Made by a program: the position numbers and the translations under genes. DNA of 48,439 nucleotides from a virus: IMG/VR virus record IMGVR_UViG_3300030098_003452, positions 1 to 48,439 of that record. One strand, given 5' to 3'. The notes beneath the pieces were generated by a model that saw only the letters and a list, made by a program, of their open reading frames with translations, had not been told where the DNA came from and made no database searches. The first letter of the stretch is position 1. Each line of letters starts with the position of its first letter. Positions 1 through 48,439 of the stretch are shown here, piece after piece.

Positions 1-11
1 CATTTTGTCAT
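1..11 (-). CDS. Start of a leftward gene cut by the window edge
   Basis: An ATG on the - strand at 11-9 opens a frame that runs off the left edge after M-T-K. It begins 2 bp beyond the stop codon of the preceding - strand gene (stop at 15-13), the tight spacing expected in an operon. Only three codons are visible, so nothing can be said about the product. The call rests on spacing alone. Confidence 0.35.
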
Positions 12-12
12 A

Positions 13-207
13 TTATTTTAATGAGTAATATACTTCATTTGATTCAATATTATAGTCTTCAAATATATCATTTAATATTTCAGTCTCAAATTCTTCTTGA
101 AAGTTTTCATTATTTATATTAATGTCATAATTATTTAATATTTCATTTGTAATTTCAAATTTGAATTCGATTTGATTTGTTTTGTTTGAATAAATTTTTA
201 AAGTCAT
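13..207 (-). CDS. Small acidic hypothetical protein (64 aa), leftward operon
   Basis: This 64-residue protein is rich in Asn, Glu and Ile, with an acidic stretch around residues 33-58. I recognise no domain. A 38-bp promoter-like element lies 36 bp upstream (243-280 on the - strand) and is repeated ahead of the next - strand gene, which supports it as a real gene. Small acidic proteins in leftward early operons of phages often act on host functions, but that is an inference from position and composition only. Confidence 0.6.
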   Translation of the reverse strand: MTLKIYSNKTNQIEFKFEITNEILNNYDININNENFQEEFETEILNDIFEDYNIESNEVYYSLK

Positions 208-242
208 TTTAATTTTATTTTAATTATTATTATTTATTAGTT

Positions 243-280
243 ATATATATTATCCAATATTAGTTGTATTTACTTTGTAA
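243..280 (-). promoter_or_regulatory. Leftward promoter-like element, copy A
   Basis: A 38-bp block is repeated without gaps at 461-498, with 32 of 38 positions identical. Read on the - strand it starts TTACAAAGTAAATAC and ends GGATAATATATAT, the latter resembling a -10 region. It ends about 35 bp before the ATG of the 64-aa gene at 207. Equivalent placement before two successive genes suggests a promoter or operator; the boxes themselves are inferred. Confidence 0.55.
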
Positions 281-436
281 TTATAGTAATTCAATTGACA
301 TATTCAATTCATCAAATAATTGTCCATATTCAGAGTCATATACATTATCAAGTGTGTAGACTACATTGTTGACTGTCATTTCATAGATATCATTATCCTC
401 ATCTATTCTAATTGTGATTGTGTTAGTGTTATTCAT
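281..436 (-). CDS. Small acidic hypothetical protein (51 aa), leftward operon
   Basis: I translated this frame directly: ATG at 436-434, stop at 283-281, 51 residues starting MNNTNTITIRIDEDND and ending LNMSIELL. It is acidic and has no domain I recognise. The 38-bp element at 461-498 sits 24 bp upstream of its start, matching the arrangement of the neighbouring 64-aa gene. The frame is short, and the shared upstream element is the main reason to accept it. Confidence 0.5.
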   Translation of the reverse strand: MNNTNTITIRIDEDNDIYEMTVNNVVYTLDNVYDSEYGQLFDELNMSIELL

Positions 437-460
437 ATTATTATTATTAAGTTGTTATTC

Positions 461-498
461 ATATATATTATCCATTGATAAGTGTATTTAATTTGTAA
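461..498 (-). promoter_or_regulatory. Leftward promoter-like element, copy B
   Basis: This is the second copy of the 38-bp element (32 of 38 positions shared with 243-280). The first 14 bp on the + strand (atatatattatcca) are identical in both, as is most of the far end (gtattta and tttgtaa). It lies 24 bp upstream of the 51-aa gene. It does not match the Bacteroidota TAnnTTTG/TTTG promoter exactly, so a phage-specific or modified-host promoter is possible. Confidence 0.55.
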
Positions 499-500
499 GT

Positions 501-703
501 GAAGAGTGGGAGAGGAGGAGGAGGGGGAGGGAAGGGAGGAGGAGGGAGGAGGGAGAGAGATAGGGATAGGGAGAGGGAAATGATAGAGGAGGTGGGAATG
601 GAATGACAAAATGGAAATGATGAGGGGAATAGGAAAAAGAAAGGGGGAGCCCATGTTAGAGTTGGGGTTTTCCTGGGGAAGGGGGGCGGGGGTAGGAGGG
701 GGG
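501..703 (+). repeat. G-rich polypurine tract with quadruplex-type runs
   Basis: The + strand here is almost all purine, with 508-560 an unbroken 53-base run of G and A, in a genome that is otherwise strongly AT-rich. Two places fit the G3+N1-7 quadruplex pattern: one around 524-551, and 675-703, where runs of 4, 6, 5 and 6 G are separated by aa, c and tagga. Such a tract could form a quadruplex or triplex, or mark an origin or packaging site. A sequencing or assembly artefact is also possible. Confidence 0.7.
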
Positions 704-769
704 CAACACTTCACTCCAATATTTATAACGTACTTTTTTTTAGTGACATAAGCCTATTAAGAAATAATT

Positions 770-791
770 AGTAACAAGCTATTGTCACACT
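770..791 (+). promoter_or_regulatory. 22-bp direct repeat, copy 1
   Basis: The sequence agtaacaagctattgtcacact recurs at 852-873 with one change (C to T at its sixth base). The repeat contains TTGTCA, which resembles a -35 box. Both copies are upstream of the rightward gene set and flank a palindrome. A regulator binding site or tandem promoter is likely. Confidence 0.55.
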
Positions 792-802
792 CCTTACCTA
801 AG

Positions 803-822
803 GATATTACTAGGGTAATATC
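803..822. promoter_or_regulatory. Palindrome between the direct repeats
   Basis: GATATTAC at 803-810 and GTAATATC at 815-822 are perfect reverse complements separated by TAGG. A shorter inverted repeat, CCTTA-CC-TAAGG at 792-803, abuts it on the left. The position between two direct repeats in a divergent intergenic region suggests an operator for a dimeric regulator. A replication-related structure is the alternative. Confidence 0.45.
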
Positions 823-851
823 TAGGGTTAGAGATAGGTTATTAGAGATAA

Positions 852-873
852 AGTAATAAGCTATTGTCACACT
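852..873 (+). promoter_or_regulatory. 22-bp direct repeat, copy 2
   Basis: agtaataagctattgtcacact matches 770-791 at 21 of 22 positions, 82 bp downstream. It is followed by an AT-rich stretch (tatattaaataata) that could hold a -10 region, and lies 66 bp before the first rightward ATG at 939. It is the most likely promoter site for the rightward operon, though spacing to a consensus -10 is not ideal. Confidence 0.5.
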
Positions 874-938
874 TATATTAAATAATAAAAATTACGTGTG
901 ATTATTAGGAAATAGTGCACTAATTAAAATTTAACAAC

Positions 939-1637
939 ATGGCGTTTAAAATGAAAGGATCTCCGTATACAACGGGGACACATGCAACGAAAAAGACAAT
1001 GGCTTATCAAGCTAGTCCTCTACCACAATACAACCGATTAGAGGGATATACTTATGGAGACGAGGTTATAGATCCTGATTATAAAGGTCCTGGAACTGGA
1101 TATATGATAGAAGGTACTAAACCTAGTGCCTCAAGTGGTGAGAAGATGTCTAATCAAGCTTGGGAAGAATATTTAGCTAACGAAACATCAGAGCAAAAGA
1201 GAAAAAGATTAGAAAGAGAAAGTAGAAAAAAATTGACTGATGTTCAACGTAGAGTTGAAATGGATACAGAACCAATAACACTAGACCCTATTAAAATCGG
1301 TATGGATTTAGAAACTCCAACGCCAGGGAATTTAGAACAGATTGATTTTCCTTCAAGTAGTACCTCTACTGAAACTAAAATACCTAAAAAGAAAAAGACA
1401 ACTAAAAAACGAAGAAGACGAAAAACATTTAAGGAAATAGTAAATCCTCATGATTTACATCCTTGGGTGGGAAAAAATAGCAAATTTGGAATATTTGGAA
1501 AGTATGGAGGAAAAGATAGAAAAAAGGTATTTGGTGGAATAGGGAGAACTTTAAAGAAAATGAATCCAGCGAAATTATTTAAAAGTAGAGGTGGAAACTG
1601 CCTTGTAGACCCAAACGCAACTGTTGGTAGACGTTAA
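939..1637 (+). CDS. Tagged basic protein (232 aa), FKMKGSP family
   Basis: The protein begins MAFKMKGSP, the tag shared with several other genes in the window, and has a second Ser-Pro-Leu motif (ASPL) at residues 25-28. Residues 85-105 are Lys/Arg/Glu-rich, and 148-165 form a dense basic cluster (KIPKKKKTTKKRRRRKTF). The C-terminal part is Gly/Lys-rich with phage-type low-complexity character. It is the first rightward gene, followed 14 bp later by another tagged gene. I recognise no enzyme domain; nucleic-acid binding is plausible from charge. The tag suggests a shared destination with the other tagged proteins, perhaps the virion. Confidence 0.75.
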   Translation: MAFKMKGSPYTTGTHATKKTMAYQASPLPQYNRLEGYTYGDEVIDPDYKGPGTGYMIEGTKPSASSGEKMSNQAWEEYLANETSEQKRKRLERESRKKLTDVQRRVEMDTEPITLDPIKIGMDLETPTPGNLEQIDFPSSSTSTETKIPKKKKTTKKRRRRKTFKEIVNPHDLHPWVGKNSKFGIFGKYGGKDRKKVFGGIGRTLKKMNPAKLFKSRGGNCLVDPNATVGRR

Positions 1638-1651
1638 TAAAACATATAACT

Positions 1652-2125
1652 ATGACATTTAAAATGAAAGGGTTTCCTCAACATAACACGTCTGCTTTTA
1701 AACAACAGACACACAAGTATAATATAGAAGGAGAAAATATAAAAATAAAAACAAAAACACCTGATCAAGATCAAACCCTTATCGATGCATATAATAAGTT
1801 CCAAACAGCTAATCAGATTTATAATAAATTTGCTAGTGATGAAAGATTTGGGAAAGATTTAAATCAAGAAGAAATGGCACAACTACAAAAAGAAATAGCT
1901 TTAGCTGGCGAAGCGTACAACAATGCTAAAACTGATTTCTTTAACGTTACAGATTCTTTAAGCAATGTTTTAAATAAAAAAGGACCATTTCCACAGCTTT
2001 TTGGACCGCGTAAAAAAGGTATTATTAGAAAAATTAAAGATTGGTTTGGAAATAGAAGATATAGAAAAAATTTTAGAAAAGATGTTAAGGGATTTGCAGG
2101 TGGAAAATGGAAAAAAAGAAGGTAA
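1652..2125 (+). CDS. Tagged protein (157 aa), FKMKGFP variant
   Basis: It begins MTFKMKGFP, followed by NTSAFKQQ, which is close to GTSAFKQ in the tagged gene at 48111 at the far end of the window. Residues 40-105 look helical and charged, a possible coiled coil. The C-terminal 45 residues are strongly basic (KKGIIRKIKDWFGNRRYRKNF). Its stop codon overlaps the next start as TAATG, indicating translational coupling. No known domain is recognised. Confidence 0.75.
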   Translation: MTFKMKGFPQHNTSAFKQQTHKYNIEGENIKIKTKTPDQDQTLIDAYNKFQTANQIYNKFASDERFGKDLNQEEMAQLQKEIALAGEAYNNAKTDFFNVTDSLSNVLNKKGPFPQLFGPRKKGIIRKIKDWFGNRRYRKNFRKDVKGFAGGKWKKRR

Positions 2126-2382
2126 TGGCATTTAAATTAAAGAAAACCGATTTAAAGCCAAGTTCTAGAGTAAGTTTTGACTCAGAACATGGTTTTGCAG
2201 CTGGATCACCAGATGAAAACAACGATATAAACTACATAAATACACCAACTGGAGAAATAGATATGACCAACACACCACATCGACTAAAAGCAGTTGATGA
2301 ATATGGATTTGAAAAGACATTAGAGCCATTTAGTGGCGTACATATGTTCGCTGGTAAGCGTGTAAAAGAGATAAAATTATAA
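2125..2382 (+). CDS. Tagged small protein (85 aa), MAFKLKKTDL variant
   Basis: I place the start at ATG 2125, overlapping the upstream stop (TAATG), because this gives MAFKLKK, aligned with the family tag. An in-frame ATG at 2107 would add only MEKKKV. The tag is degenerate (no GSP directly after it), but an AAGSP motif follows at about residues 26-30. Residues 30-80 include short motifs such as TPTGEIDMTNTPHRLKA with no recognised fold. The function is unknown; it sits within the tagged-gene operon. Confidence 0.7.
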   Translation: MAFKLKKTDLKPSSRVSFDSEHGFAAGSPDENNDINYINTPTGEIDMTNTPHRLKAVDEYGFEKTLEPFSGVHMFAGKRVKEIKL

Positions 2383-2417
2383 CAAAAACTAATTATTAAC
2401 CAAATAAACCAAAAATT

Positions 2418-2708
2418 ATGACTTATTTGTACTATAAGACCAGTACATTAACTGGCAACCAAAAACCGAATGAAAAAACTATAAAACAGTGGGAACATTT
2501 GTCTAAAAAGAAGAACTGGAGAATAACACAGTTACCAAATGGATTCTATCAGACAGAAGTTTCAGAGCCAGACACAGAAGAATGGCACGCTGTAACAAGA
2601 AGAGAGACAATAGAGGGTGCTGAAACCGCTATAAATGGTAGCATAGAGCACTTTAATAAAAAACTAGAGTCTATAAAAGGACCTAAAGTAATTAAAACAT
2701 TCAAATAA
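2418..2708 (+). CDS. Conserved-looking phage hypothetical protein (96 aa)
   Basis: The protein lacks the FKMKGSP tag of its neighbours. It has a compact central part with WRITQLPNGFYQTEV and TRRETIEGAETAI, followed by a short charged C-terminus. Its composition looks like a folded alpha/beta protein, not a low-complexity tail. From memory it resembles small hypothetical proteins of marine phages, but I cannot confirm that here. It lies between tagged genes with a 35-bp leader upstream and a 6-bp gap downstream, so it is probably co-transcribed with them. Confidence 0.7.
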   Translation: MTYLYYKTSTLTGNQKPNEKTIKQWEHLSKKKNWRITQLPNGFYQTEVSEPDTEEWHAVTRRETIEGAETAINGSIEHFNKKLESIKGPKVIKTFK

Positions 2709-2714
2709 AACAAT

Positions 2715-3635
2715 ATGGCATTCAAAATGAAAGGTTCTCCGCATAAAACGGGGACTATGGAGGGAACTTCAGCACATAAATCAGCTTTAAAAGCTTATAA
2801 AACAATGAAAAAATACGGTAACGATGCCGTAAAGTTTGGTAGTACTGAAGGAAAATCAGTACCAAATAAAATGAAGTCTCCAATGGAGCAAATGTGTCCT
2901 CCTGGAGAAATTCCAGTAGATAAAGACGGTAATGTTTTACAGCAAAAATCTTCACCTAATAAGAAAATTGGTGAAAAAATTAAAAAAGGTGTTAAAAAAG
3001 CTGTTAAAGGAGTAAAAAAAGCCGCTGGAAAAGTTAAAGATTATTTAGAGACTCCAAGAGAAAAGCAGCAAGAAATGATGGAGAAAGGCGTTAAGAAGGT
3101 TGGTAAACATTTAAAAGATGTTGTTAAGCCTAAAGTAACTAAAACAGCAAAGAGTTCTATGTCACGTGTAGATCCAAGATCTGAAGTTATTGAATACTCT
3201 GGTAGCGCTACAACAAAAAAATCAAGGAAAAAACTTTTTGGAGGGGGCGTTGAAAAAGAAGTTACAACTTCTTATTCTCAAAGAGATGATGAGCCAAAAG
3301 GTGATAAAACTAAAACAACATCTAAGAAAACAGTAAAACGTAGATCTGGAGATGTTAAGAAAACTGTTGAGGTTTCAGATGATGGTACTAGAACTATCAC
3401 TAAATATGATAAAAAAGGTAATGTTAAAAAGGTTAAAACTAAAAAAGATAAACGTGGGCATTATCTACCTGGTGAAACAATAGGAACAAAAATCAAATCT
3501 AGAAAAGTTTCTAAATCAAGAAATGCTGAGGCGGTACGAGGATTAGGTGATATTAGTGATGAGAAAAAACAAGAGATATATGAAGAAACCGGAGCAATAC
3601 AGCAAAAAAAAGCGATGAAAAGCGCAAAATATTAA
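2715..3635 (+). CDS. Tagged Lys-rich histone H1-like protein (306 aa)
   Basis: It begins MAFKMKGSPHKTGT and continues MEGTSAHKSALK, the closest match to the tagged gene at 48111 (FKMKGSPHK, GTSA.K). A second, weaker tag-like motif, NKMKSPMEQ, is at residues 51-59. Residues 83-145 are Lys/Ala/Val-rich, with repeated GVKKAVKGVKKAAGKVK reminiscent of histone H1 tails, and residues 185-265 are also highly basic. These features suggest DNA binding or condensation inside the capsid or the infected cell. That role is inferred from composition; no globular domain is recognised. Confidence 0.75.
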   Translation: MAFKMKGSPHKTGTMEGTSAHKSALKAYKTMKKYGNDAVKFGSTEGKSVPNKMKSPMEQMCPPGEIPVDKDGNVLQQKSSPNKKIGEKIKKGVKKAVKGVKKAAGKVKDYLETPREKQQEMMEKGVKKVGKHLKDVVKPKVTKTAKSSMSRVDPRSEVIEYSGSATTKKSRKKLFGGGVEKEVTTSYSQRDDEPKGDKTKTTSKKTVKRRSGDVKKTVEVSDDGTRTITKYDKKGNVKKVKTKKDKRGHYLPGETIGTKIKSRKVSKSRNAEAVRGLGDISDEKKQEIYEETGAIQQKKAMKSAKY

Positions 3636-3647
3636 AAAACAAAGATT

Positions 3648-4106
3648 ATGGCATTTAAAATGAAAGGAAGTCCTATGAAGAGAAATTTTGGTGTAGGAGC
3701 TTCGTCACCAGCAAAACAATTATTAGAACCAAACTATGAATCGGAGATGTATAGTGAGAAAATTGGACCAGCTAATGAACCTGGAGTAACGCATAAGCTT
3801 AGATTAGACGCCGATAAAGTCCCTCTTGGCGACGAGTATGATATAGAGTATAAGAACAAACGTGATCTTTATGAAGAATCTAGAGATTACGAAAAAAATC
3901 TACCTATTGACGATAAAATTATTCCAGGATCTTGGAGTCATAGTGGTAATGTAGAGGAAACTAATAAACCTGTAGAGGAAACGAATAAACCTCTTCCAAA
4001 ACACTCAGTGGACGATCAAGGAAACCCAACCATGTTGACTTATACTCGGGAATATGATCCACGAACTAAAACTTGGAAAAAAGTACCTGTATATCAGCGG
4101 TACTAA
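3648..4106 (+). CDS. Tagged protein (152 aa), FKMKGSPMKRNFG
   Basis: The start MAFKMKGSPMKRNFGVG carries the full tag followed by a second SP motif (ASSPAKQ). Unlike the other tagged proteins, the body is acidic to neutral. A tandem seven-residue repeat, VEETNKP twice, lies near residue 105. The C-terminal part (TREYDPRTKTWKKVPVYQRY) is basic and aromatic. It is the last gene before groEL, 41 bp upstream, and probably ends the first tagged operon. No enzyme domain is recognised. Confidence 0.7.
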   Translation: MAFKMKGSPMKRNFGVGASSPAKQLLEPNYESEMYSEKIGPANEPGVTHKLRLDADKVPLGDEYDIEYKNKRDLYEESRDYEKNLPIDDKIIPGSWSHSGNVEETNKPVEETNKPLPKHSVDDQGNPTMLTYTREYDPRTKTWKKVPVYQRY

Positions 4107-4126
4107 ACTTGACTAAGTAGAAACAC

Positions 4127-4146
4127 AATTAAATTAAATTAAATTA
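4127..4146 (+). repeat. AATTA x4 tandem repeat before groEL
   Basis: Four perfect copies of AATTA end one base before the groEL ATG at 4148. An unstructured AT-rich leader of this kind takes the place of a Shine-Dalgarno sequence and is typical of Bacteroidota-type translation starts. Copy number could affect expression, but that is inference. Confidence 0.5.
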
Positions 4147-4147
4147 A

Positions 4148-5716
4148 ATGGAATACAATCAACCTAGCGAGATTGTCAAAGACTTGAACTTTGGTGATTC
4201 CGCAAAACAAAGAATTATAAAAGGCGTAGATAAACTTGCAAAAGCAGTTAAGTCTACTCTAGGAGCTTCTGGTAAATGTGTTATTTACGAAGACGCTCGA
4301 GGAAAACCGGTAATTACAAAAGACGGTGTAACCGTGGCAGAAAGCGTAGTCTTATATGATCCGGTTGAAAACATGGGCGCTACTTTAATAAAGGAAGCGG
4401 CTCGAAACACAGTGAAAGAAGCAGGTGATGGAACTACTACAGCCACTGTCCTTGCTGAAGCACTTATAAAGAATGTTAACCACGAAGAACATCATGGTAC
4501 ATCTATTAGAGAAATAAAAGAAGGAATACAATCCGGATTAAAAAAAGTTAATAAGTATTTAAACGATATATCTATAAACGTAGAAGGAGACATGTTAAAA
4601 GATGTTAGTTCTATATCTTGTAATAATGATAAGGTTTTAGGTAATATTATATCAGAAGCTTATGAAAAAGTAGGGAAAGACGGTGTTGTTTTAATGGAGC
4701 AATCTGAAACAGAAAACACTTATGTAGAAATTGTGGACGGCGTACAAATAGAGTCTGGACTTACATCACCTCATTTTGTAACCGATAACGAAAAACAAAG
4801 AGCAATTCTTGAAAATCCACTAATCTTAATCGTTGCGTCGGAAATCCCAAACGTTAGAAAAATACAAAAAGTATTAGAATTTGTTATTAAAAATAACAAG
4901 TCATTATTAATTGTTGCACCAGTATCTCAACAAGTTAAATCAGCTTTGTTGATGAACAGAGTAAAAGGTAATATAAAAGTTAATATAGTTGATTTACCTG
5001 GTTTTGGACCAACTAAACGTGATACCATAGAAGACTTAGCTATTTTAACAGGGGCAACGGTTATTAATGAAGAGCTTGGAGATGATCTAGATGGTATATC
5101 TTTAGATGTGCTTGGAGAAGCTGAAAAAGCGGTTACTGAAGATAAAAACACTATTATAACAACTTTAGAAACAACTGAAGAGGTTGGAGAAAGAATAAAA
5201 GAAGTTCAAAAACTTATTAAGAAAGAAAAGAACGAATATTTAAAAAGAAGAATAGAACAAAGACTAGCTATGTTATCTGGTTCTGTAGGAGTTATAAAGG
5301 TTGGTGCTGATTCTAAAGTAGAATTAAAAGAAAAGAAAGATAGAGTTGAGGATGCTATATACGCTACAAAAGCGGCCCTGAAAGAAGGTATCGTCCCAGG
5401 TGGTGGTATTGCTTTACTCAACGCATCTCAAACTATAGAAACTGAAAATATAGGAGAGAAAATATTATTAAAAGCAATAAGATCACCATTTGAAACTATA
5501 CTAGATAACGCTGGTTTTACACAAACAGCGCCTAGACCAGAAAAAGGATTAGGTGTTGATGTTGTTACTGGAGAAAGTGTTGATATGATAAAAAATGGTA
5601 TTATTGATCCAGTTCTTGTAACAAAAACTGCTCTTAAAAATGCTGTATCTGTAGTTTCGACTATAATATCAGCAGATTGTGTAATTTCAAATATCAGAGT
5701 AGATGAAGGCAGTTAA
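4148..5716 (+). CDS. groEL: Phage-encoded chaperonin GroEL (522 aa)
   Basis: This is a full-length group I chaperonin subunit that forms ATP-driven folding rings. It shows the ATP-site motif GDGTTT at residues 93-98, the hinge/apical motif LPGFGPTKRDTIEDLAILTG, and RVEDAIYATKAALKEGIVPGGG, which contains the Asp equivalent to catalytic D398 of E. coli. In the apical substrate-binding loop, E. coli GYLSPYF becomes GLTSPHF. The protein is shorter than bacterial GroEL (about 545 aa) and lacks the Gly-Gly-Met tail, ending NIRVDEGS. Its 3' end overlaps groES by 14 bp. The likely job is folding phage capsid or tail proteins. Confidence 0.95.
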   Translation: MEYNQPSEIVKDLNFGDSAKQRIIKGVDKLAKAVKSTLGASGKCVIYEDARGKPVITKDGVTVAESVVLYDPVENMGATLIKEAARNTVKEAGDGTTTATVLAEALIKNVNHEEHHGTSIREIKEGIQSGLKKVNKYLNDISINVEGDMLKDVSSISCNNDKVLGNIISEAYEKVGKDGVVLMEQSETENTYVEIVDGVQIESGLTSPHFVTDNEKQRAILENPLILIVASEIPNVRKIQKVLEFVIKNNKSLLIVAPVSQQVKSALLMNRVKGNIKVNIVDLPGFGPTKRDTIEDLAILTGATVINEELGDDLDGISLDVLGEAEKAVTEDKNTIITTLETTEEVGERIKEVQKLIKKEKNEYLKRRIEQRLAMLSGSVGVIKVGADSKVELKEKKDRVEDAIYATKAALKEGIVPGGGIALLNASQTIETENIGEKILLKAIRSPFETILDNAGFTQTAPRPEKGLGVDVVTGESVDMIKNGIIDPVLVTKTALKNAVSVVSTIISADCVISNIRVDEGS

Positions 5717-5960
5717 TCATTACATAATTATAGAACAAATAAAAGATGAACCTAAAAAAGTCGCAGGTCTTATTTTAACAGAAGATACAGATACTGACAA
5801 TAGGTACTTAAAGGCTAAAGTGGTATCAATAGGGAATAATGTAGAAGGAATAAAAGAAGAAGACGTTATATATTATGATAAACACGCTGGACACGGAATC
5901 CAACATAAAGATAAATTTTACCAAGTCATTAAACAGATGGACGTGGTACTTATAGATTAG
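5703..5960 (+). CDS. groES: Phage-encoded co-chaperonin GroES (85 aa)
   Basis: This is a short co-chaperonin (bacterial GroES is about 97 aa). The mobile-loop region is KKVAGLILTEDTDTD, where LIL corresponds to the IVL of E. coli that contacts the GroEL apical domain. The core AKVVSIGNN...IKEEDVIYYDKHAGHGI and a C-terminal VVLID strand fit the GroES beta barrel. The start overlaps the end of groEL by 14 bp, so the two are co-translated. The order groEL then groES is the reverse of the usual bacterial operon. Confidence 0.9.
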   Translation: MKAVNHYIIIEQIKDEPKKVAGLILTEDTDTDNRYLKAKVVSIGNNVEGIKEEDVIYYDKHAGHGIQHKDKFYQVIKQMDVVLID

Positions 5961-6037
5961 ACTTAAACCAAAAACTAAAAACCTAAAACCCAAAACGTAA
6001 AATTAACCTAATTATTAACCTTAAAAAAATTACAAAA

Positions 6038-6457
6038 ATGGAAAAGTATTTGTATTTCAGATCTACAGCTACAGCTGCAGATGATGATGATGCTACAAAT
6101 GGATCAAGATTGTACCCAGTATCTTCTTTTAAAGGTATGTGTATGGGGACTGCGGCAGCAACAGGTGTTATTACTGCTGACGAAGATGCTTTCAGTATGT
6201 TTTTTCAACCTATGGCTATACCAACAGGTGTTGTAGGTGAAGATCAAGCTGCTGCTGGCGATGGTGATACTTGTGATATTGTGGTGGTAGCAATAACTAC
6301 TGATAACAACGCTAAAGTTGTTATGAAGGCTATTGTTGATGCTATGACCGCGCATCCTCACTCTAATGTTGTAGATATTTTTGATGGTGTTGATGGAACT
6401 AAAGCCCACAGCGACATTGAAGGTATAACTGTAATCCACACAGATTACGCTGACTAA
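6038..6457 (+). CDS. Small virion-like hypothetical protein (139 aa)
   Basis: The protein is acidic, Ala/Asp/Val-rich, with a beta-rich core (CDIVVVAITTDNNAKVVMKAIVDAM) and no signal peptide. It looks like small structural proteins of marine phages, such as decoration or head-associated proteins, but no family is certain. It follows groES after a 77-bp A-rich leader and precedes a basic gene by 6 bp. The low Lys content and folded look set it apart from the tagged proteins around it. Confidence 0.6.
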   Translation: MEKYLYFRSTATAADDDDATNGSRLYPVSSFKGMCMGTAAATGVITADEDAFSMFFQPMAIPTGVVGEDQAAAGDGDTCDIVVVAITTDNNAKVVMKAIVDAMTAHPHSNVVDIFDGVDGTKAHSDIEGITVIHTDYAD

Positions 6458-6463
6458 TCTTAA

Positions 6464-6904
6464 ATGAGATTAACCGCGCAGGATCTGCGTGAAATGAATA
6501 TCCTTAAGTATTACAGGCTCGTTAGAAAATGGGCCTGTAAGACTTACGGGTTAAAAGATGCAGATTTAGAATTATTAATTTATTTAGATTGTAAAGAAAG
6601 ATTTACACGACAAGAGTTTATAGATGGTGTTTATACCATGAGTTGGGATAAAAACCGTTGGGAGAGATTAAGAAGAGAGGGTTGGATAGAAGTTTGGAGG
6701 CATCGCAATAGAACAACTATTAAATATAGTGTTTTCAAAACATCATTTAAATGTTCTCAATTGATAAGTAGGATATATAGAGTACTATTAGGCGAAGAAG
6801 ATTTGCCTACATCAGAAAGATGTGTATTCTTTAACAATAAAACATATACCGATAAAGTCTTTAATAAAGCTATAGACGATATGGTAAAAGATAAAAATAG
6901 ATAA
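6464..6904 (+). CDS. Basic winged-helix-like protein (146 aa)
   Basis: A basic helical protein. Residues 1-75 (LRKYYRLVRKWACKTYGLKDADLELLIYLD then RFTRQEFIDG...RWERLRREGWIEVWRH) read like a winged-helix domain with a helix-turn-helix and a wing, similar in style to MarR-like proteins. If so it would bind DNA, perhaps to control late genes. The C-terminal half is basic with two Cys. It is co-directional with and 1 bp from the next tagged gene. The fold call is from pattern only. Confidence 0.55.
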   Translation: MRLTAQDLREMNILKYYRLVRKWACKTYGLKDADLELLIYLDCKERFTRQEFIDGVYTMSWDKNRWERLRREGWIEVWRHRNRTTIKYSVFKTSFKCSQLISRIYRVLLGEEDLPTSERCVFFNNKTYTDKVFNKAIDDMVKDKNR

Positions 6905-6905
6905 T

Positions 6906-7301
6906 ATGGCTTTTAAAATAAAAAAATCTTTAATACAGGGCAGCGCTGAACATAGAGGCATGTCTTTTAAAATGCAAAGAAAAGATTTAGCACCTGGTAT
7001 AGCTGGTGAAGCTAATAATGATGGCACTGTTTTTATAAGTAAAAATATTAAAAAAGGAAGTCCTGAAGAAGCAGAGGTAGGAGCTCACGAAGCTGATCAC
7101 ATGCTACGTATGAAAAAAGGAGAATTAGGATACTCAGACAACGATGTTACTTGGAAGGGTAAAAAATACCCTAGAAAAGATGGAAAAATATTATATCAAG
7201 GAACTTGGAGAGAAGAAGGTTGGGAGAAGTTTCCTTGGGAAAAACTAGCTTATAAAGCTGGAACACAAGCTAAAAAAGAAGCTGAAAAGAAAAATACATA
7301 A
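6906..7301 (+). CDS. Tagged HExxH protein, putative zinc metallopeptidase (131 aa)
   Basis: It begins MAFKIKKSLIQG, a variant of the tag, and contains a second one, MSFKMQRKDLAPG, at residues 19-31, so an alternative start at 6960 is possible. HEADH at residues 61-65 is a good HExxH zinc-binding motif, followed by LGYSDNDVTWKGKKYPR. Small HExxH proteins of this type occur in marine phages. A protein carrying both the tag and a peptidase motif is notable because no other dedicated head protease is visible in the window. The third zinc ligand is not certain, and activity is inferred. Confidence 0.6.
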   Translation: MAFKIKKSLIQGSAEHRGMSFKMQRKDLAPGIAGEANNDGTVFISKNIKKGSPEEAEVGAHEADHMLRMKKGELGYSDNDVTWKGKKYPRKDGKILYQGTWREEGWEKFPWEKLAYKAGTQAKKEAEKKNT

Positions 7302-7311
7302 AATTAAAAAA

Positions 7312-7716
7312 ATGGGAAGAAAATCAAAAGCAAAATTTAAAATGAAAGGTCATACTTTACCAGGTATTAACCAAAGATCTGAAACAGCAAATAACAAAGA
7401 AGGTAGATCTCCATCTTCAGCTTTTCAAATGGCAGAACCAGGAGACAGTCCAAATAAATTTCTTGGATTAGCAGCGATGGGAGCTGGAGCTGCTTTAGGT
7501 AGAACTAAATGGGGTAAAAGCGCTATAGGTAAAATAGGTGGAACACTTAAAAATATTGGTGGGAAATTTGGTGGTGTAGGTAGTAAACTATTTGGTGGCG
7601 GTGATAACGATGATGCTGCCGCTGGAAAAGAACTTTTAAAAGCAGAAGCTAAGGCAGAAATGGAAGAAGATACTGCAATGACAATGAAATTAAAAACAGG
7701 TAAAAAAAAACAATAG
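7312..7716 (+). CDS. Tagged Gly/Lys-rich protein (134 aa), possible -1 frameshift
   Basis: The tag is internal: FKMKGHTLPG starts at about residue 9 after MGRKSKAK. Residues 55-100 are Gly-rich (GKIGGTLKNIGGKFGGVGSK), a possible membrane-active or flexible region. The frame ends in a run of nine A (7702-7710) followed by CAA TAG. A -1 shift on that run would read on as TIGGKLNEGTSPHQEL and stop at 7760, just before the next ATG. The extension resembles the SPHK and GTSA parts of the tag family, so either form, or a sequencing error in the A run, could be the true product. Confidence 0.65.
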   Translation: MGRKSKAKFKMKGHTLPGINQRSETANNKEGRSPSSAFQMAEPGDSPNKFLGLAAMGAGAALGRTKWGKSAIGKIGGTLKNIGGKFGGVGSKLFGGGDNDDAAAGKELLKAEAKAEMEEDTAMTMKLKTGKKKQ

Positions 7717-7763
7717 GTGGTAAACTAAATGAGGGAACATCACCTCATCAAGAATTATAAATT

Positions 7764-8156
7764 ATGAATATATTAGGAATGCTTACAGGTGGAGGAGCTA
7801 AAGACCTTGTAAAGGGAGTAGGTGGAGTTATAGATAGTCTACATACTTCTGAGGAAGAAAAGCTTGAAGCTAATCAAAAAATAAAAGAGTTAGTATCCAA
7901 CTACGAAGTAGAAATGGAGAAAACAATAACAGAAAGATGGAAAGTAGATATGAATTCAGATTCATGGCTTTCAAAAAATATTAGACCTATGGTTCTTATA
8001 TTTCTAGTGGTAGCAACAGTATTGATGATATTTATCGATGCTGGTATGGTACAATTTGAAGTAAAAGATACATGGGTCGATCTATTACAATTAGTATTAA
8101 TAACAGTGATTGGTGCTTACTTCGGTGGTAGATCACTAGAAAAAGTAAAAAAATAA
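7764..8156 (+). CDS. Holin of the 3-TM gene-transfer-release type (130 aa)
   Basis: The protein resembles the holin_3TM (GTA-type) family: DSWLSKNIRP at residues 66-75 precedes a hydrophobic segment at about 75-94, and a second segment lies at about 105-122. The amino-terminal 65 residues are charged and amphipathic. Holins of this type permeabilise the inner membrane at the end of infection so that the lysin can reach the wall. No endolysin is recognised nearby, so its partner may lie outside the window or be one of the unassigned proteins. Confidence 0.8.
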   Translation: MNILGMLTGGGAKDLVKGVGGVIDSLHTSEEEKLEANQKIKELVSNYEVEMEKTITERWKVDMNSDSWLSKNIRPMVLIFLVVATVLMIFIDAGMVQFEVKDTWVDLLQLVLITVIGAYFGGRSLEKVKK

Positions 8157-8160
8157 AATT

Positions 8161-8820
8161 ATGGGAATAAACTCAACAGAAGTAAGTTATCAATTTGGAC
8201 AATTAGGTAGTGCTTACTCAGACATAGCTCAAGTAATAGTACCACCAAAAGATCACGTTATTGTGGCTATTACTTTTTTAGCTGATAATACACCAACAAT
8301 ATTAACGCCAGAAAAGTTAGACAGCGAAGGACCTGGTTATATAGCTATATCTGGATCAACTGGAGATGACGTGGAAGTAGCTGATAATAATTATTTCAAC
8401 TTTAACGGCGTTCACGCTAGCCATGTAACTAACGGGACAATAGCTGCTGGTGGTGATGTAACTTTAGCAACTTCAGGCGCTAACAAAGTAAAAGTTGGGC
8501 AATATGTATTATTGGTAAATGATGACGCTGATGAATCAGGAGCTACAGCAATGACTATAGACGCTGAAACACCAACGCCAATATATTCTGGACCTAACAA
8601 ACAAGGTGTTAAAGTTACTGGTTTTAACGGTACAACAACCGTTAATTTAGATGCGGCAATAACACCAAGTTCTCAAGCGTTGATTTTTCTTGATGAATTT
8701 CATGGTGCTGGAGGTTTAACAGCGGCTTCACAAGTGTTTCCAAAAGGAGTTACAATTTATGGTAGATGGACAGCGTTTAAACCATCTGCTGCTGGAGTAA
8801 TAGCTTATTTTGGTAAATAA
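8161..8820 (+). CDS. Virion structural-type protein (219 aa)
   Basis: The protein is beta-rich and neutral to acidic, with many Thr, Ala and Gly, and no signal peptide or Cys. The end, VTIYGRWTAFKPSAAGVIAYFGK, is like the C-termini of small structural proteins in marine phages, as I recall them. It is followed directly by the first LamG protein, with the next ATG at 8821 immediately after its stop. A decoration or spike role is likely but cannot be fixed from sequence. Confidence 0.6.
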   Translation: MGINSTEVSYQFGQLGSAYSDIAQVIVPPKDHVIVAITFLADNTPTILTPEKLDSEGPGYIAISGSTGDDVEVADNNYFNFNGVHASHVTNGTIAAGGDVTLATSGANKVKVGQYVLLVNDDADESGATAMTIDAETPTPIYSGPNKQGVKVTGFNGTTTVNLDAAITPSSQALIFLDEFHGAGGLTAASQVFPKGVTIYGRWTAFKPSAAGVIAYFGK

Positions 8821-9588
8821 ATGTTAGGTGCGGGATTAGGATCTCAACCCACAACTGAATGTGGTATATTTGGTAGTTACCAATGTTTGGAATTAGATGG
8901 TAATAGCGATTACGTTTCTTTTCCATCTGGATTAAAAAGCGCAATAAATACTAATTCAGGCACTATGTCCTGTTGGGTGGATTTAAGAGATAACGATGGC
9001 GCTAATAGTCAAAATATAATAAGATTAGCCAACGATTCTTCTAATGATAGTATGAGTCTTCAATTCCATAGATCAAACACAGAATTTAGAGCTATTTATA
9101 GGTTAGGTGGAGTTTATAAAGAAGCCACATATAATGATCTTTCTTTAGACGCTGCTGGTTATTTTGCTCAAGGATGGGTGTTTTTAGCTATGACTTGGGA
9201 AAGTGACGGTGAGGGAACTGGTGAAGTAAAAATGTACTTTAATGGTTCTATTTCAGAAACAGTATCACAACCAAATAATTGGGACGAGGAAAACAACGTA
9301 GATGTTGCTGTTATAGGTACTAACGATGGGGCAACTGGTGGTTTTGTAGATGGTTTTGTAGATCAAGTGGCTATTTATAATGTGGTAAAAAACGCAACAG
9401 AAATATCAGGAATGTATGGCAACGCAAAACCAGTAGATCTCACAACTGTTCAGGGTAGAGGACCAGCTTATACACCAGAGGGTTTGATAGCTTATTATCA
9501 ATTTGAAGGCAATGCTTTAGATAGTAGCGGAAACGCCTATCACGGAACTTTACATGGAACAGCTGGTTTCAACACAACACAACCTTAG
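8821..9588 (+). CDS. LamG/concanavalin A-like protein (255 aa), adhesion candidate
   Basis: The pattern YVSFPSGLKSAINTNSGTMSCWVDLRD...FLAMTWE...KMYFNGSI...VDGFVDQVAIYN fits a laminin-G/concanavalin-like jelly-roll that binds glycans. A second short motif near the end, GLIAYYQFEGNALDSSGN, is also typical of LamG-type starts. It begins immediately after the preceding stop and is followed by a second LamG protein. Such proteins in phages are often spikes or decorations that touch host polysaccharide; the position upstream of terminase is unusual for a tail spike. Confidence 0.75.
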   Translation: MLGAGLGSQPTTECGIFGSYQCLELDGNSDYVSFPSGLKSAINTNSGTMSCWVDLRDNDGANSQNIIRLANDSSNDSMSLQFHRSNTEFRAIYRLGGVYKEATYNDLSLDAAGYFAQGWVFLAMTWESDGEGTGEVKMYFNGSISETVSQPNNWDEENNVDVAVIGTNDGATGGFVDGFVDQVAIYNVVKNATEISGMYGNAKPVDLTTVQGRGPAYTPEGLIAYYQFEGNALDSSGNAYHGTLHGTAGFNTTQP

Positions 9589-9592
9589 TAAT

Positions 9593-10303
9593 ATGTTAGG
9601 ATTAGGAAATATAATAACAGGAGGAGCAGTATTATCTGAGTTTTTACCAACGGATATTAGTGATTTAAGTCTTTGGTTAAAGAATGGAACTGGAGTTACA
9701 GCAGCGCAATGGGATGATTCATCTGGAAACGGTAACCATGTTAAACAGACTACAAGTGGTGAACAAGCAACTGTAACAGATGGTGGGTTACAATTTGAAG
9801 GAGATAATAATGATCATTACGATTTAACTACAGGTATAGATATTGGTGCTAGTAATCCTTTTACAGTATTTGTAGTATTAAATATGCAAAGCTATGACTC
9901 ACAAAATACTATACTAGGTAAATCTGGTGCTGCTAATGATAGATTTTTAGAGATGCAAAACGTTGATCAAATAAGATACAGACAAACAAGTACAACCGCT
10001 GTACTAAAATTTGAAGATAGTGGTAATTTTCCTTTAAGTACAAAATACTTAATTACTGTAACAAAAGATAGTAGCAGAAATTTAGTAGTAAGAAAAAACG
10101 GTAGTGTATTAACCCAAGCTAGTTCTACTGGAAACCCCGTTGCTTCTGGTGCGTTTACAACAGATCAGTTTGGAGGAAGAGGTAATAGTCCTGATAGAGA
10201 TTTTGATGGAACGATATATGAGTTTTTGTTATACGAAAAATTATGTAGTTCTACTGAACTTACTAATATAGAAAATCACTTAATAAGTAAACACGGATTA
10301 TAA
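9593..10303 (+). CDS. Second LamG/concanavalin A-like protein (236 aa)
   Basis: I place the start at ATG 9593, 4 bp after the preceding stop; an in-frame ATG at 9554 lies inside the upstream gene. The product begins MLGLGNIITGGAVL. The region LSLWLKNGTGVTAAQWDDSSGNGNH and later RDFDGTIYEFLLYEKLCSSTELTNIENHL are typical of concanavalin-like glycan-binding proteins of marine phages. It is probably a paralogue or functional partner of the neighbour at 8821, acting on the virion surface. Confidence 0.75.
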   Translation: MLGLGNIITGGAVLSEFLPTDISDLSLWLKNGTGVTAAQWDDSSGNGNHVKQTTSGEQATVTDGGLQFEGDNNDHYDLTTGIDIGASNPFTVFVVLNMQSYDSQNTILGKSGAANDRFLEMQNVDQIRYRQTSTTAVLKFEDSGNFPLSTKYLITVTKDSSRNLVVRKNGSVLTQASSTGNPVASGAFTTDQFGGRGNSPDRDFDGTIYEFLLYEKLCSSTELTNIENHLISKHGL

Positions 10304-10334
10304 GAATAAAATATTAACAATTAAATTAAATAAA

Positions 10335-10607
10335 ATGGCAAAAAGAAAAACAAAAAAAGTAGAAAAACCAACAAGAATTAGTAAAGAAGAATTAAATAGA
10401 ATGCAAAGTATTATTACTAATATTAATAAAGCTCAATTAGAGATAGGTAGCATTGAACATAAAAAACATACTATATTACACTATATAGATAATTTTCAAG
10501 ATCAATTAAATATAATGAGAGATGATTTTGAAAAAACTTATGGTACTAGCGATATTAATATTCAAGATGGTACTATAAATAGAAATAAAAATGAGCAAAT
10601 TAATTAG
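10335..10607 (+). CDS. Small coiled-coil hypothetical protein (90 aa)
   Basis: The start MAKRKTKKVEKPTR is basic; residues 20-75 are helical and charged, with Leu/Ile spacing that suggests a coiled coil. The C-terminus is Asn/Ile-rich. Its last 17 bp overlap the next gene. Location between the LamG genes and the packaging genes suggests a virion or assembly role, for example a small tail or head accessory protein, but nothing specific can be assigned. Confidence 0.6.
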   Translation: MAKRKTKKVEKPTRISKEELNRMQSIITNINKAQLEIGSIEHKKHTILHYIDNFQDQLNIMRDDFEKTYGTSDINIQDGTINRNKNEQIN

Positions 10608-10812
10608 AAAAATAACTGTAGGTAAAGATTACAAAAATGATGCTATGCATTATTCTGTTGGTCAAGAAGTTTACGGTGGACACAAAATAAATGATATAAT
10701 AGAAGAAGATGATAAATACTCTATTTATATTAAAAAAAATAACGACGTGTTACCTTGGAAAGACTTTAACAAAAATATGGCTATATCTATAGAGTATAAT
10801 TTAGAATATTAA
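10591..10812 (+). CDS. Small hypothetical protein (73 aa)
   Basis: A 73-residue mixed alpha/beta-looking protein (KITVGKDYKNDAMHYSVGQEVYGGHKINDIIEE...) overlapping the previous gene by 17 bp and the next gene by one base (TAATG). The motif VGQEVYGGHKINDII resembles a small beta-barrel of SH3 type, but this is a weak impression. Tight coupling on both sides supports a real gene in the pre-terminase operon. Confidence 0.6.
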   Translation: MSKLIRKITVGKDYKNDAMHYSVGQEVYGGHKINDIIEEDDKYSIYIKKNNDVLPWKDFNKNMAISIEYNLEY

Positions 10813-11393
10813 TGAAGGCGCCTTTTGACTTTGTGATAGAGCCAAAAGGAAATAGATATAACAATACTAAAAAAATTGGTGATAAAGATCTTATTATAAA
10901 CACAGAAATAATAAATCATCAATTTGTAAATAGAGAAGCTATTGTTAAATCTATTCCTACAGCTTTTAAAACAGAAATAAAACCTGGAGATACTATTATA
11001 ACGCATCACAATGTGTTTAGACGTTGGCATGATGTTAAAGGTAGAGAAAGAAATAGTAGAAGTTTTTTTGATGAAAATACATATCTTATAAAAGAAGATC
11101 AAATATTTTTATATAAAAGAAACAACGAGTGGACTGCGCCAAAAGGATATTGTTTTGTACAACCTTTACAAAGTACAGATAAATTAGATATAAACGCAGA
11201 AAAACCTTTAATGGGTATAATTAAATATACTGATGGAGTTTTTAATAAAAACGAATTAGTTGGTTTTACACCAAACTCTGAATATGAGTTTATAATCGAT
11301 AATAAAAGATTATATAGAGTTATGACTAAATTTATTACAATTAAATATGAATACGAAGGAAACGAAAAAGAATATAATCCGAGCTGGACGTAA
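10812..11393 (+). CDS. Hypothetical protein with a GroES-like region (193 aa)
   Basis: Residues 40-125 read like a chaperonin-10 beta barrel: REAIVKSIPTAF resembles the strand before the core, EIKPGDTIITHHNVFRRW resembles the GDRVLFHK region, and the strand DQIFLYKRNNEW follows. If correct, this would be a second, enlarged GroES-like protein beside groES at 5703. The first 40 and last 70 residues do not fit GroES. The fold suggestion is inference; otherwise it is a hypothetical protein just upstream of the terminase genes. Its start overlaps the previous stop as TAATG. Confidence 0.55.
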   Translation: MKAPFDFVIEPKGNRYNNTKKIGDKDLIINTEIINHQFVNREAIVKSIPTAFKTEIKPGDTIITHHNVFRRWHDVKGRERNSRSFFDENTYLIKEDQIFLYKRNNEWTAPKGYCFVQPLQSTDKLDINAEKPLMGIIKYTDGVFNKNELVGFTPNSEYEFIIDNKRLYRVMTKFITIKYEYEGNEKEYNPSWT

Positions 11394-11625
11394 GGCTGTT
11401 GATGAATTAATTAAAGTTGCAGAAGAAAAAATTATTACTAATACAGAAGATGATGTGTCTGCTGATAGATTAAAAAACGCTGCCGCTACTAAAAAGCTAG
11501 CTATATTTGATGCGTTTGAAATACTTAACAGAATCCAAGAAGAAGAAAATATTATTGAAGGTAAAGAACCCGAGGAAAAAAAAGAAAGAGTATTCAAAGG
11601 ATTTGCTGAAGGAAGATCAAAATGA
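11347..11625 (+). CDS. Putative terminase small subunit (92 aa)
   Basis: An acidic, helical protein that starts inside the end of the previous gene (47-bp overlap) and overlaps the large terminase by 4 bp (ATGA). Size, helical character (IIRAGRKAVDELIKVAEEK, LKNAAATKKLAIFDAFEILNRI) and position directly before the large terminase suit a small terminase subunit, which recognises viral DNA. No helix-turn-helix is evident to me, so the call rests on context. Confidence 0.5.
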   Translation: MNTKETKKNIIRAGRKAVDELIKVAEEKIITNTEDDVSADRLKNAAATKKLAIFDAFEILNRIQEEENIIEGKEPEEKKERVFKGFAEGRSK

Positions 11626-13841
11626 AATACGAGCAAAGTTTAGTTAAAGTTGTTGAACCTATAAAAAGAACAACTATCACGAGAATGAATCGTGGTAAAA
11701 AGTGGAAACACGGTTATAATAAAGAACATGATTTAATTGTACTATCTCAAAATGGAATTATAGGTGAAATTATAGAAATACAAAATTTAATTATAGCGCT
11801 ACCAAAACCACCTAAAGAAGTGTATACGCATCCAGAGAATAAGTGGGTTAAACAGGAATACCCTAAAGAGCTCCAAAGGATTAAAAATATATTCGATTGG
11901 AGAGGTTATCCGGAAAATAATAAAGAAAAATGGTACGATTATATAGACGAAGAATTTAGAAGAAGAGAAGAAGGATTCTGGTTTATGAACAATGGTAAAC
12001 CAACCTGGATAACCGGTACGCACTATATGTATTTACAATGGAGTAAGATTGATGTTGGTGCTCCAGATTATAGAGAGGCAAATAGATTGTTTTATATATT
12101 TTGGGAGGCTTGTAAGGCAGATAAAAGATGCTACGGTATGTGTTACCTTAAAAACAGACGTTCTGGATTTTCTTTTATGTCGTCAGCTGAAACAGTTAAT
12201 TTAGCTACAATATCAAGTGATAGTAGATATGGTATATTATCAAAAACAGGTGCAGATGCGAAAAAAATGTTTACAGATAAAGTCGTTCCTATATCAATTA
12301 ATTATCCGTTCTTTTTTAAACCTATACAAGATGGAATGGATCGTCCAAAATCCGAGTTGGCTTATCGTGTTCCCGCTAGTAAGTTTACGAGAAAAAAGAT
12401 TACAGCGAATGAACAACTCGAAGATATCAAAGGACTAGACACAACTATTGATTGGAAAAATACAGGTGATAATAGTTATGATGGGGAAAAACTTAATCTA
12501 CTAGTACATGATGAAAGTGGTAAATGGGAGAGACCTGATAATATATTAAACAACTGGAGAGTTACAAAAACATGCTTACGATTAGGTAGTAAAATAGTTG
12601 GTAAGTGTATGATGGGCTCTACTTCAAACGCATTAGATAAAGGTGGAGACAATTTTAAAAAACTATACGACGCATCAGATGTCACACAGAGAAATAGAAA
12701 TGGTCAGACAAAATCTGGTTTATACTCTTTGTTTATCCCAATGGAATGGAACTACGAAGGATTTATTGACGAGTACGGACTTCCAGTATTTGACACTCCT
12801 GACACAGATGTCGTTGACCCAGACGGTGAATTAATAGATATAGGCATAGTAGAGCATTGGGAAAACGAAGTTGAAGGATTAAAATCTGATCATGATGCTT
12901 TAAATGAGTTTTACCGTCAGTTTCCAAGAACAACTGAACACGCGTTTAGAGATGAAGCAAAAAATAGTATATTTAACTTAGTCAAGATATACGAGCAAAT
13001 AGATTATAACGAAGGTATTAATAGTTCTAATGTAACTAATAGAGGTAATTTTCAGTGGGTTAATGGAGTGAAAGATACACAAGTAATATTTTATCCAGAC
13101 CCAAAAGGTAGATTTAATATTAGTTGGGTACCACCTCAGCAACTTCAAAATAGAATTGTTTTAAAAAACGGTGTAAAATATCCCGCAAATGAACATATGG
13201 GGGCATTTGGTTGTGACTCGTATGATATATCTGGAACAGTTGATGGGAGAGGATCAAACGGAGCTTTACACGGGTTAACAAAGTTTAGCATGGAAGATTG
13301 TCCACCTAATCACTTCTTTTTAGAGTATATTGCTAGACCACAAACTGCTGAGATATTTTTTGAAGACGTTTTAATGTCGTTAGTGTTTTATGGAATGCCC
13401 ATACTTGCTGAAAATAATAAACCTAGACTTTTATATTATTTAAGAAGAAGAGGATATAGGGGTTATTCAATGAATAGACCAGATAAAATATGGAACAAAT
13501 TATCTGTTGCAGAAAAAGAAATAGGTGGAATACCTAACTCTAGTGAAGATATAAAACAAGCGCACGCAGCCGCTATTGAAATGTATATACAACAATACGT
13601 TGGACATTTAGGAGATGGAAAGTACGGTAATATATATTTCAATAAAACATTAAATGATTGGGGTAGGTTTGACATAACAAAAAGAACAAAATACGACGCA
13701 ACTATTAGTTCTGGATTAGCAATAATGGCTTGTAATAGACATTTGTATATTCCAAACCCAAAAATAGAGAAACCAAAATTAAACATAAATATCGCTAAAT
13801 ATTCAAATAAAGGTGGTATGTCTAAATTAATTAAAAAATAA
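11622..13841 (+). CDS. terL: Terminase large subunit (739 aa)
   Basis: This is the packaging motor and nuclease. The ATPase part has KNRRSGFSF at residues 177-185 in the Walker A position, LNLLVHDES at 291-299 as Walker B with a catalytic acid, and MGSTSNALDKGGDNF at about 331-345 as the coupling motif. The C-terminal nuclease has CDSYD at 531-535, a metal-binding Asp of the RNase H-like fold. The Walker A is divergent, as in other marine phage terminases. It is longer than many terminases (about 500-600 aa). The portal gene follows 1 bp downstream. Confidence 0.9.
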   Translation: MKYEQSLVKVVEPIKRTTITRMNRGKKWKHGYNKEHDLIVLSQNGIIGEIIEIQNLIIALPKPPKEVYTHPENKWVKQEYPKELQRIKNIFDWRGYPENNKEKWYDYIDEEFRRREEGFWFMNNGKPTWITGTHYMYLQWSKIDVGAPDYREANRLFYIFWEACKADKRCYGMCYLKNRRSGFSFMSSAETVNLATISSDSRYGILSKTGADAKKMFTDKVVPISINYPFFFKPIQDGMDRPKSELAYRVPASKFTRKKITANEQLEDIKGLDTTIDWKNTGDNSYDGEKLNLLVHDESGKWERPDNILNNWRVTKTCLRLGSKIVGKCMMGSTSNALDKGGDNFKKLYDASDVTQRNRNGQTKSGLYSLFIPMEWNYEGFIDEYGLPVFDTPDTDVVDPDGELIDIGIVEHWENEVEGLKSDHDALNEFYRQFPRTTEHAFRDEAKNSIFNLVKIYEQIDYNEGINSSNVTNRGNFQWVNGVKDTQVIFYPDPKGRFNISWVPPQQLQNRIVLKNGVKYPANEHMGAFGCDSYDISGTVDGRGSNGALHGLTKFSMEDCPPNHFFLEYIARPQTAEIFFEDVLMSLVFYGMPILAENNKPRLLYYLRRRGYRGYSMNRPDKIWNKLSVAEKEIGGIPNSSEDIKQAHAAAIEMYIQQYVGHLGDGKYGNIYFNKTLNDWGRFDITKRTKYDATISSGLAIMACNRHLYIPNPKIEKPKLNINIAKYSNKGGMSKLIKK

Positions 13842-13842
13842 T

Positions 13843-16266
13843 ATGAGAGGTAATCATAATTTTCCAAGTCAAATAGTTAGTGATAAAGAAAAGTCAACTT
13901 ATGAATATGGGTTGAATGTCGCGAAAGCTATACAAGCAGAATGGTTTGATTCAGAAAGAAATGGAAATAACAGATATTCTAATCACTCTAACAATTTTCA
14001 CAGATTAAGATTATACGCTAGAGGAGAACAGTCAATACAGAAATATAAAGATGAATTATCAATTAATGGTGATTTGTCATATCTTAATTTAGATTGGAAA
14101 CCAGTTCCAATAATACCTAAGTTTGTAGATATAGTTGTAAATGGAATATCAGAACGACAATATTCTTTAAAAGCTTATTCTCAAGATCCTTATGGTGTTG
14201 AAAAAAGAACACAATATATGGAATCTATATTAGATGATATGGCCGCTAAAGAATTTGATGCTATGGCTAAAAATCTATTAAACATGGATTTTACTAAGAA
14301 TAAAGAAGAAGAGATACCCGAAACACAAGAAGAGCTTGATTTACACATGAGTATTAATTATAAACAAGCTGTTGAAATAGCAGAAGAACAAGCTTTAGAG
14401 GTTTTACTTGATGGTAATAAATATGATTTAAATAGAAGAAGAATAATTTATGACCTAACCGTTTTAGGTATAGGAGCAGCTAAAACATCTTTTAATACAG
14501 CTGAGGGTGTAACAATAGAATATGTTGATCCTGCTAACTTAGTGTATTCTTACACAGATTCGCCTTATTTTGAAGATATATATTACGTTGGTGAAGTTAA
14601 ATCATTACCTATAAATGAGGTTATTAAACAATTCCCAGATATAACAGATTCTGAACTAGAAGAAATATCAAAGAGTAATTACAAATATAATTATAGATAT
14701 GGTAATCGTAAAACAAATATTGATGAGGACAAAAACAAAATAGATATATTATATTTTAATTATAAAACATTTAAAAACGAAGTATATAAAGTAAAGCAAG
14801 TTGGTAGTGGCGCAGAAAAAATTATAGAAAAAGACGATGGTTTTAATCCACCTCAAGAAGATGTTAGATTTAGTAAGCTTAGTAGAAAAGTAGAATGTTT
14901 ATATGAAGGCGCTTTAGTTTTAGGAACTAATAAATTGCTAAAATGGAACATAGCAAAAAACATGATGCGACCTAAAAGTGATTTTACAAAAGTTAAAATG
15001 AACTATTCTATAGTTGCGCCTAGAATGTATGATGGTAGGATAGAGAGTTTAGTTAGTAGAATTACTGGTTTTGCTGACATGATACAATTAACACATTTAA
15101 AGCTTCAACAAGTAATGTCTAGAATGATTCCAGATGGAATTTATCTTGACGCGGATGGTTTAGCAGAAATAGATTTAGGTAATGGTACAAACTATAATCC
15201 ACAAGAAGCGTTAAATATGTTTTTTCAAACGGGTAGTATTATTGGTAGATCATATACTGCTGATGGTGATCAAAACGCTGGTAAAATACCTATTCAAGAA
15301 ATACAATCAGGAGGTGGTACTAAAATGCAAAGTTTAATTCAAACTTACAATTATTATCTTCAAATGATAAGAGATACAACCGGGTTAAACGAAGCTACAG
15401 ACGCTAGTACACCAGATCCTAAGTCTTTAGTTGGTATTCAAAAGTTGGCAGCCGCTAATTCTAATACAGCGACTAGACATATACTTCAAGGAGGCGCGTT
15501 TATAACACAGTCTATTGCTGAACAGTTGTCATTAAGAATATCAGATATTGTAGAATATTCACCAACTAGAAAAGCGTTTATACAAGCTATAGGTGCGCAC
15601 AACGTGGCTACGTTAGAAGAAATGTCACAATTACACTTATATGATTTTGGTATATTTTTAGAACTAGCACCTGATGAAGAAGAAAAACAGATATTAGAAA
15701 ACAATATACAAACAGCTCTTTCACAGCAAACTATAGATCTAGAAGACGTGATTGATTTAAGAGAGATTAAAAATATAAAATTAGCAAATCAACTTTTAAA
15801 AATACGTAGAAAGAAAAAGATGCAAAAAGATCAGCAAATGCAACAAGAGAATATGAAAGCACAAGCAGAGGCTAATGCTCAACAAACCCAAGCAGCTGCT
15901 CAAGCAGAGATGCAAAAAGGTCAAGCTGAGTTGCAAAACGAAATACAATTAGAAACTCAAAAAGGAGAAATTAAAAAAGGTACTCTGCACGCTGAAGCTG
16001 AAGTTAAGAAGGCATTAATGGATCATGAGTTTATGTTGAACATGCAAATGAAGGAAATGGAATTAAAAATGATTCAACAAAGAGAAAGTAAAAAAGAAGA
16101 TCGTAAAGATATGAGAGAAATGGGTCAAATGCAAAATAAATCTGAAATGGAAAATCAAAAATTAGAAAATGATTTAACTAAAGAGATAGCAAAAAAAGGC
16201 TTTGAATCTTCTGGTAACGATGTTATTGGAGGAGGAATGAGACTAGGCGCGTTTGAACCTAAATAA
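13843..16266 (+). CDS. Portal protein (807 aa)
   Basis: Size and position directly after the large terminase, plus the early motif NGDLSYLNLDWKPVPIIPKFVDIVVNGISER at about residues 76-106, identify it as the portal, the dodecameric ring at the DNA entry vertex. Residues 640-780 form a long Gln/Glu/Lys/Met-rich helical region that is probably a coiled-coil crown projecting into the capsid. The C-terminus is Gly-rich. The middle contains a predicted tunnel-lining helix region (GLNEATDASTPDPKSLVGIQK), as seen in portals. Confidence 0.85.
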   Translation: MRGNHNFPSQIVSDKEKSTYEYGLNVAKAIQAEWFDSERNGNNRYSNHSNNFHRLRLYARGEQSIQKYKDELSINGDLSYLNLDWKPVPIIPKFVDIVVNGISERQYSLKAYSQDPYGVEKRTQYMESILDDMAAKEFDAMAKNLLNMDFTKNKEEEIPETQEELDLHMSINYKQAVEIAEEQALEVLLDGNKYDLNRRRIIYDLTVLGIGAAKTSFNTAEGVTIEYVDPANLVYSYTDSPYFEDIYYVGEVKSLPINEVIKQFPDITDSELEEISKSNYKYNYRYGNRKTNIDEDKNKIDILYFNYKTFKNEVYKVKQVGSGAEKIIEKDDGFNPPQEDVRFSKLSRKVECLYEGALVLGTNKLLKWNIAKNMMRPKSDFTKVKMNYSIVAPRMYDGRIESLVSRITGFADMIQLTHLKLQQVMSRMIPDGIYLDADGLAEIDLGNGTNYNPQEALNMFFQTGSIIGRSYTADGDQNAGKIPIQEIQSGGGTKMQSLIQTYNYYLQMIRDTTGLNEATDASTPDPKSLVGIQKLAAANSNTATRHILQGGAFITQSIAEQLSLRISDIVEYSPTRKAFIQAIGAHNVATLEEMSQLHLYDFGIFLELAPDEEEKQILENNIQTALSQQTIDLEDVIDLREIKNIKLANQLLKIRRKKKMQKDQQMQQENMKAQAEANAQQTQAAAQAEMQKGQAELQNEIQLETQKGEIKKGTLHAEAEVKKALMDHEFMLNMQMKEMELKMIQQRESKKEDRKDMREMGQMQNKSEMENQKLENDLTKEIAKKGFESSGNDVIGGGMRLGAFEPK

Positions 16267-16297
16267 ACAAAAACTAATTATTTAATATTATTTTATT

Positions 16298-17497
16298 ATG
16301 GCAAAAAAAGAAAAAGAAAAAGTAGCCGAGCAGGCTCCTGAAAAACCACAAGTAGACGAAAAAGTCGAAAAGTTAAAGGTTAAAAAACCTAAAATGAAAA
16401 AATTTAAAACACCTTCTGATAATATAGCTAAAGTAGACCTTAAAGAGTTAGCTAAAAAAGCAGAGGATGTAGTTAAAATTAAAGAGGAACAAAAACCAAT
16501 AGAAGAAATAAAAGTTCCTGAAGAAGTTAAAGAAGAAAACAAAAAGCCAGTTGAAAAAACTGAACAAGTAGAGCAACCAATATTAGAAGAGGTTACAGAA
16601 GAAGCTAAAGAACAACCTACTAATCCAACTGTTCCTACAAAACAACAAATTGAAACTAAACCAGAATATCCAGAAAATATACAAAAACTTGTTAATTTTA
16701 TGGATGAAACTGGAGGTGATATAAATGATTACGTAAAGTTAAATAAAGATTATAGCGACATGGATAATCTTACTTTATTAAAAGAATATTATAAAACTAC
16801 AAAACCACATTTATCATCTGAAGAAGTTGATTTTTTAATGGAAGATCGTTTTTCTTATGATGATGAGGTTGATGAAGATAAAGATATTAAAAGAAAAAAA
16901 TTAGCGTTAAAAGAGCAAGTTGCCAGCGCTAAAAGCCATCTGGACGGGCTAAAGTCCAAGTACTATGAAGATATTAAAGCTGGAAGTAAACTTACACAAG
17001 ATCAACAAAAAGCTATTGATTTCTTTAATAGATATAACGAGGAGTCTAAAGCTACCGAGCAGGCTCAACAAAAAGCTAAAGACAAGTTTTTAAATAAAAC
17101 TAATGAAGTTTTTAACGATGAATTCAAGGGCTTTGAATACAAAGTTGGAGAAAAAACTTACAGGTTTAATGTTAAAGACCCTAACCAAACAAAAGAATCT
17201 CAAAGTGACATTAATAACTTTGTCAAAAAGTTTTTGAACAAAGAGAGTCAAATGGAAGATGCTAAAGGTTATCACAAAAGTCTTTTTACCGCTATGAATG
17301 CTGATGCTATAGCTAATCATTTTTATGAGCAAGGTAAAGCTGATGCTTTAAAAGATAGCGTTGCTAAATCTAAAAACATTGATATGAGTCCAAGACAATC
17401 TCATGAAGATATTGTTGGAAATTCAAGTTTTAAAGTTAGAGCTATAGAAGATGGTAGTAGAACGAACTCAACGTTTAAATTTAGAAAACGAAAATAA
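16298..17497 (+). CDS. Scaffold-like head assembly protein (399 aa)
   Basis: The first 135 residues are Lys/Glu/Pro-rich low complexity (KKPK, EEVKEENKK, EQVEQP), and the rest is mainly helical and acidic, with coiled-coil segments around 195-250. Position between the portal and the capsid gene, high charge and high helix content match phage scaffold proteins, which hold the capsid shell during assembly. No protease motif is visible in it. The C-terminus, FKFRKRK, is basic, as is common for capsid-binding ends of scaffolds. Confidence 0.75.
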   Translation: MAKKEKEKVAEQAPEKPQVDEKVEKLKVKKPKMKKFKTPSDNIAKVDLKELAKKAEDVVKIKEEQKPIEEIKVPEEVKEENKKPVEKTEQVEQPILEEVTEEAKEQPTNPTVPTKQQIETKPEYPENIQKLVNFMDETGGDINDYVKLNKDYSDMDNLTLLKEYYKTTKPHLSSEEVDFLMEDRFSYDDEVDEDKDIKRKKLALKEQVASAKSHLDGLKSKYYEDIKAGSKLTQDQQKAIDFFNRYNEESKATEQAQQKAKDKFLNKTNEVFNDEFKGFEYKVGEKTYRFNVKDPNQTKESQSDINNFVKKFLNKESQMEDAKGYHKSLFTAMNADAIANHFYEQGKADALKDSVAKSKNIDMSPRQSHEDIVGNSSFKVRAIEDGSRTNSTFKFRKRK

Positions 17498-17517
17498 CAA
17501 TTTAAAATTAAAACAAA

Positions 17518-19044
17518 ATGGCAATTACAAACGGAGATAATTTGAATTCAATACCTGCTGCACAAAGACAGGTGTTGTCTACAAATTATATTGATTTTAC
17601 ATCTAGCGATACGGCTGGATGGGCACAACAATATCTGCCTGACTTAATGGAAAAAGAAGCTGAAGTATTTGGTAACAGAACTATTTCTGGTTTCTTAGAG
17701 CAAGTTGGAGCAGAGGAGTCTATGACTTCAGACCAAGTAGTTTGGTCAGAACAAGGTAGATTACATCTATCTTATATAGCGACTATGTCAGATGTATCTA
17801 ATAACTATATTGATATTGTATCTGATATTGATGGTAACAGCTTGGCTGATGATGGAGCTGGTGGAAACTTTTATGTTGACAATTCATCTGCTAATCAGCA
17901 AGATCACGGTATTAGAGTAAATGATATGCTTTTAATAGCGTCTGCATCTGCTAATGTTACTACAAGAGTAATAGTATCTGCTATCGTAGCTGATGGTTCG
18001 GCTAATGCTGGTAGATTAACTGTACTACCTTACAATTCAGGAGCTGGTTCTTCTGCGATTGCATTATCTAACCTTGGATTTGTAACTACAGCTAGTGACC
18101 TTAGAGTATTAGTATATGGTTCTGAATACAAAAAAGGTGACAACGGTAGAACAGGTGCTGTTTCTCCAACGTTTAAGTCTTTTACTAATAAACCTATCAT
18201 TATGAAAGATAAGTATGAGATCTCAGGATCTGATGCATCAGCAATTGGTTGGGTTGAAGTTTCTGGTGAAGACGGACAAAACGGTTATATGTGGTACTTA
18301 AAAGCAGAAGGTGATACTCGTCAAAGATTTACTGATTACATGGAAATGTCTATGATTGAATCTATAAAAGGTGTTGCCGCTAACACTACTGCTGACACGG
18401 CTGTTTTACAGGCTAACTTTGGTACAGAAGGTTTATTTGCTGCTATCGAAGATAGAGGTAACACAACAACTGGTGTGACTGGTGTTAACGCTGCTACTGA
18501 TTTAGCTGAATTCGATGCGATTTTAGCTGAATTTGACAAACAAGGAGCTATTGAAGAAAACATGATGTTCGTAAATAGAGCTACTGCTTTAGCAATGGAT
18601 GATATGCTTGCTTCTATGAACTCTTATGGAGCTGGTGGTACTTCTTACGGTGTATTTGATAACGAAGAAGACATGGCGCTTAACTTAGGTTTCTCAGGAT
18701 TTAGAAGAGGTTCTTATGACTTTTATAAATCCGACTGGAAATATTTAAATGATTTCTCTACTAGAGGAGCTATCAACTCTGCTGACGACGTTAACGGCGT
18801 TAGAGGTGTTATAATCCCTGCTGGAGTATCTTCAGTATATGACCAAAACTTAGGTAAGAACTTAAAACGTCCTTTCTTACATGTTAGATATAGAGCTTCA
18901 CAAACAGACGACAGACGATTCAAAACTTGGACGACTGGTTCTGTTGGAGCAACTACTTCTGACTTAGATGCGATGGAAATCCACTATCTATCTGAAAGAT
19001 GTTTAGTAGTTCAAGGTGCTAACAACTTCATGATAATGAAGTAA
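17518..19044 (+). CDS. Major capsid protein (508 aa)
   Basis: This is the large structural protein immediately after the scaffold and before a strong terminator, the usual place for the major capsid gene. It lacks Cys and has an even mixed composition. The N-terminal NYIDFTSSDTAGWAQQYLPDLMEKEAEVFGNR and the C-terminal HYLSERCLVVQGANNFMIMK are typical of marine phage capsid proteins. The HK97 fold is expected from family knowledge, not seen directly. A hairpin terminator follows the stop by 17 bp, so capsid mRNA can be made in excess. Confidence 0.85.
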   Translation: MAITNGDNLNSIPAAQRQVLSTNYIDFTSSDTAGWAQQYLPDLMEKEAEVFGNRTISGFLEQVGAEESMTSDQVVWSEQGRLHLSYIATMSDVSNNYIDIVSDIDGNSLADDGAGGNFYVDNSSANQQDHGIRVNDMLLIASASANVTTRVIVSAIVADGSANAGRLTVLPYNSGAGSSAIALSNLGFVTTASDLRVLVYGSEYKKGDNGRTGAVSPTFKSFTNKPIIMKDKYEISGSDASAIGWVEVSGEDGQNGYMWYLKAEGDTRQRFTDYMEMSMIESIKGVAANTTADTAVLQANFGTEGLFAAIEDRGNTTTGVTGVNAATDLAEFDAILAEFDKQGAIEENMMFVNRATALAMDDMLASMNSYGAGGTSYGVFDNEEDMALNLGFSGFRRGSYDFYKSDWKYLNDFSTRGAINSADDVNGVRGVIIPAGVSSVYDQNLGKNLKRPFLHVRYRASQTDDRRFKTWTTGSVGATTSDLDAMEIHYLSERCLVVQGANNFMIMK

Positions 19045-19061
19045 GAACACTTATTTAAAGA

Positions 19062-19095
19062 GTCGAGGCTTCGGCCTCGGCCCTTTATTTTTATT
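19062..19095 (+). terminator. Rho-independent terminator after the capsid gene
   Basis: GTCGAGGC (19062-19069), TTCG loop, GCCTCGGC (19074-19081) form an 8-bp stem with one T-G wobble and a UUCG tetraloop, followed by cctttatttttatt. The GC-rich stem stands out against the AT-rich surroundings. This is a strong terminator candidate between the capsid gene and the next gene. Confidence 0.85.
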
Positions 19096-19116
19096 AATTT
19101 TATTATATATTATATT

Positions 19117-19953
19117 ATGGCAAAGAAAAAAACAAAAAAAGAAGAGGTAGAAGTACCTGTTGTTGAGACACCCGTTGTTGAAACACCTAAAACTAAAAAA
19201 ATAGAAAACCCTAAAAAACCTCATATAGAGGATAATTGGGAAATAAAAGATAGAACATATTTTTTGAAAAATGGTAAAACACCACTTTCATATATGATTA
19301 GATCAAACAATATATTTTGGTTTGACGAAGATAAGGGTTATGAAAGAGAATTAAAGTATACGGTTAACCAAAGAACACCTTTTGTAGATGAGTTTAAAGG
19401 TGACGCTAGATTAGCTCATATAATATTTAGATCTGGATCTTTATTTGTACCAAAACAAAAGCAAACATTACAAAAACTTTTATCGTTATATCACCCGCAT
19501 AAAGATAGTTTATATGCAGAGTACGAACCAGTGAAAAGAGCTGAATCTCAATTAGATTGGTTAGAATTTGAAATTGCTGCGTTACAAGCTGCCTCTAATT
19601 TAGATATAAACATGATGGAAGCGGTATTAAGGGCAGAGATTGGTTCTAAGGTATCAGAGATGAGTTCTAGTGAGATTAAACGTGATACGTTATTATTCGC
19701 TAAACAAAACCCTCAATTGTTCTTAGAATTAGTTACAGATGAAAATATTCAACTTAGAAATTTTGGTATAAAAGCCACTGAGATGAATATATTAAAATTA
19801 TCTGATGACCAAAGAAATTTTACTTGGGCTAGTACAGGTAGAAAACTAATGACAGTTCCTTTTGATGAGCACCCATATTCAGCTTTAGCTGCGTGGTTTA
19901 AAACTGACGAAGGAATGGAAGTTTATTCCAATATTGAAAAGAGATTAAAATAA
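19117..19953 (+). CDS. Hypothetical structural-region protein (278 aa)
   Basis: The first 35 residues are Lys/Glu/Val/Pro-rich low complexity (PVVETPVVETPKTKK, a repeat of VVETP), followed by a folded mixed domain (IRSNNIFWFDEDKG, GDARLAHIIFRSGSLFVPKQKQT) and a helical C-terminal half. It lies alone between two GC-rich hairpins, so its transcript is separately bounded. It may be a head completion or virion protein; no family is certain. The similarity of its N-terminus to the scaffold-like protein (Lys/Pro-rich) is compositional only. Confidence 0.65.
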   Translation: MAKKKTKKEEVEVPVVETPVVETPKTKKIENPKKPHIEDNWEIKDRTYFLKNGKTPLSYMIRSNNIFWFDEDKGYERELKYTVNQRTPFVDEFKGDARLAHIIFRSGSLFVPKQKQTLQKLLSLYHPHKDSLYAEYEPVKRAESQLDWLEFEIAALQAASNLDINMMEAVLRAEIGSKVSEMSSSEIKRDTLLFAKQNPQLFLELVTDENIQLRNFGIKATEMNILKLSDDQRNFTWASTGRKLMTVPFDEHPYSALAAWFKTDEGMEVYSNIEKRLK

Positions 19954-19959
19954 TCTAAC

Positions 19960-19998
19960 TGTAGGAGCGATCGCCCTACGGGGCGATTGCAAACTACA
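19960..19998 (+). terminator. GC-rich UACG hairpin, terminator or RNA stability element
   Basis: GCGATCGCCC (19967-19976), TACG loop, GGGCGATTGC (19981-19990) make a 10-bp stem with one G-T wobble. Outer TGTAG (19960-19964) and CTACA (19994-19998) add 5 more pairs. No T-run follows, so it is not a classic terminator. It may block exonucleases or be a processing site for mRNA of the preceding gene. Confidence 0.65.
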
Positions 19999-20011
19999 AA
20001 TTAAAAAAAAT

Positions 20012-20695
20012 ATGGTAAATATAGATACGGTATATCAAAGAGTCTTGGCTATAGCCAATAAAGAACAAAGAGGATACGTAACTCCTCAAGAGTTTAATCT
20101 ATTAGCAAACCAAGCGCAACTAACTATATTTGAAGAGTATTTTATGTTAATGGCACAAGCGCAAGCAGCCATTGGTAATGACACAGAATATTCTGATATA
20201 ATAAATACTTTAAATGAGAAAATTAGTATTTTTAAAAAATTAAGTTCTGATTTAACATATTCTAATGGATATTTTGCTTATCCAAGTGATATGTATAAAT
20301 TAGGAACTCTTTACTACAATCACAATGGCGTGTCTACTCATAACGGAGTAGAAGTTCAAGAAATAAATCACAATGAACTACAAGATTATTATCAATCACC
20401 TTTAACTACGCCAACAACATCCAGACCATTATATATTAAGACAAGTAGCGGTATAGAAGTTTTTTCATCAACAACTATAACAACTAATGTTAAAGCTAGT
20501 TATATTAAAAAACCTAGTAAAGCAGAGTGGGGTTATGTCGTAACAAATGGTCAGGCTTTATATAACGCTGGATCATCAGAGAATTTTGAACTACATGCTT
20601 CAGAAGAAAGTGTGTTAGTTATGAAGATATTAGAATTAGCAGGTATAGTAATTAACAAACCTGAATTAGTAACAGTTGGACAACAAAAACAGTAA
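20012..20695 (+). CDS. Connector or tail-region structural protein (227 aa)
   Basis: The protein begins with a helical region (VYQRVLAIANKEQRGYVTPQEFNLLANQAQLTIFEEYF) and continues with beta segments (YFAYPSDMYKLGTLYYNHNGV). From its place after the capsid gene and before the tail-tube-like gene, a head-tail connector or adaptor is likely. The motif TPQEFNLLANQAQLTIFEEY resembles N-termini of such proteins in marine phages, as far as I can tell. The function is inferred from position. Confidence 0.6.
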   Translation: MVNIDTVYQRVLAIANKEQRGYVTPQEFNLLANQAQLTIFEEYFMLMAQAQAAIGNDTEYSDIINTLNEKISIFKKLSSDLTYSNGYFAYPSDMYKLGTLYYNHNGVSTHNGVEVQEINHNELQDYYQSPLTTPTTSRPLYIKTSSGIEVFSSTTITTNVKASYIKKPSKAEWGYVVTNGQALYNAGSSENFELHASEESVLVMKILELAGIVINKPELVTVGQQKQ

Positions 20696-20699
20696 ATAA

Positions 20700-21587
20700 A
20701 TGGGATTATTAAACGATACGGCAAAAGATTATTATAGTGGAAGTGATTTTGGAGGTTATCAATTTGTATCTTTAGATAATATAATTAATAACTTTATGAT
20801 AGCTTATGTTGGTGAAGGTAAAATTATACCTAAAGTCAAAAGAGCAGATGTTTCTTTTCACGCACAACGAGCTATACAAGAATTGAGTTATGATACATTC
20901 AAATCTACTAAATCTCAAGAAATAGAATTACCACCATCTTTAACAATGATGTTACCACAAGATTATGTAAATTATGTAAAACTAACATGGTTAGATGGAG
21001 CTGGTGTAGAACATATAATGTATCCCGCTTCTAAAACATCAAATCCTTTTTCTATAAAACAAGCCTCTGATGGTAGTTATAGTTTTGATGCGGATGACGA
21101 TGGAACAGACGATACTACTTCTTTAATAGAAAATGATGAATCAACTACTTGGTCAAGATATAAATCTCATACCCCTGCTGAAACAAATGATGATTATGAA
21201 GATGACACTTTTTGGCCTAATATGGGACAAAGATATGGATTAGAGCCTTCTCACGCTCAGGCTAATGGTTCTTTTTATATAGATGAATTAAAAGGAAAAA
21301 TACATTTTAGTTCTAATATTTCAGGAAAAACTGTAACATTAAAATATATAAGCGACGGACTTGGTACAGATGAAGAAATGATAGTACACAAATTTGCTGA
21401 AGAGGCTATGTATAAATCTATAGCTTATGCAATACTATCTACTACTATTAACGGACAGGCTTTAGCGCCTACATATCAAAAACAAAAATCAGCCGCTATA
21501 AGAGTAGCGAAAATAAGATTATCTAATTTAAAAATTGAAGAACTTACTCAAATAATGAGAGGTAAGTCTAAATTTATAAAACACTAA
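20700..21587 (+). CDS. Tail tubular protein A-like adaptor (295 aa)
   Basis: The N-terminal region (VSLDNIINNFMIAYVGEGKIIPKVKRADVSFHAQRAIQELSYDTFK) and the later hydrophobic/helical end are like the adaptor proteins (T7 gp11 style) that join the portal to the nozzle. A central acidic patch (DADDDGTDD, near 145-165) could bind metal. It precedes the P22 gp10/T7 gp12-like gene, the standard order in podovirus-like genomes. The start ATG at 20700 lies 4 bp after the upstream stop. Confidence 0.6.
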   Translation: MGLLNDTAKDYYSGSDFGGYQFVSLDNIINNFMIAYVGEGKIIPKVKRADVSFHAQRAIQELSYDTFKSTKSQEIELPPSLTMMLPQDYVNYVKLTWLDGAGVEHIMYPASKTSNPFSIKQASDGSYSFDADDDGTDDTTSLIENDESTTWSRYKSHTPAETNDDYEDDTFWPNMGQRYGLEPSHAQANGSFYIDELKGKIHFSSNISGKTVTLKYISDGLGTDEEMIVHKFAEEAMYKSIAYAILSTTINGQALAPTYQKQKSAAIRVAKIRLSNLKIEELTQIMRGKSKFIKH

Positions 21588-21590
21588 TAC

Positions 21591-23429
21591 ATGTCAGAAT
21601 TAAAACGTAGTTTCGGTTCTGCTAAAATGAACAAGGATTTAGACGAAAGACTTGTTCCAAATGGAGAATATAGAGACGCTTTAAATATACAAATTTCTAC
21701 TACAGATGATTCTGATGTTGGAAGCATGCAAACTATAAAGGGTAATACTTTACAACAGGATAATGTAACTTCTAACATTGGTAGTCAATCTAAAGTCATA
21801 GGTTCTATTGCTGATGAAAAAAATAATAAAATATATTACTTTGTAGCTGGATATCCTGAATTTATAGATTATATATTGGAATATGACACGGTTAGTGGTA
21901 GTATACTTCCTGTTGTTGTAGATGTGTATTCAGTAACTACAGAAGTATCGTCTAGTTCTTTTTATTCTGCAGGTAGTCCAAACTCAACCCTAAACATTAG
22001 TGATCAAGGAGGTCTTACAAGTAATTTAACAAATGTACGTCCTGGTATGCGTGTTATAGGTAACTTTGATGGGGTTAGTATAAGTTTTGCTAGCAATATA
22101 AGAGTTCAAAAACTAAAAAGAGGTATTCTTAATGATTGGGAGATTTTTTTAGATGATTATACAGATAATTTATCTTTGTTTACATTGGGATATAATTTTA
22201 ATCAAGGAGAAACTGTAGTGTTTAAAGCTGAAAGAAATTTAAACTTTAATCTAAATCAAAAATTAACTGGTATTAATATTATTGGAAATGAATTATTTTG
22301 GACTGATGGTAGAGGCGAGCCAAAAAGAATAAATATAATAGATTGCAAAGCTGGAACAGATACTTCTGGATTATACCATACAAGAATACCGATTAAACGT
22401 GATGACAATACTATTATTACATTTCAAGGTGTAGACAAAATAGACCGTAGAGTTCAACCAGCTTATCTATCTGAAGAATATATAACTACTATAAAAAAAT
22501 CACCATTATATCCACCAACTCTAATATTAAGTAATACGTCTGACGGTAGAATAAATAGTGATGGAACGCCCTCAACGTTAACATCTTCTGTTGATACTGC
22601 TTTTATCAATCATGATGATGAAAATTTATCTCCTGGTGATATAAAAAACATAACTTTTAATACAACTCCAGACTATTTACCTGGAGATACAATTATATTA
22701 AGAAGATTAGACGAGTTTACAGATGGTAACTTAAATGATTATGAGGTTGCTATAGAAATATTAGAGTATGATAACACAACTGGAGATGCTAAAATAAAAA
22801 TAATCTGGATAGAAGACAATCCATCTGGTGGTGCTATAAATGATTTAGTTGGAGGCGTGCCTCAACCAGCGTTGTTTTTCTCTATGTTAAAACAAGAAAA
22901 ACCTTTATATGAGTTTAAACTACCTAGATTTGCATATAGATATAAATTTAAAAACAATCAATATTCTTGTTATTCTCCATTTTCAGAACCTGCTTTTTTA
23001 CCAGGAGATTTTGATTATGTGCCAAAGGAAGGTTATAACCTAGGTATGGTAAACACATTACGAAGTTTATATGTCATGGATTTTGTACAAAATACAGATG
23101 CTATACTTAAAGACGTTATAGAGATAGATATACTTTATAAAGAATCTAATTCTAATAATATATATACTGTAAGAACCATAAAAGAAACAGATGATGAGTT
23201 TGCTGTTAACGGTTCTGCCTCTACAGTTTCTAATTTACCATTATGGATGGCTGCGTATGCTAGAACTAGAGGCGCTATTAGAATAACTACTGAAATGGTT
23301 AGAGCGGCTGTAGCATCTAATCAATTATTAAGACCATGGGATAATGTTCCTAGAAATGCAAAATCACAAGAAGTCGTAGGCAATAGAATTGTTTACGCTA
23401 ATTATTTACAAAACTATAATTTAACATAA
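21591..23429 (+). CDS. Tail nozzle-like protein, amino-terminal part (612 aa)
   Basis: The start FGSAKMNKDLDERLVPNGEYRDALNIQ is typical of tail nozzle/stabilisation proteins (T7 gp12 or P22 gp10 type) in marine phages. It ends RIVYANYLQNYNLT with a stop at 23427-23429. The next gene starts 2 bp later in a different frame and continues with KSLKSLRTYQLGVVYKDEYGR, which by family pattern would follow NYLQNYN in one protein. It is therefore probably the first half of a divided nozzle protein. A frameshift error is the alternative. Confidence 0.75.
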   Translation: MSELKRSFGSAKMNKDLDERLVPNGEYRDALNIQISTTDDSDVGSMQTIKGNTLQQDNVTSNIGSQSKVIGSIADEKNNKIYYFVAGYPEFIDYILEYDTVSGSILPVVVDVYSVTTEVSSSSFYSAGSPNSTLNISDQGGLTSNLTNVRPGMRVIGNFDGVSISFASNIRVQKLKRGILNDWEIFLDDYTDNLSLFTLGYNFNQGETVVFKAERNLNFNLNQKLTGINIIGNELFWTDGRGEPKRINIIDCKAGTDTSGLYHTRIPIKRDDNTIITFQGVDKIDRRVQPAYLSEEYITTIKKSPLYPPTLILSNTSDGRINSDGTPSTLTSSVDTAFINHDDENLSPGDIKNITFNTTPDYLPGDTIILRRLDEFTDGNLNDYEVAIEILEYDNTTGDAKIKIIWIEDNPSGGAINDLVGGVPQPALFFSMLKQEKPLYEFKLPRFAYRYKFKNNQYSCYSPFSEPAFLPGDFDYVPKEGYNLGMVNTLRSLYVMDFVQNTDAILKDVIEIDILYKESNSNNIYTVRTIKETDDEFAVNGSASTVSNLPLWMAAYARTRGAIRITTEMVRAAVASNQLLRPWDNVPRNAKSQEVVGNRIVYANYLQNYNLT

Positions 23430-23431
23430 AT

Positions 23432-26400
23432 ATGGCGGCACCAACAACAGGATCATCTAGTATAGCTCCAGCGACTAAAGTAAAAATGTCAGCAAACGTA
23501 CAGTCAGAATTAAAAACTGGTATAGTAGGTGAAAAGTCTTTAAAATCTTTAAGAACTTATCAATTAGGTGTTGTTTATAAAGATGAATATGGAAGAGAAA
23601 CACCTGTGTTTACTTCTGAAAACTCTTCTTTTACAACAACTAAAGAGTTATGTGATAATAAAAACGCTGTGGTTGTATCATTAAAAAACACATTACCAAT
23701 ATGGGTTGATACGTTTAAGTTTTTTATTAAAGAAACCTCTAACGAATATTACAATGTTTGTATGGATCGTTGGTACGATGCTGAAGATGGTAATATTTGG
23801 TTATCTTTTCCGTCAGCAGAGAGAAATAAAATACAAGAAGATACGTTTTTAATATTAAAAAAGAAAGCTAGTAGTCAAGAGGCTGTTTATGAAGACACAA
23901 AATATAAGGTTATAGATATAAGCAATGAAGCGCCTGACTATATAAAAACTGATTATGAAAAATATGGAGAACAGGTTTTAACAATAACAGAGGCAATTCC
24001 TAATTCATCTTTAATTAAAATAGACTTTACAACGGGTAACGACTCTACTGATTGGGACAACTCTGTTTTTTATGACGAAACTTTAGTTAAAGACGATACA
24101 ACCAACGCTGCGACGCCTGGTGTTACAGAAACTGGTTTTATAGGTTGGCCGTTAGAAGACGTTGTAATTGATCTTTCTATAACAGGGGCTGCAACAGGAT
24201 GGTTAGATGTGGCTAATATATATAAATATGACGCTAATAATATATACATCGCGTTGTCAAAACCCTTATTGGGTTCTCAAGTAGATAACGTTCAGAGTGG
24301 TGGTATATTGTCCGTGTTACCAGCTGGAACGGGTGATGTTACTGTAAAAATGGCTAAAAAAGTTGTAAAAAACAAATCAGAATTTAATGGTAGATTTTTT
24401 GTAAAAATAAAAAGAGACGCTGTAATTGACGATCATATTAGGAGCATTGGAAATCCAGTTCCAAGTGTAAACGTTCAGCAATCTATTCAGCAGTATTATT
24501 TAAACACTTCTTCTGGAAATTCTCTTGAGGCGTTCTGGAAAGACGTAGGAGAAAATTGGTTTATTGATGAAGCAAGTAGAGGTCAAGTTGGTACAGGTAC
24601 CACTACTAATACTAAAGGTCCTTATCCTGAAGATGATGGTTATGGAATTATTGGAGATGGAGCGGGCGCTAGAACTGGTTCAGCTAAATCAAATCTTAGA
24701 TGTACAATGGAGTTGTCTTTAAATAAAATTAAAGATACTAATAAAATGGGTTATAATGTTGGAAACAACAAACAGGCTAATCAAGATTTTTTAGCTAAAA
24801 TGTCAAAACAAGGAACTAAGTTTAGATGGAAAGAAGATCCATATCAACATATATATAGGATATCTCATGTTGTTAGTTCTGCAGATGGAAATACTAATGG
24901 AGATGGGATATTAAATTATAGTTCTAAAAATAGTGAAAAGAAAGAACCTAAAAATAAACCTATTAGACTTTATATAAGTTTTAAAACAACCGGATGGAGA
25001 TTAACCGCTGATCAAAGTACCGCGGGTGCTACTTATCAATTTTTTCCTGAAGAAGAAGGTTTATATCCTTTTAACTATAAAAACGAATATACACCAAATA
25101 TAAACGCCACTTACGACGCTTGGGATCCTACTAAGTATGGTTACGGTGATTATAATGATGTTAGTAGTAGTTATTCAGCTAGTTATACAGCTAATCAACC
25201 AGGGACAGCTTTAGCATCTTTAGGACAAAACTCTTCTTTTACAAATTCTGAATTAGATGGGCTTATTTATAGTAACACAATAGAAATAATTGATTTTTTT
25301 ACTGGAGATGAAGAACCTGTTTTTACTGATAATCCAGCAGTTTGGGAAACAGAACCAAAAGAAGATAAAGGACTAGATATTTATTACGAAGCAAGCCAAG
25401 CATATCCTACGTTTTTAGACGAAACAACAAATGAACTATTTGCGCCGTACGGATGTACTGTTACATGTAAGGATACTATAGATAATAAAACTTTTTATAT
25501 TCCTGATAGTACTGTTTTAGCAATTTGGTCACCAACTGGACACGGTGGTAATACTATATTATTAAATGTTAAAACTGAAGAAGTTGGTATAATAGATAAT
25601 AGCACCGCGTTATCTGCAACTAATCCTGCTTTAGCAAATAACGCCGCTAATTTAACGTTTAACAATTTAAACTCAAATTATAAAGGTTTAGAATTAAGAT
25701 TTACTAGACCAAATGGAAGTTATACTACAGCTAAAGTAAATTATTATTCAGGATGGACAAACGTTAACAATCACATAGATGGAACTTCTCCAGCTTATGT
25801 AGGCAACAGTAGCGATTACGTATTGTTAAAATTAGATAGAAATATAACCCATAGCACTATAAAGTTACCTTATTTTAATTGTTATACGTTTGGAAATGGA
25901 GTAGAATCAGATAGAATAAGAGATGATTTTAATGCTGTTAGGCTTGATAAAGGTGTTAAAGTTTCTACAGTATTAGATGAACCTTATAAAGAAGAACAAA
26001 GAACTAATGGGTTAATATACTCTGGAATATTTAACTCTAACAGTGGCGTTAATAATCTCAATCAATTTATAGCAGCAGAAAAAATAACTAAAGATGTTAA
26101 TCCTAGTTATGGTAGTATACAAAAATTAAAAACAAGAGATACAAATTTAGTTGCTTTTTGTGAAGATAAAGTTTTAAAAATAATTGCAAATAAAGACGCG
26201 TTGTACAACGCTGATGGTAATCCTCAATTAACAGCTTCTAATGCCGTGTTAGGTGATGTTACGACTTTTGCGGGAGAGTTTGGTATATCAACAAACCCTG
26301 AATCTTTCGCTGAAGAATCTTTTAGAATGTATTTTACAGATAAACAAAGAGGAAAAGTATTAAGGCTGTCTCAAGATGGTATAACACCAATATCTTCAAT

Positions 26401-27601
26401 GGGAATGGACGAGTATTTTGCAGATAATTTAAAACTAAGCAATACACTAATTGGTAGTTTTGACGATAGAAAAGGTGAATATAATTTAAACATTGGATCA
26501 GCAGTATTATCTTTTAATGAAAAATCAAAAGGTTGGGTTAGTTTTAAATCGTTCTTTTTTGAAAATGGTGTAAGTATAAACAATGAATATTATACTTTTA
26601 AAGACGGTCAAATATGGAAACATCATTCTAACGAAACTAGAAATAATTTTTACGATACACAATATGATTCCCATGTTGATGTTTTATTTAACGACAATTC
26701 TTCTATAGTCAAAAGTTTTGGTTCTATGAGTTACGAAGGCACGCAATCTAGAATAGCAGAAAACTTAACAGATAATAGTTATCACAATAACGAACAAAAA
26801 ACTGGATGGTACGTAGAATCTGGAGAAACAGATTTACAAGAATCTGGACTTATGGAGTTTAAAGAAAAAGAAGGAAAGTGGTTTTCTCATATGAAAGGGG
26901 CTTCTATATCAGATATAAAAGATTTAAACAGTTCTGAATTTAACTTTCAAGGAATAGATATGTTACAATCCATTGGTGATGGTAGTGGAAATGGAGATGG
27001 AGAAGGTGAAGATGATGATCCTATCTTCTATCAATTTATAATAAAAGACTTAAATACAGGTTCTAATTATACTGTTTCCGAATATACTATAAACGGTTTG
27101 TCTGAAAATGATTTTATCTCGCCAACAGGAACTTTTAGCTCTCCTTTGTCTAATGGAAGTTGGTCTTCTCATGAAATAATTATATCTCCAAGCTCTGGAT
27201 ATACAGTAGAATCACGTGATTTTAATATATCAAACGGAAATCCAACCGTATCAAGCCCAGGAGGTTCTCCTGTTACGTCACCTCCATCCACATGGTCTTA
27301 TAGAGATGATACATTTACAGGATCAGGCGGTGGTGTATCTGTAGGTACTGGACCTTATATAAGTGAAGTTGTTTTTATGGATTCTGAAAATATAGCAAAT
27401 GATCCTAACTGGGTGGTAACAGAAACAAACACTATAATAGTGCAATGTATTGTATTAACTGACGCAAACGCGCCTGTTACAATGCCTAATAGTAATGTAG
27501 TTAATGAATTAGATATAAGAGGTGTCGCTAGAATATCTAATCCACCCCCACCACCTACATCATTTACTATAACAGTTGAAGACACTGGAGATCAAGATTA
27601 A
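23432..27601 (+). CDS. Tail nozzle/tip protein, carboxy-terminal part (1389 aa)
   Basis: The beginning (AATKVKMSANVQSEL...KSLKSLRTYQLGVVYKDEYGRETPVFTS) continues the nozzle-type sequence of the upstream gene. Most of the protein is beta-rich with many Asn, Ser and Thr, as expected for a tail tip. A linker rich in Gly/Asp/Glu (near residue 1187, GDGSGNGDGEGEDDD) leads to an extra domain (about residues 1198-1389) rich in Ser and Pro. That last domain shares motifs with the protein at 27616 (GYTVESRDFNIS, NDPNWVV). The role is tail structure and probably host contact. Confidence 0.75.
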   Translation: MAAPTTGSSSIAPATKVKMSANVQSELKTGIVGEKSLKSLRTYQLGVVYKDEYGRETPVFTSENSSFTTTKELCDNKNAVVVSLKNTLPIWVDTFKFFIKETSNEYYNVCMDRWYDAEDGNIWLSFPSAERNKIQEDTFLILKKKASSQEAVYEDTKYKVIDISNEAPDYIKTDYEKYGEQVLTITEAIPNSSLIKIDFTTGNDSTDWDNSVFYDETLVKDDTTNAATPGVTETGFIGWPLEDVVIDLSITGAATGWLDVANIYKYDANNIYIALSKPLLGSQVDNVQSGGILSVLPAGTGDVTVKMAKKVVKNKSEFNGRFFVKIKRDAVIDDHIRSIGNPVPSVNVQQSIQQYYLNTSSGNSLEAFWKDVGENWFIDEASRGQVGTGTTTNTKGPYPEDDGYGIIGDGAGARTGSAKSNLRCTMELSLNKIKDTNKMGYNVGNNKQANQDFLAKMSKQGTKFRWKEDPYQHIYRISHVVSSADGNTNGDGILNYSSKNSEKKEPKNKPIRLYISFKTTGWRLTADQSTAGATYQFFPEEEGLYPFNYKNEYTPNINATYDAWDPTKYGYGDYNDVSSSYSASYTANQPGTALASLGQNSSFTNSELDGLIYSNTIEIIDFFTGDEEPVFTDNPAVWETEPKEDKGLDIYYEASQAYPTFLDETTNELFAPYGCTVTCKDTIDNKTFYIPDSTVLAIWSPTGHGGNTILLNVKTEEVGIIDNSTALSATNPALANNAANLTFNNLNSNYKGLELRFTRPNGSYTTAKVNYYSGWTNVNNHIDGTSPAYVGNSSDYVLLKLDRNITHSTIKLPYFNCYTFGNGVESDRIRDDFNAVRLDKGVKVSTVLDEPYKEEQRTNGLIYSGIFNSNSGVNNLNQFIAAEKITKDVNPSYGSIQKLKTRDTNLVAFCEDKVLKIIANKDALYNADGNPQLTASNAVLGDVTTFAGEFGISTNPESFAEESFRMYFTDKQRGKVLRLSQDGITPISSMGMDEYFADNLKLSNTLIGSFDDRKGEYNLNIGSAVLSFNEKSKGWVSFKSFFFENGVSINNEYYTFKDGQIWKHHSNETRNNFYDTQYDSHVDVLFNDNSSIVKSFGSMSYEGTQSRIAENLTDNSYHNNEQKTGWYVESGETDLQESGLMEFKEKEGKWFSHMKGASISDIKDLNSSEFNFQGIDMLQSIGDGSGNGDGEGEDDDPIFYQFIIKDLNTGSNYTVSEYTINGLSENDFISPTGTFSSPLSNGSWSSHEIIISPSSGYTVESRDFNISNGNPTVSSPGGSPVTSPPSTWSYRDDTFTGSGGGVSVGTGPYISEVVFMDSENIANDPNWVVTETNTIIVQCIVLTDANAPVTMPNSNVVNELDIRGVARISNPPPPPTSFTITVEDTGDQD

Positions 27602-27615
27602 TTTAAACAAAAACT

Positions 27616-28173
27616 ATGAATGATTCGTATTATATAAATAGCATAACAACAAATAGTATAAATGTAAACGGAGGAATATTAGACTCACCTAATGTTTTTC
27701 CACCGCAAAATATTTATAAACTAGTTGCTGCAGCAAATCCTGGTTATGATTTGTTAGCTAGAGAGTTTAAAATAGGATTAGCTAACAATCCAACCATGCA
27801 TCTATCAAAAACAGGAGAGGTAAATTCTCAAACACAATGGCCTTCTAGATTTGAATGGGTAATAACAGATTTAAATCAAGTAGCGTCAACTCCATCTGGA
27901 TTTGTAGAATCTAATGGTATTTATAAGGTAGTTATAGAAGACTCGCTAAATCCAACAAACGATCCTAATTGGACTTTAGTTGGTAACGACATTAATATAT
28001 GGATATATTTTGGTAAAAACGAAACAACACCAATAGAGAGCTTAACAAATTTAAATATACTTTTAGACATAGATAGACAACAAACTGATCCATTAACTGA
28101 AGCAGATACACTGAGCTTAACTATTCCAGGACAACCTGGTACTAATTTTAATATAAACACTGTAAATATTTAA
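27616..28173 (+). CDS. Tip-domain paralogue (185 aa)
   Basis: This protein looks like a diverged copy of the final domain of the upstream protein. PGYDLLAREFKI...NNPT parallels SGYTVESRDFNI...GNPT, and VVIEDSLNPTNDPNWTLVGNDINIWIYF parallels VVFMDSENIANDPNWVVTETNTIIVQCIV. The order of motifs is the same, suggesting duplication. It lies 14 bp after the upstream stop. It is probably an accessory tip or receptor-binding module. Confidence 0.65.
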   Translation: MNDSYYINSITTNSINVNGGILDSPNVFPPQNIYKLVAAANPGYDLLAREFKIGLANNPTMHLSKTGEVNSQTQWPSRFEWVITDLNQVASTPSGFVESNGIYKVVIEDSLNPTNDPNWTLVGNDINIWIYFGKNETTPIESLTNLNILLDIDRQQTDPLTEADTLSLTIPGQPGTNFNINTVNI

Positions 28174-28174
28174 C

Positions 28175-29443
28175 ATGGCAATTACCAAAACTATTAACAG
28201 GACTGGAGGCAAAAGAAATATAACGTTAAGCGGTAATCCTGGCGCTAAATTTGAACTTTATGTAAAACAAGGTAGTAATTACTATAGTTTTGATACTAAT
28301 AGTTTTCAAACAGTTGAAAAAATATTAAAGAACCAAACAATACCATCAAACGGAGTTTATGTGAAAGAAGTTATTTTACCAGAAGTTACATCAGATACAT
28401 CTTATGATTTTTATATAAACGCTTTACCTGGTACTAACTTAAATGTGAGTAAAACACATACTCAAAAGATAGGAACTATATTCCAAAAAGCTACAAAAAC
28501 AGCAACTTTTAACACGACATCTAGTTCTCTTACTATAGCGTCTGCTTTAACTGGAGGTACGTTGAGTGATGTTAATTCTTCTTTAATCCAAACTGGAGCT
28601 ATAACAAAAGGTGGAAGTCCTCTACTATATATACATTCAACACCATCTTGGAACGCTGATGACGGTGGGAATTGGACAAACGCTAACACTGTTACAACAG
28701 TAGTAAATTATTTTAATGGAGCTGTTGTACAATTAAAAGATGGAACAAATATATCATCTGGTTATGCTGTAACTGGAGATAATATTGTAGATGAAATAAC
28801 TGTATCGGCAATTAGTGGAAACAAAGTAACTTTATCTGCGGCCCAAAATCTAACAGATGGTCAAGAATTAACGTTTTCAAAAAGTGGTTGGGAAGTAGGT
28901 CCTATTACAGCTAAAATAACAAATAGTGGTACAAGTAGTATAACTATGAAAATGATAGCTGAAATTAAAAAAACAGGTATAGCAGATTTAACATCTGTTT
29001 GTAGCGTAGATAATTTTGTATCTGTAAAACCAAACGCATTTCCAGTTCCAAATATAGAGTGCCCTGAAGGGGGAGAGATTGCGATAGATGTTGTTACACA
29101 ATGCATAAACTATCTTGGCACAACCAAAGATATAGACGCTAATTTAAGTAGTAAAACATTTAAAGTGCATTCTGTGCCAGCAGAAGGAACCTCTAGAAGA
29201 CCAACTGGTAATCTTGATGATAATGGAGATATGATATATACAACGCTACCTTTCGCGGGTAGTTCAAGCGTTTCTGCTGGATCTAATATGGGTAGCGCTG
29301 GAGTTGGAGAAGTTACATATGCCGCTAATGCGCTACATGTTGCTGGTGATGAAGATTATTTTTATTACAAAACAGTTGATGCACAATCAACCCCAGTAAC
29401 AAGCGCTACGGACCAAGGAAAAATATCAATAACAATAGTATAA
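28175..29443 (+). CDS. Beta-rich virion protein (422 aa)
   Basis: The amino-terminal 90 residues (NITLSGNPGAKFELYVKQG...VYVKEVILPEVTSDTSYDFYINALPG) read like an Ig- or FnIII-like beta sandwich, and the remainder is Thr/Ser-rich with repeated beta segments. It starts 1 bp after the preceding stop and is followed 1 bp later by a small protein. Tail fibre or tip assembly is the likely role; composition and location are the only support. Confidence 0.65.
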   Translation: MAITKTINRTGGKRNITLSGNPGAKFELYVKQGSNYYSFDTNSFQTVEKILKNQTIPSNGVYVKEVILPEVTSDTSYDFYINALPGTNLNVSKTHTQKIGTIFQKATKTATFNTTSSSLTIASALTGGTLSDVNSSLIQTGAITKGGSPLLYIHSTPSWNADDGGNWTNANTVTTVVNYFNGAVVQLKDGTNISSGYAVTGDNIVDEITVSAISGNKVTLSAAQNLTDGQELTFSKSGWEVGPITAKITNSGTSSITMKMIAEIKKTGIADLTSVCSVDNFVSVKPNAFPVPNIECPEGGEIAIDVVTQCINYLGTTKDIDANLSSKTFKVHSVPAEGTSRRPTGNLDDNGDMIYTTLPFAGSSSVSAGSNMGSAGVGEVTYAANALHVAGDEDYFYYKTVDAQSTPVTSATDQGKISITIV

Positions 29444-29444
29444 T

Positions 29445-29789
29445 ATGCCAACAACTATATTAACATTTAATAACGATATAAACGTCTCTGTTCAAATTGG
29501 AGATGTTATTTATTATTCACCTACAACAGTAACAGGTAATTTTGACACAACTACTAGTATGATAGAATTAGGTACTGTTACAGCTATATCTGGAAACAAT
29601 ATAACGGTTAATTATACAACAGGTACAACTTTACCATCTGCTGGTGACTTTATAATGTTTGTAAAAGATAGGTCTGTTAACATGTCAAGTTTGTTAGGTT
29701 ATTTTGCTAAATTTAGAATTAAAAATGATTCTACTGATAAATCTGAAATGTACTCTATATCTATAGACGCTTCTCAAAGTAGTAAATAA
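29445..29789 (+). CDS. Small beta-rich virion protein (114 aa)
   Basis: A 114-residue protein with alternating hydrophobic and polar residues (VQIGDVIYYSPTTV, GTVTAISGNNITVNYT) and Ser/Thr-rich ends, starting 1 bp after the preceding stop. The small beta-barrel look suggests a tail accessory or fibre protein. After its stop comes a perfect 6-bp hairpin (29805-29820) before the cupin gene, so it may end a transcription unit. Confidence 0.6.
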   Translation: MPTTILTFNNDINVSVQIGDVIYYSPTTVTGNFDTTTSMIELGTVTAISGNNITVNYTTGTTLPSAGDFIMFVKDRSVNMSSLLGYFAKFRIKNDSTDKSEMYSISIDASQSSK

Positions 29790-29804
29790 ACGGTAAAAAC
29801 TGTA

Positions 29805-29820
29805 ACTATATTGTTATAGT
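29805..29820 (+). other. Small AT-rich hairpin before the cupin gene
   Basis: ACTATA (29805-29810) and TATAGT (29815-29820) are perfect reverse complements with a TTGT loop, 18 bp before the next ATG. With only 6 AT-rich pairs and no T-run it would be a weak terminator. It may also be an operator or mean nothing. Confidence 0.3.
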
Positions 29821-29837
29821 AAATTAAATTTAATTCA

Positions 29838-30299
29838 ATGAAAAAAGATATAGTTCTTAAAAATAGAGAACAAATACAAAAAATACAAGACATTTTAGTT
29901 TCTCAAGCTGATGGAGTTAATATAGAAGGAGATGGGAAACATATAGTACATAGCAGTAATTTTCCTTTAAAACACACATTTGCAGACAGTATATATGTAA
30001 GACAAATGGATATGAAGGCTGGGTCTATGGTCGTTGGCGCTATACATAACCACTTGCATGTTTGGTTTTTATTAACTGGTAGATTAGCAGTTGTAACTGA
30101 AAAAACAATAGAGGAGTTTATAGCGCCTTGTTACGTTTTAGCAGAGCCTGGTAGTAAAAGAGTTATATACGCTATGGAAGAATCTATATTTGTAAACGTA
30201 CATAAAAATCCAAAAAATATAGAAGATATAAATAAACTAGAATCAGAAATAGTTTCTAAAACATTTGAAGAGTATGAACAATATATTAAAAATAATTAA
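29838..30299 (+). CDS. Cupin-fold protein (153 aa)
   Basis: The metal-binding motif is GAIHNHLHVWFLLTGRLAV (residues 68-86), with His 70, 72 and 74 and a following beta segment, and a later His at 122 (VH). These fit a cupin barrel, often a metal-binding protein of the mannose isomerase/oxygenase type. The remainder is acidic at the C-terminus (EEYEQYIKNN). Phage cupins in a structural region are often of unknown function and may be virion parts or enzymes. No substrate can be assigned. Confidence 0.8.
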   Translation: MKKDIVLKNREQIQKIQDILVSQADGVNIEGDGKHIVHSSNFPLKHTFADSIYVRQMDMKAGSMVVGAIHNHLHVWFLLTGRLAVVTEKTIEEFIAPCYVLAEPGSKRVIYAMEESIFVNVHKNPKNIEDINKLESEIVSKTFEEYEQYIKNN

Positions 30300-30302
30300 G
30301 TT

Positions 30303-31010
30303 ATGAGTTTTGTTATAGCAGGTGCATCAGTAGCAGCAGCTACAGGTATTACTAAACTAGTAATAGGCGCCAATCAAAAAAAGAAAGCAAAAGGTAGACA
30401 AGCTGCAGCCAAGTCTAAATTACAAACACAGATGAATGATTATATGGCTCAAGAAATTAAAAATCCTTATGAAAATCTAGAAAATACAATGGAGGATTTA
30501 ACTGTAAACACACAAGCTGCTGATTTTGCCGCTCAAAAATCTGAACAAGCTAGAGCTGATATAATGCAAGGTATGGGCGCTGCGGCTGGTAGTAGTGGTA
30601 TAGCAGCATTAGCCCAAACAATGGCTAATCAAGCGTCACAAGAAGCTCAAGCTGCTTCAGCTAGTATAGCTACTCAAGAAGCGGCTAATCAAAAAGCTGA
30701 AAGAGCAGAAGCTGGAAATATACAGGAGTTAGAAAGACAAGGTGCTGCACAAGTTGAGAATTTAAAAAGAGATAGAATGATGACTCAAATAGGTATGACA
30801 CAAGGCGAATTAGCTGCTGAAAATCAAAATATAGCAAACGCTCAAGAAGCTATGATGTCTGGAATTGGAGATATAGGTTCTGGATTAGGTAGTTTAGGTG
30901 GACATGCTTCTTCAATGTTAGAAGCCGGTAAAACATTTGGTGGAAAAAATAGATTGTTAGATGATCAAGGGAATTACACAACCGGGTTTTTTGGTAAAGA
31001 TTTAACTTAG
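30303..31010 (+). CDS. Internal virion protein-like (235 aa)
   Basis: A Gln/Ala-rich helical protein with a hydrophobic start (FVIAGASVAAATGITKLVIGA, residues 3-23) that can be a membrane segment, followed by long amphipathic helices (MANQASQEAQAASASIATQEAANQ). Its character and its place before other internal proteins resemble podovirus internal core proteins such as T7 gp14, which are ejected to span the envelope. The Gly-rich region at 186-200 may be flexible. The role is inferred. Confidence 0.6.
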   Translation: MSFVIAGASVAAATGITKLVIGANQKKKAKGRQAAAKSKLQTQMNDYMAQEIKNPYENLENTMEDLTVNTQAADFAAQKSEQARADIMQGMGAAAGSSGIAALAQTMANQASQEAQAASASIATQEAANQKAERAEAGNIQELERQGAAQVENLKRDRMMTQIGMTQGELAAENQNIANAQEAMMSGIGDIGSGLGSLGGHASSMLEAGKTFGGKNRLLDDQGNYTTGFFGKDLT

Positions 31011-31024
31011 TAAACAAATAGAAT

Positions 31025-32701
31025 ATGTCAGATAATATATACGATAAAGAAAACGAGCAAGATAAAAAGAATTTAATCCAACTAAGATCTGGAACAGCTG
31101 ATCAACAAATGATTAACGCTGCATATATGGGTGCTAGAAGTAATCCTAATATGATGGAACATATGGATTTGTTAGATCATTTTCTATTAAAAACAAGAGC
31201 TGGATATAGTGGTACTAAGGCTATATATGAAGCTAAAGAAGCCGCGGAAAAGTTAGAACATGAAGAGTTAATGAAGGATATAGAAATAGATGCTCAAAAT
31301 GTTATTAACATGTCTGGTAGTTTACCTAAAGGGTACTTTGATAAAATTTACGAACATGTAGAAGGCCTTAGAACTCAATACGCTGACGCAAAAAGAAACA
31401 ACAATGAACAAGAAGCAGCTGGATTAAGAGCTCAGTTAAATACTCTTTCAGTTAATATAGGTCAAACAAAAGAAAATATTTTAAACAACTCAAAAACTAT
31501 ACTTGGTGATGATGGTAATTCGGATTTAACAAATTTATCTTTACATCAAGAAAGAATTATATCTGCTTGTAAAGAAAAAAATGCTGTTTTTCACGATGGT
31601 ACATTAAAGTGGACAAATCCTAATTATGAAAAAATGTCTAAGGAATATAAAATTCAAACAGGTAAAAATATAGAAGGTGAAGCTGTTTATGAATACACAT
31701 CAGAACCTTATCGTGAAGAAACACAAATTAAAAAACTATCTTATGATGACTTTGTAATGAGAGCTAAAATTCCACCAGGTATGCTTAGTGAAGAAGAATA
31801 TAACGCAGATCCAGAAATGGGTGTTTTTCCAACAAAAGTTGAGGTACCTAATCAAAAAAATAATGAGTATGATCCTAGAGAAAAAGAATATTACACTATA
31901 GAAGATTTTAATAAAGCTACAGTAAGTAAAGATTATGTTTTTAAAGAAAATAATTTATCTCTTGAAAAAGAGATTGCTATTGCAGGTCAAGAATTTAAAA
32001 ATGGCACAAGTACAATAGATTTTGACAAGAATAGTTATTATAAACGAAACTTAGAGAGTATTAATAAAGAAAATATTCAGTTTTTATTAAGAGATGATTT
32101 TGGAGTAGATATGACTTTTGAACAAGCTTTGGATCAACATCCAGATATGATGTCGCTTTTTAATATTGGTGAAATATCTGCAAGCGATATAGTCAGTGAA
32201 GATTTAGATGGAGATGGTGTGTTAGATTACACAGGTGATCCTAACGACGTATATGAAAATACTATTTTTTCAGAATCTTATTTAAATTCTCCATCAAATA
32301 TTATCAAATATGATACTGATGGTAATAAGATTGTAACTTGGGAGGATTTTGGAAGTACTCCTGAGGAAGCTAGAAAAAAACTTATTGAAACAATAACTCA
32401 ACCCGACGCTACTAATTTTAACTATGATATTAGTAGAGATTTATTAGCTGATTACATGACTAGAAGACAAGAAAAGATATTTTATAAAGACACTAAACCA
32501 ATGACGTGGGAGGATATTTTACAGTATAGAGGTAAAACCCTTGAAGAATTTGAACAAGACGGTGGTAGTATAGGGTTTTTGAAAACAGTAAAAGGTATAA
32601 AATTTGACGATTTGAAGAAAGGAAAAAAGAGTAAGATATTGATTAGCCAGCAATTCTATAACAGAAATCTATTTCCTAACCAAACTAAAAAAGGTAGATA
32701 A
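31025..32701 (+). CDS. Internal virion-type protein with EF-hand-like loops (558 aa)
   Basis: A charged helical protein; residues 20-160 are mainly helical. Two acidic loops, DLDGDGVLDYTGD (around residue 395-407) and DTDGNKIVTWED (around residue 435-446), resemble EF-hand calcium sites. It lies between the gp14-like protein and the giant protein, the usual place of internal core proteins in podovirus-like genomes. A role in the ejection apparatus is inferred; calcium binding is a hypothesis from the motifs. Confidence 0.6.
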   Translation: MSDNIYDKENEQDKKNLIQLRSGTADQQMINAAYMGARSNPNMMEHMDLLDHFLLKTRAGYSGTKAIYEAKEAAEKLEHEELMKDIEIDAQNVINMSGSLPKGYFDKIYEHVEGLRTQYADAKRNNNEQEAAGLRAQLNTLSVNIGQTKENILNNSKTILGDDGNSDLTNLSLHQERIISACKEKNAVFHDGTLKWTNPNYEKMSKEYKIQTGKNIEGEAVYEYTSEPYREETQIKKLSYDDFVMRAKIPPGMLSEEEYNADPEMGVFPTKVEVPNQKNNEYDPREKEYYTIEDFNKATVSKDYVFKENNLSLEKEIAIAGQEFKNGTSTIDFDKNSYYKRNLESINKENIQFLLRDDFGVDMTFEQALDQHPDMMSLFNIGEISASDIVSEDLDGDGVLDYTGDPNDVYENTIFSESYLNSPSNIIKYDTDGNKIVTWEDFGSTPEEARKKLIETITQPDATNFNYDISRDLLADYMTRRQEKIFYKDTKPMTWEDILQYRGKTLEEFEQDGGSIGFLKTVKGIKFDDLKKGKKSKILISQQFYNRNLFPNQTKKGR

Positions 32702-32718
32702 AGTTTAATATTATATTT

Positions 32719-35700
32719 ATGAATCATTTAACTGAAATATTACAAGAGTACGTAGCTACTGCTAACAATCCTGATTACGGAGGTAATTGGGAGGTTATTA
32801 ATAGTAAGTTCCCAGAATTGCAATCTTACGATAAAGACGTGTTGCAAGAATATGTAGAAACTGCTAATAATCCAAGTTATGGAGAGAACTGGAATATTAT
32901 TAATGGTAAATTTCCAGAATTTTTTAATCCAAAGAAAAACAAATCAACTTCTAATTCCCCTAAAATTAACACATCTGTTAATAAAAAATCAAAAACAAGT
33001 AATAAATCTAATACTGACGGCGACTATACCTATGAAGATCTTTATGGTGAAAACTGGCAATCAATAATAGACGAGGTTGTTAAGAAAGGTCCTAAACATA
33101 TGGATGTGTTTTCTAAAAGACATGCTGGAAAAACTGGTTATGATCAAAGATTTTGGAACGAAGATGGTAGTTTAAAGACTGCCGATGAAATGCACGATTA
33201 TAGTAGTAACAATACCTTAGGTGGAAAAATGTTTAAAATTTACGAAAAAACAAAAAAATCTATAGAAGATAAGTTTTCACCCGTTATTGAGAAAATGACA
33301 GAAACTGGAAAAGATATATATGCTGATTTAAAGGAAAGAGGAGCTATAGAAAAAGAATTAGAAAATAAGATTGTAAATCAAGAAGGTGTTGTTGTAGATG
33401 CAAATAATGAACCTGTAGAAATTAAAGAATATGATGGTAGTTATATAATATCAGACGAAGAGGAAAGTGAATTGTTAAATATAACAGATGATTCATTAAA
33501 CTCATCAGCCAAAGAAAAAAGTAAATATGCTACATATAGAATAAATCAAGGTGCTCTTGATTGGGACATGGGTGATGAAGAACTTAAAGACGAAAAAGGT
33601 ACTAGTTCGTATCAAAAATGGAGAGGTAAAAGATATGGAAATATAGTAAGAAAAGAAGAGTATAAAAGAGTAGATTCACGTGGAGGATATTCATGGAGAA
33701 AAACTGATAATGTAAAATTTGAATATATAAATTCAGACGGATCAACTAGAAAAGCAACTAAAGAAGAGATTCAAAATTGGGGAGAAAGAGATTATATCAC
33801 AAAGTGGAACAAGAAAATCAATAAAAAAATAAATGATGGTATTGATGAACGTAATAAAAAATTACTTTATAAAAACCCTGAGGAATATCTTTATAACGCA
33901 CAATACCACGCACACAGTCAAGATGTTGAGTTAGAAGATTTACCGTCTTTAAAAGAAATAGATGAACTAAGTGATGATGTTTTAGCAGAAGGATACGATC
34001 AAGAACGTATTAAGGAAGAGTGGACTGAAGAAGATATTGTATTTGGGTATAATGTTTCTAAAGGAAAAATAGTTAATGCGGTTTATGAAGACTATAAAGG
34101 AAAATATAGACTATATGTAGAAGATGACGTTACCGATAAAAATGGTGATGTAATTAAATCCGGTGGAGCTAAAAAAATATATTTAGATTGGGAAATAGAT
34201 ACGCCTCAAAAAATTATAGATGATTATAACGAATACGAAAATAAAAAATTATCACACATTGGAAATGTAATAGTTCCAAAATTAAAAAAAGATGGCAAAT
34301 GGGATGAGAGTGGAGAAGGTGATAATACTAAACTTATAAATAAGGAATTAAAGAAATGGAGTGGTTATGATGAAACACAAGAAGAGAATTACAGGAAATG
34401 GCATAGTGAAAATAAATATCAAAACGAACAAAACTATATAGATTTTAATACAAACGCACTTCAACAACAATGGGATATTATCGATGATCAAGTAGAAGAA
34501 AATTTAATATCTTATTATCAAAAAGAAAGTAAAGAAGTTCAAAAAAATATAAGTGAGGACTTAACAGCGGAAATGTATACTAAATTTGAAGGAGATGAAT
34601 ATGGTAATATTTATGTAAAAGAAGATTTAGATTGGGAGGGTTATGAAGAGGGAGATTTAATAACAAAAGAAAAGTTAGACGAGTATCTTGAAGATGAATT
34701 TCAAGAAAGATTTTCTAATGATCCTAGAATTAAAAAATTAGAAAAAGAAGTTGACCAACTTTATAAAAACGCTAGAGATAGCTTTGTTGACAAATGGAAA
34801 CCAACTTATAATTTAATTGGTAAAGATAGACTAGAAGAAATTAGCAGTATCTATACGGCAACAATGAAAAAATATGGGGACAACATTTCTCCAGCATCAA
34901 AAAAAGGTACTATTGATATTTTATGGAAAAGATTAGAAAAATCTTTAACTGAAGAATATAATAATATGGATGGTGACGCCTATGGATTAGCTGATTACAT
35001 AGACCAAAGAAAACATGAGTTTTATACTTATATGTTTGATGAATCTGGTCTAGGATTAGGGACAGGCAAAGATGGAGGAATGTCTGATTATCGCAGGCAG
35101 CTTATACTTCAAACTATAAATGATAATCAATCGTTAATAAAAGAAAAAATATTAAAAGATGCAGCTGAAGACGATGGTGTTTTTGATGCTGGTGATTATT
35201 ATGGTATTTTACCAACTAAAGAGCTTCAATATTATAGAGAGGGAACATCAGAAGACGTAGAAGGTTACGATGATATAGGACAAACAAATTACAATGTTGA
35301 TAAAACTATAAATCTCTCTAATAAAATTTTAGATCAAGAAACTAAAAATAAATATGATGTAGATTCTTTTTGGGAAGGATTTACATCATTAGAATCACAC
35401 GAGTATGTTCCTGTTGTGAGCGCTATATCTAATATACAAAGTCTTTATGATGTAAAAAAATTAGCAGAAAAACCATGGGAAGAATTAAGTCAAGCAGAAA
35501 AAGATTATTTAAGATTATATAATTTAAAAAATGATTCAGACCAAAGAGTAAAAGATATATCTTCTTATTGGTATGGTGGTGGTAAATTAACAGCTGAAAT
35601 GTTACCTTATGTAGCTGAATTTGTTTTTACAAGCCCAGCCTTTTCTGCGGCTAGAGTTGGGTTGCAAAAAACAATTTTAAAGAGCGCTATAAAAAGAACT

Positions 35701-38700
35701 GGTAAACAAATAGATGATTTAGTTTTAAAAAGAGTATTAGCAAATCCATCAGCTCATTTAAATAATGCCGCTAAGTTTAGCTCTTGGTTTTTAGCTACTG
35801 GTGCTCATACAGCGGCAAATCCACAACGTTATATTGAAGCCACTATGCAAAACATGGTTCCGGAAATGGCGTTGATGATGAGTGAAGATGGTACTGAATT
35901 AGTTTCTGCTGTAACAAAAGAAGGAGATAACGTGTTAAAAGCTTTTGCAAAAGGATACGGTACAACATGGGCGGAGTTTATGACAGAACGTGTTGGTGAG
36001 GCGGTTCCTATGTTTGGTAGATGGGGTGGCAAACAGATTGGTAAACTAAAAGGAGGTAAGGAGTTTTTAGAAAGACTTGTTATTAGTAGATACTTATCTA
36101 AAGCCATGAACAAAATGGGATTAACTTTAGATGAAGCTAAAATTCATTTCTTGAAAAGAGCAAAAGATGGAATAGGTTGGAATGGGTTTTTAGGGGAGGT
36201 CTTTGAAGAAACAGTTAACCAACCTTTATCTAACCTTATAAATGGTGATGACGCGTTTGAAGGCATGGATTATAGATTTTTCGGTGAATTATCTGTATCT
36301 ATGGGTACAACTAGTTTAGCTTTTGGTGGTCTTGGAATGTTAGCAAGTAGAAGAAATAAAACTAAAGCTGGTTATTCAGTTAGTGAAAATGGAACAGTTG
36401 TAACATACAAAACCAAAGCAGAGTTTAACGAAAGATTAGATCTTTTAGAAAAACAAGGTAAGTTAAACAATCCTAACTACACTATTAATATCGATGTAAA
36501 TAATGATGTAACTACTTTTCAAGACACTGAGGGTAGGTTAAGTAAATATAAAGATAAAAATAATAAAGTTAACAACGTTAAAAAAGATTTCTTTGATTTA
36601 GGTTTAGCATCAGAAATAGAACTTACAGAAGAAATCGCAGAAAATCAAAATGACTATAGTAATTTAACAACTATAGAAGAACAGTTAAATGAAAAATATC
36701 AAGAGAGACAAGATATATTAGACAGCGATATATCTGGTAGACAAAAAAATAAAGCTTTAAGAAAAAACCAAAAAGAACTTAAAAATCTTGAACAAGCTAA
36801 GATGGACGTAATAAATCCATATTTAAGTAAAGTAGAAAAAAGAAAAAGATTTAAGTCTTATAAAAAGATAACTGAAAACGTAAAAGATCTTAATGAGAAA
36901 ATGAAACTTGACACTCAAATAATAGAGAAGTCAACTGGTGAAGGAACTAAAAAAGCTATATTAGAAGATGTAAAAAGACAATTGTTAGAAACCAAATATG
37001 GTGGACAATGGAGTTTAGATGGTAAAACTTGGAAAAATCAAGATGGTAGATTAGAGCAAGAGTATATAGATAATCCTATATGGCAAAGATATTTAACCGA
37101 AAAAGAAAAACAAACTATCGCTGAATTAGAAGGTGATCTAATGGATAACTCTAATTTAATGAAGGGACTTGAAGATAACCCTCATGGTATGATAAGTAAA
37201 GACGGTAAATATATTTTTATAAATAAGTCTAGTGCGTTAGCTAAAAATGGAGGAAACATAAACGTTGCTGCTCACGAATTTCTACATAGAGCTTTAAAGA
37301 CTATGATCGATAATAATCCTCATACACAGTTAGCTTTAGGTAGCGCTGTGCACAAATATGTTATGTCTATAGATCCGAAACAATACGGCGGTGATTTTAA
37401 TCGTAGATTGCAAGCTTATCAAGATGGTAGCACTCAAACTGAAATGAGTAATATAGAACAAGCTTGGGTGTTACTTCAACAAAACATTGATCCAGCAACT
37501 GGTGAACAATTAACAGCTTCTCAAAGAAAAAACAAAGAAGTTGATATGAAAAAGTTAACTAATAGATACATTGAACTTCAAAACTCGTACAACAATGTAA
37601 TGGCTGAAGAAGCTTTAACTTTATTATCAGATGCTTTCGCTATGGGTAACTTAAACATGAGTAACAAAAGATTAAGTGTTTTAGGTAAGATATTTGAAAG
37701 AATATTAAATGCGATTGGTGTTAGAGCTAAATTTGAAAATGGTGAAGCTGTTTATGATTTTGTATCTGAATTTACAAGCAGCATACAAAAAGGTAAAGTT
37801 AGTAGAAGATTAAGAAAACAACTATCTCAAAAAGCTGAATTAAAAGGACAGCTAAAAGAAGATAAAATTACATTACAAAGAAAAAAAATAAAACGTTATC
37901 AAAACGTACAGTTTTCTAAAGCTGTAAATAAAAACGAACAAGAACTAGGTTTAGCTGCTAATACTCCAGCTATAATAAAGAAAAACGAAGAGTTACAACA
38001 ACAAATATTAGATGCTTACGAAAATAGAGAAACAACTAGAGATAAAAATGGTAAGATAATAGTGCCCGAATATATTCGCGAGAAATTAGTAGATAACAAC
38101 ATGCCTAGAGTTACAGCTTTAGCAGCACAAGCAGCTAATGCTGGTAAGAATATAGAACTAGAACAAGATAAGAAAAAAGGATTTGATCAATTTTTCCCTG
38201 AGTATTATTTAAAACTAGTAGATTTAGCTAGAACTTATAACGCAGAGAAAGTACCATTCGGTGCTTACATGAACAATTTGCTTCCTTTAAAATATTCTGG
38301 TATATTAAAAGACTTAAAGAAAGGAGAAATTGAAGGTACTGTTGGCGTCTCAGAGGCAACTGGAATAGCTACTGAAGACACTAGAACACCAGAGGAAATT
38401 GGAAAGTTAATCAAATTATATAAAAGATTTGGTGACATGGGAAAAGTCCATAATTTAAAAGTTAAACTTGCTATAAGTAAAGGTGAATTTGATCCCGCGA
38501 AAGAGAATATTTCCAGAATAGGAGTTAACACAATTGATTTATTTCCTCAAATAACACAGTTAATGTTTGGTGTTGTACCAAAAGAAGGTAATCTTACTCA
38601 AGGAGATATAAAACAAGCGCAAATGTTTATCAACAATTATGTTGATACAATCGCCGCTATACTTCCAAAATACGATAAAGTTACTGTAAAGATAAATCCA

Positions 38701-41700
38701 AAGACAAAGAAACCTTCTAAAATTAAATCTATTGGATTGCCAAGAAAATTATTAAAACTTTTTTATACAAAGAGTGAGAAAAGGATTGGTAATGATTATA
38801 TATGGATTAGAGACAACGTTATAGATACTAATAAATTATTAAAATACGTTGGTATAACAGAGAGAACTAAACCTAACTTATATAAAAAAGATGATAACAC
38901 AAGTCAATCTGTAATAGCCCTTATGAATCTTGTTGGGAGAATGATGACTAACCAAGCGTCTAGAGAGTATTTTTGGGAGAATAAAATGCCTTTAGAAAAT
39001 ATGGGTACGTTGATGGAATCTATGGGTACTAATATGTTTAGTAAATCCGTTAATAGTGCCTCTGTAGGTGACAAAGCTTTATTCTTTGCCGCGTTACCAA
39101 AGTTAGGAGAAAACTATAAAAAGCATGGTAACAGCATGAGGAAAGCTTTTAACATGACTTATAGTCCTAATTTATTTGGTGACAAAAGAGAAGATGTTAT
39201 AAAAGATTTAGAGAATTATATAGAAACTTACGAGCAATATGTAGCTGAAGCTACTCTTACTGGGGAACCAATGTTATCTTTAGAAAACTACATTAGCGAA
39301 CAAACAATGGGTTTAACGCTTGAAAAAAATCTAAGTGATATTATAGGAACAAATCTTAAGGGAGCTTTTAAAGATAAAAACAAATTAACAAGTGCTAGAA
39401 ACGCTGTATCTAAAGTAGTTGCAGAAGGCTACGTATCAGTAGAACAAGCAGAAAGATTTTTAAAGTTCTTAGCGGCAACTGGAAATATAGGTGGTACAAC
39501 ACTTATGCCTAATAAAAAAGGTGATTTAGTTATAAATGAAGAGCATTGGCAATTAAAAATACTAAATACAACAGAGCAATTAGAAGTAGCTAAAGCTAAA
39601 AAAGATAAAAAGAAAATAAAAACTCTTCAAGATCGTATAGCTAAATACACGGAAAATATAGAAAAAGATATACAAATAGAAGCTAAAATGTACGGGTTGT
39701 TTAAAGGTGTAGAAGATTTAAAAACTGTTGTAACTCAAAACGTAAAAAGAACAGGAATAGAAATACCACCAAACACTCCACAAAATGTTAACGTAAAATT
39801 AAATACAAAAAAAGACATACAAGCGCAAGAAGATTCTTCTATGAGAAACAAAATGTTTTTGAGGAATTTTGCGGAAGGATTACGATCTTTACAAAATGAA
39901 GGTAAAATAAACCAAACAGACATAGGTATGATTTTGCTAGCACTTGGAAACGTTGGTATGAGTACCCCTATAGCTGCCGCGGCAAAAGTGGCGTATACTA
40001 CTCCTGGCGTTAAAACAAAATCAACCCATAGATATGAACATTTAATACCTAGAAAAATAGTTACGTTATATTATGCTAATTCTATAGTAGACGGTAGTGC
40101 TCAAAGTCAGTTAGAGTTTGATAATTTATTAGATCAATTTGTTGTTGCTATTATACCTCAAGAACAAGATGAAATTGTTAACAACGCAAAATATAAAGAC
40201 TCTATGCCTAATCCTTGGATAATAGGCATGGATCCGTTAATGAGATATTTTAATTTAAGAACTTTTGGAAAAATAAATTTAGATTTAATAGATGTAAAGA
40301 CTGGTAAACCAATAACTAAATATCAAAACTTTAAAAAGGTACATGATATACTTGGTGAAAATCATGATAAAGCAGTTATGTATAATAATGCTATTTTAGC
40401 ATCACGTGTTGTTGCACCATCAAGAGGTATGAGTACATTTGATTTTGATGAAACATTAATAGATCAAGGAGAAAATTTTATTATAGCTACTGATCCTAAT
40501 ACTGGTAACCAAACAAAAATAACATCTGCTAATTGGCCCTTAGAAGGACCTAACTTTGCTGCCCAAGGGTATGAATTTGATTTTACAGATTTTGTTAACG
40601 TAAGAGGTGGTGTTAAAGGACCTTTATTTAAAAAGCTTCAGAATCAAATTAAAAAGTACGGAAACGAAAACGTTTATGTTTTAACAGCTAGACCAGCAGA
40701 AAGTGCTTCAGCTATACACGAATGGTTAAAAGCAAATAATGTTGATCTTCCATTAGAAAACATAACAGGCTTAGGTAATAGTACTGGTGAAGCTAAAGCA
40801 GAATGGATGTTAGGTAAATTTGCAGAAGGTTATAATGATATGTATTTTGTTGACGATGCCTTGCCTAATGTTAAAGCTGTTAAGGATGTTTTAGATCAAT
40901 TAGATATTAAATCTAATGTTCAACAAGCAAGACATAACTTTAGTAAGAGTGCAAAAAGAGAATTTAGCTCTATAATGGAAAATGCAACTTTAGATCTAAA
41001 TAGAATATTAGAACAAACTAAAGGTGTTAAAGCAGAAGCGAGATTTTCAGCTGCTCAAGCAAAAATTAGAGGAGGTAAAATAGGTAGATATAAAATATTT
41101 TTACCACCGTCAGCACAAGACTTTAAAGGTTTATTATATTACTTTTTAGGTAAAGGTAAAGTTGGAGAGCGTCAAATGGCTTTCTTTGACAAAGCATTAA
41201 TAAAACCTTTTGCAAAAGCTATAAGTGAAATTAACTCTTTTAAACAAAATTTGAACAACAAGTATAAAGCTGCTTTAAAAGAATTTGGAGTTAAAAAATT
41301 ATTAAGTCAAAAAGTTGGGGATACAAACTTTACAGCAGAACAAGCTGTTAGGGTTTACTTATGGAACAAAGCTGGTTATGAAATCCCAGGTTTATCTAAA
41401 AGAGATTTAAATACTTTAGTTAGTTTTGTAGAAAAAAATGAAAATTTATTAGGTTTTGCTGAAACAATTAGTAAAGCAACAGAACAGGCTGCTGGATATA
41501 CAGAACCTTCTGAGTTTTGGACTGTAGAAACTATATTAAGTGATTTACACAGTTTGTCAAACGAGATGAAAAGATCAGACTTTTTAGCTGAGTGGAAACA
41601 AAACGTAGATAATATTTTCTCTACAGAAAACATGAATAAAATAGAGGCTTTATATGGTAGTAGATTTAGAGAGGCTTTAGAAGACATGTTATACGCTATG

Positions 41701-43287
41701 GAGTTTGGAACGAGTAGAGAAAAGGGTAGTAGCAGAATCGTTAATGCGTTTAATAATTGGGCTAATCAATCAGTTGGTGCCATCATGTTCTTTAACATGA
41801 GATCAGCTTTGCTACAAACAATATCTGCTGTTAACTTTATAAATTGGTCAGACAATAATCCTTTAAAAGCCGGTATGGCATTTGCTAATCAACCACAGTT
41901 TTGGAAAGACTTCGCTATGATATTTAATTCTGACATGCTTAAACAGAGACGTGGTGGACAACAACGTGGAGTTAATGAAACAGAACTTGCTAACGCTGTT
42001 GCTGGGTCAACTAATAAAGCTAAGGCTGCTTTAAACTGGTTGTTAACAAAAGGATTTTTACCAACACAAATCGCGGATAGCTTTGCTATTGCTTCAGGTG
42101 GTGCTTCATTTTATAGAAATAGATTTAATACATATGTAAAACAAGGGTATTCACAAGAAGACGCGCATAATATGGCTTTTCAAGATTTCCAAGAAAATGC
42201 AGAAGCAAGTCAGCAGTCAGCTAGACCAGATATGATATCTCAACAACAAAGAAGTCCACTTGGTAGATATATACTAGCGTTTAAAAACACACCAATGCAA
42301 TATGCTAGATTGGTGCAAAAAGCTTATAAAGATTTAATAAATCGTAGAGGCGATGCTAAAACAAATATGAGTAAAATCGTTTACTATATGGCTGTACAAA
42401 ATCTAATATTTACAGCATTACAATCAGCTTTAGGTTCTATGATAGGTGATGATGAAGAAGACATGATGCCTACATACGAAAGAATAGCTAACAACATGGT
42501 AGATAACTTTGTAGGTGGTTTTGGTATAGGTGGGCAAGCTGTTGTTACTGTTAAAGGTACTATCCAAGAATTTTTTAAACAAGAAGGAAAAGATTGGGGA
42601 AGTGATCATGCTTATACTATATTAAGATTATTTGGATTATCTCCAACTATAGGTTCTAAAGGTAGAAAAGTATATTCAGCTATACAAACAAATAAATTTA
42701 ATAAAGAAGTCATGGAAGAAATGAGCTTATTAAATGTTGACAATCCTGCTTATTCTATATTTGGTAATTTAGTATCCGCGGTATTTAATGTTCCTTTAGA
42801 TAGACTTGTTAAAAAAGTAGATAATATAGACGCTGCGATAACTGAAGACATAAACACTTGGCAAAGAATAGCTTTGATGATGGGTTGGAATACTTGGGAT
42901 TTAGGCATTAAAGACCAAGACATATTAGATCTAAAAGAAGAGATAAAAGAAAAGAAAAAAATTGAAAAGGAAAAAGACAAGAAAAAGAAAAAAGAAGAGA
43001 AGAAAAAAGAAAAAGAAAAAGAAAAAATAGAATTAGAAAAAGAAAACTTTGAGCTTCAAGATAAAGAAAAAGAAGAAGGTAAAGATGTAATATGTGCTGG
43101 GATCAGTAAAAACGGTAAAAGATGTAAGAAAAAAGTTCTTGAAGGAAAAAGATATTGTACTGTGCATGAAAAAGTAGAAAAAAACGAAAGCGGGGAAAAG
43201 GTGCGATGTAAAAAGATTAAGTCTGATGGAGATCGTTGTAAGATGAAAACTAGTTCTACAAGTGGTTACTGTTATTACCACGATTAA
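32719..43287 (+). CDS. Giant multidomain virion-type protein (3522 aa)
   Basis: An exceptionally long protein. Residues 5-75 contain two copies of a motif of the form LQEYV.TANNP.YG.NW..IN.KFPE. HEFLH at 1519-1523 fits a zinc peptidase (HExxH). DFDET at 2575-2579, TARP at about 2656-2659 and DD at 2712-2713 fit a HAD phosphatase-type domain. The end has a Lys/Glu-rich helix and two Cys/His fingers. Its place after internal virion proteins suggests it is carried in the particle and ejected with DNA. I saw no T7-like RNA polymerase motifs, so it is not obviously an N4-type virion RNA polymerase despite its size. Confidence 0.8.
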   Translation: MNHLTEILQEYVATANNPDYGGNWEVINSKFPELQSYDKDVLQEYVETANNPSYGENWNIINGKFPEFFNPKKNKSTSNSPKINTSVNKKSKTSNKSNTDGDYTYEDLYGENWQSIIDEVVKKGPKHMDVFSKRHAGKTGYDQRFWNEDGSLKTADEMHDYSSNNTLGGKMFKIYEKTKKSIEDKFSPVIEKMTETGKDIYADLKERGAIEKELENKIVNQEGVVVDANNEPVEIKEYDGSYIISDEEESELLNITDDSLNSSAKEKSKYATYRINQGALDWDMGDEELKDEKGTSSYQKWRGKRYGNIVRKEEYKRVDSRGGYSWRKTDNVKFEYINSDGSTRKATKEEIQNWGERDYITKWNKKINKKINDGIDERNKKLLYKNPEEYLYNAQYHAHSQDVELEDLPSLKEIDELSDDVLAEGYDQERIKEEWTEEDIVFGYNVSKGKIVNAVYEDYKGKYRLYVEDDVTDKNGDVIKSGGAKKIYLDWEIDTPQKIIDDYNEYENKKLSHIGNVIVPKLKKDGKWDESGEGDNTKLINKELKKWSGYDETQEENYRKWHSENKYQNEQNYIDFNTNALQQQWDIIDDQVEENLISYYQKESKEVQKNISEDLTAEMYTKFEGDEYGNIYVKEDLDWEGYEEGDLITKEKLDEYLEDEFQERFSNDPRIKKLEKEVDQLYKNARDSFVDKWKPTYNLIGKDRLEEISSIYTATMKKYGDNISPASKKGTIDILWKRLEKSLTEEYNNMDGDAYGLADYIDQRKHEFYTYMFDESGLGLGTGKDGGMSDYRRQLILQTINDNQSLIKEKILKDAAEDDGVFDAGDYYGILPTKELQYYREGTSEDVEGYDDIGQTNYNVDKTINLSNKILDQETKNKYDVDSFWEGFTSLESHEYVPVVSAISNIQSLYDVKKLAEKPWEELSQAEKDYLRLYNLKNDSDQRVKDISSYWYGGGKLTAEMLPYVAEFVFTSPAFSAARVGLQKTILKSAIKRTGKQIDDLVLKRVLANPSAHLNNAAKFSSWFLATGAHTAANPQRYIEATMQNMVPEMALMMSEDGTELVSAVTKEGDNVLKAFAKGYGTTWAEFMTERVGEAVPMFGRWGGKQIGKLKGGKEFLERLVISRYLSKAMNKMGLTLDEAKIHFLKRAKDGIGWNGFLGEVFEETVNQPLSNLINGDDAFEGMDYRFFGELSVSMGTTSLAFGGLGMLASRRNKTKAGYSVSENGTVVTYKTKAEFNERLDLLEKQGKLNNPNYTINIDVNNDVTTFQDTEGRLSKYKDKNNKVNNVKKDFFDLGLASEIELTEEIAENQNDYSNLTTIEEQLNEKYQERQDILDSDISGRQKNKALRKNQKELKNLEQAKMDVINPYLSKVEKRKRFKSYKKITENVKDLNEKMKLDTQIIEKSTGEGTKKAILEDVKRQLLETKYGGQWSLDGKTWKNQDGRLEQEYIDNPIWQRYLTEKEKQTIAELEGDLMDNSNLMKGLEDNPHGMISKDGKYIFINKSSALAKNGGNINVAAHEFLHRALKTMIDNNPHTQLALGSAVHKYVMSIDPKQYGGDFNRRLQAYQDGSTQTEMSNIEQAWVLLQQNIDPATGEQLTASQRKNKEVDMKKLTNRYIELQNSYNNVMAEEALTLLSDAFAMGNLNMSNKRLSVLGKIFERILNAIGVRAKFENGEAVYDFVSEFTSSIQKGKVSRRLRKQLSQKAELKGQLKEDKITLQRKKIKRYQNVQFSKAVNKNEQELGLAANTPAIIKKNEELQQQILDAYENRETTRDKNGKIIVPEYIREKLVDNNMPRVTALAAQAANAGKNIELEQDKKKGFDQFFPEYYLKLVDLARTYNAEKVPFGAYMNNLLPLKYSGILKDLKKGEIEGTVGVSEATGIATEDTRTPEEIGKLIKLYKRFGDMGKVHNLKVKLAISKGEFDPAKENISRIGVNTIDLFPQITQLMFGVVPKEGNLTQGDIKQAQMFINNYVDTIAAILPKYDKVTVKINPKTKKPSKIKSIGLPRKLLKLFYTKSEKRIGNDYIWIRDNVIDTNKLLKYVGITERTKPNLYKKDDNTSQSVIALMNLVGRMMTNQASREYFWENKMPLENMGTLMESMGTNMFSKSVNSASVGDKALFFAALPKLGENYKKHGNSMRKAFNMTYSPNLFGDKREDVIKDLENYIETYEQYVAEATLTGEPMLSLENYISEQTMGLTLEKNLSDIIGTNLKGAFKDKNKLTSARNAVSKVVAEGYVSVEQAERFLKFLAATGNIGGTTLMPNKKGDLVINEEHWQLKILNTTEQLEVAKAKKDKKKIKTLQDRIAKYTENIEKDIQIEAKMYGLFKGVEDLKTVVTQNVKRTGIEIPPNTPQNVNVKLNTKKDIQAQEDSSMRNKMFLRNFAEGLRSLQNEGKINQTDIGMILLALGNVGMSTPIAAAAKVAYTTPGVKTKSTHRYEHLIPRKIVTLYYANSIVDGSAQSQLEFDNLLDQFVVAIIPQEQDEIVNNAKYKDSMPNPWIIGMDPLMRYFNLRTFGKINLDLIDVKTGKPITKYQNFKKVHDILGENHDKAVMYNNAILASRVVAPSRGMSTFDFDETLIDQGENFIIATDPNTGNQTKITSANWPLEGPNFAAQGYEFDFTDFVNVRGGVKGPLFKKLQNQIKKYGNENVYVLTARPAESASAIHEWLKANNVDLPLENITGLGNSTGEAKAEWMLGKFAEGYNDMYFVDDALPNVKAVKDVLDQLDIKSNVQQARHNFSKSAKREFSSIMENATLDLNRILEQTKGVKAEARFSAAQAKIRGGKIGRYKIFLPPSAQDFKGLLYYFLGKGKVGERQMAFFDKALIKPFAKAISEINSFKQNLNNKYKAALKEFGVKKLLSQKVGDTNFTAEQAVRVYLWNKAGYEIPGLSKRDLNTLVSFVEKNENLLGFAETISKATEQAAGYTEPSEFWTVETILSDLHSLSNEMKRSDFLAEWKQNVDNIFSTENMNKIEALYGSRFREALEDMLYAMEFGTSREKGSSRIVNAFNNWANQSVGAIMFFNMRSALLQTISAVNFINWSDNNPLKAGMAFANQPQFWKDFAMIFNSDMLKQRRGGQQRGVNETELANAVAGSTNKAKAALNWLLTKGFLPTQIADSFAIASGGASFYRNRFNTYVKQGYSQEDAHNMAFQDFQENAEASQQSARPDMISQQQRSPLGRYILAFKNTPMQYARLVQKAYKDLINRRGDAKTNMSKIVYYMAVQNLIFTALQSALGSMIGDDEEDMMPTYERIANNMVDNFVGGFGIGGQAVVTVKGTIQEFFKQEGKDWGSDHAYTILRLFGLSPTIGSKGRKVYSAIQTNKFNKEVMEEMSLLNVDNPAYSIFGNLVSAVFNVPLDRLVKKVDNIDAAITEDINTWQRIALMMGWNTWDLGIKDQDILDLKEEIKEKKKIEKEKDKKKKKEEKKKEKEKEKIELEKENFELQDKEKEEGKDVICAGISKNGKRCKKKVLEGKRYCTVHEKVEKNESGEKVRCKKIKSDGDRCKMKTSSTSGYCYYHD

Positions 43288-43337
43288 AAAAAGTGAAAAA
43301 CAAGTGATAATATAATAATATAAAGACACTAAAAAAA

Positions 43338-43622
43338 ATGGCTAAAGAATTAAATGAAGATACAGGTTTTAATGTAAGCATAAAAACATTGGGAGGTATA
43401 GCTGCTCTTATAGCAGCGATGGTTGGTATGTGGTATAGTTTACAGGCTGAAATTGCCGAAGCAAAAGAACTGCCAGTTATAGAAATACCTGATCCTGAAG
43501 TTACACGAATGGAGTTTGATATGAAAGATCAAATGATTAGACAAACTATCATGACTACACAAGAAGATGTTAAAGAAATAAAAGAGTCAATAGAAAAAAT
43601 AGAAGACAAACTTTACGAATAA
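43338..43622 (+). CDS. Small membrane protein with coiled coil (94 aa), lysis-type
   Basis: A single hydrophobic helix at about residues 17-36 (KTLGGIAALIAAMVGMWYSL) is followed by a helical, acidic tail with coiled-coil-like spacing (IKESIEKIEDKLYE). The layout fits a small holin-like or inner-membrane spanin protein. It is the first gene of the right-end cluster, 50 bp after the giant protein. A separate 3-TM holin lies at 7764, so this could be a second lysis protein or an unrelated membrane protein. Confidence 0.6.
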   Translation: MAKELNEDTGFNVSIKTLGGIAALIAAMVGMWYSLQAEIAEAKELPVIEIPDPEVTRMEFDMKDQMIRQTIMTTQEDVKEIKESIEKIEDKLYE

Positions 43623-43634
43623 AAAACAAATTAA

Positions 43635-43994
43635 ATGAAATTTACTGCAAAACGGAAGATATTTACAGTGTATATGTTAATAATTATCTTCACTATATTA
43701 GCTAACTCTGCTTTTGGACAAGTAACCGTTAAACATTTTAATGCTGAATGGAACAAATCTAATGGAGTAGAATGGTTTATGGATTTGAAAGATTGCAACA
43801 CTAAAAGCTATGTTGATATAGGTAAAAATCCAGAAGCACAGAAAAAATATAAAATAGCCGTTGTACCTACAATTATAATATTTAAAGACGGTGAAGAAGT
43901 TTCTAGATTTCAAGCTGATTTAAGTTTTAAAATGTTAGCCACAAAAGAAGAAGTACAAGAAGAAATAGACAATCAATTAATGAGTGATTTTTAA
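43635..43994 (+). CDS. Exported thioredoxin-fold protein lacking CxxC (119 aa)
   Basis: A signal peptide (hydrophobic residues 11-23, end ANSAFGQ) is followed by the thioredoxin pattern VTVKHFNAEW...KIAVVPTIIIFKDGEEVSRF, with the cis-proline at residue 78. The site where the active CxxC would be is NKSNGVEW (about 40-47), with no Cys; one Cys is at 54. Thus it is a redox-inactive relative, perhaps a binding or folding protein. The product is expected in the periplasm. It lies in the cluster of exported proteins. Confidence 0.7.
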   Translation: MKFTAKRKIFTVYMLIIIFTILANSAFGQVTVKHFNAEWNKSNGVEWFMDLKDCNTKSYVDIGKNPEAQKKYKIAVVPTIIIFKDGEEVSRFQADLSFKMLATKEEVQEEIDNQLMSDF

Positions 43995-43995
43995 C

Positions 43996-44181
43996 ATGGT
44001 ATATAAAATGAGCGGTTGGAGTGGGTACCAAAACTCACCATTAGATAAAAAAGAAAAATTTAAACCACATATGATGTATAGCAAAACCGGCGAAAGTAAA
44101 ATAGCTAACACGTATGAAGAACATTTAAATTTGCAAGAAAAAGGTTGGGGTCATACAAAACCTAAAAAACAAAGTAAATGA
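43996..44181 (+). CDS. Small tag-like protein (61 aa)
   Basis: I place the start at ATG 43996, 1 bp after the upstream stop. It begins MVYKMSGWSGYQNSPLDKK, a degenerate form of the tag (VYKMSG..., with SPL nearby) found elsewhere in the window. The rest is Lys-rich and short. The alternative start at 43984 would add MIFN. Its stop overlaps the next gene by 4 bp (ATGA). No other domain is recognised. Confidence 0.55.
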   Translation: MVYKMSGWSGYQNSPLDKKEKFKPHMMYSKTGESKIANTYEEHLNLQEKGWGHTKPKKQSK

Positions 44182-46403
44182 AAAAAATATTTATATTATT
44201 ACTATTACCTATAATAACTTTCGCACAAAAAGAAGTTGTTATACATATCAAAACAGATAACTATCCTAGTGAGACAAAATGGACTTTATATAAAGACGCT
44301 TATCAAGGAAGCATAATAGCTTCAGTTCCTTATGGACATTATACTCAAAGTAACACTATGCATAGAGACACTGTTTATATGGCAGATAGTATTACTGATA
44401 TATCTTGGGTTATATTTGATAGTTATGGAGATGGAATTGTAAACGGTGAGTATTACGTAACTATATGTGGGGATACATTAATTAACTATCCTGTATCTAC
44501 GTTTACAACTGGATTAATACATAATAGAGTTGTGCCACAATGCATGCCCCAACCACCACCATCATCTGGATGTGTTCCAGCTATGGTAAATATTAATTTA
44601 GATCAATATCAAAGTGAAACAACTTGGGATATAAAAGATTCAACAGGTGCTATTATAGCAGCAGGAGGACCTTATACAAACGCTCCTGATTATCAACCAC
44701 AATTTGAACCAGTATGTTTACCCACAGGTAATCTAACTTTTACAATATACGATTCTTATGGAGACGGACTAGCTGGTAGCTTGTGGGGAGGGCAAGACGG
44801 GTCTTACTACCTGATACAATGTGGAGATACCTTAGTGCATGGTACCGTTGCTAACTTTGGGACAGATTCCACTCATACCTTTATATCAGACACCTGCGTT
44901 CCTCCACCACCAGTACCAGGATGTACAGATGAAGATTATGTAGAATATAATCCTTTAGCAACTGTAGATGACTCATCGTGTGTAACTTTAAAGATTTGGG
45001 GTTGTACTGATTCTACAATGTTTAATTATAATCCTATAGCTAACACAATGGATTATATAGATAGTTGTGATTATACACTTATATTACATGATCTTGTAGG
45101 AAATGGTTGGGTTGGTAGTAAATTAGAAATATATCAAGAAGACAAAGATACTAGCGTGTTTTTTATGACACAACCTAGTTTAAATCAACAGTTTTCTATA
45201 AACTTATATGCTCCTGAAGAAGTACAAGCTAAATTTTTTGTTTCTCAACAAGCTCAACACACGGCGTTAGAATGTGGTTTTACTTTAATAAACCCTTATG
45301 GTGATACTGTTATAAGTGTTGTTCCACCGTTTATAGTACCGTTTCAAACATATACAGGTACAACATACTGCGGAAACACATGTATAGAAATAATAGAAGG
45401 TTGTATGGATAGTTTGGCGTTTAATTACAATTCTTTAGCAAATACATCTGAAACTTGTTATTATAGTCCCGGATGTACGTCTCCTGCATATCTAGAGTAT
45501 CATATCGATACATCTAACGCAGTTTATTCGGATTTTAATATACAGGATAGTTGTCAAACTTTAGCTGTGTTTGGATGCACGGATTCAATTGCGTTTAATT
45601 ATGAGCCTGAAGCCAACGTAGATAATGGTGGGTGCGTTCCTGTTATATATGGGTGTATGGAAAGTCTTGCATTTAACTACAACCCATTAGCTAACACTCC
45701 TGATACATGTATAGCCTATCTATACGGGTGTACAGATCCAACTATGTTTAATTATGACTCATTAGCAAATGCTGACGATGGATCATGTGTACCATTTGTG
45801 TACGGTTGTACTGATTCTACTATGTTTAATTTTAATCCTTTGGCAAATGCAGAGTATACTCCTACCAATTGTACTCCTTATATTTATGGTTGTACCGATC
45901 CTTCTATGCTTAACTATAACCCACAAGCTAACACAGAAGATTTTAGCTGTATACCTTATATTTACGGTTGTACTGATAGTACTGCCCTTAACTATGATTC
46001 AACAGCTAATACTGATAATGGTTCGTGTGTGGCTATGGTTGAAGGATGCATGGATCAGTCTGCGTACAACTATGATATTACGGCTAATGTTAATGATTCT
46101 GCTTCTTGCTTATATAGTGCTAATTGTGTCACTGGTCCAGGTAATCCTTACTGGCTTAATGACCCTTGTTACGAATGGGTAATAGAAATAGATGAATATT
46201 GTTGTGAAAATGAATGGGATACAATCTGTCAAGCTACTTACGCTTACTGCGAGGGAACTTGGATAGGACCTTTACCAAAAAGATTTGATAAACAATTACT
46301 AATGGTTACTGATATACTTGGTAGACCAGCAAAACCAGGTAATAATAAAATATTGTTATTTATATATAACGATGGAACAGTAGAAAAAAAATATACGAGA
46401 TGA
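44178..46403 (+). CDS. Secreted repeat protein with type IX sorting-like end (741 aa)
   Basis: A signal peptide (MKKIFILLLLPIITFAQ) starts the protein. Residues 20-240 hold DSYGDG-type domains (for example IFDSYGDGIVNGEYYV and IYDSYGDGLAGSLWGG). Between about 248 and 644 are 11 Cys-bounded repeats of the form GC(T/M)D..FNYNP.AN...C. A YCC...WDTICQ..YAYC motif and a final region ILGRPAKPGNNKILLFIYN DGTVEKKY follow, resembling marine flavobacterial secreted proteins and their type IX sorting ends. It was probably acquired from a host lineage. The role may be surface binding, protection or changing the infected cell surface. Confidence 0.8.
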   Translation: MKKIFILLLLPIITFAQKEVVIHIKTDNYPSETKWTLYKDAYQGSIIASVPYGHYTQSNTMHRDTVYMADSITDISWVIFDSYGDGIVNGEYYVTICGDTLINYPVSTFTTGLIHNRVVPQCMPQPPPSSGCVPAMVNINLDQYQSETTWDIKDSTGAIIAAGGPYTNAPDYQPQFEPVCLPTGNLTFTIYDSYGDGLAGSLWGGQDGSYYLIQCGDTLVHGTVANFGTDSTHTFISDTCVPPPPVPGCTDEDYVEYNPLATVDDSSCVTLKIWGCTDSTMFNYNPIANTMDYIDSCDYTLILHDLVGNGWVGSKLEIYQEDKDTSVFFMTQPSLNQQFSINLYAPEEVQAKFFVSQQAQHTALECGFTLINPYGDTVISVVPPFIVPFQTYTGTTYCGNTCIEIIEGCMDSLAFNYNSLANTSETCYYSPGCTSPAYLEYHIDTSNAVYSDFNIQDSCQTLAVFGCTDSIAFNYEPEANVDNGGCVPVIYGCMESLAFNYNPLANTPDTCIAYLYGCTDPTMFNYDSLANADDGSCVPFVYGCTDSTMFNFNPLANAEYTPTNCTPYIYGCTDPSMLNYNPQANTEDFSCIPYIYGCTDSTALNYDSTANTDNGSCVAMVEGCMDQSAYNYDITANVNDSASCLYSANCVTGPGNPYWLNDPCYEWVIEIDEYCCENEWDTICQATYAYCEGTWIGPLPKRFDKQLLMVTDILGRPAKPGNNKILLFIYNDGTVEKKYTR

Positions 46404-46648
46404 GAAATACACCATTAAAAGCATTTGCGTCACCATTAAAACATGATATGGAAAAAGAACATGCTCATTCGGAAGATGCTAGTAGAAGCTCGAGACCTTA
46501 TATAACAGTTGATGGAGAACACGGAAGCACTATGAATATTGAAAATGTTTCTGGACATTCTTCTACTCAAGGAACTTATAGTGAATTATACCGAAAATCT
46601 CGAGATAAGAAAATAAAAGAAATAAGAGCTAGTCAAAAGAAAAAATGA
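46400..46648 (+). CDS. Small SPLK-motif protein (82 aa)
   Basis: It begins MRNTPLKAFASPLKHDMEKEH, with TPLK and SPLK motifs reminiscent of the tag family's SP(L) motif, and continues Ser/His/Glu/Lys-rich to a basic end (KEIRASQKKK). It overlaps both neighbours by 4 bp (ATGA), so it belongs to the coupled cluster. It has no signal peptide although its neighbours do. The function is unknown. Confidence 0.55.
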   Translation: MRNTPLKAFASPLKHDMEKEHAHSEDASRSSRPYITVDGEHGSTMNIENVSGHSSTQGTYSELYRKSRDKKIKEIRASQKKK

Positions 46649-46857
46649 AAAAATTATTACTAGTATTACTAATAGGTTTAACCTCTTGTATTGTACCACA
46701 ACATATTGAATCCGATAAGTGTTGTGATAAACACACCTATATTCCTACTTATTATCAACCTACAAGAGTTGTTATAATAAAGAAAGATAAACCAATATAT
46801 AAAAGAAATATAAAAGTTAAAATAAATAAACATAGAAAAACTATAAAAAGAAAATGA
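46645..46857 (+). CDS. Small lipoprotein, outer-membrane spanin candidate (70 aa)
   Basis: The N-terminus MKKLLLVLLIGLTSC ends in a lipobox (LTSC), so it is probably a lipoprotein. Two further Cys (DKCCDK) follow, and the C-terminus is strongly basic (KRNIKVKINKHRKTIKRK). Its small size and lipobox are usual for outer-membrane (Rz1-like) spanins of phage lysis systems. It is not next to an inner spanin, though the membrane coiled-coil protein at 43338 is in the same cluster. It is coupled by ATGA overlaps. Confidence 0.6.
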   Translation: MKKLLLVLLIGLTSCIVPQHIESDKCCDKHTYIPTYYQPTRVVIIKKDKPIYKRNIKVKINKHRKTIKRK

Positions 46858-47951
46858 AGAAAATATTAATATTACTCTTATTGCCATTATTTAGTTTTTC
46901 ACAGTTTACTTACAAAGGATACGAATATAATATTGAGAATATTTTTAAAAATCAATTAAAGTTTTCTACTATATATGGAGCTGTTAATGGTGGAAATTCT
47001 ATATCTGATGTTAAAACATTTTCTATTCTTGATGGTTTACAAACTTCAACAATAGAAACTCCATTTGATTATTCTGTTACCATAGGTATTAGAAAGATAG
47101 CTAGATTTGGACATGAAAATAAAGCTCAAACATTTTATGACGGTACAGAATCTAATTATACAGATGCTGCTACTGTAGGTAAAGTACAGGGATTTGAGTA
47201 TTTATTTGAGGTAGATTATGCTAGACAACAAGGTATAGATTATATAGACCAACACCATTTTATTAGATATAGTTCTGATGATAATTGTGATGGGCCTTTA
47301 TGCATAGATCATTTTGCTGCTAAAGTAGAGTATTTAAAAGATGGTTTTGCAGATGTTGAATATTTTGAATTATCAGAAAGATATAGGTATAAAAAAGATA
47401 AAAACTTAGCGTTTAGTATAGGTGCTGTACATAGATTAGCAGAACCGTATGGATACGATCCTTTAGCGGATTGGATGTTGTCAAATGGTAATTTACATTA
47501 CACTTATTTAGCTTTAGAAGAGGGGTATAATGTAGACGTAGCTAATGATATATATATGGATCCTGATGGAAACATTGTTGCTAATAGCGCTGATGTATGG
47601 AAAGAAATTGTTATACCTCAGGTGCTAGCAGATTATACAACCAAAAAAAGAAATGAATTAGAGAGAATCATACAGCACTCTATTGTTATAGGTTTTGATT
47701 ACTATAAATATACCAAAAGCAATTGGTTACACGCTTGGGGAAATATATTACCTTATCATTATAATGATGGTAATGAGTTTTCTTATCATAATTATATAGA
47801 AGACAACCAATGGTATGATTATTCTGGAGGCATTATATTTGGGCAAAAAGTTAGTAAGCAATTAGGATTATTTGCTGAAGGTAAATATAATAAATATTGG
47901 AATAGAGAATGGTATGATTTTAAATTTGGTATTAATTATATTATAAGGTAA
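46854..47951 (+). CDS. Exported outer-membrane barrel-like protein (365 aa)
   Basis: A signal peptide (MKKILILLLLPLFSFSQ) is followed by a mature protein rich in alternating beta segments and aromatic residues, ending FAEGKYNKYWNREWYDFKFGINYIIR, which looks like the last strand of an outer-membrane beta barrel. No catalytic motif is visible. It could alter the host outer membrane, for example to block other phages, or help lysis. The start overlaps the lipoprotein gene by 4 bp, and the end overlaps the next gene as TAATG. Confidence 0.65.
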   Translation: MKKILILLLLPLFSFSQFTYKGYEYNIENIFKNQLKFSTIYGAVNGGNSISDVKTFSILDGLQTSTIETPFDYSVTIGIRKIARFGHENKAQTFYDGTESNYTDAATVGKVQGFEYLFEVDYARQQGIDYIDQHHFIRYSSDDNCDGPLCIDHFAAKVEYLKDGFADVEYFELSERYRYKKDKNLAFSIGAVHRLAEPYGYDPLADWMLSNGNLHYTYLALEEGYNVDVANDIYMDPDGNIVANSADVWKEIVIPQVLADYTTKKRNELERIIQHSIVIGFDYYKYTKSNWLHAWGNILPYHYNDGNEFSYHNYIEDNQWYDYSGGIIFGQKVSKQLGLFAEGKYNKYWNREWYDFKFGINYIIR

Positions 47952-48121
47952 TGAAAATTGGTACTAAAAGACAAGAAAGATTTAAAAAATCAAACACAGG
48001 TTATATACAAAAAAATAATCCATTTCCAGTGACTAGCTGTGGAAGAAGAAGAACGTTAATGATGACAAACAAACCTGTAAAATTATTTATGAAAAATAAA
48101 AATACGAATTATGACATTTAA
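47951..48121 (+). CDS. Small basic protein (56 aa)
   Basis: I translated this frame directly: ATG at 47951 overlapping the upstream stop (TAATG), stop at 48119-48121, 56 residues starting MKIGTKRQERFKKSNTGY. It is Lys/Arg-rich with the motif NNPFPVTSCGRRR. Its last 11 bp overlap the start of the next gene. No domain is recognised. Tight coupling and the basic composition, like that of the tagged genes, support it as real. Confidence 0.5.
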   Translation: MKIGTKRQERFKKSNTGYIQKNNPFPVTSCGRRRTLMMTNKPVKLFMKNKNTNYDI

Positions 48122-48401
48122 AATGAAAGGTTCTCCACATAAAATGGGGGCAATAATAGGTACTTCTGCTTTTAAACAAGATAAAAACAAAACAGTAACA
48201 AAAAAAGAAAAAGAATATGCTACGGCAGGTATACCTGGAACTGTTTATGACGTAGATGGCAACAAAGTGTCTACAGATAATATGGACCACGGTAATTTAA
48301 CTGAGTGGAAAACTGGTGAAGATGGTAGAAAATATTTCACCGTTAAAGAAGACACAAAAAGATACGAGGCGGATACTAGATTTTATTTAAAATCTAAATA
48401 A
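48111..48401 (+). CDS. Tagged protein (96 aa), FKMKGSPHK
   Basis: It begins MTFKMKGSPHKMGAIIGTSAFKQ, nearly matching the starts at 2715 (FKMKGSPHKTG, GTSAHK) and 1652 (TSAFKQ), which lie more than 45 kb away. The rest is short and charged, with a motif YDVDGNKVSTDNMDH and a basic C-terminus. It has no signal peptide, unlike most genes in this cluster. This copy shows that the tag family is present at both ends of the window. Confidence 0.75.
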   Translation: MTFKMKGSPHKMGAIIGTSAFKQDKNKTVTKKEKEYATAGIPGTVYDVDGNKVSTDNMDHGNLTEWKTGEDGRKYFTVKEDTKRYEADTRFYLKSK

Positions 48402-48406
48402 AGACC

Positions 48407-48439
48407 GTGTATACTTATAAAATTTCCCCATTAAAAGTA
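48407..48439 (+). CDS. Start of a right-edge gene, GTG start, YKISPLK
   Basis: A GTG at 48407, 5 bp after the preceding stop, opens a frame that runs exactly to the window end and reads (M)YTYKISPLKV. The YK-I-SPLK pattern recalls the tag family (VYKMSG...SPL, ASPLK). It is a partial gene with 11 codons visible, so no function can be given. Confidence 0.4.
   Translation, partial: MYTYKISPLKV

Follow-up and report, generated by a model that had tools for sequence, protein, structure and literature searches.

A conserved cassette of marine flavophages encodes a probable type IX secretion cargo with a short C-terminal sorting end

Introduction

A phage protein that we hold with good confidence to be a substrate of the host type IX secretion system (T9SS) is encoded at 44178-46403 of the DNA analysed here. 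This stretch of 48,439 nucleotides, hereafter the window, makes up bases 1-48439 of a 67,289-base IMG/VR record. By means of this protein, referred to below as the cargo, the infected cell probably puts a viral product on or outside its own surface. The cargo closes with a short C-terminal end, and its reading as T9SS cargo is supported by the exchange of this end for a known T9SS domain among phage relatives, by the use of the same end in host genomes, by its in-register similarity to established sorting domains and by its predicted three-strand form. Actual export of the cargo, its timing and the cleavage are inferred.

The same reading had been offered in a preliminary description of the DNA, which named the lack of a match to any sorting-domain profile as evidence against it. 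It is important to note that no such match was found, so the case is carried by the other evidence presented here.

The phage and the setting of the cargo gene

The terminase, the portal and one virion protein of the window have strong PHROGs matches. The terminase is nearest to those of Flavobacteriaceae podoviruses, and the named phages that share it all have hosts belonging to Flavobacterium, Cellulophaga, Tenacibaculum or Maribacter. The features of the window are collected in Table 1.

Table 1. Features of the window relevant to the cargo gene and its neighbours
Feature	Coordinates	Strand	Basis and remarks
Terminase large subunit	11622..13841	+	phrog_6681, E 2.9e-173; marks phage identity and host group
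Giant structural protein, 3522 aa	32719..43287	+	Same position as elemovirus gp18 (synteny); upstream of the cargo gene
94-aa protein, N-terminal TM and coiled-coil-like rest	43338..43622	+	Holin-/i-spanin-like by layout only; 74/80 relatives, 36/36 bait loci
Exported thioredoxin-fold protein, CxxC replaced (WNxxN-like)	43635..43994	+	Pfam Thioredoxin 24.3 bits, cut-off 23.5; 74/80 loci
T9SS-type cargo gene (probable), 741 aa	44178..46403	+	ORF; ATG start overlaps the stop of the upstream ORF
Sec/SPI signal peptide, residues 1-16	44178..44225	+	Q-rule site, cut between FA and Q (MKKIFILLLLPIITFA followed by Q), from sequence
Beta-sandwich domain 1 with DSYGDG, residues 17-120	44226..44537	+	AF2 pLDDT ~85
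Beta-sandwich domain 2 with DSYGDG, residues 131-240	44568..44897	+	AF2 pLDDT ~80
GCTD repeats 1-2	44919..45068	+	Repeat count
Beta-sandwich domain 3, residues 298-400	45069..45377	+	AF2 pLDDT ~83
GC(T/M)D repeats 3-11, residues 408-644	45399..46109	+	Repeat count
C..YCC...WD..C module, residues 650-691	46125..46250	+	Conserved in relatives; lowest pN/pS, 0.17
Short T9SS-type C-terminal sorting end (putative), residues 705-741	46290..46400	+	Predicted strands 707-711, 724-730, 735-740
Outer-membrane beta-barrel, Q-rule signal peptide	46854..47951	+	AF2 pLDDT 75; KdgM Z 14.5; 67/80 relatives, 36/36 bait loci

The cargo gene follows the giant structural protein, which was detected within the fetched flanks of 41 of 80 relatives; in many contigs that bear the cassette described below, it was not detected inside the fetched flanks. 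The gene had been assigned beforehand to a phage structural region. It does lie in the late region, but at its 3' edge, in a cassette on the envelope/lysis side and not among head or tail genes.

The window phage encodes several exported proteins. In the rest of the record (L125, whose base 1 is record base 48001), three further short signal-peptide proteins are found on the minus strand at 3805-4203, 13066-13461 and 18842-19108, one of which is barrel-like. The protein at L125 18842-19108 has a repeated zinc-like motif, C-GI(S/T)K-G--CK-----YC--H, in common with the last ~65 residues of the 3522-aa protein.

Architecture of the cargo

The elements of the cargo listed in the preliminary description were all located. 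The signal peptide is of the Q-rule type described for Bacteroidetes (PMC5837995), and two DSYGDG motifs stand at residues 81 and 192. The Cys-bounded GCTD-type repeats, of the form GC(T/M)(D/E/S)...C, number exactly 11, whereas shuffled sequence gave a mean of 0.06 and a maximum of 2. The YCC...WD..CQ motif falls within the module at residues 650-691 (CVTGP...DEYCCENEWDTICQATYAYC), and the DGTVEKK-type C-terminus within residues 705-741 (KQLLMVTDILGRPAKPGNNKILLFIYNDGTVEKKYTR). The protein holds 37 Cys in total, with zero in the final 49 residues. Since these features are kept among 120 IMG/VR relatives, with invariant columns in the alignment, they are not a product of chance. The pN/pS values, which are uncorrected and come with synonymous sites near saturation, range from 0.17 to 0.40 across all parts of the cargo, the signal peptide and the end included, and indicate that purifying selection acts on every part. 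The N-terminal domain is the most variable part between phages.

The whole cargo protein gave no family match in Pfam, NCBIfam or PHROGs, and no catalytic domain was found in it with Pfam and NCBIfam. The best VIA match of sandwich domain 1 is CBM60 (2xfd, Z 8.1, 2.7 A over 89), a suggestive resemblance, at the edge of significance, of the modelled domain to a calcium-dependent carbohydrate-binding module. In the AF2 model, the confidently folded sandwiches span residues 17-118, 133-237 and 296-395. With the whole cargo model, Foldseek returned only C2-like and assorted sandwich matches of low TM-score, and the repeat region has no confident AF2 fold (pLDDT mostly <40).

The modules of the cargo are common in extracellular proteins of hosts (86 of 196 genomes), as they would be if the phage had recently captured a host gene that has no function in it. 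Purifying selection on all parts argues against such a passenger, as does the conservation of the cassette in all 36 loci with full flanks, on podovirus-like as well as T4-like contigs; the reading was already unlikely, and we leave it only the slightest chance.

The short end and known sorting signals

The profiles recommended in the preliminary description do not recognise the end: the cargo, for which no family came up at E up to 1, matched neither TIGR04183 (threshold >23 bits) nor TIGR04131 (type B), nor did it match NF033708 (type C), and 27 non-redundant short ends matched none of the NCBIfam T9SS models at E up to 10. Searched with the short-end profile, PDB sequences gave no match; among annotated phage records the end was absent at E up to 0.1, and the motif strings had no match in the literature searched. 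This type of end seems to be missing from the profile libraries.

When short ends were compared by hhalign with type A ends of both hosts and phages, a probability of 72.5% (P 3e-5) was obtained, against 0.5% (P 0.12) for the reversed control, and the alignment registers LLKITDLLGRE with motif B and the final strand with motif E. Scored one by one, short ends have a median of 6.4 bits and shuffles one of 0.0, and a score of at least 5 bits is reached by 72% of the former and 1.5% of the latter. The profile comparison is weak when phage type A ends are used alone and clearer once host type A ends are added. At the level of sequence, the short end thus appears weakly similar to type A CTDs, in the proper register.

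AF2 models the short end as three strands (Table 1). In Prevotella intermedia, which according to the authors is the only species reported to have both CTD lengths, the short CTDs measure 43-55 aa and undergo cleavage and glycosylation; their three predicted strands equal strands 3, 6 and 7 of long CTDs (PMC11969387). The final 22 aa of the HBP35 CTD, comprising motifs D and E, suffice for GFP secretion (PMC10202324). Compared by description, the phage end resembles the P. intermedia short CTDs in its length below 60 aa, in its three predicted strands, in motifs B, D and E, and in the basic residue that follows the glycine of motif B. The motif D glycine (GxY), absolutely conserved in P. intermedia, is unconserved in the end studied here, which has xLFYIY instead; unlike the P. 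intermedia domains, this end comes from marine Flavobacteriales and phages and is nearly absent from the phylum-wide sample.

Cargo of the TIGR04183/Por_Secre_tail kind likewise has its end at the C-terminus and a Sec signal peptide; a VxIxDLLGR-like motif B and a basic motif E, KKxI(K), are also common to both, and orthologues of the window cargo bear a true TIGR04183 end. The short end differs in its length (37-42 aa versus about 72-80), in having three predicted strands versus seven, and in lacking both the PNP motif A and a profile match. We conclude that the short end would work like a short CTD; formally, it stands outside every named profile family.

Exchange of ends among phage relatives

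The IMG/VR scan yielded 120 relatives of the cargo, 80 of which were fetched. Where the end is uncut by a contig edge, 55 relatives (window included) carry the short end and 22 a longer type A end, a tally that takes in one split gene and two cut ones in which the end can still be recognised. TIGR04183 was matched by 12 of the 12 type A ends tested, and the long-end profile matches solved CTDs by sequence. Both kinds of end sit at the same junction in orthologous proteins. For example, the relatives L034 (type A) and L058 (short) share 95.2% identity across the 643 aa that precede the junction and from there continue into different ends, and the same contrast is seen between L077 and L027 at 89% identity. 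No other ORF in the fetched relative loci has a short or type A end. In one relative (L036 3784-3960), the end stands in a separate frame from the remaining cargo, owing to a frameshift or an assembly error.

By a crude test, all 72 phage relatives with an intact 5' end have a signal-peptide-like N-terminus, and 65 of them have the Q of the Q-rule site. Together with the presence of a type A T9SS domain in place of the end in 22 relatives, this argues against the cargo being a virion fibre or adhesin that resembles secreted host proteins and whose end serves to form trimers or to attach it to the virion. Such a role would suit a late-strand gene beside a giant structural protein, a modular N-terminus that differs among phages as in receptor-binding proteins, and the existence of a cyanophage GCTD-repeat protein that has no signal peptide. 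However, two neighbours in the cassette are likewise exported proteins, and related cultured elemoviruses make virions without the gene, and we judge a virion part to be distinctly improbable.

The short end in host genomes

When 84,980 genomes were scanned, the short end turned up in 42 places, all of them in Flavobacteriales/Bacteroidetes genomes; the query was consensus-like, the first sequence of the alignment carrying the consensus G in place of N. Nearly all of these ends stand at the very C-terminus of proteins whose N-termini are of the export type, and because some lie on contigs >1 Mb, they are not phage contamination. The bearers comprise PHB depolymerases, choice-of-anchor B and J proteins, plastocyanin-like proteins, metalloproteases, a nuclease and others. 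Twelve short-end genomes hold 2-51 copies each, and these same genomes contain TIGR04183 cargo (12/12), SprA (11/12) and PorV (12/12).

Signal-peptide-like N-termini were found, with a crude detector, in 33 of 38 short-end bearers compared with 73 of the 165 ORFs that served as controls (P 1e-6). Twenty short ends from a single genome were read: every one is C-terminal and 17 of the proteins have a hydrophobic N-terminus. In Flavobacteriales that bear a T9SS, exported proteins repeatedly carry the short end as a C-terminal tag.

The end occurs in 81 of 246 genomes of an order-wide sample, mostly genomes of 0.8-2 Mb, and in 2 of 395 genomes of a phylum-wide sample. This restriction to part of an order, and the missing T9SS profile match, would also agree with some other periplasmic or surface anchor, such as a PorV-independent C-terminal tag, with export proceeding by a different last step. 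But the short end trades places with type A ends, resembles them in register and is predicted to have its three strands arranged like those of proven short CTDs, and we find a separate anchor quite unlikely.

A conserved cassette around the cargo

The thioredoxin-fold protein was used as bait, which avoids selection on the cargo itself. Among the 80 bait loci obtained, about a dozen are contigs already counted among the cargo relatives. Each of the 36 loci with full flanks contains one ORF, and no more, with a sorting end (short in 33 loci, type A in 3), and also the barrel and the TM protein. The cassette is found across podovirus-like and T4-like contigs; in one T4-like contig inside a flavobacterial MAG (L169 13588-19185), it has a type A end and stands beside an endolysin.

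CxxC is absent from the thioredoxin-fold protein in all 74 relatives read and a WNxxN-like sequence is present instead; the protein is redox-dead yet strongly conserved. The barrel nearly always accompanies the cargo and has a near-invariant C-terminus, EGKYNKYWNREWYDFKFGINYIIR. Structurally, it comes closest to barrels of the KdgM/NanC and autotransporter types, and a chain of the T9SS complex appears first at rank 50. A role as PorP/SprF or as a PorV shuttle was considered and is unsupported, and the barrel has no Pfam/NCBIfam match. Between the cargo and barrel genes, a small lipoprotein candidate with an LTSC lipobox (46645-46857) is present in only 3 of 80 relatives.

The make-up of the cassette raises the question of purpose. 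A TM and coiled-coil protein, an outer-membrane barrel, the endolysin adjoining the T4-like copy and an M15 peptidase 2 kb downstream in the window phage would fit a module for lysis or outer-membrane disruption, whose cargo would have the envelope or cell debris as its target at release. This is compatible with T9SS export and differs in what export is for. We consider it unlikely, as no catalytic domain was found in the cargo and elemoviruses presumably lyse without the cassette.

Proposed mechanism and significance

The T9SS reading can be laid out as follows. The cargo would be made late in infection along with the neighbouring envelope proteins, a timing that we infer only from the gene position and from the overlap with the upstream late-strand ORF. 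Its Q-rule signal peptide would take it across the inner membrane via Sec. The short end, with its motif B, D-like strand and motif E in three beta-strands and no PNP motif A, would then be recognised by the translocon SprA and the shuttle PorV of the host, and PorU would probably remove it. The three sandwich domains and the disulfide-rich repeat stalk would stay on, or leave, the infected cell. What the phage gains is a guess. The favoured and best-fitting role is a change to the surface of the infected cell, by surface display or superinfection exclusion; the most likely uses would be receptor masking, leading to such exclusion, or glycan binding.

More broadly, several marine flavophage lineages may carry a four-protein surface-display module (TM coiled-coil protein, redox-dead exported thioredoxin fold, barrel and T9SS cargo) that commandeers the host T9SS, with type A and short ends exchanged to suit the host and the short end forming a widespread, unnamed class of sorting signal in marine Flavobacteriales. 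We offer this wider picture tentatively, as one whose chances fall a little short of even.

Use of the T9SS by phages has been reported, in the literature found, for one cryoconite phage; the present family would make it a strategy that many marine phages have conserved. Because the short end is absent from the profile libraries tested and occurs on up to ~50 proteins per genome in small-genome Flavobacteriales, the secretomes of these bacteria are likely to be underestimated. In addition, the natural swap of ends between near-identical proteins amounts to a ready experiment on the minimal requirements of a T9SS signal.

Comparison with known systems

Elemoviruses, represented by Flavobacterium phage elemoF, share with the window phage the terminase (46%), the order of the portal and structural genes, and the giant structural protein, but the cultured members are without the cargo cassette. 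Prochlorococcus phage AG-345-P14 (MH319765; L171 3598-5142) encodes a protein with a few GCTD repeats, 62% identical over 58 aa, that has no signal peptide and no sorting end; the repeats alone therefore prove nothing.

The closest precedent is the cryoconite phage with three T9SS-labelled cargo genes (PMC7468147), which makes phage-borne T9SS cargo known in kind. Phage-encoded T9SS sorting domains are common to both cases, as is the proposal of hijacked host secretion or superinfection exclusion. In the cryoconite case, which is that of a single phage, type A domains are attached to variable enzymes, whereas the window cargo belongs to one conserved family with no recognised enzyme domain and mostly short ends, found in a fixed cassette on contigs that number well over 100. 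Relative to the literature and libraries searched, the conserved cargo family, its cassette and the exchange between short and type A ends are new.
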